A stretch of 64,000 nt of DNA from Bryum argenteum (lineage: Eukaryota > Streptophyta > Bryopsida > Bryales > Bryaceae): contig CM073330.1 of the NCBI GenBank assembly GCA_037043015.1, forward strand, positions 5,481,263 to 5,545,262, in the 5' to 3' direction. Positions 1 through 64,000 of this stretch are shown one piece after another. Within the stretch, counting starts at the first letter, position 1. Every line of letters begins with the position of its first letter. The notes below the pieces were generated by a model. It did not search any database, was not told the origin of the DNA, and was given only the letters and a program-made list of their open reading frames with translations. A program made the translations under genes and the position numbers.

Positions 1-161
1 GAAACCCCAGAGAATGTAGGCACATTCGGGGTGGGGTTGACGAGGGTGCAATGTGGTACCTGGACGGTGGAGACGGAGGCCGTGCGCAGGGCAGGGAGGC
101 GCTCCCCAGCCAAAGAGGCGCAGGCGCCGACGACGGGAGCAGAGACGGCGAGGGCGGCCAT
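1..161 (-). CDS. 5' end of a possibly plastid-targeted protein (partial, leaves left edge)
   Basis: On the minus strand an ATG at 161 opens a frame beginning MAALAVSAPVVGACASLAGE, rich in Ala, Ser and Val, then Arg and Thr, with no acidic residue before position 20. This composition is that of a chloroplast transit peptide. A consensus donor (CAG followed by GTACC) at 60/59 closes a 102-nt first exon of exactly 34 codons. The frame also stays open to base 1, so the true exon end is uncertain. The mature protein lies outside the window, so its function cannot be named. The + strand frame over 31-456 is its antisense shadow. Confidence 0.45.
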   Translation of the reverse strand, partial: MAALAVSAPVVGACASLAGERLPALRTASVSTVQVPHCTLVNPTPNVPTFSGV

Positions 162-450
162 GGCTGCTGCTGCGATTGAGAGCTGGGAAAGATTGGAGAG
201 TTACGGCTGCGAATTGGCAGCGATAGCAGCGTATGATGCAGCAATTGAATTGATCGGTAGGGGGAGGTGGGGCGTGTGCTGCTCTCAATCGCTGTGGAGA
301 GAGCGAGGCGCGTGTGAGGTGATAGGCTTTCCCTTATCTTGTGTGGATTGCGAGGGCCCTCGGCCCTGCCTTTCGTTGCTCAGTTCCTCACTGGATAACC
401 CGCGTCCTCACTCCTCCGTCTCCCTTTGGCCTCACTTTTCTCCCTTTGGC
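162..450 (-). promoter_or_regulatory. Leader and upstream region of the left-edge gene with an I-box-like motif
   Basis: Upstream of the ATG at 161 (minus strand) lies GC-rich, pyrimidine-rich sequence typical of a plant leader. A GATAAGGG motif (I-box type, common in light-regulated plant promoters) is read on the minus strand at about 331-338. This fits a photosynthetic gene, but one short motif is weak evidence. Confidence 0.25.
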
Positions 451-561
451 TTTTGATACTTTTCTCATCCATTGATTGATGTAGTAAGTTATTTGCTTTG
501 AGTGATTTTATTTTATTTGGGGTTAAAAAACTCAGGATAATTAGGTGCAAACCCTGATTTG

Positions 562-2151
562 TGTAGTCCACAACCGTTTTTGAGGGGATTAGAAACTTCT
601 AAAATTTTGTCGCTCTTATGACCCAAAATGGGCATTTGTAATTCGGGGCAGCTTAGATGAAGGGGTTGTAAGTAATATTTATGCCTAATATTTATACTAG
701 GTGTTAATTATATTGCAAAATCTACGTGGTAAATTTTGCAAAGTCGAATTCCAGTTTTTAAGTCTTTTAGGACAATCCTTGGATTGGGACCCGAAATGGG
801 GTAGTTGAACAAAGTTTTGTTTTTTACAAAAAAATAAATGGAAATATGTTAATTACTAAATCACTACTTAAGTTCCAGCGTGACTCGAGTCAAAAACTTC
901 ACCAAATCTACAAGGGCGGCCTCCAACTTTGGAATACGGGGACTTCATGCATCGCGTTATCGAACCTTATTATCTTAATTAAAAGAGTATCTCTATCTCT
1001 ACTTGTGTTTGTCCCTTTTTAATTCGTTGTGTGTTAGAATACAAGGCAAATGAAGGGTTTCAGGGCAGCCCTTCATTCCAGTTCGCCCATATTCTATGAA
1101 GGCTCTCTAGGGCAGCCCTTCATTTTTCATATTTTCCATTGTTTTCAAACTTTTTGGACGCTCAAATTAAAAACATTGTTAAGATTACTTAAGTACCACA
1201 TAATCATAAGGGATAAGTGTTGAGACCTCCACAATTTGTGTACCTCCACCTATTGCAAGCCTCCTCAATACTGTAGTGAACCTCCACATTATAAAATGAA
1301 TAGGTAACTCAACTCTTTTTCATAATTTCCAAACAGGCCTTATATTTGCTTCAGTATGAAGTTCTAATGCATGGTCAAAGTTCACTGGCCAATTTTTTTT
1401 GAAGTGATCAGTCTTCAAAAATTCACTGGATCTGTGTGTGGAGCTTCTCATACTACTGCTCTAGAAGATTCTGGGGTCGCGATTTTGCAAATTGTTTTCT
1501 GAGATATATATAAAAGAGTGTATAGACTAGCTCATTTTGGGATCTCAGAAAATGACCTGAAATTAAATTATCATTTTTAACATAGAAGCTTATCCTCATT
1601 TCCTACATCCACACAATCATGCCTCGACCCATAAACATCGAGCAGAAAACATAAAGCAGAAAAAAGAAACAAACAAACAATGTCAAAAGTGGACAAGTGA
1701 GAAATTGAATTGGAATAACATCAATCACGATACTGTAATAGGTATCCAAAAGTGACTGCCCTCTGAGCAGAAACCCCAAAATGTACAGTACAGCCTCACA
1801 AGCCCTGGAGTGAGAGAAACAATCCTGTCTGTGACAGAAAGGTGACCAATTTTTTTCCCCACAACTACCCACAATTCGCAACTACTGTTTAAAAAGGTCA
1901 ATCAGCTACTGATTTGCAACAACTGGAATTAGTTAGTTAGTGCTCCACTCAATACTACTCTACCTAAAATACATATACATGATAGCACCCTATGAAGCAC
2001 CACACTTTTTTAACACATTTACAGTCCCAATTGGCTTCAGTCGCCATCAATGTCTATCTATCGTTAGTAAGAGGCCCAAGCAATTTCAATTATGATCGTG
2101 GACTCAATGTAAGAACCACAAGTTAGACAGTAAGCATGACCTTCCATTCCA
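562..2151. other. Intergenic region and ATG3 3' flank
   Basis: No supported gene. The sequence is AT-rich, and the part next to 2152 should hold the 3'UTR of ATG3. A 15-bp phrase (agggcagcccttcat) occurs twice, near 1061 and 1108, and the first copy forms a small palindrome with upstream tgaaggg. A 92-codon minus-strand frame at 1603-1881 has no domain-like character. Confidence 0.5.
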
Positions 2152-4384
2152 CTAAGCCCCGAGTTCGAAATCCATCGTGTAATCGTACTCGATTGTTGGT
2201 ATCACTGAAGCGACGAATTTGAGGAATATGAAAAGATACCTGCAGTACAATAAAAAGTACTCAGCATCCACCTGAATGTGAACATCCAATTGCTAAAGAT
2301 ATTATACACAGTGAGTTGTTATTGAAGAGATAAACAGGAAGGCAGAGTACATACTTGTCTACTTCAGGATTACCACCCCTAGAAACAAGGACGTCAATGA
2401 TCTTCTTCATAACTGCACCATGCCTGCAAGGATGAATGGATGCATGCTTTCCTGCCATGTGTGGATGGTCTTCAATCGTTACCTGCAGTAAGTAATGCAG
2501 ACACGATGAGTTACGGTGAAACTTTTACTAGTCAGGGCTTAAAGTCATCCAGTTCATACTAGTTAACCTGATGCTCGGAACCTGTAATTGAATATTTATG
2601 ACACTTCTGATGGTCTGCTAATAACACCTACTATATTTGAGGGAGCAATTGAATATCGAGCCTTCAAAAAGCACATTACTCTATGAGCAACTGTGCAGCA
2701 AGACAATTAACTCCTGATGGCTTAAGAGGCATACCGTTTTGTGTGCATGGTCTTGACTGACATCTTCCAAAACCTTCTCGGGCTGCAACAGATGGCGAGT
2801 CTGTGGAGGTAGACATTGAAATTAGAAGTACATAAGCATGCGACATCACAAGAAAAGCAATGTTGGGCATAACAAAATATCAACACATGCTTATCCAACC
2901 CATATTTATGCAAACGTTGAGCCTATCATACCTCATCATAGCCAGTAAGCCACAAGCGAGGCGTTTGATAGTACTTGTCGTATCTGCCACATGGAAAAAC
3001 AGCATTGCATATAAAAGGGGGAACTAGTAATAACTCCACAATCTCGGCAGAGAAGCTTCCTCCCCAAAAGCTTGGAAGTGCAGTTTTTGAATAACTCATG
3101 CATCCTAATCACCTTCACCCACTGACTATTCCAGCTTCAACCCAATTAGCAGCCCAACCGATAATGTTGCGACCACTTCTATGGTATTGATCTATCGTGT
3201 TCGGGTTCCTGTTTATGGAGATGGGCAAAGCTTTACTTTATCCAGACACTAAGAGGATGGAGATGGATGCTTACGTGATGCTGATGTCGTATGTTCGGGT
3301 CCTCAAAATATGATCATCTTCAGGTTCAGACACCTTCAATATGTCTTGGTCTGCGCCCTGTCCGAGTCGATACGGAGGTGAGAAGCATGCCCTTACAAGA
3401 AAATATTCAGCTTGTCTTTGAATCAAACTTCCAGATGATGAAATGAAGGTAAATACTTACCATCGCAGTTTCAACCAAATTATCATCGTCGACTTCATCC
3501 ATGTCCATAGCATCGTCGTCGTCGTCGTCTTGAGGAACTAATGGTCTGAAACTCCGCCTCACTGAAGTCTCTTGGCTGTCCATAGATGGCACCTCGATTT
3601 CATCCTCATCCTTGCTTTCTGCAAAGTATCATCAGATCGTATGATTATTCAAGAACTGCTCTGACTCTTTCTTGAGCTCACTAATACCATACGGGCACAT
3701 CATGAATCAATATGATTTGAAAGCTGACCATCATCTTAATCAGTTGTCACAACTTCTTGTGCATACCTCTATCATCAAAGCCATGCGTAGCAAGCCACCC
3801 ATCATCACCGTCGTTGTCAAGTAACACTTCACCTCCAGCGGCTTTGTAATCTTCTTCGATCGAGCATGCCCTGCGCAAGCATGGCACTGTGTCTTCCTAT
3901 CTCAGATCCGGATCTCGTTAAAGGGAAATAATCCAAGCGCGTATATATCTCCTAAGGGAAATCGGTATTCCATATTAAAGTGAATAGAAGTCCCAAAAAA
4001 CACTCTCAGTTGAGAAAATAGTGAGCTATGGTCAGTAAGAGTACCATTGCGAGTTATGAGATACTGCTTCTCAGCAGGAAGATACGGTTTCCGCTTGTTC
4101 GCATCACCCATTTCCCTATAAGTTCAAAAAAAAAAACGGAAGTTAGGAGCATACTTTAACATAGACTCATCAAGAAAAAGAACATGCTTTGTTAAAATCC
4201 AGATGAAGGATGGTTAGTAATACCATGACCAAGTGGGGCATTTAGAGACAAGATTGTCTCCTGCGAGGACAAACTCGTCAGGAGTAAGAACGCCCTTCTC
4301 CTTGAACGCAGACACAGTGCGAGGACTTGTCATCCTCTCCACAGCGCCTTTGAAGGCCTCATGGAGGCGCTGTGACAGAACCAT
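2152..4384 (-). CDS. ATG3: Autophagy E2-like conjugating enzyme ATG3
   Basis: ATG3 is the E2-like enzyme that transfers ATG8 from ATG7 to phosphatidylethanolamine during autophagosome growth. Nine minus-strand exons: 4384-4224, 4115-4045, 3886-3767, 3618-3461, 3357-3275, 2983-2932, 2800-2735, 2482-2355, 2239-2152. All junctions are GT-AG and the total is 927 nt (308 aa; plant ATG3 is about 313). The N-terminus MVLSQRLHEAFKGAVERM and the block KCPTWSWEMGDANKRKPYLP are plant ATG3 signatures. The acidic linker (Asp run in exon 4) fits the flexible region that contacts ATG7 and ATG8. The catalytic motif HPCRHG puts the active cysteine at about residue 256. The C-terminus FLKFVASVIPTIEYDYTMDF is almost identical to other plant copies. 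Nothing is broken. Confidence 0.97.
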
Positions 4385-5443
4385 CTTCTCTAGCACCAGT
4401 AATGAAGGAGTATCAAAGAAGCAACTTTGCCGACAAGCAAAGCCTCCCACTACGATTCGTGTACCTCCAAAAGTGTTGACCTAAACCGATGTCGATTCCT
4501 AAACCACAGAACAAAAAGCAATGTCAGAAACTAGGCACTGGAGAAGAAAACATACTGGACCCGCACTTGCAGCTTCACGATTGAAAAACGCGCGAGCTCA
4601 CGTACTTGTCAAAACACAAAAATGCACCTACGCTCAAAAACATTCACACCACAGCATCTTCTAACGAAAATACAAAACTCCACAGCTATTGCAATCGGCA
4701 TGCAAAAAACGCACTTTTTCATCCTCTCCGTTAGATCATACAGACTGTACTCCGAGTATGATTAACTACATTAACCTCGAGAAGAAAGAAAAACAGTCGG
4801 TGCCGACAACGAGCGAGTATCAGCACAATTCCAAAAGTCGATAAAAACTAAAACTACGATGACGATGACCTACGTCAGAGACAAATCGACTGCCAGAAAG
4901 AGAACGAGCGGCGTCTTCAAGGAAATAAGAAATTCCGAAATAGCCAACCCTAGAAAATGAAACTTGCAAGATGACTAGCGTATTGATCCAAAATTCGTGC
5001 ATGTCACGCCAAAAATCCCAAAGGCTCGAAATTAAGCTCGTAACCTCAGAATAAGATACAGGTAGCCACGAGTATTGAAAACGATCAAACTTAGGAAAAA
5101 CGAGATTTGTCGAACAATTCAATTCAAGAGCCTGTACAAAAATGCAATGATCGTTAAAGCACTTGCTCAAAGAGCGGTATCGTAATGCAATAGCTGAATC
5201 GCGGATTCATAGAGGTAGCAGCTTCTTCGATTCACGTCCATTCCCGACCAAAAGAAGCTCCCTGGAATCGCAATTTTCGAGCGTCGAAGGTTTGAGAGGC
5301 AAGAGATCGATGATTCACTTACAAGGGGATGATCGACGCGATTTGTAAGAAAAAGTGGCTGGATTGTTGGAAACCCTCGTGCTTTGGTATTAGCGAAATA
5401 GCTTCCCTTGCATGCGTCCTCAAGAATCAATAGCCCCTTATAT
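4385..5443 (-). promoter_or_regulatory. ATG3 leader, possible leader intron and TATA box
   Basis: On the minus strand ATATAAGG at 5443-5436 is a good TATA box. About 110 nt downstream a consensus donor (CTT followed by GTAAGT, exon end 5323) suggests a long intron in the 5'UTR, with an acceptor probably shortly before the ATG at 4384. The short frames in both strands here (4820-5170, 5163-5430) look non-coding. The leader intron is inferred from splice consensus only. Confidence 0.4.
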
Positions 5444-5459
5444 GATCTTTCTCATTCAT

Positions 5460-7183
5460 CCATCGTGAGGTTTCTCATCCACGTCTCCTTCGGTGACGAT
5501 GCTTTGTCGGACGGGGATGATGGTCTTTCATAGCTTGGTGAAGTGGGCGAATCTATTTTTGGATTCATAATTTTGGAATCTTGAAGGATGGACGAAAATT
5601 TATTATTTTGAGTGTAGTAAATAAAATATGTTTTAATGTATAGTTTTGAATCAAAATGTAAAATATTTAAATTATCTATGTCGTTGAGATAAAAAAAGAA
5701 TGTCAGTACCAATTTTGACAAAGCGACATTTTATTTTTTACTTTGAATCTTGTACTTCATTGACAGTTGACTAAGAAGAATAACGCTTAGAGTGACAGCC
5801 GATTACTATCAAAAATCGGCTTTTGAGGTCAATTCACCAACTAGAACGGTTTCGAAAATGATACTTCACAACAATCATTCCCGAAGGGTAACTCTAAAAG
5901 GCAAGTATAAGTATCACTTGTACTTTTGAGTATAGAGTAACATTTGATTTGTTACTCATGATCTTATACTTCATCAAGGTTATTTTTGAATTTCTATATA
6001 GTGCATTCTTTCTGTCGAGAATAAAAAACGACACTCACAACAATCGTCCTTATATAATTTTTCAAACTATACAATTGAATGAGACAACAAAGATGTACAA
6101 ACCTAGTATTCCTTGTCATTGCTCCTTACACACTACTCCTTCAGATTATTCTTAATTACTACTCCATGCTCATTCTACTCCATTCTTATTGCTTGCAAGC
6201 TTTAAGTCATACTCATTTAGATCATTCAACAGTAGTTGTAGTGCTCTCTCATGTTCAGTGTTCTCATTGTTCTTTACTCATTAACATTTACCTATTAAAA
6301 ATGATGCATGCTCACAGTGAGAATTTATTATGCTCATTCATTCTCAAAATCTGCCCAAAATCAAATAGATCGCAGTAATTTCTAAAATTCACCACAAATT
6401 AGACCGGCCTTTGTGTTTGCATTTCAACATACGTCCATGTGAATAATCAAGCATTTCTATAGGTGGCATAGGTCCAATGTGGGTAAAAATTATGTAGACG
6501 TAAACGGAACTCCCTAAAAAACAAGGATTTGAAGAGACACAATTCAGATTTATTATTGATTTTTCAAATTTTTGGCTCATGAAACACTTCAAACCCATTT
6601 TACAAATGGGAAAATAACTTGTTTATCAAGTTCGAACATTATGATCTCACAATTGGTGAGGAATTTGAATTTAAGATTTCATACACATACATGTACAAGT
6701 TAGGAACTAAATCCTACGGTTAAATACTCAAAAAAGTCTCAAAAATAAAAAAATTGCATCTTGCAATGACAGAGGGTTGTTAACTTTTGAGATCTTCGAC
6801 ATTAGGGGCTAAGGGGTTAAGCATATCAACCCGATTCAGGCCTCTCTCTCCTTTAGGGGTTAACCCAATGAAAATGATGTTGCAGCACATGAATTACTCA
6901 TTCAAATGAGCTTTTAAACTACATACAATTTTTGAGGTATATAATAATATTTACTTTTTAAGATGACGAGAAGGTAAAACATGCCTTTGTTCTCCACGAA
7001 GAAAAAGAAACCACCAACAGCTCAAATATCCAGCCTGCTCACTACAAGAATCCATTTAACTCAAACAATACTTCAAGCCAGATCGTTCAAATGACATACA
7101 ATGTGGCATCAATTCGATTTACTAACCCAGGAGACACCAAAACGTGCTTACTAGTGTAACACCCTCGTGCTAATGAACGACTT
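5460..7183. other. AT-rich intergenic region between ATG3 and WASH1 genes
   Basis: No supported gene. Frames up to 99 codons (for example 6079-6378) are composed of AT-rich low-complexity codons and lack any domain. The last few hundred bases should contain the 3'UTR of the gene ending at 7184. Confidence 0.5.
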
Positions 7184-10100
7184 TTATTCCTCCCAGTCAT
7201 CATCATCGCTCTCCTCTTGATTCTTCTTAGCAATGTAATCGTGAAGATGCTTAATCTGCAAAAGGAAATTCCCTTCACTTTAAAATCATACACTACTTTC
7301 GCCCATGATGATTTGTAAGCCTGGATGCAAAACATGCAGTTTAACATAAGAATGCACATTGACAAGAAACTCACCGGTAATGTGATGCCAGTACTGATCG
7401 TCGAATACGAAGTCGTACACCAATCAAGCAAACATGTGAGTGTTAATAACTATGCACGTTGCATGTCCTCAATCAAATTACCAGCTTATGTAGTTGAATT
7501 ATATCATTCTCCTGTAAAAAATTGTGACATTTGACAAAAGAAAAGAAAGGAATCCCAAGAGAAGAGTTGATTTGCTTACCTGTTGGATCCGCTTGAAAGG
7601 CTGCCAGCATCTGTATCTTCAATCCCGGGCAATTTTATTGATTTTACCTACACAACGTTCCAAAAAGGTAATCAATAAAAAGACATAAGTGACTTGCCAC
7701 CAAATTGTTGGACGTTTTGACCAGACTAATCTTATACATGACTCATGAGGATCAAGCCCATAAATTGGAAGAGTAGTTACCTGGTCCTTGTCATGAGAAG
7801 CGCCTTGCATTGAGAGCCTTCGCAATTTTAGGGTGTTTGCCATTTCTGAGAGGACGTTTAATGGCTGCCACCATAAGACAAATATCAGCCAGACAATGAA
7901 GTTTGTACTTCTCCAGAAACGGCTGTGTACATAAATGTAATTTGAAATTCTAGCCTCAGTATTCAAGGGTACAGAACAAAAAAGATAATCTTTATTTTAA
8001 AGTGCACCTTTGCAATTTGCTTCCCACTCGAAGGCTGCATTTTATCTCTAGGCGTCTCTGGCTTGTCTCCAACAATCGTCTGCAGAAACCATAAAGGATC
8101 TATGATAGAGAGTCTAGAAACATCACTTAGCAAAATCAATACATCACTGAAATAGTGTAGCAACAGGGTAAGTTGATTCTTGTATGCAAGTTGTAAAGTT
8201 GCGAAAATGGACATAGGTGATGATACTGATGCTACAAACCTTGCGTAGCTGAATGCCGGGATTACGAATAGCTGCCATCAATGCTGCACGACTTGCATCT
8301 TTCACTGTCATTAACCAACAAACGAGTCGTATTCAGTAAACTATGTACCAAGTAGCAAGTCGAAATGCACATTGGTGCCAGTTTACTTCCGATAACTGCA
8401 GTCTTAGTTGTGAAATTAACCCTAAACCTGTTGTCCAACTTCCGAAGCAAGGCCGAAAGAATTCGATAGAAGCAAACAAGAGAGGATCCAAGCATGGGAG
8501 GAAGCAAGGCCGAAAGAATTCGATAGAAGCAAACAAGAGAGGATCCAAGCATGGGAGGAAGCAAACCTATTGGTGACGGGAGGCTGGATGAACCCACAAC
8601 ATCCGATTGCTTACTAGACTCCCCTATATCAGAGCTGGAAACGGTCACGGGTTTTACAGTTTGAGGAGACGGGACTGGTGATCGCACTGGTGGTGGTGGA
8701 GGAGGAGGAGGAGGGGGTGGCGAAGCTTTAGGTCGAGTATCCGGAGTAGGGGAAGACGAAGCGGCAGCTTCTGCATTCTTAACTTTTGTCAAAATCGTTG
8801 GCAGCCGTGTTGAGCTAGGGGGGATCTGAGGTGAAGCTTCCGACTTAGATAGCAGTACTGTTCGAGGATCTGCACAAGAATAAAAATGAAAGCTATAGCA
8901 GTCAACACACGCTCTGAAGATCTCCTATGTTCAGTAAGGAAGACACTCCAACTGTGGCCAACTGCAGAATTGTTTCTATATGCATGTACATAGAGGTAGA
9001 TAAATCCTAGTTTACTTTTTACATCCTAATGCACATGTGAGTATCTCCCAACTAATTGAAAATAACCTCAGTCTCCATCTGTCAAGTTTCACAACGCTCT
9101 TCTAAAAACTTAAATATCTCGTGTAATGAAAGACTGGGGCACTCACCAACTGGAAAATTGAGACTTGGTATCGGCGGCAGAATAGGAGGTTGAGGTATAC
9201 TCAAGTTAGAAGGGCCAGGGGTCACAATATCCTCAAAACGTGTTGAACCTGTGACATCCAAGTAGCAAGATGAAGATTTATTTACTGGCTTCGATAGCCG
9301 GTAACATGGTACTAGTGACACTGACTTCTAAAAGAGAGGGGTGTCCTAAGAATTCGTGAACAACCTAAAACTTGAGAGGATACAATAATAACAAGGATGA
9401 TACATTAATTGGTGGCGGAATGAATGACTCACTGTCTAACGATCTTGTATCGCTCTTGGTTGGGGTACCCTCAGCTGAACTATCACCAAAAGAAACACTT
9501 CTGTAATGTCCCACGGATGGGGCGAAAGGTCTTGAGTGAGATTGTCGTGAAGACCCTGTACACACAGCAAGGTGTCAGATACCCATTGTATGCTCCAACT
9601 GTTTAGTAATGTGTGGCTCTCTAACTTCCCGTTCATAAATAACAAACGAAACTGCAATGAGATAATGAGCGGCACACTCTCTTTGGATACAGCACATAGA
9701 GGAAGATCAAACTCACCGTTCCAACTAATATCAGCAACCATGGGCAGGTTCGGAAGAGAACTAGGCAAACTGAAAGTTGGAACTTCACCAAGCATTGGTC
9801 GAAACCCGAATTCTTGAACCCCTGACGACGACTACAATTACAGACTTATTCAGAACACCTTTCACTTGTGTACATATCAGCTAGAAGAACTTTATAGAAG
9901 AAACAATACCAAAAGCCAAAGGGGAATATGATATTTTCACTACACTGAACATTCCTGGAGCAAAAGAAAACTCACCAATGCATCACCAGCTAGAACACTT
10001 TGAGGTGGGGCAGCCAACGGGGGAGGCTTGTGTTTGGGTTCCTCTTCTCCTACTATAATGTCAGCTCCAGCAAGATTGTCAACTACCCTATACCTGCAAA

Positions 10101-11031
10101 GATATGAAGCCTAAATATGAGTAACTTCCGAAGGTGAGCATCAGAACGTATGAACCCCCTCGTCAGAGTACTTACAGATGATACGGAAGCTCTAAAGAAT
10201 TGAAAAGCATAGCATCGGCAGCAGATTTGGTGCTCTTCGGCATCCTTCCAATTCCTTCCTGCAAATAAATCAAGATGCTTTCAAAGAGATCGTTCGCAAT
10301 AGTAATTCCCATTCGAAGATACACAAAATAAAAGAAGCTAAAACTGAAACGAGGAGGAATGCAGTGGACGTTGCATACAGCGCTTCGTGCTTCTCGAGGC
10401 CAGTACTCGTGATTTGTCTCCGAGAAAAAACGAAAGAGCTCAAGTGTACCTCCTTCTCCATCCTGGCATCAAACGAATCAGATCAGGACTCTAGGTACTA
10501 CTTCAGTCACACCATATCAATATGATTCCCTGTAACTTGGACGGTAGAAATCAGACCTGGTGTTGGCCAGCGTCCACCGACACCGTTGCAATGGGAAACT
10601 TCGATTGTTTGCCACCAAATAAAGGCACAAAATCTGTTTGCTCAGGGGGAACCTCATGATACTTGGCACTGGAGTACAACGTTGTTGCCTCTTTCGTTCC
10701 AGCGAGTGCCGCTATCTGAGCCTGCCACGAGATTGATCCATCATGCATACAACTACAGTGACCTCAAACATTTGATACAGAGATTGGTAAATCATACCTC
10801 TCTTTCAGTAATTCTTGCACTTAGACTGTTCAATTTTGCCTCTTCCAATTTCACCTGTAGCAAACACGAGAACATTCAGTATCCGATCCGGGCAAGGTCC
10901 TGGATTAAAGAAGGAAGACAGTACAGTACCCTGGCGAGGATGGTATTGAACACGACGTCAGCTGCATCGTACAGATCCAATAGAGATTGACAGAGCCCGG
11001 CATTGCCTCTGCTCGATCCACCCTCCGCCAT
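7184..11031 (-). CDS. WASHC1: WASH complex subunit 1-like Arp2/3 activator
   Basis: WASH1 activates Arp2/3 on endosomes to build actin patches for cargo sorting. Fifteen minus-strand exons, all GT-AG: 11031-10930, 10854-10798, 10721-10557, 10258-10176, 10093-9976, 9831-9717, 9555-9433, 9248-9147, 8869-8567, 8304-8240, 8079-8008, 7864-7781, 7647-7580, 7393-7375, 7255-7184; 1548 nt, 515 aa. The N-terminal WAHD part has the WASH block KEATTLYSSAKYHEVP (human: KAIKVFSSAKYPAP). The middle carries FRPMLGEVPTF and LPNLPMVADI, like the PxLP strings of WASH1. A run of 11 prolines near residue 345 precedes a WH2 motif (RAALMAAIRNPGIQLRK), a basic connector-like stretch, and the acidic Arp2/3-binding tail ESDDDDWEE with the key Trp. 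A SCAR/WAVE protein is excluded because the N-terminal SCAR homology domain is absent. Oddities: a 19-nt microexon and a 57-bp duplication at a splice donor. Confidence 0.88.
8444..8557. repeat. Perfect 57-bp tandem duplication at a WASH1 splice donor
   Basis: Two identical 57-bp units (8444-8500, 8501-8557) lie in the intron right behind the donor of exon 9 (exon end 8567), and the start of a third unit (8558 onward) overlaps the donor itself. The unit length is a multiple of three and the minus-strand frame continues from the exon through both units without a stop. Confidence 0.9.
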
Positions 11032-13875
11032 CGCTGGCTCGATTCAATTGCTGCACTGACGAACCCTAACCCTAATCTCCATGAGCTTCATCAAACAAAC
11101 GAACTCAAGCCAGGGAGGTATGGTTGCCTGCGCGGTGGCGGGACGAACGACGCCTTTCTTCTTACACTCCAAACAACTCACTTACTCATAGCATTGGCAA
11201 TTCACACCGACTACGAACTGATTCGACCTCTCCTCAATTTCTTCTGTATTCCTCACCAAATCCGTCATTCAAACTCCATAGCCCGCGAAATTCTAGACAC
11301 AATTTGAAACTTGAGCGCAAAGCTCCACTAACGCAAATTCACCAGAAATCTTCACAGCTAAAGATTCTCCTCCTCAGCTGAGAGTTTAGCTATATTCTTG
11401 ATAACGAAGCTAGATTAATCGCCACAGCACATGATGAGCTCAAAAGCTAGAAACGATGAATTTGACTGCCAATCAAACGATTATTCTCGATGCTGATCGA
11501 ATTGCAATCCAAAAGCAGAAATCGGCGAGAGAGAATTGCAGTCTTTCTAAACTACATCGGTATTTAGAGCGGAAATCGGGATCGTGGTCGCGCTTTCAGA
11601 AGAAAAAATAAGATATAAGGTGTAATGTGAGATTTTGTTGGGAAACGAGACAACAGCTTTTCGATCCTGAACACTTTTGAATCCGGCTAAATTACAGTAC
11701 TGCAGAAATTGCGGCTCAGTATCTAGTATTGTGAGGTTGCGTGCCGATTGCGGATGATCGAGCAATCGGCAGTGATCGATCAATCGATCGGTCTGATTGA
11801 GAGTGATGAGTGGTAGATGTAAGATTTCTGACTTTCGCTCATAAGTTGTCATCAAAAGTTGTCGAACGATACTTCCGTTGGGGACGCTTTACATGGGGAG
11901 TACATGGGGAGTCAAGGCCAACAAATCTACAAGCCAATTCACTCACCTTTTGAGTCTAATTGGCTCCATGGGTCACATGTAGAATACATTAGATAATTAG
12001 TAAAGTCGGGGCCAATTCTTCCATGTGTAGGGTTGATTTGTAAAAGGAAAAACAAGGCCATGGGACCAATTTGTATCATTAACTACATTCCATGCTTTCG
12101 TTTTGTTCACAATAAATATTTTAGTAAAATGATGATTTTGTGTTGAAATCAAGCAACATCGTCTAGGCCATGAATTGACCTTCCATTCTTGTATCTCTTA
12201 ACTTATGGAGCGCGAGCCGTGTCATAACTAGTTTTCCACCCATTCTAATATAATTTCAGAAAATTGGCCCCGATCCCCATGTAAAGCCACTTGGGTGTTA
12301 TTTTATTATATTTTAAACCATTCATGTTTCAAAATTCCTCATACTTTAAGAGATATTCTTTCATGAAGTTTACAAATGCACACACACTCACTTTGCAATT
12401 GGGATACCTGTGGAACGGGGGAGGTTTGACCTCAATCATGTGTTTCAAACGCCCAGCTAGTTCGCCATCCTCCACAACAAAAGCCAAATCCTTCCGCCTC
12501 GAAGAGGATCTTGATCAATCTCCAACACGCAAGACGTCGTCCCGGCCCAAGTTCAAGCGGCAACTAATATTTGCAAGCGCCCCCAAATCCTCTAGATCTG
12601 CCTTTCGTTCCAGGTTTGAAAGATCAAAGAGAGGAACCACACCATGTTGGCTACTTGAAGCTAGTGTGAGAAAAAGTGGCTTCTAGGGTGGCAAAGTTGG
12701 ATATTGAGAATGCGATAAGCCAAAAACAATTTGCAAGATCTCAGCCGAAACAAGCAGGAGAAGGAAGCTGGCGGGGAGGACGAAGATAGGGCAATGCTGT
12801 TGCAAGTTACCAAGGGCATGTTGTTAGGGTATCTAGTTACTAGGGTTTCATTGATATTGATGTCCGTGGCACACCCAATAGCCCCGAGTATGAGCCTAAG
12901 GGTCCATATTTGGACAAGTTGATTTCCTACATTGGAGAATTATGATTGGCTAAAATCCTTTATTTTGTAATATCTACATGTATAGGCAAAAAATCCTACA
13001 TTTTTTTATTGGAGGCTAAAATCCAATGCTTCTAAATTTCCTTAGGTTTTACGTTCTACACTTTCAAAATTTTGTAGGCTATTTCACAATTTTCATAGGC
13101 TGCATTTGTGTTAGCCTTAGGTTCTTCCCGGACGTTGGACCCTGTCAAGGAACAGAGATTAGGGGAAACCGGGAGGACCAGTCGCTCTCCAAATCAGAAA
13201 CCGGCCTCTACGTGCAACGGATGTCCATGCGACCGGTTAACTCCCGGTAAGCTAAAACTTCAACGACAACAACAGGATACAGTAGTTGCATTGTGAACCC
13301 GATCCTGATCGCCTTGTCAGTGGCCGGAAAACGATCGATCAATCAATCATAACGCTCTCCAGACCACGCTGTTAACTTCATTGAATTCCCGCGGCATTTG
13401 GCTCCCTACCGCGAATTTTTGCCAAGAAATTTGGTGCAGAGGTGCGGTTTTGCGGGTTTCCGAGCGTGGAAAAGGTTTGGAGAGTGTTTCGCATTTCGGA
13501 TTTAATAAAATTCACTCTCACTTCTCTTGTATCATTTTTCCCTTGCTGACTTTGTTAGTGCAACCAGGATCTCGATATTCGCAATTAGAGCACCTTGTAT
13601 CTTTCGATTCGACTCCCTACGAGGTGTAGAGATTCGTCAAGAGCAGCATTTTATCGAAGGCTCATTATTTGCGGTGCCGAGGACTCTGGTCCAGCTATCG
13701 GCTGAGGAGAAAAAAAGTTGAAAATCCGTGGTCGTATGGCATGGAATTGAGATCCTAAGTGATTCAGCGGGGATCATCAGCTCTGAAGAAAAGATTAGTC
13801 CGGAGAGAAGGTTGACGATAAACTCCGCAAAGTGCTAGAAATTAGAGTTAGTGTTGTGTTCTTTATGATCCGGTA
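11032..13875. other. Divergent upstream region of WASH1 (-) and TBC (+) genes
   Basis: This 2.8-kb region holds the 5' leader and promoter of the minus-strand WASH1 gene at its left end and of the plus-strand TBC gene at its right end (leader probably within 13300-13875). A telomere-like phrase (accctaaccctaatc) sits at 11063-11077, close to the WASH1 start, as in many plant promoters with telo-boxes. The central part contains a degenerate coding-like segment listed separately. Confidence 0.5.
12423..12947 (+). pseudogene. Coding-like fragments of unknown origin
   Basis: Two stretches look protein-like but do not join into a gene. The first, in the + frame ending at 12686, reads as a basic Ser/Lys-rich segment including KAKSFRLEEDLDQSP. 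The second (about 12842-12947) reads GFIDIDVRGTPNSPEYEPKG and on to a stop. Between them the frame is broken. They may be a decayed gene or transposon gag remnant. I do not recognise a family, and no start or splice pattern can be defended. Confidence 0.25.
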
Positions 13876-16800
13876 ATGAATGGCAGCAGTATGAATCCGA
13901 AGCCAGTCCCCGCATGGCTGAACAGCGCAGCCTGGGCTTCAACGCCCAGGGCGCATGTGAGGACTACATATTCCTACGGACCTCCTTCTCCTTTAGAGCC
14001 AAGTAGCAGACCAGCACTGGATCATCAGGATGATACTTTAACTGTTACAGATAAGCCATACAAGGAGGTCGTTATACTAAAAGAAGAGATCGATGTTCCC
14101 GTCCCTGCTGCGGAGCCGGAGCCGGAGCCTACACAAGTATATTTTCTGATTGTAAATTCACACATTGAGGATGATTCAGTTCTCCATTTTAACCTAATTT
14201 AAGGATAATTGATCGGTGCAGGTTTCTGATGCCTCGAAACATTCTTCAGATGACGATAACAAGGGTATTAGGAGCCCTTCATCGTTCGACTATCGTGTTT
14301 CCCTTTTCAATACCGAGGTTTGTGCCACAATGGATCGGCTTCTTTAATTTTGTGCCAACAATGGATTGTCTTCTTTAATATTGTGCACTGTAGACGATTC
14401 TTGAATTAGAAGTGTGTGTTTTTGTATCAAAAAACTCAAGCATGTTTTGATGCTTCCAATTGTCAAGGAGAAGAATACACTTAGCAGAGTTGCAACGCTT
14501 GTCATCCCAAGGGATACCTGATGTTGGAGGCATTCGAGCGACTACTTGGAAGGTACTTTTTCTGCTCAATCCCATTCAGCTCCTTAATTTTCATGTACAA
14601 GAGGCTTGTTGTGACAGTATTATTTCTTTAGGTCCTACTTGGATTCCTGCCGAGAAATAGAGATGACTGGGCGACGGAGCTGAAGAAGAAGCGGGCAACG
14701 TATGCTGTGTTCCGAGGGGAGATGATTATCAACCCTATAAGTTTCTTTGGTTCTTATTACCTCTGTCAGTTTAAGATCTTACTATAGGACGAAGATTTTC
14801 CTTATGAACTCATTATTGATTGTAAACTAAGGTAGCATTCCGTCAAAAGCTCGAGTATGGTGAGGTCTTGTTTCTTCTCTTTTCTCCATATACTGGAGCC
14901 ATACTGGATCATGATACTTTTGACTTACGTCCCTTGATCAATCTTACAGGAGAAGCGTGCTGCGTATTTGAGAATCTCATGTGCAATGTTGGTAGGATAG
15001 TTCACTGAACAAGTTCTTTTTTTTCTGGTTGTAGTCAGAGGTCACGAGAAGAAAGGAGCAGATGGAAGCCATGAAGGCAGCAGAGTTGGAAGCATTGGAA
15101 GGTCCTCTTCAGCGGCATGAGATTTCTCAAGACGATCACCCTTTAAGTCTTGGCAGCAAAAGTGTCTGGCATCAATTTTTCCAGGTCTGCATCTTAAGGC
15201 TTTCTTAGCAACGGTAATCCGCTTTGGAGTTGGTTGCTTATCATTCTTGTTGACGATGCAGGATACTGAGTTAGCAGAGCAAATCAACCGTGATGTGAAG
15301 CGGACGCATCCAGACATGCAGTTCTTTTGCGGCGACAATAACTTCGCACAGGAAAATCAAGTACTTGATTCTCCTCTGAACGAGTTTGTCAATCTGCATC
15401 TTGTTACCATGGATAGCTGAAACTTGTCAGTCTTTTTGCTTGCTTTTGCTTACGTCGTCTGCTCATGCCAAACAGGAAGTACTCAAGAGAATATTGTTCA
15501 TTTTTGCAAAATTGAACCCATGGATACGTTATGTGCAAGGGATGAACGAAATCCTAGCTCCGTTGTACTATGTTTTCAAGACCGATATTGATGAGGATAA
15601 TGTGGTGAGAACAATATCTTTACTTGACTGGATGTTAGGAAAGCAGTCTGGCAAGACTAGACGATTTGATGACACTCTTTCTGTTGTTTGTCTGCAGAAT
15701 CATGCAGAGGAAGATTCTTTTTTCTGCTTTGTAGAGCTGCTGAGCGATTTCAGAGATCACTTTTGTCAGCAACTTGACAACAGTGTTGTCGGAATTCGAT
15801 CCACCATTTCTCAGATGACTCAATTACTACGACGGCATGATGAGGAGTTATGGAGGCACTTAGAAATCACCTCAAAGGTATTTTCGCCTCTCTGCATCCT
15901 TTGTTGTTTGTATTGGAGTGGTGTTGTTGGAGGTATTGTTTCTAAATGCCAACTTATCTGGATGCTTCTACACCTTAGTAAGCATGTGCAAATTCTTGGG
16001 AGATTCCTTAGATGATCCTTGATAGAATGGGCATGGTTTCAAGTAGCCTAATGTAGTTCCGATGAATTGTCACGGACATACACAAGAAGTTTCTAGAAGG
16101 TTCTTCTAAAATATTCTCTGAAGATTCCCTCAAAGATTCCTCGAAGATTCCTTGAAGATTCCCTGTGTCACGGCCACGTACTAGGTAGACAACTTAGGAA
16201 GGTTCTAGAAGCTTCCGGAAACTTCTGGAAGTTCCTGGAAGTCTCTGGAAGTTTTTGGAAGGTCCTTAAAGTTTCCGGAAGGCCCTGGAAGCTTCTGGAA
16301 GGTCTTGGAAGTTCTTGGAAGGTCCTAGAAGGTCCTAGGTTGAGGAAGGTTCTGGAGAACCTTCTTCTTAGCTAGTATATATAGAAGTCGAGGCTGAGGG
16401 CAACCTCAGTCTCGACAACGCATCTCTTGGAGCTCTAGCTCATCTCTCTTGTTGTTGTTCGTGTACTCTTCTTGTTAATTCAAGCTCCTGTCAGTTCTTG
16501 TTAGTTTCCACATATTCTTATCATCTGTTTCCCTGACATGAATTCTCTCTACATTTTCATCCTGTGCTATCAAAGTTGCACGAAGAGATGTTCACATTTA
16601 TCAGTACTTAAGAATTTAAGGATTTCTCCTTGGTGTGGATACAACTAATGCTTGGAAACCTGATCTCTTCTTTACGTGCACAGGTGAATCCTCAGTTTTA
16701 CGCCTTCAGGTGGATAACGCTGCTGCTGACACAAGAATTCAACTTTGCTGATTCTCTTCGTCTTTGGGATTCTCTTCTTAGCAATCCCGATGGTCCACTG

Positions 16801-17088
16801 GTACGTGCAACTTAGGGTCTATCAAGTTGGGTGATTTTGCGACGAGTTGTGTTTTTAAGTTTTTCCTCGTTCCAGTGACGACTTTCTCGTCTGATACAAT
16901 TCGCTTCGTTCTAAAATTCTGTGTTGTTTTTGCAGGAGATTCTGCTGCGAGTTTGCTGCTCAATGCTTCTGTGCTTGAGAAGCCGACTTTTAGCAGGGGA
17001 TTTTACCACAAATCTGAAGCTTCTTCAACATTACCCATCTGCGGATTTCAATCATCTTCTGCAAGTGGCTGATGATTTGAAGAACTGA
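13876..17088 (+). CDS. TBC-domain Rab GTPase-activating protein, TBC1D13-like
   Basis: TBC proteins switch off Rab GTPases by supplying an Arg and a Gln finger. Eleven exons: 13876-14136, 14222-14317, 14394-14413, 14468-14552, 14632-14740, 15039-15184, 15262-15360, 15476-15604, 15698-15877, 16684-16800, 16936-17088; 1395 nt, 464 aa. The Arg finger lies in GIPDVGGIR (about R149) and the Gln finger in RYVQGMNEI (about Q293). The segments AEEDSFFCFVELLSDFRDHF, NPQFYAFRWITLLLTQEF and the C-terminal LLAGDFTTNLKLLQHYP match the TBC1D13 subgroup (Rab35 GAP in animals). The first 100 residues are Pro/Glu-rich and probably disordered. Exon 3 is a 20-nt microexon whose borders are the least certain. 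The intron 15878-16683 hosts a solo LTR, and the intron 15605-15697 is stop-free and in frame. Confidence 0.9.
16068..16538 (+). mobile_element. Solo LTR in a TBC-gene intron
   Basis: The 471-bp element starts TGTCA and ends TGACA (5-bp terminal inverted repeat with TG...CA ends) and is flanked by a perfect 5-bp target duplication tgaat (16063-16067 and 16539-16543). It contains a TATA-like stretch (tagtatatataga, about 16372-16384) followed by a plausible R/U5 region. The U3 part is an array of short ctggaagtt-type repeats. No internal retrotransposon sequence follows, so it is a solo LTR left by recombination. Orientation is taken from the TATA box. Confidence 0.88.
16195..16345. repeat. 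Short imperfect repeat array inside the LTR U3
   Basis: About a dozen diverged units of 10-13 bp built on the phrase ctggaagtt (variants cttggaaggt, ccggaaactt) are arranged head to tail. The run of GAA/TTC steps resembles heat-shock element pentamers (nGAAn), which could make the LTR stress-responsive; that last point is inference. Confidence 0.6.
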
Positions 17089-17590
17089 ACCATCTTATAG
17101 TTCAGGTTCATGATTCCGGCAACGGACTTGGGGAATCATGCTAATGGCCTGCAGCATGGTAGTTATCTTGACTTCACGCTTCTATGTGGACCTACAAACT
17201 ACCAAGATGTGACCGGACAAGCTCACGAATATCTTCCACTTTATCAAGCGACTATAGAGTAAGCTTGCTTGAGGCAATTGTCATAGAGATGGCTTTGTAG
17301 ACCAGCTACGCTTGGAGGAAGCTCAAGTTATTCATGTACAGTTTACGGGTGCTTCGTTCACCCGGATTTTTGTCTTGTGTTAGCACTTTTAATGGTGCAC
17401 GGCCAATTTCACTTTCCTTGTGTAGAATCTCATATGTAAAAACGTGGACCTTTATCCAATGTTTAACTTACTTCACATTGCCAGGCTTGTTGCCCTTGAT
17501 GTAGTCATTCACATCCTAGGCAAAGTTCTCTTCTTCAACAACGGGCAACCGGAGATTGGTTTTAGAACTCTCTCGGAGATTGGTTTTAAA
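17089..17590. other. 3' flank of the TBC gene
   Basis: Contains the 3'UTR of the TBC gene and short intergenic sequence. Just before 17591 the phrase cggagattggttttaga is locally duplicated, next to the insertion site of the CACTA-like element. No gene seen. Confidence 0.5.
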
Positions 17591-19219
17591 CACTACAATA
17601 AATCCAGCCCAATGTGACTAGGTTTTATAACTAAAATCGAGCATAAATCAAAATGTGACTAGTACCATCTGTAGTCATTTGGACTTAGTCGCTCCGAACA
17701 ATCTGACTAGTAGTCATATCGGACATTTTTTGTTCCCACTACTGCGTTCCCACACCGTTTTGGGACCTCAAATAGGAACGTGCTTTGGGACTTGGGAAAA
17801 TATGACTGTGTAGAGTCACATATGTGTGACTACATAAAGTCATCAATTTGAAAATAGTGACTTTGTAGAGTCACATATGTGTGACTACATATAGTCATCA
17901 ATATGAAGATAGTGACTAATTGTAGTGAGGTATCAGTCAACACATATATGGTTTTTTCACCATGCATAGTAATGTAATGGTGACTGCATTGAGTCATATT
18001 TTTGGCTGACGTCGAATGTGACTATGTGGAGTCATAGTTAATGTCGTCAACGTGGAATGTGACTCTATGGAGTCATATTTTATATTGTTGACATGGAATA
18101 TTAATGTTAGTTATGTCTTTAGCTGCCGTGGATTATGATTGTGCACCGTCGTAGTATAGATGACTGGTTTCAGTAAAAGGATAGATGACTGGTTTCAGTC
18201 ACAGTATTGGAAATAGTGACTCGTGGTAGTGATAAAATTCTTACCGTGTATGTGGCCCTATGACTGCGTAGAGTGATGATTTCTTTGACTGAAATTCACA
18301 TTCCACATCAGTACCAAAATCATACAATGGAGACATATACGTGGAATTCAATGGAAGATACATACAAGGTTCAAGAAATTGCAACAATGTTCAACTGTAC
18401 TTAATACTCTCTAGATTGTAAACTTGATTAAAGATGAGAGAGGATCATGCATGAAACACAATACCTCAAAGGAGTTCATATAGCTTTTGGGTGGACAATT
18501 GAATTGTTGCCTCATTGTCAATCAATAGAAAGTGCCAAAGAAAAGGAACATGTAAAATCACTTCTCCTCTATCAAATGTGACCCTCTAACTATTCAACTA
18601 TACTCCTACCTCTAAGTACTACTCAAGACTCCTATCTCAAAGTACTCCTCAACACCTCTTACCTTCAACAATCTTCTAAGACAGAGAGAAAGAAAGAAAT
18701 AAAGAGAGCTCAAAAAATGAGGGGCTGGAGGCTGGTTGCCCTTAATATTCTCAACCCTAACCGTAACCCTAAACAAAAATGGAGGCAAGGTCCACCTTCG
18801 CCACATGTCATTTTTTTACTAAGTCTTTTAGGGGTTTATGACTTTATAGACCATCAAATTGAAATATATGACTACTATTAGTCACGTTAAGGACTACGTG
18901 ACTACATGTAGTCACCCAAACCAACTCTATGACAACACTAAGTCATACATAAACCAAATACCAATACCATACAACTATGTTAGATATGACTGCATATAGT
19001 AAGCAATCAAAGCATGACTATGGGAACTGCGCAGGGGAGCATATGTCTCGTTCCTATAGACGTTTCCATCCACGTCCTCAAAAAAATGACTACGTTTATG
19101 ACTAGTCTGTGACTAGACCGTCTTATGACTGATTTTTGACTAAACTGATGACTGATGTGACTACGCAGTCACATAGGCCGGTTTACATCTAGTCACATTG
19201 GGTTGGATTTGTTGTAGTG
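17591..19219. mobile_element. Non-autonomous CACTA-like (En/Spm type) DNA transposon
   Basis: The element begins CACTACAA and ends TTGTAGTG. Its terminal inverted repeats, 17591-17621 and 19189-19219, match at 29 of 31 positions. CACTAC termini are diagnostic of plant CACTA transposons. The flanking triplets are aaa and aga; a neighbouring copy of the target reads ttttaga, so a 3-bp aga duplication with one later change is likely. The interior holds no transposase. It is filled with dozens of copies of a palindromic word of the type tgactacatatagtca in both orientations, reminiscent of subterminal transposase-binding repeats but spread over both ends of the element. Confidence 0.82.
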
Positions 19220-19221
19220 AG

Positions 19222-19960
19222 AACTCTATAGGACACCATAAGATATCACCTACTTAGCATGAAAATACTTCTCCTTTCCACGAATTCTTATTCTCCTCAT
19301 ATTCATATATTTTGGGAAAGCTACACTCGTTCTCCATGTTGTATGTTTACACAAAGCACATGCATGTTATTAGTTGTATTCATAAATGATTGATGATCAC
19401 TACATGTGATTGATTGCCAATGTTGCATGTTGAAGTATGGTATGAGAATTGAAATTCACGTTGTACATTCTTTCACAACTATCGAATGCTCTCAATTCAA
19501 GAATGAATCTCCTTTGCACAAGCCAAAATTGATATAATATCTACCCTATAAAAGAAACGTGTATCACGTAATCCATAAAGTTGTAAATTAATATGACTCG
19601 TAAATAGACACTAATAGACACTATCCACATTTTCCTAACAGGTCTAGATAGTTCTACGACTCTTCCTTCACTCGCTACTTTGGTGAAACTAAACACGAAC
19701 CAAGAATGGATCTTTCATTTCGTGTCGGCAAGTTTTGAGAATATGGCGAGTCCGGTGGAGATGCCCTCATGTGCGAGGACCGGGCCGCCACTTCGGCGCC
19801 CCGCCATTATGAGCTCCATTCCCGCCCATCGTTCTGTCGGTAATAGTTTGATACTTTGTACTTCGGAATATGAAACTGAAATCTTGCCCTGAATTCTCTC
19901 CCAGAATCTTAGTAAGGCAGCAGCTCTGGTAGTGCATTTGCTGCAATGATGCAATGTACC
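19222..19960. other. Intergenic region upstream of the tandem repeat
   Basis: AT-rich up to about 19670, then GC content rises toward the upstream region of the Ca2+-ATPase gene. The segment 19740-19830 resembles the tail of the 287-bp repeat units that follow and may be a truncated copy. No gene supported. Confidence 0.4.
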
Positions 19961-19980
19961 TCCATTTCTCCGCACACTTT

Positions 19981-20860
19981 TCTGTACACGGATTGTGGAA
20001 CGAAAAAGTCAATCCGAACACGCAGGAGAGAGTATATTACTGTACCTAATTGCGACATCCACTCTTCTTCTGCGTTTCATCAATGCGATCTGTTCTCTTG
20101 TTCAGGAGTTAGGGCTATGGAACGCTCAATTACACGGAACTCTACTATTCTTGAAAATCTCCATTCGAATTATGTTCTAATAGAGTGGCGGGTACGTTAC
20201 CAATTCGCTCCCCGATTATGCTTGGAGTAGTAACAGTGGCTATGGAGGTACATTAAGTACCCCAGGTGTCTGTACACGGCCATGCAACTACCTAGTCAAT
20301 CCCAGACACGCAGAAAAAATATCTTACTGTACTTAAATGCGACTTTACTCGTCTTTCTTCATTTGCTTCTGCTGCAGCTAGGGTTTCGTCATTCTGGCGT
20401 AAAGCAGTTCTCGCTCATAGAAAATGACTTAATCATGGATTTGCTGTATGTAGTGTAGTTTCGGATTCAACGACTTTGCGCCCGAATATGCTCGCATATG
20501 GAGTAGTGGTGGCTATGGCGAGGCTGCTGTCAGGCAACGGCGAGACCTCACGAGTGTGCACACGTCTAACTAAACTATTTCGTCAGGCACGCGGACAAGC
20601 AGATACGCTGACAAGCAGGAAAGAGTACCTTGCTGTACGTAAATCCGAGATCTACTCTTCTTTCATCAGTTTTTACTTCTGCAGCTAGGGTTTGGGCAAA
20701 GCTATCTCTTCTTCATTCTGGTGTAATTGCAGTCTTCAATTACACGCTCGAGGTTAGAGATCGACTTACTTATGGATTCCGCTATCTAAGCTTTGCTGCT
20801 TGTGTTCGTTGTACGAGGTTGATGGAAGGTGGCCTGATGTATTTGCTTAGCCTTGTCCTG
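19981..20860. repeat. Three diverged tandem repeats of about 287 bp upstream of the Ca2+-ATPase gene
   Basis: Corresponding landmarks recur at 19981, 20269 and 20555: a tctgtacacgg or tgtgcacacg start, then an acacgcag block, a tactgtacnTaaatgcga block, an actcttctttcatc block, an agggtttcg or agggtttgg block, and a gagtagtggtggctatgg block. Spacing is 288 and 286 bp. The units have diverged by substitutions and small indels, so the duplication is old. They lie 2.4-3.3 kb before the ATPase start codon, in its promoter or an early leader exon. Confidence 0.8.
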
Positions 20861-20869
20861 TGGTGGTAG

Positions 20870-23279
20870 ATGGGGTTCAAGCGTTAGGGGTCGTAGTCGT
20901 TAGCAGAAGCTGTGGGGTACGTTCTCAGGGAACAGGGCAATTGTAGTTTACGTTCTCACTGTTTCGCAAAGGCTTTATCAATCAAAATTGGTTAAAGTTG
21001 CAGCAGCCCTTGTTACATGCGAAGTTACAGAGAACATTTCGTGGATGAGTAGAATTGCTTCGAAGCAGATCATATGGTAGCTCGTTTCTTGCGAAGGGAG
21101 ACGAAAAGATTGGCTGACTAGCATGTGGTTAGGTGATCGATAGGATAAACATAGGGCTTACTTAACTGTAACTTTTTGTTCACAACCAACAACACAAGAA
21201 ATCTGCAGACATTTTGCTATTGTATTACCCAATGTTGTAGGTGGTGGTAACATATTTTTCAGTTGGTACTAACGCTTGGAAATTGTGCCGCCTTTCTTAA
21301 GTGTGCTGTGTTGTGATGTTTCTTCTCTAGTGTAGTTATCACCGAAGCATCGACGTTGTTAATGCAGGAATCTTTCATTTACAGGCAACGAGTAAGGACT
21401 CCTTGGTGCAGGTTCAAATCCTGCCGTTGCTATACAGATGGTCAGCAACCGATAGTACACAAGTCAGAAGTGTTCAGGTGAAAGTCGCTGATACGTAATG
21501 TCCACCCAACTCAAGGACGGATCCGCCTTGCTTCATATATTGAAGTATGAGTGTCCGCGTGATGACGGTGCGTATGGGATATCGGACCTCGACTCTTCCC
21601 AATGTAAAATCTGTTCTTTAAAAAATCGGTCGTCCCTATCCTGCTAATTGTGGAATTTTCTACGTGTTTTCGTATATGAATACGAGTCAGAGTCAGCCTT
21701 TGCTTTACGAAACTTGATAGGCTGTACATTGAGGCTTAGCAAATATCAGATTACCAGAGTTACAGTACTCACCTAACAAGAGTAGGTAGGAGAAGAATCA
21801 GGCCGAAAATCAAGTGATTCTTGAAGCCAATTGCAAATGTCTGCAGTATATTCCTTACTTCAATTTCCGTACTGCAACTGACACTTCGGGTGGCCGATAA
21901 CGCCCGCATTACGTGGTGCTTGTTGAGCGGAGGACACGCATTGCCACGAACCTTCCGGGGGCCAATCGTTGGACGCGTGTTCTTTGTGGTAAGTTCCTGG
22001 AATGCCCCCCGAAGTTGCTGTGGACTCCTTTTTGTGCTCGGCATGGATACCCGGTCTTCACGCAAGATTATTGGATCGAAAATGGCCACAATTCGCTCTG
22101 AAGAAAAGAATTTTTTTTGGCCATATTGAGCTTAAACTAATGTGCAATTCTCTTGGCGTGGAGACCTTGGTAGATTCTTGCATTAGACTTTGAAGAAGTT
22201 GAATCTTCGGAATTTGCCTTCAGAGTCTGTACGCTCAGGCAAAAAGACAAGTGTAACCACAGAAGGGCAGATTCTGCAGACCGAAATTGCGGTTGGCTCA
22301 TGTTCAAGTGACCAGCCGACTTCGTCCTAAATTAGAACTAATCATGGACTACAGTATCTGGTTGCCAACTTGGCCCAGTCGGGTGAATTTACCAATTGCC
22401 AAACTTAGTGAGGAAGAAGCTTCCCCGAACCTCGTTTTTTCGGCCTGTGTGCTGTGTATGCCTCTATGGCTTGGTGCTCTTCGAGCATTTTCTGGGCTGA
22501 AAACGTCCCTGTGGGATTGCGTAGAGTCGGAACTCGACAGGCTGTTTAGCTCGGGCGTTCTTACACTCTGGGGGTAATTTGCTCGCGCCCGACAAGCCGA
22601 AAGGGATTCTCTCGGGAATTTCGCAACTTTTGGGCCGTACTGATCCGTTGATTTAGTACATATATGTGTACATATATATGTCACTGAATGCGGTTCCCGT
22701 GGTCGCAAGTCGGCAACCTCCCAACCACCGTCCTTTGAAGAGTCGCCGTCCTAGCAAAACTTTTCAGCTTCTTGCTCTGATAGTGGTTCTCTGATCTCGG
22801 TGCGTTGGCAGCACCCTTCGTTCCGGCGGTGACAACGTGTGAACGAGCCATAAGTAGTTTAGTCTGCGTTCTAGATCTCACTTGTCGGAGGAACAATAAC
22901 TGGTAATGTTTCAAGGACGCAGGGCGCTGCATTCGACAACGGTCGACCTTGTACTAGCAGGTATTGAAGAGCTTAGGTGTTGTGCTTAGCTAGAACGTCA
23001 ATGAATTTCGAGAGGTACAGCAGGCGGGAGTGCTTACTACTGTAGCAAGTTTGTATGAATGGTGTGTGCACCGTTCAGTCAGGGATTCCCGCATGTTACG
23101 TGATGCTTTTCGTCGGCTTTTTTCCTTGCTGCATGGTCATTTAGAGTTGCAGGGAGGGTCATTTGTGGATGAGTACTCTATGTTTATTCTGCTATGAGAC
23201 TCTAAATGTTCGTTCCTGTGCTTGACAGAGCTAAACCAGTTGCTGCCCTTCTGAAGAGAACCAGCACTGAAAAGCAAAG
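20870..23279 (+). promoter_or_regulatory. Long leader and promoter region of the Ca2+-ATPase gene
   Basis: No other gene is supported in this 2.4-kb stretch. It has balanced base composition unlike the AT-rich intergenic DNA, many short upstream ATG frames, and pyrimidine-rich acceptor-like and GT donor-like sites, so it probably holds promoter plus a leader with one or more introns. The coding ATG at 23280 sits in agcaaagATGGC, a good plant context. A tRNA-like half occurs at 21386-21432. Confidence 0.4.
21386..21432 (+). tRNA. tRNA 3'-half-like relic (not a functional tRNA)
   Basis: A perfect T-arm (gcagg, loop ttcaaat, cctgc) is followed by cgttgct, which pairs over 7 positions (one G-T) with ggcaacg at 21386-21392. 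Between them lies only a hairpin (aagg act cctt) like a long variable arm; D and anticodon arms are missing. It may be a truncated tRNA-Ser/Leu copy or a tRNA-derived repeat fragment. Confidence 0.3.
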
Positions 23280-26200
23280 ATGGCTGATAGAGCCGTCTAT
23301 GCTGACGAAATTTCCTCTGAGAGCGATGCTAGACGCTGCTTTCCTAGGTCGCACGAATCTGGTACAGGCCCATCCACATCTGAAAGCTCGAAAAGATGGC
23401 GAAAAGCGACCCTCGTATTGAACGCTACGAGGAGGTTCCGGAGATTTCCTTTACAACGTAGGGCGAGAACGCGGTTCAGGGTGTGCGCGCACACTATATG
23501 TGCGGTGACGCGGCTCCAGAGAGGCTTGAAGAAGCGTGTGATGCCTGGAGGTGTCGCACCTGAAGGGTATGGAGTGGCTCCAAGTGACCTCGTTCAGTTG
23601 CTGCAAGACCGCGAGTATCCGGATTTGGAGAATCTGGGTGGAGTCGAAGGGCTCGCGAAAAAGCTTCATACAGACTTGGAGTACGGGCTGGATGAAAATG
23701 AGGAGCAGTTTCTGAAGAGGCGAGAAGCTTACGGCTCCAATACGTACCCGAAAAAAGTTACCAAAGGATTCTGGTCATTCGTTTGGGATGCATGCAAAGA
23801 CACGACGTTGAACATTTTGATGGTATGCGCCGTTGTCTCCCTCGCCACAGGAATGTGGACCGAGGGACCGAAGGAGGGCTGGTACGAAGGTACCAGCATT
23901 GGAGTAGCCGTCCTCCTTGTGATTTTTGTCACCGCCATAAGCGACTACAAACAAGGATTGAATTTTCAGAACTTAAACGCCGAGAAGGAGAACATTAAAC
24001 TTGAGGTTCTGCGAGCTGGTCGTCGACAGATGGTCTCTATCTTCGACTTGTTGGTGGGTGACATTGTGCCATTGTCAATTGGAGGCCAAGTACCTGCGGA
24101 TGGTGTATTCGTGGAAGGGCATTCGCTTTCAATAGACGAATCAACCATGACAGGAGAAAGCTTGCCAGTAAAGAAAGACAAGTCAAGACCGTTTCTACTT
24201 TCGGGATGTAAAGTGCAAGATGGTCAAGGTACCATGCTGGTGACCGGAGTGGGGCTAAATACCGAATGGGGGCAAGTGATGGCTTCCATTAGTCACGACA
24301 ATGGAGAACTCACTCCTCTTCAGGTTCGGCTGAATGGTGCAGCGACATTAATCGGTAAATGTGGACTTCTAGTAGCATCTGTTGTGTTAGTTATCTTAAT
24401 TATCCGTTATTTTGCTATCACATTCAAAAATGCCACTGCTAGAGAGCGAAGGGCTGCCGAGGTCATCAAGGAGATGGTTCACATCTTCTCGATTGCTGTG
24501 ACGATCGTGGTGGTCGCTGTGCCCGAGGGATTGCCACTGGCTGTGACGCTCACTCTGGCCTATTCCATGCGGAAGATGATGGCTGACAAGTCCTTAGTTC
24601 GTGTTCTCGCCGCTTGCGAGACCATGGGATCGGCAACTACCATTTGTAGTGACAAGACCGGGACACTCACCACGAACAAGATGACCGTGACTAGAGCTTG
24701 CGTTGGAGGAGAGATGAAATCCGAGGATGCTTTGGGTTCTGAATCTCTGCCTTCCAGCCTGGTTACAACACTTCAGCATTCTATCTGCCTCAACAGCAAT
24801 GGTAAGCACTTCTCATCCGATTAGTATAGTCCCCACAGAGAATGAAACATTCGATTCGAGGATATCTTTCAGCCTCTTTGCTTCTCTGCCTTTACTAAAT
24901 TGCAACATTGCCTCAGGCAACGTTGCTCCACACAAGGATGGTGAAGAGCCAGCAGTGACGGGAAGTCCGACAGAAGCAGCTCTTCTGACCTGGGGTATCA
25001 AGCTAGGCATGAACTTCCGAACAGTTCGTCACGAGAATCAGATTCTCCACGTGGAAACCTTCAACTCGGAGAAGAAACGTGCGGGAGTGATCTGCAAAAC
25101 AAGTTCCGGAGACGTTCAGCTACACTGGAAAGGAGCAGCCGAAATCATTCTAGACTTGTGCACGAACTACATCGACTCACAGGGAAATACTCAACGCATG
25201 ACACCCGAGAAGCGGACCGAGTTCAACAACGTGATTGAGGGCATGGCCGCTCAAGCACTTCGCTGCATCGCCTTCGCATACCGACCATTTAACGAACAGG
25301 AGATTCCTGCAACAGAAGATGCGAAATCGGATTGGCAGGCGCCAGACCAGGAGCTGATCCTCTTGGCCGTTGCTGGTATCAAGGACCCGTGCAGGCCTGG
25401 AGTACGTGAAGCAGTAGAGAAGTGTCAACGAGCTGGAGTGAAGGTTCGCATGGTCACCGGCGACAACATCCACACTGCGAAAGCCATTGCTGCAGAGTGT
25501 GGCATCCTAAAAGAAGGCGGCCTAGTCGTTGAAGGACGTGACTTTCGCACTTGGGACGACGCTAAGCTCAACTCTAGAATGCTTGATGACCTCGTCGTCA
25601 TGGCACGATCATCTCCTCTCGACAAGCTCAAGCTCGTGAAGGCACTCAAAGAACGTCGAGGCGACGTGGTAGCAGTCACCGGTGACGGAACGAACGACGC
25701 CCCAGCTCTGAAAGAAGCCGACATTGGTCTCTCAATGGGAATTGCCGGTACTGAAGTTGCAAAAGAAAGCTCAGACATCATCATCCTGGACGACAACTTT
25801 ACCTCTGTAGTGAAAGTGGTGCGCTGGGGTCGTTCAGTCTACGCCAACATCCAGAAGTTCATACAATTCCAACTTACCGTCAACGTCGTAGCGCTCACCA
25901 TCAACTTCGTAGCAGCTGTCTCTTCGGGGGAGGTCCCCTTGACAGCAGTTCAGCTGTTGTGGGTAAACCTCATTATGGACACCATGGGTGCCCTGGCATT
26001 AGCAACGGAAGCTCCAACAGACGACCTCATGGACAGGACTCCTATTGGGAGGAAGGAGCCTCTCATCACCAACTACATGTGGCGCAACATCTTCGGGCAA
26101 GCGATTTACCAGATCGTAGTCCTGCTCATTTTGACATACAGGGGCATCGAGATTCTCGGCCTCAAGGGAACTCACGACCAACAGGAGCTTAAGCGCAACA

Positions 26201-26655
26201 CGATCATCTTCAATGCCTTTGTGTTCTGTCAGCTTTTCAACGAAGTGAACGCTCGTCGCCCTGAGAAGTTCAACGTGTTCGAAGGCATTCACAGAAACTA
26301 CCTCTTCTTAGCCATCATCGCCATCACCATCTTCTTCCAGGTAATCATTGTTACATTCCTGAATGATTTCGCGGATACCACGATGCTTGAAATTAAGTGG
26401 TGGGGACTCTGTATTGCCATTGGATCCGTTGCTACTCCTTTGATGGTGTTGATCAAGTGCGTCCCTGTGCCCAAGAGACCCATTCTGGAAATCTCTTGCT
26501 TTCCCCGATCCGCCTGTTTGGGGCTTAGGAGGCGGAAGAATGCGGAGGTTGTAGAGAGTGATGATGAGATGGGTACTGAAAAGAGGTCTGTGACGGATCC
26601 TAAGTTGCGACATAGAAATCCTAAAGTTGATGAGATAGAAATTATCCATTCATGA
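23280..26655 (+). CDS. Type IIB autoinhibited Ca2+-ATPase (ACA family)
   Basis: This pump drives Ca2+ out of the cytosol at the expense of ATP and is released from autoinhibition by calmodulin. Two exons, 23280-24801 and 24917-26655 (3261 nt, 1086 aa). The N-terminal cytosolic tail has the plant ACA calmodulin-binding motif SSKRWRKATLVLNATRRFRR around residues 36-55. The actuator loop has TMTGES, transmembrane helix 4 has VPEGLPLAV, the phosphorylation motif is CSDKTGTLTTNKMT (Asp near residue 457), and the hinge is VTGDGTNDAPALKEADIGLS. About ten hydrophobic helices are visible. The C-terminal tail is short and basic-acidic, as in ACAs where regulation is N-terminal. The target membrane (plasma membrane, ER or vacuole) cannot be read from sequence. 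A single coding intron is few for this family. Confidence 0.96.
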
Positions 26656-27867
26656 TAAGGATGCACTATCATAGAATGGGGCCGATTGTCGATACTCTTA
26701 TGAATAGTCCCGGACTTTATACTTATGAGCGTAGGCTTTCAAGTTGGTCTGAAAGTGTTGCTCCGTGCTTTCGGAGAATACGAGAATAATGCTTGTGGAC
26801 TGCGTTTCACTTGCGAATGTAAAATGAAAACTGCAATAACAGTTTTGAATATACAACTTCACACACACATTTTTTGTTGCAGCCATCAATGTGTTCATCG
26901 TTCCACTTACGTATGCGTTGTTACTGTTTTTGGAGCATATGGTGTCAGTTATTGCACGGTTGGTCCTCTGCTCAGGATGACCTCGCCACTTACCACTGTT
27001 TGTGTGGATATGTTCTTGGAGGTGGTCAAGTTTAGATGGTTTGGGAGCTCAAATCTGGTGAAATACAAGAACCTGTACATGAATATATGGGTTCGGAGAA
27101 TATTTTGCACACTTAGAAATAATTGTGTGTAAATGTGTTGAGGATCATGTTTGGCAAGTTCTAGTGTTGAATGGAGGGTTTGAAACTAGTATTTCAAAGG
27201 TTAAATTATGGTTAAGTTCATTGTCAAGTTAAAAGTAGTAATCAGTAGTAATCAATGATATTCTGCGAAGTTGAAAATTAATATAATTTTGGCAAAGTCA
27301 TGATTCAGTATTGTTGAGATTTTTAAGTGAAGAGTTACCAGTTAACAAAAAGATCTCACAAGGGAACTTGTGATACATCACTTGTCTCTTGGGCACCATA
27401 ATGCCAAGAGTACATAATCCTTTACCTTCAATAGGAATAGTAACCACATCTCACTATTATGATCTTGATAAAGCATCCTCAGTTCCTTACTCTCTTTAGC
27501 AATTGCTCCCACGGTCAATGCGCTAAAATGCGTGTATTTCTTTTCCCACCACCTTAATTTGCATACATCGCCAAACTACTAGCTCTCTCATCAATGTTTC
27601 ATGCTCTGTCATGTGAATTTCAATTTTGGTCATCTTCGTGTCGACATGAAGCCAACAAATAAACTTAAAAATGTGAAATCCTTTCATAGCCTACATGCAA
27701 AAACAAGCAAGGATGATCAAAATTGGTCGCTTTGGCGTTAAAGAGTAAGGTCAACAAGATAGATGCATATGTTGTTTAGTCGAAGGAGTTTCCATTGCAT
27801 AGCATATGGGTGAGTAGGAGGGGCTTGTCATGTAGCTCACAATTTGTAGTAGGGAGAGACACAGGCA
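26656..27867. other. 3' flank of the Ca2+-ATPase gene
   Basis: Holds the ATPase 3'UTR and AT-rich intergenic DNA. The frame 26725-27132 (135 codons) lies in the expected 3'UTR, has no family signature and ends in low-complexity sequence, so I do not call it a gene. Confidence 0.45.
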
Positions 27868-28047
27868 CCACAAGCCTTGGCTTGGTGGTTAGGGCTTAGG
27901 CCCCCAATGAGGAGGTCGTGGGATCTATTCCCCATGCCGGCGTTGTGCTCACCACTGTAGTCCACCCAACTATTGTGGGGGGTCTTTGGATCTTGTTGTA
28001 TGGGTACCTCAAAGCCCTTTGGGGGGATACTATGTCAAACATGATAC
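27868..28047 (+). mobile_element. tRNA-derived SINE-like repeat
   Basis: The 5' part resembles a tRNA with pol III promoter boxes: an A-box-like tggcttggtggttagggc near 27879-27896 and a B-box-like gggatctattcc near 27921-27932. The downstream part (agtccacccaact, then ttgttgtatgggtacct and gatactatgtcaa) recurs at 60747-60830 as a diverged copy. Dispersed copies plus a tRNA-like head are the hallmarks of a SINE. No A-rich tail or clear target duplication is visible. Confidence 0.6.
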
Positions 28048-28404
28048 CAAGTGGAACCTTCTCGTGTACAAACTTTTTAATTTTCAAAAAGTATGCAATC
28101 AAGGGACCCTTCCCATTAAATTAACTTCGAGACGCGATTCTATGCATTATGCAAAATAGTAACATACCATATATCGAAGCTTGCGGTCTTACAAAACTTA
28201 TAAAACTGCACAACAACATGAGGAAGAGGAAGACTAATTGTTGACAATTTAACTGAATCAATTAAGAAATTAGCACATTTTTATTGAGCTTGTAAGCTCA
28301 ATGGTAGAACTAACAGAAATCTATCTCAAGATGGGTTTCTTTGTACTTGTTGTTACAAAATTACAAAATATAAATGGAAAACAACTATTAATGTAGCATC
28401 TTAT

Positions 28405-28541
28405 CGATTTCAGTTGCATGCAAAGTATCAAAGAAGCATTTCCTGTATCACTCCTCATGACTCAAGCTGTACCGATTTCAATCGCACGCAAAGGAATCAA
28501 ATAGGAGGCATTCACTGTATCACACCTACATGCATTGCAAG
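28405..28541. repeat. Two diverged 67-bp tandem units
   Basis: Two adjacent units share the order cgatttca, gcaaag, atcaaa, ctgtatcac, catg with about 67-bp spacing (starts near 28405 and 28474). The surrounding 28048-28740 otherwise shows nothing coding that I can support. Confidence 0.5.
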
Positions 28542-28757
28542 CGTCACTCGGTGCAACTTCCGGAGCTATTTACAATGGTGGCTCTTTTTGACACGTCCTG
28601 TGAAGGTCTCAAGTTTCCCTACACCTTGTACAGTATTGGTGGCAATAAGTGGGTCAACAGCTCCTGTAGATGGCATACAAAGTTCTACACTTTCTTGTCA
28701 GATGACAACAGAGGATGTTTTGAATCACACCTTCGAAAAAATGGAGCACTATGCAGT

Positions 28758-29124
28758 TGAATGTTGCTGGGAAAGCATTGGTGCTTTTCCAAGTTTGCTC
28801 CAGTGAGATTGGTTGATTGGTCCATGCCACGAAGTTCCTTCTGAGGCACACAATTCAGGCAACTCTCGGAATCCAAACAACCACGGCTCTTGCGTAGGAA
28901 TTTCCATCACTGGGACCTGCACATACGAAGCTTCTTCAAAGCTACACAATGAATCATTGCAGGTACATAATTGTAAATCCACAGTTGTCCAGCATTGGAT
29001 ACATTCCAAGTTGGAGTGAAGCAGTTACCTGCGATGAGCAGTGAACAATTCCTTCGGAACAATTGCTCAGAAACAAACGTTTGTTTTAACACAGAAAGGT
29101 CCTGCGATACAATGACACGCCTCA
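28758..29124 (-). CDS. Unrecognised small candidate gene
   Basis: On the minus strand a frame from 29124 starts MRRVIVSQDLSVLKQTFVSE and meets a donor (GCAG followed by GTAACT) near 29029. An acceptor (tatgtgcag) near 28920 opens VPVMEIPTQEPWLFGFREL and runs to a stop near 28752. The composition is protein-like, with varied residues and no low-complexity runs, but I recognise no family and the join is only one possibility. The first ATG is itself preceded by a donor-like aaaaaggtatg, so an upstream exon may be missing. It could equally be a fragment of a decayed gene. Confidence 0.25.
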
Positions 29125-29759
29125 TACCTTTTTAGATTCGAAAAAAATGCCGTACCAATACTAAAATGAAAGTACACATTTACAGACACCTGTCAATCAT
29201 ATCCTTGTCGTTGCCATGAACATCCTGCAATAATTGGAAAAATGCCTAGAATCGAGTGACATGATCATGATCCTAAAACTAAAATGGGTGAGTCATGCAC
29301 AAGTCACAAAACCCCACGCGTTCATACGATCATGGTTTTGCACGTGGGTGGTATCTTACGAAGGTTGAAGAGTTAGTCTCGTGTAATACGAAGTGGTCCT
29401 GCAACTAACCGTTTCTTCTTCCTTCTCTGCACAGATAGATACAACTCCGCCAGATACCGTTAGTTAACATCATCTTCGGTTAGTTATTCTTTCCTTTTCC
29501 AAAACCTCATTGAGCACTGAATGCTTAATTACGAGCTAAATATTCTTCCAGAGCCCTTGCTCTTGCATCCCCACGGCTACCATTTGTTTCATACTTTCGA
29601 GAGTTATGAAGTGAGCAAAAGTGCGCAAAAGGTCTCTCTCTGTACGTTTTGACTTTTGATCAGCCTGAAAAGGGACCTTACATCATATCGTGCTGTTTAA
29701 TACTGTATACGGGATGCCGGGTTGCTCTTGAAAGGTCTTGAAACCTGTAGAAGAGAGTT

Positions 29760-31376
29760 ATGAAAATGGCTAAACAGGAAATTGTCACTGTTCAGATGCC
29801 CTTCCCACGTTTTAATGCCTCGAGGCTTCCTTCATTCCGATGCTCGCATGAGACAGCTACTGCCACTGTTGATGTTCACTTTGTCAGTCCTCAATCCAGA
29901 TTCTCTAGCTCGCTGTCATCAGGCCCTTCTTCTGATGAAAATACGATGTCTGAGAGTAATAAAGTCAAGAAAGGGCGAGTGATTACCAAGAGTGGACAAA
30001 GCATAGAGAAGCTAAGGATCTTCGTAGGGTTTGATGTACGTGAAGAGCTCGCGTACGAAGTATGTCGGCACTCGCTACTAAAGCACGCCACTGTGTCGAT
30101 CGAGATTATCCCTCTGAAACTGCAAAACCTCGCGAATCGGGGGATCTACACGCGGCCGCGGGATCCGACAGAGAGCACCGAATTTTCCTTCACGAGGTTC
30201 TTGACGCCATTTCTTGCCGGCTTCCAAGGCTGGGCGATGTTCGTTGACTGTGATTTTCTGTACACGGCTGATGTGAGGGAGCTGGTGGAGCTTCTTGACG
30301 AGCAGTACGCGATCATGTGTGTGCATCACGATTACGTTCCCAAGACTACTGTCAAGATGGATGGAGTTTTGCAAACCTGTTATCCGAGAAAGAACTGGTC
30401 CTCCATGGTGCTCTATAACTGTGCTCATCCCAAGAACCTGCTCTTGACCCCGGCGCTCGTGAACTCTGCTTCAGGTGCATTTCTTCACAGGTGAGCTCCG
30501 CACCTTCACTCCAATGAAGAGCGAGAATTATTCTACAATGTGAATATAAATCATGATCGTGTATCTTTACACCGTAAGAAATTACAATCCTTCACATCAA
30601 AGAAAGGCTTCAAAACCTTAAATTCATCCTATTCGAAACAAGAATCTCAGTCTATTGTAGATTACATCAGACGAACAGTCTCCACCTTTACCCTATCATA
30701 CTGACATTAACGTGCATCAAAGCTCCTCCTTACTTCCGTCACCGAAGTCGAAAATCACTCTCAAATTCTCAACAATTCGGACAACGCATACATGGATAAT
30801 CGGAGGAGTTTCATGAGTAACTTGAGTTTTTCAATTTCATGCGACTAGCCGCGATATCACATAAAGTGATTAGAAGTGATTATTAGTGAATAACGTATCT
30901 TTCAGTGATCCAAATCCTTACTTCCGTCACCGAAGTCTCATATTCCGACATTAGATTGCCTTCTTGATCTGTTCTTAAGCGCAAATACACGTTCAAACAA
31001 CCTATACATGAAGATTATATTGTATCCTTCAATCTGTTAGCAGATCGCGGTATTGAATGAAGTGATGAAAAGGTCACTACCAGTAAATAGAAAGCGAAAT
31101 TAATCTTTCATAAACTGAATTGATGGATTCATGGAAGCCGCTGTGATTAAATTTTGCAGGTTCATGTGGCTAGAGGATAGCGACATCGGCGAGCTTCCGA
31201 TGACATGGAACTTCTTAGTCGGCCACAACGAGGCTCCTAAGGAAGAAAAAACTCCCAAGGCTATCCATTTCACAAGCGGAGGGCCTTGGTTTGAAGGTTG
31301 GAAGGACTGCGAGTTTGCTGAAATATGGCGCGAGGAAAGAGACCAGTATTGGAGTGAACTGGATCACCATCGCTAA
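29760..31376 (+). CDS. Bacterial-type glycosyltransferase with DxD motif
   Basis: Two exons, 29760-30490 and 31160-31376, give 948 nt and 315 aa. After an N-terminal extension of about 85 residues rich in Ser, Arg and Phe (possible organelle transit peptide) the conserved domain begins at LRIFVGFDVREELAYEVCRH. The DxD metal and nucleotide-sugar motif is in FVDCDFLYTADV (D163, D165). Further conserved blocks are HHDYVPKTTVKMDGVLQTCY, YPRKNWSSMVLYNC, the intron-split GAFLHRFMWLED, and IHFTSGGPWFEGWKDCE. From memory this is the single-domain glycosyltransferase found mainly in alphaproteobacteria and cyanobacteria, with the same blocks over the full domain. Donor and acceptor sugars are unknown. 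No membrane helix is seen. An intron and a plant-like N-terminal extension show it is established in the host genome. Confidence 0.8.
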
Positions 31377-31764
31377 GATTCTCGAGCAATGACATTTGCA
31401 TCCCGAAAAGCATGATTTGAAAGGAAGAAGAAAGAATTCCAGAACCTCAAAACCTATGGAGTATGGAGAAGCTTGTACGAGCTTGTGTCAATAAAGTGTT
31501 CGTTCCACCTATCCTTGCATGTTCATGCTTAGAGTTCGAGGCATGACATACAACACATTACAAGACCATCAAGTTTATTTTAGTAGAAACAAGGGCCGCA
31601 AATATTAGTTTTCAATACATGGTTTGTAGAAGATGGTGTTGGATAGGCTTCTTGATAGCTTCTACGTTGCAAATGTTGCAAATGTATGGAAGACTAAAAC
31701 AAATTAGAAATAACATGGTATAGAATATGATTTGTCTATCTATCTGTCCTTGGTGATCCACCAT

Positions 31765-31800
31765 ACATGCATGGTCATGATCATGGCCATCATCATTGGG

Positions 31801-31838
<38 letters not shown>

Positions 31839-32600
31839 TGAAGAGTTTTGAAGATTTTGAAGAGTTTTTGTAAGGTGTATTTGATTGTTATTAGGATTTT
31901 ATTAGATTCCAATGTTATGAAAAGGAGTCAAAAGGACAAGGAATGTAGAACATGTAAAATGGGAGCAAACCGAGAACCTGGAATAAATAATGAGAACCAT
32001 GAACAAATAATAGGAATTAGGAACAAATGAAGTATATTGGGAACGAATGATGGAAACCAAGAAGGCGAGTTGAAGGACGAGGAATCGGGAATTGTGAATA
32101 AAGGATGGAAACGGGGAACGAGAGTTTAGAGAGAAGGAACCATTACTAAAGAAAAAGAGAATGGTAATCAGAATAGAGGTCGGAGAACTGGGAACAAGGA
32201 ATCCATGGAACGAAGGATATTTTATAAATCTTAAAGAAGACAAGTAACCAAGAAAAGGGGAGCGGAGGATATGCTATAAATCTTATAAAGCAGGGGGACC
32301 ATGGTATAAATCCTATAAAGTAGGGGATCATGAACGAGAAAACCAAAGATAGGGGTAGTTCTTGAAAAGTACCAAATAAAGAGCTCACCCATTGGGGTGA
32401 GGGGGACCTTACTCACAAATTAATCAACTACATGCATGGGCCTGACCAACATCATTTGGTCATGTATACCCAGCATGAAGAGTTTTAAGGATTTTGAATA
32501 GTTTCCGTAAATGATATTTGGTTGTTATTAAGAGTTTATTAGATCCCAATAATATAACATCAAAGGAACAAAGAATATGGGACCAGGGGAACCTCACTAA
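31765..32600. repeat. Direct repeat pair plus TA microsatellite
   Basis: A segment of about 140 bp (31790-31945: gtcatatata, tatgaagagttttgaagattttgaa, gttattaggattttattagat) recurs in diverged form at 32455-32590. The first copy is interrupted by a (TA)n run at about 31804-31837. Between the copies lie GA-rich sequence and two short units of the type tataaatcttataaag. No gene is visible from 31377 to 33340. Confidence 0.6.
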
Positions 32601-33348
32601 CAAATTAATCAGATACTATCTTTTATTTTGTGTATTCAGAGGACACGGGTATGGAAGTGGTCATAAAGGATTTCTCAGTTAAGTTATAAATTATGATTTG
32701 AGAGTTAGACCAAGGTTTTTCTTGTAATCTTTTAATATCCTCATAGAAGTATGCTTTTGTTTTTGAGAAAGTGCTTCATTCAATTTTTTAATCAAGAAGA
32801 TTTTGTCAAATCTAATCCGGAGTTACTTCAATGAAAATCTTATGACTACGAAGGATTATTTTAGAATTATACTTATGCAGGCAAATTTAACAAAAACAAG
32901 AGTGGTTTTGATTCTAATTATTGGCTTGCGATAAAGGAGGTCCATGTTTCAATAGCTCAAAACAGAAGTTGTCTTCATAAAACTCCATGGTATAAATTCA
33001 TACCATCATGGATGAATTTGAAATTCCTACAACAATTATTGAATTCATCGAGGATTCTATTCAAGAAAATACACCATTTTTGGGTGAAGCAATTTTAGCT
33101 ATTTAAATGAAGCTTGTCATTTAAGATGTTGAAGTTTGACATTAAAGAAATTTTAGGGTTAAAAGAAAAACAAAAGTACATTAGTTCTTGATTCCATATA
33201 GAAATAAGGTTCCTAGGGGCTTAAAGTGGTTTCATATATCACTATGGACAAGGTCGACCACAAAATGAGGTATAACTAGTTAAATTTTAAAATTGGGTTA
33301 TGATTCAAGAGGCTAAATAATACAGAATGTAACCCTTAACACTGTGCA

Positions 33349-33655
33349 GATGGAGCATATTCCTCTAGAGATCCTTTACACAAGAAGATCTACTCAAGTA
33401 TTACGGCAAGATAATTCACTCAACTACTCTGACTGCCATCATTACAGCGTCTTTGACTTGTAGATCATGGGAAACTTATACGATTCGCGTTTTACAAATA
33501 TCGGTGATATCTCTTCAAGGATGCACATGGAGCATATTCCTCCAAGATCGCTCGCAGAAGAAGATCTACTCAAGTACTCCGGCAAGATGATTTACTCAAC
33601 TACTCTGACTGCCGTCATTACAATGTCGTATTTGACTTGTAGATCATGGGAAATC
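33349..33655. repeat. Two direct repeats of about 125 bp
   Basis: Copies at about 33349-33475 and 33524-33655 share tggagcatattcctc, gaagatctactcaagta, ctcaactactctgactgcc and tttgacttgtagatcatggg. They differ by scattered substitutions. The frame at 33467-33727 that spans the second copy has no recognisable domain. Confidence 0.75.
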
Positions 33656-34295
33656 GGTGATATCTCTTCAACTTGTTGTCTTATTATGATATCAAAACTT
33701 TTCCTATACATAAATATATTATTCTAATAGTATATGAATCGTTGTAAACTTTTATAGATTATTGCAAGTAGGTGTCTATATGTTTACAAAATGGGCTTGT
33801 ATCATTTCAACTTCTAAATCCAAGTGACGTTTCCCAGGTTTATAGATTTATTATTATTATTATTATTTTTTTATTTTTTAAAGTTGATGAGTTTTATTTG
33901 TATACTCTATAAAATGTAATCATAAATCTTATTATTTATCAGCAGTGTATATACACTGCTCACTACAATATCCTATTTGAAATGCATTTATAGAAAATCT
34001 CAAATAATCTCCAACGCCTTCTTGAAACTATACAATGAAGAGAGTTTCATAATTGTCATGTAAATTTCTCAATCCATTCAAGCCTTGCAAGTTGATAAAC
34101 TAAAATGAGGGTGGCAATACCTAAATCAAAAGACTTTCGTTATATCCTTTGGGCAAGTCATGTGATTTAAGGTACAAGTGTAAGCGAGAAGACAATTTTT
34201 AGTGTAGCCCAGAAGATATCAAAAGGTCACTAGAGAAGAGAAGAGCTTCGTACATCTGATGCGGAGTTTGATTTTTGGTTACCCAATGCGTTATG

Positions 34296-34425
34296 TAGAG
34301 AGCAAGTAAGGCCTCAACAAGTGGCAGAACAATGCGTTACTTAAAAATCAAGGAAGGCGTCAACAAGTGGCATAAAATATCTTGTGTAGAAGAGCAAGTA
34401 AGGCCTCAACAGGTGGCATATTTTC
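34296..34425. repeat. Three short tandem units of about 46 bp
   Basis: The phrase agtaaggcctcaacaagtggca appears near 34305 and 34397, with a diverged middle copy (ggaaggcgtcaacaagtggca) near 34352. The surrounding DNA from 33660 to 35160 shows no supported gene. Confidence 0.6.
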
Positions 34426-35165
34426 GTAATGACCTCTCCGCCTACCTCCAAGTCATGGCCTCTCGCACGTTACGCTACTACCTTTTCAAACAAGATTTCA
34501 AATTACTTCGCTCTCTATTTTGGAGCCAAAGCTATAAAATAGTTTCAATAATGGTGAGGACAATAAAGACGGTGGCCAATACCTCTTTCAGTCCTACCCC
34601 AATTCAATCACAATCTATAAAGAAAATCCTAAAAATACGATTACCCATTACTACCTTACTCATCCTAAATCCCAACCAATAACATCAATGCCCAATAGTC
34701 CTAATGATTGGGGATGCGGCATGATTACTTATAGGTATCTCTAAAATAAAAATCACACTATGATACTGTAAAGATTGAGTAAGAAAGTGCAAAATAACAA
34801 GGTAAGCAAGATTTTGGGGAACCCAACAATCCATCTATAACTCCATTGAGGCCCACTTTATACACATGCTAGGGCCAGCTGGACAGCGGGCCGAATTCAA
34901 CGGCGAGAGTTCGGGCCCAAGTTGGGGAGTTCACGCCAGGGTAAACCTTGTCCCAATTGCATCACTTGGGCCCGAATATTTTGGCGCCAAAATAGTGCCA
35001 CATAGGATGCCACATGGGATAAGTTGAAATTTGGGTCGGGCCCTAGTATAAAGCCCTTGGGCCCGATTTGAAAGAATCGAGCCATCCTATTAGTTGAAAT
35101 TTGAAGAATTGGGGCCAGCCCTCAATCCGGCCCCAAGTATAATGTAGCCCTACATAGATGATAGT

Positions 35166-35760
35166 TTATTACAAGCTGGATGAGGGTTGGTAACAAGCTG
35201 GATGAGGGTTGGTAACAAGCTGGATGAGGGTTGGTAACAAGCTGGATGAGGGTTGGTAACAAGCTGGATGAGGGTTGATAACAAGCTGGATGAGGGTTGA
35301 TAACAAGCTGGATGAGGGTTGATAACAAGCTGGATGAGGGTTGATAACAAGCTGGATGAGGGTTGATAACAAGCTGGATGAGGGTTGATAACAAGCTGGA
35401 TGAGGGTTGATAACAAGCTGGATGAGAGTTGATAACAAGGTGGATGAGAGTTGATAACAAGGTGGATGAGAGTTGATAACAAGGTGGATGAGAGTTGATA
35501 ACAAGGTGGATGAGAGTTGATAACAAGGTGGATGAGAGTTGATAACAAGGTGGATGAGAGCTTGCAACAAGGTGGATGAGAGCTTGCAACAAGGTGGATG
35601 AGAGCTTGCAACAAGGTGGATGAGAGCTTGCAACAAGGTGGATGAGAGCTTGCAACAAGGTGGATGAGAGCGGATGAAGGTGGATGAGAGCTTGTTACAA
35701 GATGGATGAAGGTGGATGAGAGCTTGTAACAGTATGGATGAACGAGGATGATATATTGTA
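35166..35760. repeat. 22-bp minisatellite, about 24 copies in four homogeneous blocks
   Basis: The unit is of the form gatgagagttgataacaagg. Going left to right the array has about 4 units with ggttggtaacaagctg, about 8 with ggttgataacaagctg, about 7 with gagttgataacaaggtg and about 5 with gagcttgcaacaaggtg, then diverged units to 35760. Within a block the units are identical. Because 22 is not a multiple of 3 the array is open in all three minus-strand frames, which explains three long overlapping frames there; none is a gene. Confidence 0.92.
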
Positions 35761-36180
35761 ACAATATGGATGAACTTGGATGAGATTCAATGTCCAGCAG
35801 TGCTGTACAGGGAACAATGCACAAATGATAAGTGATCAATATAAACAAAGTTAAATTGATAAGTGACCAATATAAACAAAGTTAAATTGATAAGAGACAG
35901 AGAATGGGGACGACACCTTATTTGATTTTGGAGGATAACATTACTCCATTTGCATGGCTATATTGGGGTTGTGGTAACTTTAGGATCTGCTATGTTTATC
36001 CCATTTATAATTTTATCCCAGAATTATTACTATGCAAGAAATACCTGACTTACATGATTTCATATTAAGTCCTGAAATAACCATTTTCTGTTATTTGAGA
36101 TTTTTTCTTTGATTTTGTATAGAAACGAAGATGAAGGTGAAAGTACAATTGCCTATGTAAAAGAAGTGCTTATCTCATAT

Positions 36181-36322
36181 GATCAATTATGATAATACTA
36201 GATAAATTATGTTTGTTGAAACTTGATAGTGGTTCGTTGATTCTTTAATATGATCAATTATGATAATACTAGATAAATTATGTTTGTTGAAACTTGATAG
36301 TGGTTCGTTGATTCTTTAATAT
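36181..36322. repeat. Perfect 71-bp tandem duplication
   Basis: Units 36181-36251 and 36252-36322 are identical. No gene overlaps. The wider 35760-37850 interval is AT-rich intergenic DNA with no supported coding sequence. Confidence 0.92.
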
Positions 36323-36512
36323 GAAAATTGTAGCATATATCTATCTAATTTAACCATCAAGTGTAGCATATCTTTGAGAATTGGGTGAAAATACACTATA
36401 AGATGTATGAATTGAATCGTTTATGTATACTTGATTATAAATTGGACCTTATGTGTCACGAACAAAATAGTTATTTATTGTGCAAGTTATGATCTAAAAT
36501 TTCAATTCCATT

Positions 36513-36953
36513 GAAATGGCGTTATTCCCTTTAAATGACACGTTCATTGTGCTCAAAATAGGGAAAATAACAGAGGCTTTCGTTAGTTTTTGATCTCTAA
36601 AAATTATATGAGGGCAACATTTCTCAATTCCACTTTAAAAACATTGCAATTTATGAATGGCCATTGAGGGATATTTGCCCTTCTACGAAATATTTTTCAT
36701 TGGTCGTTCAAAAACAACAATGTTTTGAATTGTACTTAAGAAATATTGCGCTCTGACTACTTTACAAAGGTCGACAACCATCAAATGTGTGATATTAGGG
36801 AGTTTTGGTGATAGTATAGAAATTAAGTATATGATGAATAACGTGGGTGATAATAAAAAGTCATGCCATTTTAAAGGCATATGCAGGTATGCCTTTAAAA
36901 TGACATGTTTTAGAAGGGGGGCCAAAATGGCACATGAAATAACGCCATTTTAA
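36513..36953. mobile_element. Possible MITE with 13-bp termini
   Basis: The word aaatggcgttatt near 36515-36527 is repeated in inverted orientation as aataacgccattt near 36938-36950. Near the right end a hairpin has two 18-nt arms (36864-36881 and 36888-36905, one mismatch) separated by 6 nt. No target duplication could be fixed, so the call is tentative. Confidence 0.35.
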
Positions 36954-37849
36954 CCAAATTGAGGTTCTAAATTATTTTGGTTATATATTAAAAAATATGA
37001 ATGTATACAAGTAAGTGATTTGTGAAGTTCCATGAAATTGTTGCTTTATATCTTGTATGTTGGAATACTTGTGATATTTTTACAATCACTATGACCCTAG
37101 GTTTGTTTTTGTAATATTAAACTTAGGATTGTGTTCGAATCTTGACTTGTGCGCAACACAATGAAAATACATGTACTAATCAACAATTCTTGTACCCAAT
37201 ACACTATAATTGCCTCCACCCTTGCTTGTTTTAGTTATACCTACTTAACTTGTGTCCCATTATCCAAGCAACCTATTTTAATTATATATTCCCGTAAATA
37301 ACACACCAAAGGTGCTATACCAACCGCCCTAAACATACCTATCACATCAATACATGTATCATGATGGCGGTCGGTTTGTTTCACCTTGTCCGTCACCTAT
37401 CACATTAGACATGCATTAGGATAATGCTTGTATTTTTTAACCTTGTTTCTTACATGTCACACTAGACATGCATTAAGATAATACTCGGTTTGTTTCACCT
37501 TGTCTCTTACTTGTCACATAGACATGGATTAGAAGGACATTGAGTTCGTTTCATCGTATTCCTTAAGACAATGCTTAGTTTGTTTCGGTTATAACAAACT
37601 TAGGGTTACATATGATTTTGACCTTATTGTTTACTTTGACACATTAAACATGCACCAAAGTAAGGTTCAAACTTGTTTTAGTTGTAACAAACTTTTAAGT
37701 TAGACATTGTCCCTTACATGTTATATTACATGTGCATGAGGATGATTTTGTTTCACTTGTAATAAATTTGGGAGAATATTTTAATTTTGACATTATACCT
37801 TACCTGTTATTGAACGTGGACAAGGATGACACTTAGCGAACTTGCACGA

Positions 37850-39150
37850 GAATGTTTCTCGGTGCACGTGTACGAGGATGATACTCGATGCACATGTATG
37901 AGGATGTTGCTGGGTGGAAGCATGTTGCTCGGTAGACGTGTACGATGATGTATCTTGGTGGACGTGTACAAGAATGTATCTAGGTGGATGTGTACGAGGA
38001 TGTATCTCGGTGGACGTATACGAGGATGTCGCTCGGTGGGCGTTTATGAGATGTTTACGAGGATGTTGGACATTGGAAATGTATGGGAATGGATGTACAG
38101 AAGAATGTTGGTGACTGGACGTGTATGAGGATCGCTGAGTGGACGTGTAGGCGAGAATATTGCTTAGTGGACATGTAGGAGGGCATGTCGAATGTCGCTC
38201 AGTGAACGTGCATGAGAATGTCGGTGAGTGGATGCGTATGAAGATGTCGCGGAGTGGACGTGTAGGTGAGAATGTTGCTTAGTGGACATGTAGGAGGGCA
38301 TGTCGAATGTCGCTCAGTGAACGTGCATGAGAATGTCGGAGAGTGGATGCGTATGAAGATGTCGCGGAGTGGACGTGTAGGTGAGAATGTCACTGAGTGG
38401 ATGTGTATGAGGATGTTGGTGAGTGGATGCGTATGAAGATGTCGCTGAGCTGAGTGGACGTGTAGGTGAGAATGTCACTGAGTGGATGTGTATGAGGATG
38501 TCAGTGAGTGGACGCGAGGGAGAATGTCGGCGAGTGGACGTATATGAAGATGTCGCTGAGTGGGTCTGTAGGCGATAATGTCATTGAGTAGACATGTAGG
38601 TGAGAATGTCGCTGAGTGGACGTGTAGGCAAGAATGTTGTTGAGTGGACGTGTGGGCGAGAATGTCGGTGAGTAGACGTGTATGAGGATGTTGGTGAGTG
38701 GATGTGTATGAGGATGTCGGTGAGTGGACGTGTATGAGGATGTTGGTGAGTGGATGTGTATGAGGATGTCGGTGAGTGGACGTGTATGAGGATGTTGGTG
38801 AGTGGATGTGTAGGCGAGAATGTCGGTGAGTGGACGTGTAGGCGAGAATGTCGGTGAGTGGATGTGTAGGCGAGAATGTCGCTCACTGAACGTGTAGGAG
38901 AATGTCAGTGATGGACGTGTATGAGAATGTTGCTCAGTGGATGTGTAGGTGAGAATGTCGCCTAGTGGATGTGTACGTGAGAATGTCGCTCTAGTGGATG
39001 TGTACGAGAATGTCGATGAGTGGACGTGTATGAGGATGTTGCTAAGGGGACGTGTATGAGGATGTTGCTAAGGGGACGTGTATGAGGATGTTGCTAAGGG
39101 GACGTGTATGAGGATGTTGCTCAGTAGCCGTGTACGAGGCTGTTGCTCAG
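37850..39150. repeat. 24-bp minisatellite, about 50 diverged copies
   Basis: The unit reads approximately gtgagtggacgtgtatgaggatgtc, with frequent variants (gtaggcgagaatgtc, gcgtatgaagatgtc) and higher-order repeats such as a near-exact pair around 38142-38246 and 38257-38370. Apparent frames such as 38581-38886 translate the repeat and are not genes. Confidence 0.88.
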
Positions 39151-39469
39151 TTTGTTTCAGCAATAATAAACCTAGAACTATGTTTGATTTTTCACTTGTG
39201 GCGGATACATCAAAGGTATCTATTCTTATTATCTATATTCATAAAATGACACATTAGAGGCACATTTTTATTTGTATTCACAAGTTTTTCACGAGAGTAG
39301 ATTCGAACATATTGACAACCTCAAAAGAGTCCTTGAAATTTGTGATCCAAAACCTCTATGTTACTTCATGAATAATTATCATAATAAATAAGTAACTTAT
39401 TGTGGTTGATAGAAGAAAAGCGAATAATGAAAGAAGTGAAAGTACGCCAATACGGATGAGAATAAATGG

Positions 39470-41198
39470 ATCCCGCAAACGTCGTGAGGACGGGAGGGAC
39501 GCGCCGCGCCGCGGGGCTGCGGCAGCCAAAGTGGCCGGTGCGAAAGCGACTTGCAGCGGCAGCAAGCGGCGCGGCAGTCTCGCAGCAGCCCCCTGCTGCT
39601 TCTCTCCCCAGGCTCCCTCACAGCACAGCCTTGCTGCTGCCTGCTGCTGCTGTGCTCCCCTCTTGTAGGCATCCTCCTCGAATTGCGGTGAGTGGGAAGT
39701 TATTGGAGCTTCAAGGGTGACCACCCTCCACACCCACACCAGCCTCGCAATGTGCCACTACTGCCGAAACGGAAGGAGCGCTCAAGCAAAGCCATCACCA
39801 GCACTAGCACCACCAGCAGCTGCTGCAAGGAGAACAACCACCCACCACCTCACACCATCGCACCTCTAGTCTAGATTCATTCACTCACATGGATGCTGGC
39901 ACCCCTGGAGCTTCGTATCTTTCTTCCAAGCCAGTTTCTGTGAGTGGCCACCTCCTATTACCCTAGATGCGCGCTCAAGAAAATGAGATTCTACACACCG
40001 ACCGTAGGTTTCCGATGAGTGTTACTCGAGATTCATTCTTTCCCGTTTTCTTATTGAGCTCCTTTTCCGTAGGGTTGCATTGAGCGAGCACTACCTTTCT
40101 CTTCTCTTCTCTTCTCTCCCGACTAGGTTTGGTGACGACTTTTTTAACCTTACCTCAGCATTGCGAGATCACTGTTGTAAGGCTCTTAAGAATGCTGAAG
40201 CAACATTGTTGAGTGAGTCTGAATTTTGTGAAGAGCTTATATCTTTAGGGCTTAGATGCGCTTCGCCGAGTTTCCGATTGCTTCAGCAGTACTCTGGCCG
40301 CTCTTTAGATTTCGCTTCTTGAGTGATTGGCTTTCTTTCTCCCTGCAACAATCTAGGTCTTTCTGAAATTCTATCTGGTTTTGCGGTTCACAATTTCTCA
40401 ATGACCGAGATTTCGTACAGAATTATTTTAATGTCGGTATTCAAGCATTTCCAGGCAATAGAGTTAGTCTTGATTGAAGATTTATTACTGGGATGATACC
40501 TTACGATCTCTGGTTTCTAGTGTTCAAGAAATCGCGAGGAATTTTGCATTCGTGAGTGACTGGATATGGAAGGCTTTGAGTTTCTTATGGCCTTGACGTA
40601 TCAGGAGACCTCTTTCACGGATACATTAAACAATACATGGATATTGTAGGGTTGGTATTAGAGAATTGGATCTTGATGGAGACTTAAGTGCACGAAACGG
40701 GATGTAATCATAGAGAGGTTGTGTTAGTAATATACTCTCCAATGCTAAGTTTTTGTGCCCTCGGTTTGTGTGTAGTTTGTTCATCAGTGGTGTATCATCT
40801 CCATCAATGAACTGAAGGCTTATTCAAGCGGCCAATCTCTGTGTTTAAGGAGCATGAGATTCAGAACATGCGGATGATGTTTGAAGAAACAGGAACATAG
40901 AGGATTGATGAGTTACTGTCGACAATGGTATGCTGTTCTTTGAGGCCATGCACCGACCTAGTTGCAGTGGAGGATATTTCTTGGTAGGGAAGTTGAGTTC
41001 TGGCACTTTGAGCTGGCTATTGGTGTATGGCTACTCGTTTCTGTGGAACATTTAACAAGGTCCAATATCGGCCTGGAGCCAATTCAGTCATTGAGGCACT
41101 GAGTTGCTATGTGACGACTCTTGGCATAGAGGACGTGCCATACCAATATGAGTAGTGGACCCTGAACTTAAGCTTTATCGGTAATTGCAGCTATAATC
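39470..41198 (+). promoter_or_regulatory. GC-rich promoter and leader of the MAPKKK gene, with an upstream ORF
   Basis: A sharp GC-rich island (39470-39660, CTGCTG and GCAGC runs) follows the minisatellite and is the likely promoter or first leader exon. The ATG at 40080 opens an 80-codon upstream frame ending at 40322 (MSEHYLSLLFSSLPTRFGDD), whose composition is more protein-like than the other local frames. The main start codon is at 41199 after a pyrimidine-rich ggtaattgcag, so the leader is probably spliced just before the ATG. Confidence 0.45.
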
Positions 41199-44100
41199 AT
41201 GCCCTGGTTTTCTAGGTCAAAGGATAGTAAGAAGGGGCATCAGAAACAGACACAAGGGTTATTCGATGGAGGTCGACCGAGGGGGATGCCATGGCAAGAT
41301 GATGGCAGTAGTAAAAACTCTCGGCATAGTTTAGACTTGGTATCGGATACAGGCTCAGGCTCTGGCAAAGGCTCGAGGTCACCATCACCATCTTCGCCTA
41401 GCAACAACAGCAGCAGCAAAGGAGGAGGAGGAGGAGGCGGAGGAGGGCGTCATTCCCGGGGCCAGCCCCTTCCGTTACCATGTGCACCTCCCATGAAGGC
41501 CATGGAACGGACGTACTCAGCCAGTCAGCTGCCGAGCTCGCAGACTCAGTCTCCCACTGGGTTGCATCATGCGCCTTCTATGCCTCTCCCTTCGCCCACT
41601 CAGCTTGCGCGCATGGAGTCCACTACCGAGGGGGATTATCCTTCGGGTTCTGTTTCTAGTGTGAGCTCCCTTGGAAGTGCCGATGTGGATACCAGGCAGC
41701 AAGCTAGAGTTTCGAATCTCCGTCCCATGCAGGAGACCGAGCCTTTCGACCAGATGCGGCCATCCCCCCAGTAAGTGCACTGTCCTTAACCTGTCATTAT
41801 GTTGATGGGAGGGAAAGTATGCTATGTGTAGTCATTACCAGCTTGCAGTGTTTACCGCATTTATGATGAGTAAGACCTGCGAAGAATGTGATGTTTGGCA
41901 AATCGCTGTAGAGCTCTGGAGAGATCACTGACTCTCATGAGATCTTACAGTTCTTATGGGAAGTTGTAGGCCTCTATAAGTGGAAGCAGACTTACTCATA
42001 TTGACTCAAAAGCTTGTGGCCAGAGAAATTCAATCACATAATGCTTGCTAACAAGACCAATATAAGTGAGTAGGGGCTGGTATAAGAGCGGGATTAGGTT
42101 ACATATGTGATCACCACAACATCGTTTCGGATGCTATCGGTCATGTGGTGTCTATCAGATCACCAAGTGATACAGTTGCTTATCCGATCTCTATATAAAA
42201 CTCTTCTTAATGACAGCATACCAATCATATCCTCAGAAAGGCTCATGGTTAGAGAAGTCCAGTTGTAGCACTTGCTTACAAGATTAATGTGAGTTGGTGT
42301 TAGTAACAGGGGCCGATATAAGAGGCGGCATTAGGTTATCGAGATTTTGTTATCCTATACCTTACCACAATATTGTTTGTGGTGTTTTATAGAATGGGGC
42401 AAGCCTCATCTACACCGCGAGGAAGAGTGTTGCGGCCGCACGAATCAACAAGGCTGGAGACATCGCGTTCAACGAGTCCACTTCCAGGCAGTCACCCATC
42501 TGCAACCTCGCCAACCTCCCGGGTATGGGCACCAATCTGGCAGGCAGAAGGGATGTACCCAGCTCCACTGAAGATTCCGCAACCAGACAGTTCAATGTCA
42601 AGCCCAGCACCCAGTCCGCGGGCCATTTTGCATGCGCAACGGACCAACATGGAGCCAATGGGTTTATCAGGGTCAGCAAGCCCGCGTTCCGGCAACACTT
42701 CCACACATAATTCATGGCAAGGAGATGGAGCGCCTTTGTGGCCACCTCAGCAATACGATGAGAGGTCTCCGAGTCCAAGTCCGAGGCTACGAAGCCCTGG
42801 TCCCAGTCGAACCACGAGTGCCACTGTCTCCCCTCTGCATCCACGAGCTGGAGGAGGTCGAGGACCGGACTCTCCCACTGCTTGGACTGCGGATGAAGGT
42901 GGTCAAGGGAGCAGGTCTCCTTATGCTCCTAAGCCATTGCCGTTGCCTCCTCTCCCGAGTGGAAATAACAGCCCTTACAGCTCCCCGCCTATTACCTCCG
43001 GTCCTAGCACTCCCACCATGCTCTCTCGTCACCCCTCTAGTAATGCCATGGAACGCTACAGCTCTCCTGTCTCTGGGCCTCCTCCTTTTTCGGGAACTCC
43101 GACTAAATGGCAGAAGGGGAAGCTTCTCGGCAGTGGAACTTTCGGAAATGTGTATGTGGGGTTTAACAAGTAAGTGCGGTTTCAGTCTCTTTCCTTTTCG
43201 CGCTACTTGAAGTTACAATGTCGTATTAACTTGAATGTTGTGTATGTGTACTTACAGTGATAACGGAGGTTTTTGTGCCATGAAAGAGGTGCTCTTGGTT
43301 TCTGATAATGAGAAGTCAAAGGAAAGCGTGAAGCAGTTAGGCCAGGTTTGTTGTCTTTATCTGATCCTTCATTAGGCACTGAAATGAGGTTTGAAACATT
43401 CTGTTACATTGCTCCACTTGAGGGATGATTCCAAATACATTGCTTCGCTCTGTGATAGGATCTTTTAGGAATAGTACTCCCGATGTACCTTGTTGATTGG
43501 CTTGGACTGGTTTGGGTTGATCTTTTTGATCTGAAACTGATCTCAAGCTAGTTTTACTAGAATTGTGTCTTTGTGTACATTATGATTGTGAGTTTGCAAT
43601 CCGATTCGGTCTGACGAGTTGCTTCTGTTCTCGTGAATCAGGAAATAAGTTTGTTGAGCAAGTTAAGGCACGAGAATATTGTACAGTATATCGGCACCGA
43701 AACGGTACAGTACAGCACTATTTTGCATTTGTGCTTGAATGTGGTTTTGGTTTGTATTGTGGCATGTATGAATTGGGTTGGATCTGACTGTGGAATTGAT
43801 AACTTCATGCAGTTGGACGACAGGTTGTATATATATTTAGAGTATGTTTCAGGAGGGTCGATCCATAAGCTACTCCAAGAGTATGGGGCTTTCAGAGAGC
43901 CTGTTGTACGAAACTATACTCGTCAAATTCTCTCTGGACTTGCCTATCTGCATTATAAGAATACCGTTCATAGGTATTTTCTTATTCTTTACATACCTTT
44001 TGGACTTCAGTTATCTCGAAGTAACGAACACTTCCTTTTTGTGGGTGTTGTGATTAAAGTAAGTGACATTGAGACTGCTTGTATCCTACCTTCAGGGATA

Positions 44101-46049
44101 TAAAGGGAGCAAACATTCTTGTGGACACCAATGGTATGGTGAAACTTGCTGACTTTGGCATGGCGAAACATGTAAGTTAATCATTTTCCAGTACACTCGA
44201 CTTTTCTCTCTGAAACTTGTTGTCTTGCACTTTGATTGTAAACTACACGATCATTTCTCGTGTTCGTTTGACGGAGTGCTCTTTGTCAATCTTCTATGTC
44301 ATCTGGATACTTTAGTTTCTGCTTTGTGTTTACGATGCATCAGAGGTATGTTTCTAATGTCGGACGCTATATTGCTGTGCAGATTTCCGCTCAATCATTT
44401 CTCCAGTCTTTCAAGGGAAGCCCCTACTGGATGGCTCCTGAGGTATGCTTGCTAGTCCTGATTGTCCTACACTCTGTGTCCTTTCTTGACATGTTTAAGA
44501 TTTTTCGAACCTTCCTTTTTAATTTACATTATTTATGGTTCCTTTCTAAGTGCACTTCATTCTTTGGTTGTAGGTAATCAAGCACACAGGAGGTTACGAT
44601 TTAGCTGTGGATATATGGAGTCTTGGTTGTACTGTGCTTGAGATGGTGACTACCAAACCGCCATGGCACCAGTATGAAGGGGTAAGCAGAACAGATCTAG
44701 CTTCTGCACCTCTGTTATGTTCAATTTTTAATCACTGTGGAGATCACGACAGCTCCAATGTGGCTTTAGGAGTTTCTTCGATAAAGTAGCGACACCTTGA
44801 CTAAACTAAGTGTTTCGACCGTCTAACAGGTTGCAGCGATGTTCAAGATTGGGAATAGCAAAGAATTGCCTGCCATTCCAGATTTTTTGTCCAGAGAGGG
44901 GAAGGAGTTTGTCCGGTTGTGTCTGCAACGAGACCCTGCTCACCGGCCTACAGCCGCCCAGCTGCTAGAACATCCTTTCGTTCAGGACGCAACACGCATT
45001 TGCCGACCAGATGATACTCTTGCTGGAATTGCCGACCTGCCGCCCAGTAGTCCTGCAATGAGACCTGTGGTTAGTGATTTGCACAACTCCCGCGCAGTTT
45101 GTAAAGCCTACTCTCACGTTTTTCCTTATGGCCGTGCTTGCAAGAATGTCATTGGCCAACTAGAATGAAAGTCGACTATTCGTACCTTTGCACATGTGAG
45201 ATATATTAATTATCGAATCTGCTTGCTGTGTGATTGTAGAACGTGGGACACAGGCATGAGAATGAAGGAGGCTATTCCACACAAGCCAGAGGGAGGCCAG
45301 CACATTCTCCAACGTACTAGTCGCTTCCATCTCTTCACATATTTTACCTTCTATCAAACTTGCTATCGAAAACGGTTGTACTGGTCGTTCAGGATGTTTG
45401 CTAGAGTATCCAATTGCGCCAGACTTGATTTGGCACCTTACGTAACGTGAAACGTGTGCGCAGATCAATGTCGATTCTAGCGCTTTGTTTCTTTCAGTTG
45501 TGATGGCGATCTGACGGCTTATCTGTTTTGCTGATTTGCAGCGAACTCTCACCACGGGCTCATCATGCAAGACTAATGCACCAATATAGTGGAGTAAGCA
45601 CTCCCATGATGAGCTCCGGGACATCCACACCGCAAAGGGGAGGAGGCTACGGGAACTCGCACTTACTTCCCAACCAGGTCTCCGGTGCCTTTGGGGCGTA
45701 TCCAAACGAGCAGGGCTACAGCTCCAGGACTCCAAGTGGTCGGTATGCAAGCCCCACCAGCAGCTCCATGATGAATGGAGGTGGCGGCGTACATTACCCT
45801 GAGCCTCGCAAGGAGTTCAACTGGAGCACCACGCCTCCTCAGCAACGAACACCGGATGGCAGCCCCCGCAGGAGTAATAAATTATCCAATGTAGATAACA
45901 ATATTTTAGACTATGCTCTCGGTAGGATGGAGATTCAGGGCAACGGAAACTCCCAACATTATCATCATCCGCACCCAAGGCCAGGGTCGAATCACCAGAG
46001 CCCGTTGCTTAGCCGCACCAATAGTCATGAGTATGGTCGCCCCTGGTAA
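41199..46049 (+). CDS. YDA: YODA-like MAPKKK (MEKK-type Ser/Thr kinase)
   Basis: YODA-class kinases start MAPK cascades that set asymmetric division and cell fate in plants. Eleven exons: 41199-41770, 42393-43169, 43258-43345, 43642-43704, 43813-43973, 44096-44171, 44383-44442, 44574-44681, 44830-45069, 45240-45313, 45542-46049; 2727 nt, 908 aa (Arabidopsis YODA 883). The N-terminus [16 protein letters not shown] and the block [10 protein letters not shown] are YODA landmarks; the first 430 residues are Ser/Pro-rich. The kinase domain has GSGTFG (about 438), catalytic Lys in CAMKEV (K459), [16 protein letters not shown] (D555), DFG (D573) and GSPYWMAPE. The tail after HPFVQD is Ser/Gly-rich with YODA-like SRTPSGRY patches. 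All key catalytic residues are present. The last two junctions are fixed by frame only. Confidence 0.95.
41994..42376. repeat. Two direct repeats of about 130 bp in the first MAPKKK coding intron
   Basis: Copies at about 41994-42124 and 42224-42376 share cttgcttacaaga, tataagtgag/taatgtgagt, gtataagagcgg/atataagaggcgg and cattaggttay, followed by caccacaatatcg/ccacaatattg. They look like fragments of a dispersed element. Confidence 0.55.
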
Positions 46050-47132
46050 CCCTTCAATAGATGATTGAACCCTTGGTAACCTTCGGGAACGCTCAGGCTG
46101 AATAGACGATTAAACCCTTGGTAACCCTCTGTAACGCCTGGGCTGGCTGACTGACTGACTGACTGACAGGGGGGACACGATTAGTTTTCACCCTAATGAA
46201 CAACTGCAGGTGGTGTGATATATTTGCAATAGAAAAAAAATGCAAAACAGCAATTTGTAGAACACATTTTATATTGACTGTGGGTGAGATCAGATTATCA
46301 ATTCAGTTGGACGTACTGGATAGATTGTAATCGTGGATCCATTCACGTTTTAATTTTTTATGATTTGTAAGTTCACTCTGATAATGTGTACCTTGATTGG
46401 TAGCTAGGAAAGGTGTAGCATGAGTTGCTGCTTATTGCTTGTTTACGTAGTGCCCTTCGCTTAATTTGACGAAGCTTCTGCCCTCTTTTTATATTTGATG
46501 TTGTAATAGCGGGCTGCAGAGAAATTGCGGATCTTAGGAGAAATGGATCTGTGTCTGGTAACCTTCTGTAAAATGTTGGAAGGGAAGGGACCTCGTATCC
46601 GTTGGCAGAGGCTGGTGTATTTTCCACATCGAGCACCCGTGCTGACGATTGACTGGAACGCATCGGTAGAGGTTGTTGTGATTGCAAAAATGGGTGATCC
46701 TGTTGATAGATTGTCACCCATGTCAAGCAAAAGCTCAAAACATCTCTAAAATGTGCAAGTGATGAATCTAATGCCAGCGAACTAAGGGGATGCACAGTTG
46801 TAAAACAGCTGAACTACAGATGACCATAAATTCGTAACAGTCCGATTATGCTCTTTTTTCATAGAAAACATGCAGTGAAGGTCAAACTCTGGGTTTGTCA
46901 ATGGACGCAAAATGTTGGTAGTCCAACCATTGCCAGCCCAAGCATTCTAGACGTGATGGCCCAGTACACTCTGCCTACAATCAAATCTATTTTGTGAGAT
47001 TAAAATGGCACATCCAATACCCACAAGCCGAACGAGACACTTGAGTCACACCAAAGGCACTCGAGTATAAATGGTTCTTGTTATTCTTCAACTCCGTAAT
47101 ATCACACAAGAATAGGCTAAGTTGCCCAACGC
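46050..47132. other. MAPKKK 3' flank and convergent intergenic region
   Basis: Contains the MAPKKK 3'UTR. An exact (gact)n stretch lies near 46148-46165, and a duplicated phrase (acccttggtaaccctc) occurs twice just after the stop. The minus-strand frame 46373-46795 is unsupported. The 3' end of the small minus-strand gene follows at 47133. Confidence 0.45.
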
Positions 47133-48206
47133 TCACAAGTCAGAACCAGATTCACTTCGGAGAGGCTTGTTAGAAACAACGTTGCTCGTGTGCTCGGAGG
47201 GATCCCAGTCGTTCATGGCCGGATTACACTTAAAGCTCCTCGATCGCTGTGGGTTGTTCATAGACAACCGAAACTCTTGCGGCGACTTGCTATCAATCTT
47301 AATGAAACCAGTGCCGGTGGTGTGATGCTCCTTGTCGATGGCCGCCATGTACTTGTAGTATTCACTCTCCGTGTACTCATCCTCGTCCATGCCCGCCCCA
47401 TGCGTCTCGAATGCTGGCACACCGCTTGCTAGGAGCGCCAGGTACTTCGCGCGCTCCGGTGGATCGAAGATGGAACCTTCCTTGTCATGTTCGTAGTTGT
47501 CTTCGTCCGCTGCATCACTTCGACTTGGCTTCAGCTGCATCGAACGCCACATCTCACCATCAACACACAGGAGAAAGAAAGAACTCAACAAGCAATGTGA
47601 AGCCTGCTACTTGAAAGTCTTACATGAGAAAATGGTCAGGATCTCATCTGCTCACGAGTTAGAATCTCATAATTACGGTCACAAATTAGAGTCACATATG
47701 GCTCACATGACATAACAAGTCGTATGCGACTACTAACCTTGAGCAAACGGGAGGAAACTGCAATCAAGCATAGGATTGCAAGCACTAAGCACTCACAAGT
47801 TTAAGTCCCACATACTCACAAGTTAGAGTCTCATATGCTTACAAGTTAGAATCTCTTATCCTTGGGCACTAGTCTAGCTCCCACACAGTTTAAGACGATG
47901 TACTCATAAACCCAACGATATGTTTGAAGCCTGCCGTTTGAGAGTCTCGTATGAGATATGAGAGTGCAAGTGAAGAATCATGAGCAGTGGGAAGCTCTCA
48001 AACGGGAAGAAACTGCCATTGCTAAAACTCAGAGATTAGAACCTAGTTGTGGTCAATCATGGAGAAGGGAGCCTTGCCTTCCGTTTTGGTGCATTGGCCT
48101 CGAGGAAGGCTCTCACTTTGCGCGCGTGCTCCTCTTTTTCATCGGGGCTGACATGCTCGTCACTGCGGTTGGGCTTGCTGAACTTTGGAGAGTCGTATCC
48201 CACCAT
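47133..48206 (-). CDS. Small conserved-looking plant protein of unknown function
   Basis: The last exon (47552-47133, minus) encodes 139 residues including an acidic patch, IFDPPERAKYLALLASGVP, and the striking YYKYMAAIDKEHHTTGTGFI, ending SGSDL. A plausible first exon 48206-48117 starts MVGYDSPKFSKPNRSDEHV and ends at a consensus donor (CGCAAA followed by GTGAGA). Joining them in phase 0 gives 169 aa. The two exons share a pattern (KPxRSD, then acidic, then a basic helix), as if one arose by duplication. The acceptor before ATGTGG is only gatggtgag; an alternative is the cag 18 nt further in. I recognise no domain. The protein is hydrophilic, without membrane segments, likely soluble. Confidence 0.5.
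47625..47870. repeat. Short diverged repeats in the intron of the small gene
   Basis: The phrase cacaagttagagtctcatatgct and variants (ctcacgagttagaatctcat, tcacaaattagagtcacatat, tcacaagtttaagtcccacat) recurs at least five times with 25-50-bp spacing. Confidence 0.55.
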
Positions 48207-48608
48207 TGTCTTGAATGAGTCAGAACAATTGTGTCAGAAATCTGTGAACTCTCGGATATTTTTAGTAGCTTCTTCATCAAACACTTCCTCAATAGGAATA
48301 GACAAGGAAACCTAATATTCTAGAAATAGAAGAGGGGAGAATCATCGACTCTACAACACGAACAGAAAAAGCAATAAGCTTTTTCAAGGAAGAGATTGAA
48401 GAGAAAAAATCACGCCCAGGAGTCTCATATCTACGCCACAATTTTCGTAACTGATTAACTCGAAATGCACAGTGTTCTATGATCCAGTTTAAACACAAGC
48501 TATAGGAATCTTTCTACCGTGTCAAATGAAAAATCGAACAACTATTTACTGTAACAGAAAGATCATGATTGGAAAGTAAACGACCTTAACTGGAACAAGA
48601 AGGCTTAG

Positions 48609-49225
48609 ATTGATTCCGATCGCTCTCTGGAGAGTAAGCAACTAGTATTCATCAAGGAAAAAGCATCCTAAAACGGAACAATCTGAACTTACGGTCATTC
48701 GAGGCACAAGCTACTGTAGTCGGATTGGAATCTTTTCTCTGTTTCAAGAAAGTCTCTGCTTCTTATTGCAGCACGAAGTTGAATAATGAAAAGAAAAGCT
48801 TCCAGCAGACGACCTCAATCGCAACAAGAAAGTCTAAATCAATTACAATCGCCTCTAAAAAACTTAAACTCCGTCAATGAATGAGGAAGCAACAACAAGA
48901 TCGTGTTCCGATTACAGTAGACACGGAGCTTTTTCGAAGCTTACTACTTCTGGAGCGATTCTCTGCTTTCCGAACTCAATCTCTCCTTATTGCAGCACGA
49001 ATAACAATAACGGAAAGAAAAGCTTCCAGACAACGACAAGAAAGCCTCTCGATTGATTCCGATTGCTCTCTAGAGAATAAGCAACTCAGAATCCCTCATA
49101 AACGATGAAGCATCTCAAAAAACAACAAGATCGTGTTATAATTACAGGAAACCAAAGCTTACTACTATTTTAAGAATTCAAACTCCCCCTCTTATGTAAC
49201 GGATAGCAACAAGAAAGTCCGAATT
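48609..49225. repeat. Three diverged tandem repeats of about 220 bp upstream of the small minus-strand gene
   Basis: Landmarks recur at regular spacing: attgattccgatcgctctct at 48611 and attgattccgattgctctct at 49051 (two periods, 440 bp), with a diverged middle copy near 48838. The block ttattgcagcacga lies near 48764 and 48988, and gaaaagaaaagcttccag follows in both. The array occupies the promoter or leader of the gene starting at 48206. Confidence 0.75.
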
Positions 49226-51087
<1,862 letters not shown>

Positions 51088-54000
51088 ATGGCGGAATTAC
51101 TCGATGAACTTGGGTATCCAAGAGAAGTCACAAAGACCGAAGTAGTTTCTGCATTTCTTCAGGTAAACTGATCCCTGCACTCACATTGAGGCAATAATTG
51201 TATGTATGATTGAAATGTTCTTATGGCATGTTGAGAAACTTTCCTTTTTATACAAATCATGCAGCTTGCATTGGGTATGCACTCATAAATCATTATCATA
51301 TTCCAAAGTTGAAATTCAACAGTAGGCAGTTTATCATCGTGTTGATCTACCGATCGAACTCTGAATATTGTGTTTGTGTACCAATCACATTTGCATAAGT
51401 TCATTGTAAAGTGAAATCTCGAAGTTTCCATGAGAACGAATGTCAGAAAGTAATTTGATTAAATGCATTCATTAATCAAACTCATATCTACCTTTCTCAT
51501 TGAAATTGGTAGTTATGAAACTTTGATAGAGCAAATCAATCGAAGAAGAAAACGGTAAAAATTCTGGCCATTCTCGATTTCAATGAATCAGCCAAGGTAG
51601 ATGTCCACTTGTTTGACTCGAAGCAACAGTAAAGACTCCCTAAAGTGAATCAATCCCTGGAAAACCTAAAGTTGAGGTCAATGGAAAATTCCATCACATA
51701 AAAATGATGTGGGAAACGATGATTACCTGCAGACGATTCAAAGGTCATTGAACTGCCTATCATCAGACGACCAGAAGCAACGAAGAAACGCGCTCGAGAA
51801 ACTGCAAGTGGGTCTGCTGCAAGACGACGGAGCAGGATCATTGCCTCCACTGGACGTCCTGCAGGTCATACTCACCCCAAATTCCTTCTACTTGAAGCAC
51901 GTACACAATTCTTTCATGAATATTCATGTTCTTTCTGGTTTGCAGGCAGCGTGGGATGAAGTAATCCTTGAGAAAGTGCTTCGTTGTGTGAGTGATCCTA
52001 GTGAGAAATGCCGGGAGCTTGCTATCCAACTCATTGCCGAAGTGGCTCGCTCACTCACCGAGGTAATCAGATCATTGATAGATAGTAAAACTCTTCTTTG
52101 CAAATAGTCCCATTTGTCATTTTTGAGTGGTTTTGTTCCTATTCGAGCGAAAATGGAGTTGTTGACCTAATGGGGGCGACTTGACCTAATTTTGAGATTC
52201 TAATTTGATGTATTGAATGCTCATTGGAACATTGTTCTCTCATTGGAACATGTGAGAATTTGAGGTTTATGATTTCATGGTTGTTCCGATTTGATGCAGG
52301 TGGATTTCACATTGAAGGAGGCTGTGCTAGTCATCGAACAGAGGATGGGTAATACTCAACTCCTTCATTGAGAATTTTCTTGTTACGGATTCAATATATT
52401 GTCACAAACATGGTTTTTATGACTACAAACGTTTGTGACTTAAGACTCAAAGAATACGAGAAAAATGGATATAAAGTGCACAGTTCTATGATATTATGTA
52501 GAAATCTCACTACATGGTACTATTTTGACATGTATTCATGATAGATAGAGTGGTTGTTATGTTAAACATTCAGACTACTCACCCTTGCCATAAACCACTT
52601 CATCTATTGCTACATTGTAGGTTGCTTGTTTTTACTCTATGATTCACCATCTCTTGTTTATGTGCCACTATTGATGATAAACCGCAAATTCAATATTCTG
52701 ACAAGCAAAGGTTGCATTGGTGCAGGGCAAGTGCCAATATTAGAAACTTCCGAGGAGATTCGATTGCAGCTCTTCTCGTTGCTGATCGATGTGCTGCTCC
52801 CGGAGTGCGAGCTTCCCACGCTACACGACCTTGTTGATCCTCTCCATCGGGTTTGAACTCTTGACCCATATTGATCAAGGGTATTGCAAACACATTGGTC
52901 GTATTATAATTATATGACAAGTCATTCTAGCTCCGGACAACTCTTCTTTGCAGATAGTAGCTGCGACTTTGTTTGATCAATTCCATGAAGTGCGGAAGAA
53001 AGCTTGCAGTCTTCTGGTGACCATGGCTCAACGGGACCCAGAAGTGTTTGGGAACAAGACGGGAGTCTTTCTGCGAGGCCTCATTCCATGCCTTAGCCAT
53101 GCTCATTCTCGAGTAAGCCTATCGCTTACATGTCATTGTTGCTGTTTTTTCTGCTAATATGCAAGGAGTAGTAATTTGGGGGGTATGTGTTTTGTAAGCT
53201 GCAGGTGAGAATTGCAGTGTTTCAAGCAATTGATGCTATGATGCAGTGTGGCCTTACTAAAGGTTTGGTAGCCCAGCAACTTGCACCCGGAACCAAGTCG
53301 CTCGCCTTTGATCACAACCCTTCCGTTAGAGAAGTCAGTGCTCCTAGCTACTCATGCCAACTTCAATTTGGTTATCTCATGCCAATTTGTCACGTGGAAT
53401 GATTTTTTTTCAAATCTTTTGTCACTACTAGAAAAGAGGGGGCTTTGCAAGGTGTAAACATTTCTCAAGTGTAGCAATGTTTTGGAATTTGCTTCATCAA
53501 CGTTCTCAAGAAAATAAGTAACGGTTTCAACCTCAAATCTACTAATTATGTAGTACGTTGCTTGGTAATTTGATAGTGTTGCTTAATTCCTTGAGGACGT
53601 TGGTGAAGCAAGTTCCAAAATACGTTCTTTCACTTGATCAATATTTGAGAAAAAAACATTGCAAACACCTCCCCCCTCCCCAAATTGTAGTAGTAGTGTG
53701 CACCAGATCTTGTCCTTTAGTTGCTAACTCTTGCCATGAGCCATATATAGTCCAGACTAATGTCCGTTGTTGATGTGTGCTCACTATCTAATACAGAATC
53801 TACCATGTTTCCTTCTCCCTAGCGTGTCGTTTTCACTTTCTACTACACAATTTACCATCTTCCCTTCCTTGTAGTGTGCCATTCATTGCTGCCCATTTTC
53901 TACTCTCAAAACCACCATCTTTTCTTCAAGTTCCGTTATCCATTGCTCAGCACGCTTAGTCCAGAATCTTTCTTTCCTTCCTTCTACTGTGCCATTTTTT

Positions 54001-57000
54001 TCCGAAAAAATTGTGGGTGCCACATTTCACCGATCCTGGAGTGGAATAGCAACTTAAGATTCTCTGTCAAGCTCCAACTGACTGAAAAAATATGTGAGTC
54101 GATCAACATTTACTGAAACGAGCTTCGATTGCAGCTGTTTTTCTCCAGTGTGGGCAACTGGCTAAACGTCAAGTGCAACGCCATGACTGACGACGAGATT
54201 CACAAGTGCGTGGTTGATGGCAAAATCCCACGTTTCCACCTCCCCGAGCTTCTTCCGCTTCTCCTCCTCGGAATCACAGATGATCACATCGACATCGCCA
54301 CACTGGCTTACGAGAGATTGGCAGGCATCGGCGAAGTTTACAAGAGATTCATGGACCATCTCGACACACGCGCCACACATGTAAGTACCAGTATATCGCA
54401 AAATAATCTACCTATGTGATTACAAATATTTGAAATTACCAGTAATTGAATGACATAAGATCCATGGCATTGAATGGAGATTGTTCATTGATGCGTACCT
54501 TTTTCATTGAATGGCATGCATCAGGGTCCTGGGGGTGAACGCTATCGAAGTGCCGAAGAAGATGCGAAGCTGATGGAGCAGGTGATGGAAGAGGAAAGAA
54601 AGTGCGAGGAGAAGTATCAGCGTGAGCTGAAAGAGGCCGAGCAACAACGAAGGTTGCAAAGAGTTGATGAAGATGGAGACGATTCCACCTCCGAGTCATC
54701 TCATGATACATCCACGAAAGGTAACACCCTGCATTAATGAACACTCTCCATTACAAGTCATCTTACTTCCTCTACGGAAACTCCACCTCCACCATTTGAG
54801 TAAGTTACTTCTAAGATCAGTGCAAGATCAAACATTGTGAATTGTCTGTCATGCTATTTTTCTTCTGTTTCATGGTTGTGGAGCACGCATTTTTTACAGA
54901 TCCCAGTGAGCCACAAGGAATGTCACTCTACCAATCCCTGAAAGCACAAACGAGTGCAGCGGAAAAAGAACTAAACGAGAGGGTGCAAGAAACAGAGAAG
55001 AAACTGAGCACTGGTCTTCAAGTATCAAACAAGAAAGAGCTTGAAGAGCTCGAGGAGGAGCTTCCCGAGGAGAGAAGTGGCGCCAGTGGGTTACATATCT
55101 TAACAAATGAAGATGAAAGTAGTAGTACTACGAAGGATACGAGCGAGATTACTGATGAGGGTGCCGTGAAGAAGATGGAGGAGGCTGGTGGTGGGGAGAC
55201 TCTGCAGCTGCCTAAGCCTTGGAATGGGAGACCTAACGCTGGCTGCCTCCTCATGGTCGAGGTGCACATTCTTTCCATTCAGCCCTTGTCACCAGTTTAT
55301 TAATCTCATACCCACTAAAATACCATTAAATACCGTGATTTGCTTGAAAAGTTTCTTTAAACACTTCATGTTGTTGTAGCACAGCCTCTTCAGTCCAACA
55401 AGGAAGTGCAATCAATATTGAGCTATCCTAATAGGTTTTCTTTATATGCATTCCATTCATGTTGTTTAAATCTGCAACACACGTTGCATTTTAAGACTCT
55501 CAAAGTTGAATTTCATTTCCTCGTAATATTGAAATGAGAATATTTTAATGAGACGGAGGATGTTTTTCTTCTTTCTTTCTTTCTTTTCGATTCTACATTT
55601 GTGATTGACTATGAAGCCAAAGGTTGATTATGTAGAAAGTACATGGATTGACTGACTAGGTATGGTGTTAACACTAGTCCTCCACCATAGTTGTTAGAGC
55701 TTTCTATTTACACATCAAACATCAAGATAGGTCAAACAAATACTCCATTCGCTTAAACCTCAAAACGAAGATGGAATTAGTTCCTTTTGAAGAGATGAAA
55801 TTGTTTGAAAGTAGTGAATATGAGAATGATTCCTATTTGTTCTCATAAATTACACCTTGTGTAGGCTTTCTTGAGACCCATGATGGAGCCAGCGCTCAAG
55901 GAGCTAAAGCATTGGACACCCAAAACTCGATTGAGTGCTGCTCGTTTTCTTCACACAGTCATGGTTCGTTTTTTTCCATAAAAAGTGTTTGTCAGTTTAC
56001 TACACTCTGACTTTTGGAAGCTGATTTCATTGAGAGAAAATTACAGATATTGGCAGAGGGACTTGCTAAGGACAACCTTGATATTCTGATTCCAGCCTTC
56101 TTCAGGTTTCCTCTTATTAAGAGCTCTTGTGATTGATCATCAAAAATACTGTAAGTAAGTAAGCTTTGATGTGCAAGATATTTTCCAAAGCTTATGTTAT
56201 GGTGTCTGAGTCAGTGCAGTGCAGTAGGGGACGATGATGCGAAAGTTGCAAAGCGGGTTGTGGCTACCATTCATATTATTGGATTTTACGTGCCTCCAAA
56301 GAAATGGTTGCTTACCGTTATTAAGCCTCTGAGTGATCCAAAAACAACTCAAACACAGGTATGACTAACCCTAAAACCGTAAGTACAGAAAAGCAACTCC
56401 TTATCCCTGAGATTACAACTGCGGTTTCTAATCAGAATGAACTCTTTACAACCCTGATAACAATTATGTTGCTCATTGAAATGAGCAATTTAGTTGGTTG
56501 TAGTGAACAAGTTTTTTGTTCTCGGTCTGTTTATGATTATCTATTCGCATTTAACAACTGTGTGTTTATTCAACAGAGAGCAAATGCGTTGGCCGTTCTT
56601 GCTGCATTTCTGTATGGCACGCCTCGTGTAGTAATGCAAGAGAGGCATGTAGTGAAGGTTTGCTTCGAATCGATGTTAATATTTCAGCAGATAAGCCTTT
56701 TTTCAGTATAATTAAGTATGAAGTGGACTGTGTGCATGCACAGATTTGTGATAAGCTATACGAGAAAGAAGTATGCTGCAGTAACCATGCTGCTGTTCAA
56801 AGTCAGGTGTCTTGAACTAATTCCTACTTTTGCAACTAATTGTTTGATTACAGATGGAAAAGTTGATAACAAACATTCAAGACACATATTATGTGTTAGG
56901 TCAAATGTCAGAAAAAAGGGAAAATGACGATACGAGGTGTGTTTCATGTGTGCAGCTTCTGTCAGTGGTGACCAACTTGATTCAAGTTGGTGGAGCATTG

Positions 57001-59307
57001 TGCAAGTCCTCATCCTTTAAGGTCTTCGTGTTGCTCCTCCGGGTAAGAGCCACCATCCTCTATTGTATTGAGCTCGAACCACTATGTTTGAAGACAATGC
57101 ATCGAAGTGACAAGTTATGTTGTTGCAGCTGCAAAGTGTGGACGGAGACGCAGATCTTCGGACGAAATCCGGTCACGGTCTGAACGATCTCGCTCAAGCA
57201 CTCGGAATGAAATCGGCCAGAGAGCTTTATGTGCAGCACATCCATAGCTTGATACACATCGTTTCTACTGTTCAAGAAGGCTGGTCATCCGGCTTGGCAG
57301 GGAAGCTTGTGTTTCAAACCTTCATGCGCAATGGCTATGATACAGTACGTCATCTGATCTCATTCTTGCTTAGTTAGTAAGTGGACAGCCTTCCAACTAT
57401 TCTTCAAGTGCGCTTTTATGTGATTTGGGGTTTCAATCTTTCGGCAGGTGGGTCCATTTCTGGAGTCATTGATGCCTTTGTTCAGTGAATGCTTGCAAAG
57501 TGACCAAGACGCAACTCTTCGTATCAGCTTCTTGCAGGTATGATTATGTGAGTACATTTCTCTGCATCTCCTCCAATTTATGATGGATAAAAAGGTCATA
57601 ATACATGCACCCTCTGGCTGCAGCTTCTGGACGAGCTATTTGAGAAGGCAGAGTTGGCATGTTCATGGGCCTGTCTTGCTCCAGATGTGCTTACCAAGCT
57701 TCTTATTCCGTCTGCTGTTTGGCGTGCAAGCAAGGTACTAGTGCAGCATACAGAAATCATAATATACCTCCTCTAAGATTTCAATGCACCTTAAACTTCA
57801 TCTTCATTCGACCAAGTATATGCAACCCAGTAGAGTTTCTCCTCAAATCGTGTTTCACATCGACATCATTCGATCAGCTCAACAATGCAAGTGACTGTAA
57901 AGACGTCTTTATTTCTTCCCAAAAATGTAATTCATGAGTAAAAAATCTGAGCAGTACCTTTTCTTTCTGCTCTACGTTACATGATGAAAGCACCGTCCCT
58001 GTTGATTGATGATATCGGAGCCTTTGTGGCTTTCAGACAGAAGCTGCTGTAAGGAACAGTACAATGGCGGCAATAGGAACGTTTCTCAGAAAAGATTTGT
58101 GCAGCCAGGTGATTTTTCATCGACCTTGGATGCTACATCTGAACAGATTCAGAAACTCTACACTTTTTTAATAGATTAAGTAATCAAGCAAGTCACCATC
58201 TTCAATAACTTTGTAGGAGCACATGCAAGAAATCATGAAAAGGCCTGACGATGAGCAGCTTCTGCCTGTTCTAAAGACGTGCATGGACGAAGAAGACTTT
58301 CTAGATGTGAGACGTTCAAGCACTCACGTCATGTACCAGTTCCTTCGTATTGCTGGACCCATCTTAAGCGGTAACATATCAATATTAACCTTACACCGTT
58401 CAATCCTGGTGTAATCTCTCCAACACACTTCTGTCAGTATAAGATCGATCATCGTTGTGGGGGTGCACAGATGAAGAAAGAACGGACCTCATCAAGGTTC
58501 TTTCTAAGCGAATGGACGACAGCAGCAACCTGATCAGGAGAGCTGTCTTGCCTACTGTCGCCATGTTCTTCACCACCATGCCTCCCACTTTCAGCAACTC
58601 CGAAGTAACCATCCTCTTCTCTACTTACACTACAAAACACTTATTTCGTTATAACAAACTATCAATGCAATGGCGGTTGAGCTTGAGTCGAGCTAAATTG
58701 TATTTTCCCAGAATCATGGAATATTCTCATTGTAACATAATAGTGTTACAACAGATATAAGATTTTATGACTATGGGTGTAATCATATTGTCCGGAGCAA
58801 TTGACTAAAAATATGTTTATTGATAGTCATCTTATAGTCATGTTTGTAGTCACATGTCATTACAAACAGTCATAACTTGTGATATGTGACTACAAACTAT
58901 CATACCATGAATTGGAGCTATATTTTAGTCTCAGGACATTAGTCTATCAGTCTCATTACATCTTTGCTGATGTGAGGAAGAACTTTGATGTGCTCTCAGG
59001 TACAAGATTTTCTTTCGTTTCTTGTCGTTCAGATGGACGATGAGCACCCTCAGATTCAGGTTCGTAATCCAACTAGTCCCGGATTTTAATTGACATTCAA
59101 GTAGAAATGGTGTACCATTATGACTGTTTTGCAAAAAGGGAGATTGTATGTATGCAGGAGGGTGTGTGCAGAGCCATGGAGGCGTGTGTTTCGAAAAGGC
59201 CAGAGATTGTTACGGAAGTGTTGTGCAATGTGCGTGAGCATCAGAGGAGTCCAGAGTATGTCGATCGGGTCCTCAATGCTGTTCCTAATGTCAAAAATGA
59301 AACATGA
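51088..59307 (+). CDS. DNAAF5: Axonemal dynein assembly factor DNAAF5 (HEATR2-like)
   Basis: DNAAF5 is a cytoplasmic HEAT-repeat protein needed to preassemble axonemal dynein arms. Twenty-four exons: 51088-51162, 51733-51864, 51946-52062, 52300-52348, 52726-52850, 52954-53112, 53205-53333, 54135-54380, 54525-54720, 54900-55261, 55865-55963, 56047-56105, 56220-56358, 56577-56657, 56744-56806, 56956-57042, 57129-57344, 57448-57537, 57624-57734, 58037-58108, 58217-58370, 58471-58604, 59000-59059, 59158-59307. They sum to 3105 nt, 1034 aa, one frame. HEAT-type helices run throughout; RSLNCLSSDDQKQRRNALEK, SDPSEKCRELAIQLIAEV and the C-terminal DFLSFLVVQMDDEHPQIQEG align with HEATR2. The human protein is about 855 aa; the excess is a Glu/Lys-rich insert at residues 345-530. 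Expression in sperm-forming antheridia is expected but not shown by sequence. Confidence 0.88.
53423..53698. mobile_element. CACTA-type MITE with long inverted repeats in a DNAAF5 intron
   Basis: The 276-bp element starts CACTACTAGAAAA and ends GTAGTAGTAGTG. Its arms pair over about 110 bp (for example ttggaatttgcttcatcaa against the complement of ttggtgaagcaagttccaa) around a short centre. Flanking triplets are tgt and tgc. It sits in the intron between exons 7 and 8. Confidence 0.8.
58628..58960. mobile_element. CACTACAAAA-started repeat in a DNAAF5 intron
   Basis: Starts CACTACAAAA at 58628 and contains several tagtcat / atgact words in both orientations (58766-58905), the same vocabulary as the large CACTA-like element at 17591-19219. 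A matching right terminus was not found, so the borders are approximate. Confidence 0.4.
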
Positions 59308-59934
59308 AATTATTTCTATATGTAGATTATGAAGTTTTCTTTTATTAATAGCACTTCTACATTCAATCATGGTTGATGTGAATGTGCTTTCAAGTGGCAG
59401 TGTGGTCTTCATTACTGATTCAGTGGAGTGAAATTCAGTGTTGTGATGGTCTATCAACTGAAATCACTTCTTTGCAAAAAAATATCTTTCATCGAGATGT
59501 TAGATTTTAGTGGATGTGACATTTGAAAACAAACTATGATTGACGAGAACAATCATTCTGCACATTTGATTTGTTATGCATGGATTGCTTCATGCTCTTT
59601 TCACCTATTTAATATTTAAGATAGCAATCGAGTTGTACCAAAAGACACAGTTCTAATCAAAGTTTGTGAATCTTATGGTTTTGAGCACTCATGTCGTCTT
59701 AGGTTTGTTTGTAGGAATTCCAAACTTGAAATCATGGTAAGCTTTTGTAAGTTGACAGAGAGAGAGAAAAAGGAATTTATTTTCGTTACAGAAATCATTG
59801 CCACTTACTTGTGCTCTTGGTGTGCGACAACGTTGAGGGAATCCTATGTTCCGAGTTTTGTTCTGAGTTGATTGCTCCACAAGTATTAGCTTGTATCGTA
59901 TGAATCTCATGAGTTTCACGAACAAACTTATCAT

Positions 59935-60264
59935 TACTAAAAGAAAATGGTGTCCAAAATTTGTTTGTAATTAATTGTCTAGAATTACATAGAACCGTGT
60001 TTTTTTTTTTTTCTTTTCTTTTTTTTATACTTTGTGTCCTTCAACAAAATTTTACAATTGTCAATTTCAATCAATGTTTTACTGATTCGATACTAGTGCA
60101 AGTTGGTCTTCTACACTATTAAAATTTGACATGATAATGGTAGTTGTGTTGATTGATTTGAGAAGGAGAAAAGAAGAAAAAAAAATTATTAAAAAATGAC
60201 ACTGTTCTATGTAATTCCCGACATGTATTTACGGACAAATCTTGGACACCATTTTCTACTAGTG
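59935..60264. mobile_element. MITE with inverted arms of about 65 bp
   Basis: The left arm (59935-60000: actaaaagaaaatggtgtcc, then gaattacatagaaccgtg) pairs with the right arm (60197-60264), whose complement begins cactagtagaaaatggtgtc. Terminal CACTAGTAGAAAA on the right is close to the CACTA consensus; the left end has changed to TACTAAAAG. A poly(T) run lies at the centre. Confidence 0.75.
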
Positions 60265-60736
60265 TTGCATGCTACAGGCTCGAAGGATGTCCATATGCAT
60301 GAAAATATAGTAGCTACATTTTATGCTCTTTTATAGGGCTAGTTGTTGACACTGTAGGATTAAGTAGGTTTTATCAAAAAGTGAGACCTCATGCGTCACT
60401 AGCGACAATAGGTTTGTAGATAAATAAAGTTGTCATGTGCAATGATTGGATAAATAAAGGTATCTACTACCAATATAACAACCAATAAATTACCTGATTA
60501 TTTAATAACCATGATTCCAGTCAAGTAGTTGAAGCATGACAACCAACTTTGGACCAAGCAAATACGACATTTCACTTATGAGGGTGTGGCTTTGGAAATG
60601 TGAATAGCGTATCTAGGAGGATGGTAGCTGCTTACAAACCTTCAATAGAGTCAAAGATTTTTGAAATACACCAATTGAATAATAGTCCTTACCTTGAAGT
60701 CACTCAAAACACAACATGGTCAATTTGTAAAAGCCT

Positions 60737-60990
60737 GATTCACCACCATAGTCCACCCAACTATGGTGGGGAGTCCTTGGACCTTGTTGTATGGGTACCT
60801 TAAAGTCCTTTGGGGGAATACTATGTCAAGTATGTTCAAGGCACTAGTAGCTAGCTAGAAACTAGCGTAGTTATAGTGTTCACCCTCGAAAGGGGGAAGT
60901 AGTTTTGTTCCAATTTCCCCTTGTCCAGTGGCCATCGGGTAATAAGCATTACGAACGAACACTTCATTCACGCAGGCCCCTTAGAAAGAA
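60737..60990 (+). mobile_element. Second, 5'-truncated copy of the SINE-like repeat
   Basis: Positions 60747-60830 match 27958-28042 (agtccacccaact, ttgttgtatgggtacct, aatactatgtcaa). The tRNA-like head is missing. Sequence downstream (gctagctagaaactagc, then an aagggggaagtagtttt block) is not present in the other copy. Confidence 0.55.
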
Positions 60991-63948
60991 ACCAGAGTTT
61001 CTATTGTTTATTCTTCTAGAATTTTTGTCAAAAGAGGGGGAAAATCCAACTACTTGATTAAAATAAAATGGAAATAAATTTAAATGGTGAAAGTCTGCTT
61101 GGATTATCACAAAAAGTAACAAGTGAAATTATGGTGGGAAACATGGAAATCCACATGCAAAGTGCACAATATGAATATTCAGTAGGAATATCATCTTACA
61201 ATAAATTGTTGAAAGTCTTGAAAATTTTCTTTGTAGGGCAGCTTGGCAAGTGATACCCAATCTTGATTCATATTTTGTTTTTTTTACTTCCTTGATAATA
61301 TTGCAAAGATTTGTTACATGCCTATGTACTTCCTTTGGACCAATACTGATATTCTTATTTTAAAAAAATTATAAGCGCAATACATCTGAAATTCCTGTGC
61401 AACAATTCCCGTGCAATGACTATGAAGTTCTACAATTACTCTACAACGCAATGATTTCTTAACATGCATTACAAGATCTTATCTTGTATTTATAGTCACA
61501 TCAAATCAACCACAGAAGACCAGAGATCTGACATTGTGGATGTCACCGAAAGGACATTTATTTTAGCGAGCAAAATTTGGAGACTTTAATTGCAAACAAG
61601 ATATGACATTTATTTAAGCAAGCAAAAGTTCGATATTTTAATTGCAAACAAGTGATGACGTCAAACTAAACATGGTCTAAAAGCTAAAGAAAAAGTGACA
61701 TGTGGCAATGCTTGCTCATAAAAAATACAACTTCTTTTTGCAAGCAATAAGTGACTAAATTTTGTGACACAATAAGTGATTAATATTTTAGAAGCAATGT
61801 GTGACTAAAATTATGGGTTGAAAACAAAAGTTTAAATTTTTTTTGATATTGTAATGAAATATGTTGGCATGAATATGAATAATGTTTAGTTAAAAGTCTA
61901 AGGTGTTGTTGACAATTGATGTTGTAAGTTGTCATGATTCTTTAGCCATGTCAAAAATTAAAATTGAGATAATTTTCAATGTTATGGATATATGTTTTGA
62001 CATCAATGACAACACTCATGATTTCCAAAGAACAAGCATAATGACATATATGATATCAATATTGGCATCAGATGACATGTTTTAAATCATTATAAGTAAT
62101 ATCAATTGTACTAAACTTGATGTATGTTGTTTTTGAAAAAATATATAAAATTGACAAAATAAATAACATTTGGACATTTGGTCTCATTTGCAAATTTGAA
62201 CAAATCCTTTATGCATTGAAATCTTTAAATTTCATCAAAATTAATACCATGAACCATTTTGAAGAACTTAGGGTTTAGACGGATGTGGGCATATGAATGT
62301 TGTACAAAAACATGTTTTAAATTATTTAATTCTCTTTTTAGGCACTTGTATTCCTATTTGCTAATTACTATAAAATAGTAAATTACATGTGTCATCACTC
62401 CAAGTATGGTGAATAGCGTAAGTGTTAGATAATAGGTGCTCTTACCCTAGTAGTGGCCATGGGCAGTTGTCTGCTAGGTAGTGCTGTCACTTCCTCCGCA
62501 ATGGTGTTGGTAGCAAGTCCAAGCGTAAGAGCCACTTCATATATATACATATAGTACAAAATATTAATGTAAATTATTGAAGTTACTTTGTTCCCAAAAT
62601 GAAGGATTTTTTATTTTTTTATTTTATTTTATTTATTTGTTTTTTTTTATTTTTTTAACCATTTGAAAGTCGAGTTTAAAAGACAAGGACAATATTTAGT
62701 TTAAAAGTTAAGTCCACGGAGCAATATACTTAAAATTTGATTGTCCTTTAAATATATTTAATTGAATTTTTCTTCACAATGTTTTTCTATTTGTACCTTG
62801 AATACTACAATTCTTATTTATTGTATTTTGAATTTGGCTAATTATTTTCAAGGCAGAGGACATGGATTAAATCTAAACAAAACAAAAACTCAATTCTCTT
62901 CTTTTCTTTTTTCTTTTTGTTAAAATGTATGATGAGGCAAAGGCAATAGTATAGAACACGGACAATAGGTAGAGCCAAACATAACTATTCTCCCCCACTA
63001 ATACTTTTATTCCTTTTAATTTCATGTTATTTGTTCAATTTCAAAAATCCCTACTTAACATCATGTTTTCAGTGCTTGTTTTAAATTATTTAGCATTTTT
63101 TTTTACAAACTCACACAAGAATAGTGCTTAGACATGAATGAGTCCCCTTAAACCTAAAGATTCAAGAAAGTTGAAATAGCTTCTTTATAAGATTTATGCA
63201 GGAGAAGATTTCAACCAACTTTGACCATTATGATTGCACAAATGAAGAAGAATCAAATATTCACATTTTATGTCCCCGTAACTCAAAGATACTATGATAA
63301 ATTACTATGATTTGACCTTCTTCATAATTTAATATAGAGAATTTATAAACATGGAATAAAAAAATAAAAAATAAAAAAAATAAATCAATTTTGAAAATTC
63401 AAACAAATTTTGCATCAAGGATTTTTAGGAGATTAAGTGCACCTCTCATAAATGGCCCAAAGATCAAAAACCAATAGCCCAAACAGTGACATAAAAAAAC
63501 AAAGATACCCAAACATCTTTACCGCATCCACAGAATTCCTTTTTTAAATAAGACAAAAAAGGTAAATGGAGGTGGTTGAGAATGGCTGGTCAGATGATGG
63601 GTTTCATGGGAAGGGGAAAAAAATAGTTAGTTGATGGAGTGGACCTCCCCATCACCCCGCCATCCTACCATACGAGGTTAGCAACAGCAATTAGTGTTTC
63701 GCACAATTAGAGTGACCAGAATACGAAGCGAATGGCCTGATAGGCCCATAGGCACGTTTTGTAATACATGAAAAAGGGTTTGCCGAAAGGGGCTTTACTG
63801 CTCGAGTGTGCGATCCCTGTCTGTGCCATGATCGTTGCTTTGCTTAAATTTCTTCCGTTGCGCTTCTCGATCGTTGTGATGCTGCTCCGGCGATGGTGGA
63901 GTAGCAGAAGCACGGAAGGGGGTTTACTGGCGAGGTTTTGAGGTTCTA
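60991..63948. other. AT-rich intergenic region before the right-edge gene
   Basis: No supported gene. Short frames (for example 61068-61253, 61903-62085) are AT-driven. A gene-fragment-like copy lies at 62447-62530 and is listed separately. The last 250 bp rise in GC and look like a leader. Confidence 0.45.
62447..62530 (+). pseudogene. Degenerate copy of the right-edge gene start
   Basis: The segment agtagtggccatgggcag, then ttgtctgct, resembles agtggtggccatgggcgg, then ctgtccgcc, at 63971-64000. In frame it reads SSGHGQLSAR and then stops. It lacks the ATG context of the edge copy. Confidence 0.35.
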
Positions 63949-64000
63949 TGAAGGCATCGGGGCGTAGTAGTAGTGGTGGCCATGGGCGGCTGTCCGCCAG
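63949..64000 (+). CDS. Possible 5' end of a gene leaving the right edge
   Basis: An ATG at 63949 opens MKASGRSSSGGHGRLSA and runs off the window. Upstream sequence (63800-63948) has leader-like composition with rising GC and no upstream in-frame stop conflict. Seventeen codons are too few to name a product. Confidence 0.3.

Follow-up and report, generated by a model that had tools for sequence, protein, structure and literature searches.

A predicted WASH gene and genes for WASH-complex partners in the moss Bryum argenteum

In animals and amoebae, the C-terminal tail of WASH activates the Arp2/3 complex on endosomes. WASH is described as one of the five subunits of the WASH complex, together with FAM21, CCDC53, SWIP and strumpellin (PMC3298513, PMC5450189), and this complex is reported to be present across all eukaryotic supergroups (PMC5450189). 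Among plants, WASH has been reported in Ostreococcus, Physcomitrella patens and Selaginella moellendorffii, the latter two with a regular acidic domain, while cDNA provides a full-length WASH from Picea glauca and fragments from Pinus taeda and Cycas rumphii; N-terminal WASH fragments in Sorghum, Oryza, Phoenix and Setaria were taken for pseudogenes (Kollmar et al. 2012, PMC3298513). That early land plants, a moss included, possess WASH is already published and not in itself new: the question of novelty had been left open in an earlier note on this DNA, and the records for Physcomitrella, Selaginella and Picea predate it.

According to a 2013 review, Ostreococcus lucimarinus was the only plant for which the full set of WASH-complex subunits had been reported. 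An interactor of the WASH complex, the Commander complex, is described as having kept four ancestral subunits in Physcomitrium and appears to have been lost by Arabidopsis (PMC10187114). As regards plant WASH, the passages considered from PMC3709099, PMC8047104 and PMC10607326 go no further than a general mention, and no description of land-plant WASH-complex partners was recognised in the titles and abstract starts of the open-licence papers listed. In this work we analyze a WASH gene located in a 64-kb stretch of the Bryum argenteum genome (the window, C10:5481263-5545262), together with candidate partner genes in the same genome.

Gene model and domains of the WASH locus

The gene was rebuilt from the DNA on the minus strand, running from 11031 to 7184 in 15 exons and 14 introns, with exon joins predicted from splice signals and reading frame. 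The joined exons total 1548 nt and encode 515 aa and a stop, with no internal stops; introns are 75 to 298 nt long, all 14 bounded by GT-AG, and GC content is 48.7% in exons versus 39.4% in introns. As predicted on the DNA, the gene is intact-looking, and the rebuilt model coincides in its ends, exon count and protein length (11031/7184, 15 exons, 515 aa) with the one put forward in the earlier note, which named no strand.

Exon 1 (10930..11031) carries the start codon at 11031, with an in-frame stop 5′ of the ATG, and opens the N-terminal region with MAEGGSS..., which continues in exon 2 (10798..10854); exon 3 (10557..10721) contains YSSAKY, at residue 69 of the translation. The WAHD domain, as delineated by the PF11945 match with its best stretch at residues 105-228, extends over exon 4 (10176..10258; EGIG...MLFNSLELPYHL), exon 5 (9976..10093; YRVVDNLAGAD) and exon 6 (9717..9831; domain end, LPSSLPNLPMVADISW), and the match finishes in exon 7 (9433..9555), which then enters a linker that includes exon 8 (9147..9248). 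Exon 9 (8567..8869) encodes a proline-rich region with an 11-proline run, so that a poly-proline region is present between WAHD and VCA, and is followed by exon 10 (8240..8304), with the WH2 motif, exon 11 (8008..8079), and exon 12 (7781..7864), with a connector read by eye, LSEMANTLKLRRLSMQG. Exon 13 (7580..7647) precedes a 19-nt micro-exon 14 (7375..7393), placed on the basis of frame and GT-AG fit, and exon 15 (7184..7255) encodes the acidic tail EESDDDDWEE and the stop. A crude pattern scan of the minus strand between 11000 and 14500 showed no upstream exon with the N-terminal WASH motif, and for this reason the 5′ end of the gene could be incomplete.

Two variants of the model were discarded. 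Adding a 13-nt exon within intron 3 (GATGGAGAAGGAG, lying between possible splice sites identified by eye) breaks the frame, and retention of intron 9, which introduces no stop within the intron, nevertheless shifts the downstream frame. Intron 9 (8305-8566) also harbors a perfect 57-bp tandem duplication (8444-8564, 2.1 copies, 100%) that adjoins the exon-9 donor (GTTTGC); the length of its unit is divisible by three, and no in-frame stop occurs in this intron.

A Pfam scan of the 515-aa protein matched PF11945 (WASH_WAHD) with 81.8 bits (E 7.8e-23, cut-off 24.2) in two stretches, the better of which aligns with positions 144-264 of the 292-position model; for this predicted protein, the match is beyond chance. 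The only other model reported at E up to 1 was WH2 (PF02205), on residues 392-412, which scored 17.1 bits (E 0.0044), under its cut-off of 23.1, and in which an LRKT-type motif is visible. We take RAALMAAIRNPGIQLRKT, at residue 395, LSEMANTLKLRRLSMQG, at residue 440, and the C-terminal EESDDDDWEE, whose tryptophan is seen by eye close to the C-terminus, to be the WH2, connector and acidic tail, respectively, based on their likeness to WASP-family motifs and, for WH2 alone, on a Pfam match that is below cut-off. The whole WASH1 layout described in the earlier note hence stands for WAHD, SSAKY, the proline run, the connector and the acidic tail, with WH2 scoring below cut-off, and the comparison to a WAHD profile that it had proposed bears out the WASH1-type identity.

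WAHD is described as a domain specific to the WASH family (Kollmar et al. 2012, PMC3298513), and since this domain matches, we consider the gene to be of WASH1 type and infer that its product is the plant orthologue of WASH (WASHC1). The notion that it is instead the usual plant SCAR/WAVE activator, taken for WASH through a common WH2-connector-acidic tail, draws on a C-terminal layout that is indeed common to the WASP family, but it is scarcely credible: WAHD, a domain specific to WASH, is recognised in the N-terminal half far above cut-off, no families other than WAHD and WH2 appear in Pfam at E up to 1, and genes for WASH-complex partners are present in the genome.

Searching the whole genome (258.8 Mb, 25 contigs) with the WASH protein at an E limit of 1 yielded 15 matches, 14 of them inside its own gene. 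The remaining one (C7, E 0.0129, query 336-431) was dropped as a chance match of the proline run to a proline-rich frame, which adjoins what appears, by eye, to be a receptor-like kinase. No second WASH copy was found among the best candidates scored in this protein search, and a PDB search with WASH returned 6 rows, none named WASH.

WASH-complex partners and Arp2/3 subunits in the same genome

A profile search of the genome located strumpellin at C5:4767645-4770914, where PF10266 scored 1266.3 bits in a match that spans model positions 1-1083 of 1084 and has no stops; the open frame by itself scored 1266.1 bits on the same profile. A PDB search with strumpellin returned no rows. SWIP was located on the minus strand of contig C9, with PF14745, PF14744 and PF14746 matched in order along ~8.3 kb. 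Its pieces cover positions 23-195, 193-236 and 298-366 of WASH-4_N; 1-65, 67-102, 100-146 and 146-201 of WASH-7_mid, plus a 197-bit piece in two stretches, the better at 200-271; and 35-98 and 92-127 of WASH-7_C. These come from 22 distinct scanned pieces, comprising 20 of the 51 frames of at least 45 aa in the region (L007, picked by eye) and 2 from L009. Ten of the 22 matched one of the three profiles, 11 matched no family and one gave a chance match to SoxG (E 0.11), and a good deal of the middle of SWIP is left unaccounted for by the pieces scanned. The strumpellin gene (L001 1372-4947, plus strand) is a single uninterrupted frame of ~1190 aa, whereas WASH and SWIP are split into many exons; one explanation for the single frame is a retrocopy having replaced the original gene.

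CCDC53 was detected on contig C11 through one exon scoring 32.4 bits (cut-off 24.6) in the exon-wise genome search. Joining three exons by splice sites and frame raises this to 62.0 bits (E 1.1e-16) for 64 aa covering positions 1-49 of the 147-position model, and the stop that ends the exon-wise frame is placed behind a splice site in the joined model. A rough pattern-based search aimed at the C-terminal portion of CCDC53 gave nothing convincing, and a second match (C3, E 4.65) was dropped as chance. The Arp2/3 subunit ARPC4 is represented on contig C5 by six colinear matches, each above cut-off (best E 2.2e-10), with a stop in the exon-wise reading of four of these six stretches.

For FAM21, PF15255 (CAP-ZIP_m), the only profile known to us for this subunit, returned 0 matches with the E limit set at 10 in a weak test that applied one short profile to the genome exon by exon. 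The ARPC2 profile (PF04045) gave none at E 0.001 in a genome search with 5 candidates scored, likewise a weak test. At this same threshold PF11945 returned nothing from the whole genome, missing even the known WASH gene, presumably because short exons fall below the reach of an exon-wise profile search. Because this type of search missed the WASH gene, we do not take the FAM21 and ARPC2 negatives as absence. In 14 control genomes there were 0 matches for strumpellin, SWIP, ARPC4, FAM21 and ARPC2, and CCDC53 matched in Synechococcus elongatus only, under cut-off; these controls are uninformative, since they are silent also for strumpellin, SWIP and ARPC4, which matched here.

These results bear on whether WASH might operate outside a FAM21-containing complex, FAM21 having been lost, the other subunits kept and membrane recruitment achieved by another route. 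The lack of a CAP-ZIP_m match in a genome where comparable searches recovered strumpellin, SWIP and CCDC53 points in this direction, but the FAM21 test is a weak one, made exon by exon with one short profile, and a search of this type overlooked the WASH gene of the window; we regard FAM21 loss as unlikely. Were it the case, the moss would possess a working land-plant WASH complex without FAM21, and endosomal branched actin would be targeted unlike in animals and amoebae, an outcome to which we give a small but appreciable chance.

A second alternative is that the WASH gene is a decaying relic, akin to the N-terminal WASH fragments of some monocots. Such fragments are on record for Sorghum, Oryza, Phoenix and Setaria (PMC3298513), and the 57-bp tandem duplication in intron 9 beside the GTTTGC donor could be read in this way. 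The gene, on the other hand, is full length: its frame is unbroken, its introns have GT-AG sites and its acidic tail is present, and strumpellin, SWIP and CCDC53 genes have also been kept. Because the WASH and strumpellin frames are both long and intact, decay is argued against, and we deem it very improbable.

What this analysis adds is the finding of genes predicted to encode three partner subunits and ARPC4 alongside WASH in one genome. The earlier note had suggested a retained WASH pathway and a search for its partners: strumpellin, SWIP and part of CCDC53 were recovered, the weak test for FAM21 yielded no match, and the suggestion gains strength from the strumpellin, SWIP, CCDC53 and ARPC4 genes.

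Neighboring loci in the window

The TBC domain of a Rab-GAP (PF00566, 67.3 bits) lies at 15380-16012 on the plus strand, a few kb from WASH. On the same strand, a P-type Ca2+-ATPase (23271-26652) is read in two long overlapping frames (517 and 645 aa) that differ in register and match N-terminal and C-terminal domains; the change of register would stem from an intron close to 24.8 kb or from a broken frame. The pump shows a weak match (22.5 bits, under the cut-off of 25) to PF12515, the Ca2+-ATPase N-terminal autoinhibitory domain, which is typical of plants. Window neighbors further include a MAP3K-like kinase and a DNAAF5-like HEAT-repeat piece at 51676-52104 (plus strand), perhaps reaching to 58757, with 33.7 bits on PF25757 (cut-off 27); five later frames scanned at this locus showed no supporting family. 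By its sequence, the piece is suggestive of a dynein assembly factor that would fit motile sperm. Taken together, the calcium pump, the kinase and this HEAT piece would be in keeping with a non-flowering land plant. Minisatellites occupy 35157-35709 (22-bp unit, 25 copies) and 38190-39138 (26-bp unit, 35 copies), and Rfam and tRNA scans of the window yielded 0 matches each.

Proposed function and comparison with known systems

That a single genome encodes WASH, strumpellin, SWIP, CCDC53 and ARPC4 makes the WASH-complex mechanism the best reading of the data, and WASH here most likely works within such a complex. In this mechanism, the N-terminal WAHD region would dock WASH into a complex with strumpellin, SWIP and CCDC53, the C-terminal WH2-connector-acidic tail would bind actin and the Arp2/3 complex, and branched actin would then form on endosomal membranes. 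We infer complex assembly, the endosomal site, Arp2/3 activation and WASH expression from gene content, and consider it very probable that the orthologue acts with these three partners in driving Arp2/3-dependent branched actin on endosomes.

Arp2/3 genetics in flowering plants, mainly Arabidopsis, is described in a 2013 review as centered on the SCAR/WAVE activator. A plant with WASH and three of its partners would make endosomal Arp2/3 control testable in plants through WASH or strumpellin knockout, and suggests that a complex, rather than a stray WASH gene, persisted in some land plants before the loss or reduction of WASH in flowering plants.

Compared with the WASH complex of animals and Dictyostelium, the moss shares genes for WASH, strumpellin, SWIP and CCDC53, and differs in that a weak test detected no FAM21 and that CCDC53 was recovered over only the first third of its model. 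With plant SCAR/WAVE the predicted WASH protein has in common the C-terminal WH2-connector-acidic tail for Arp2/3, its WH2 motif scoring below cut-off, whereas its N-terminal domain matches WAHD. Close known counterparts are the WASH proteins of Physcomitrella patens, Selaginella moellendorffii and Picea glauca, with which, compared by published description, it shares WAHD, a poly-proline region, VCA, a regular acidic C-terminal domain in the case of the first two, and a land-plant host.
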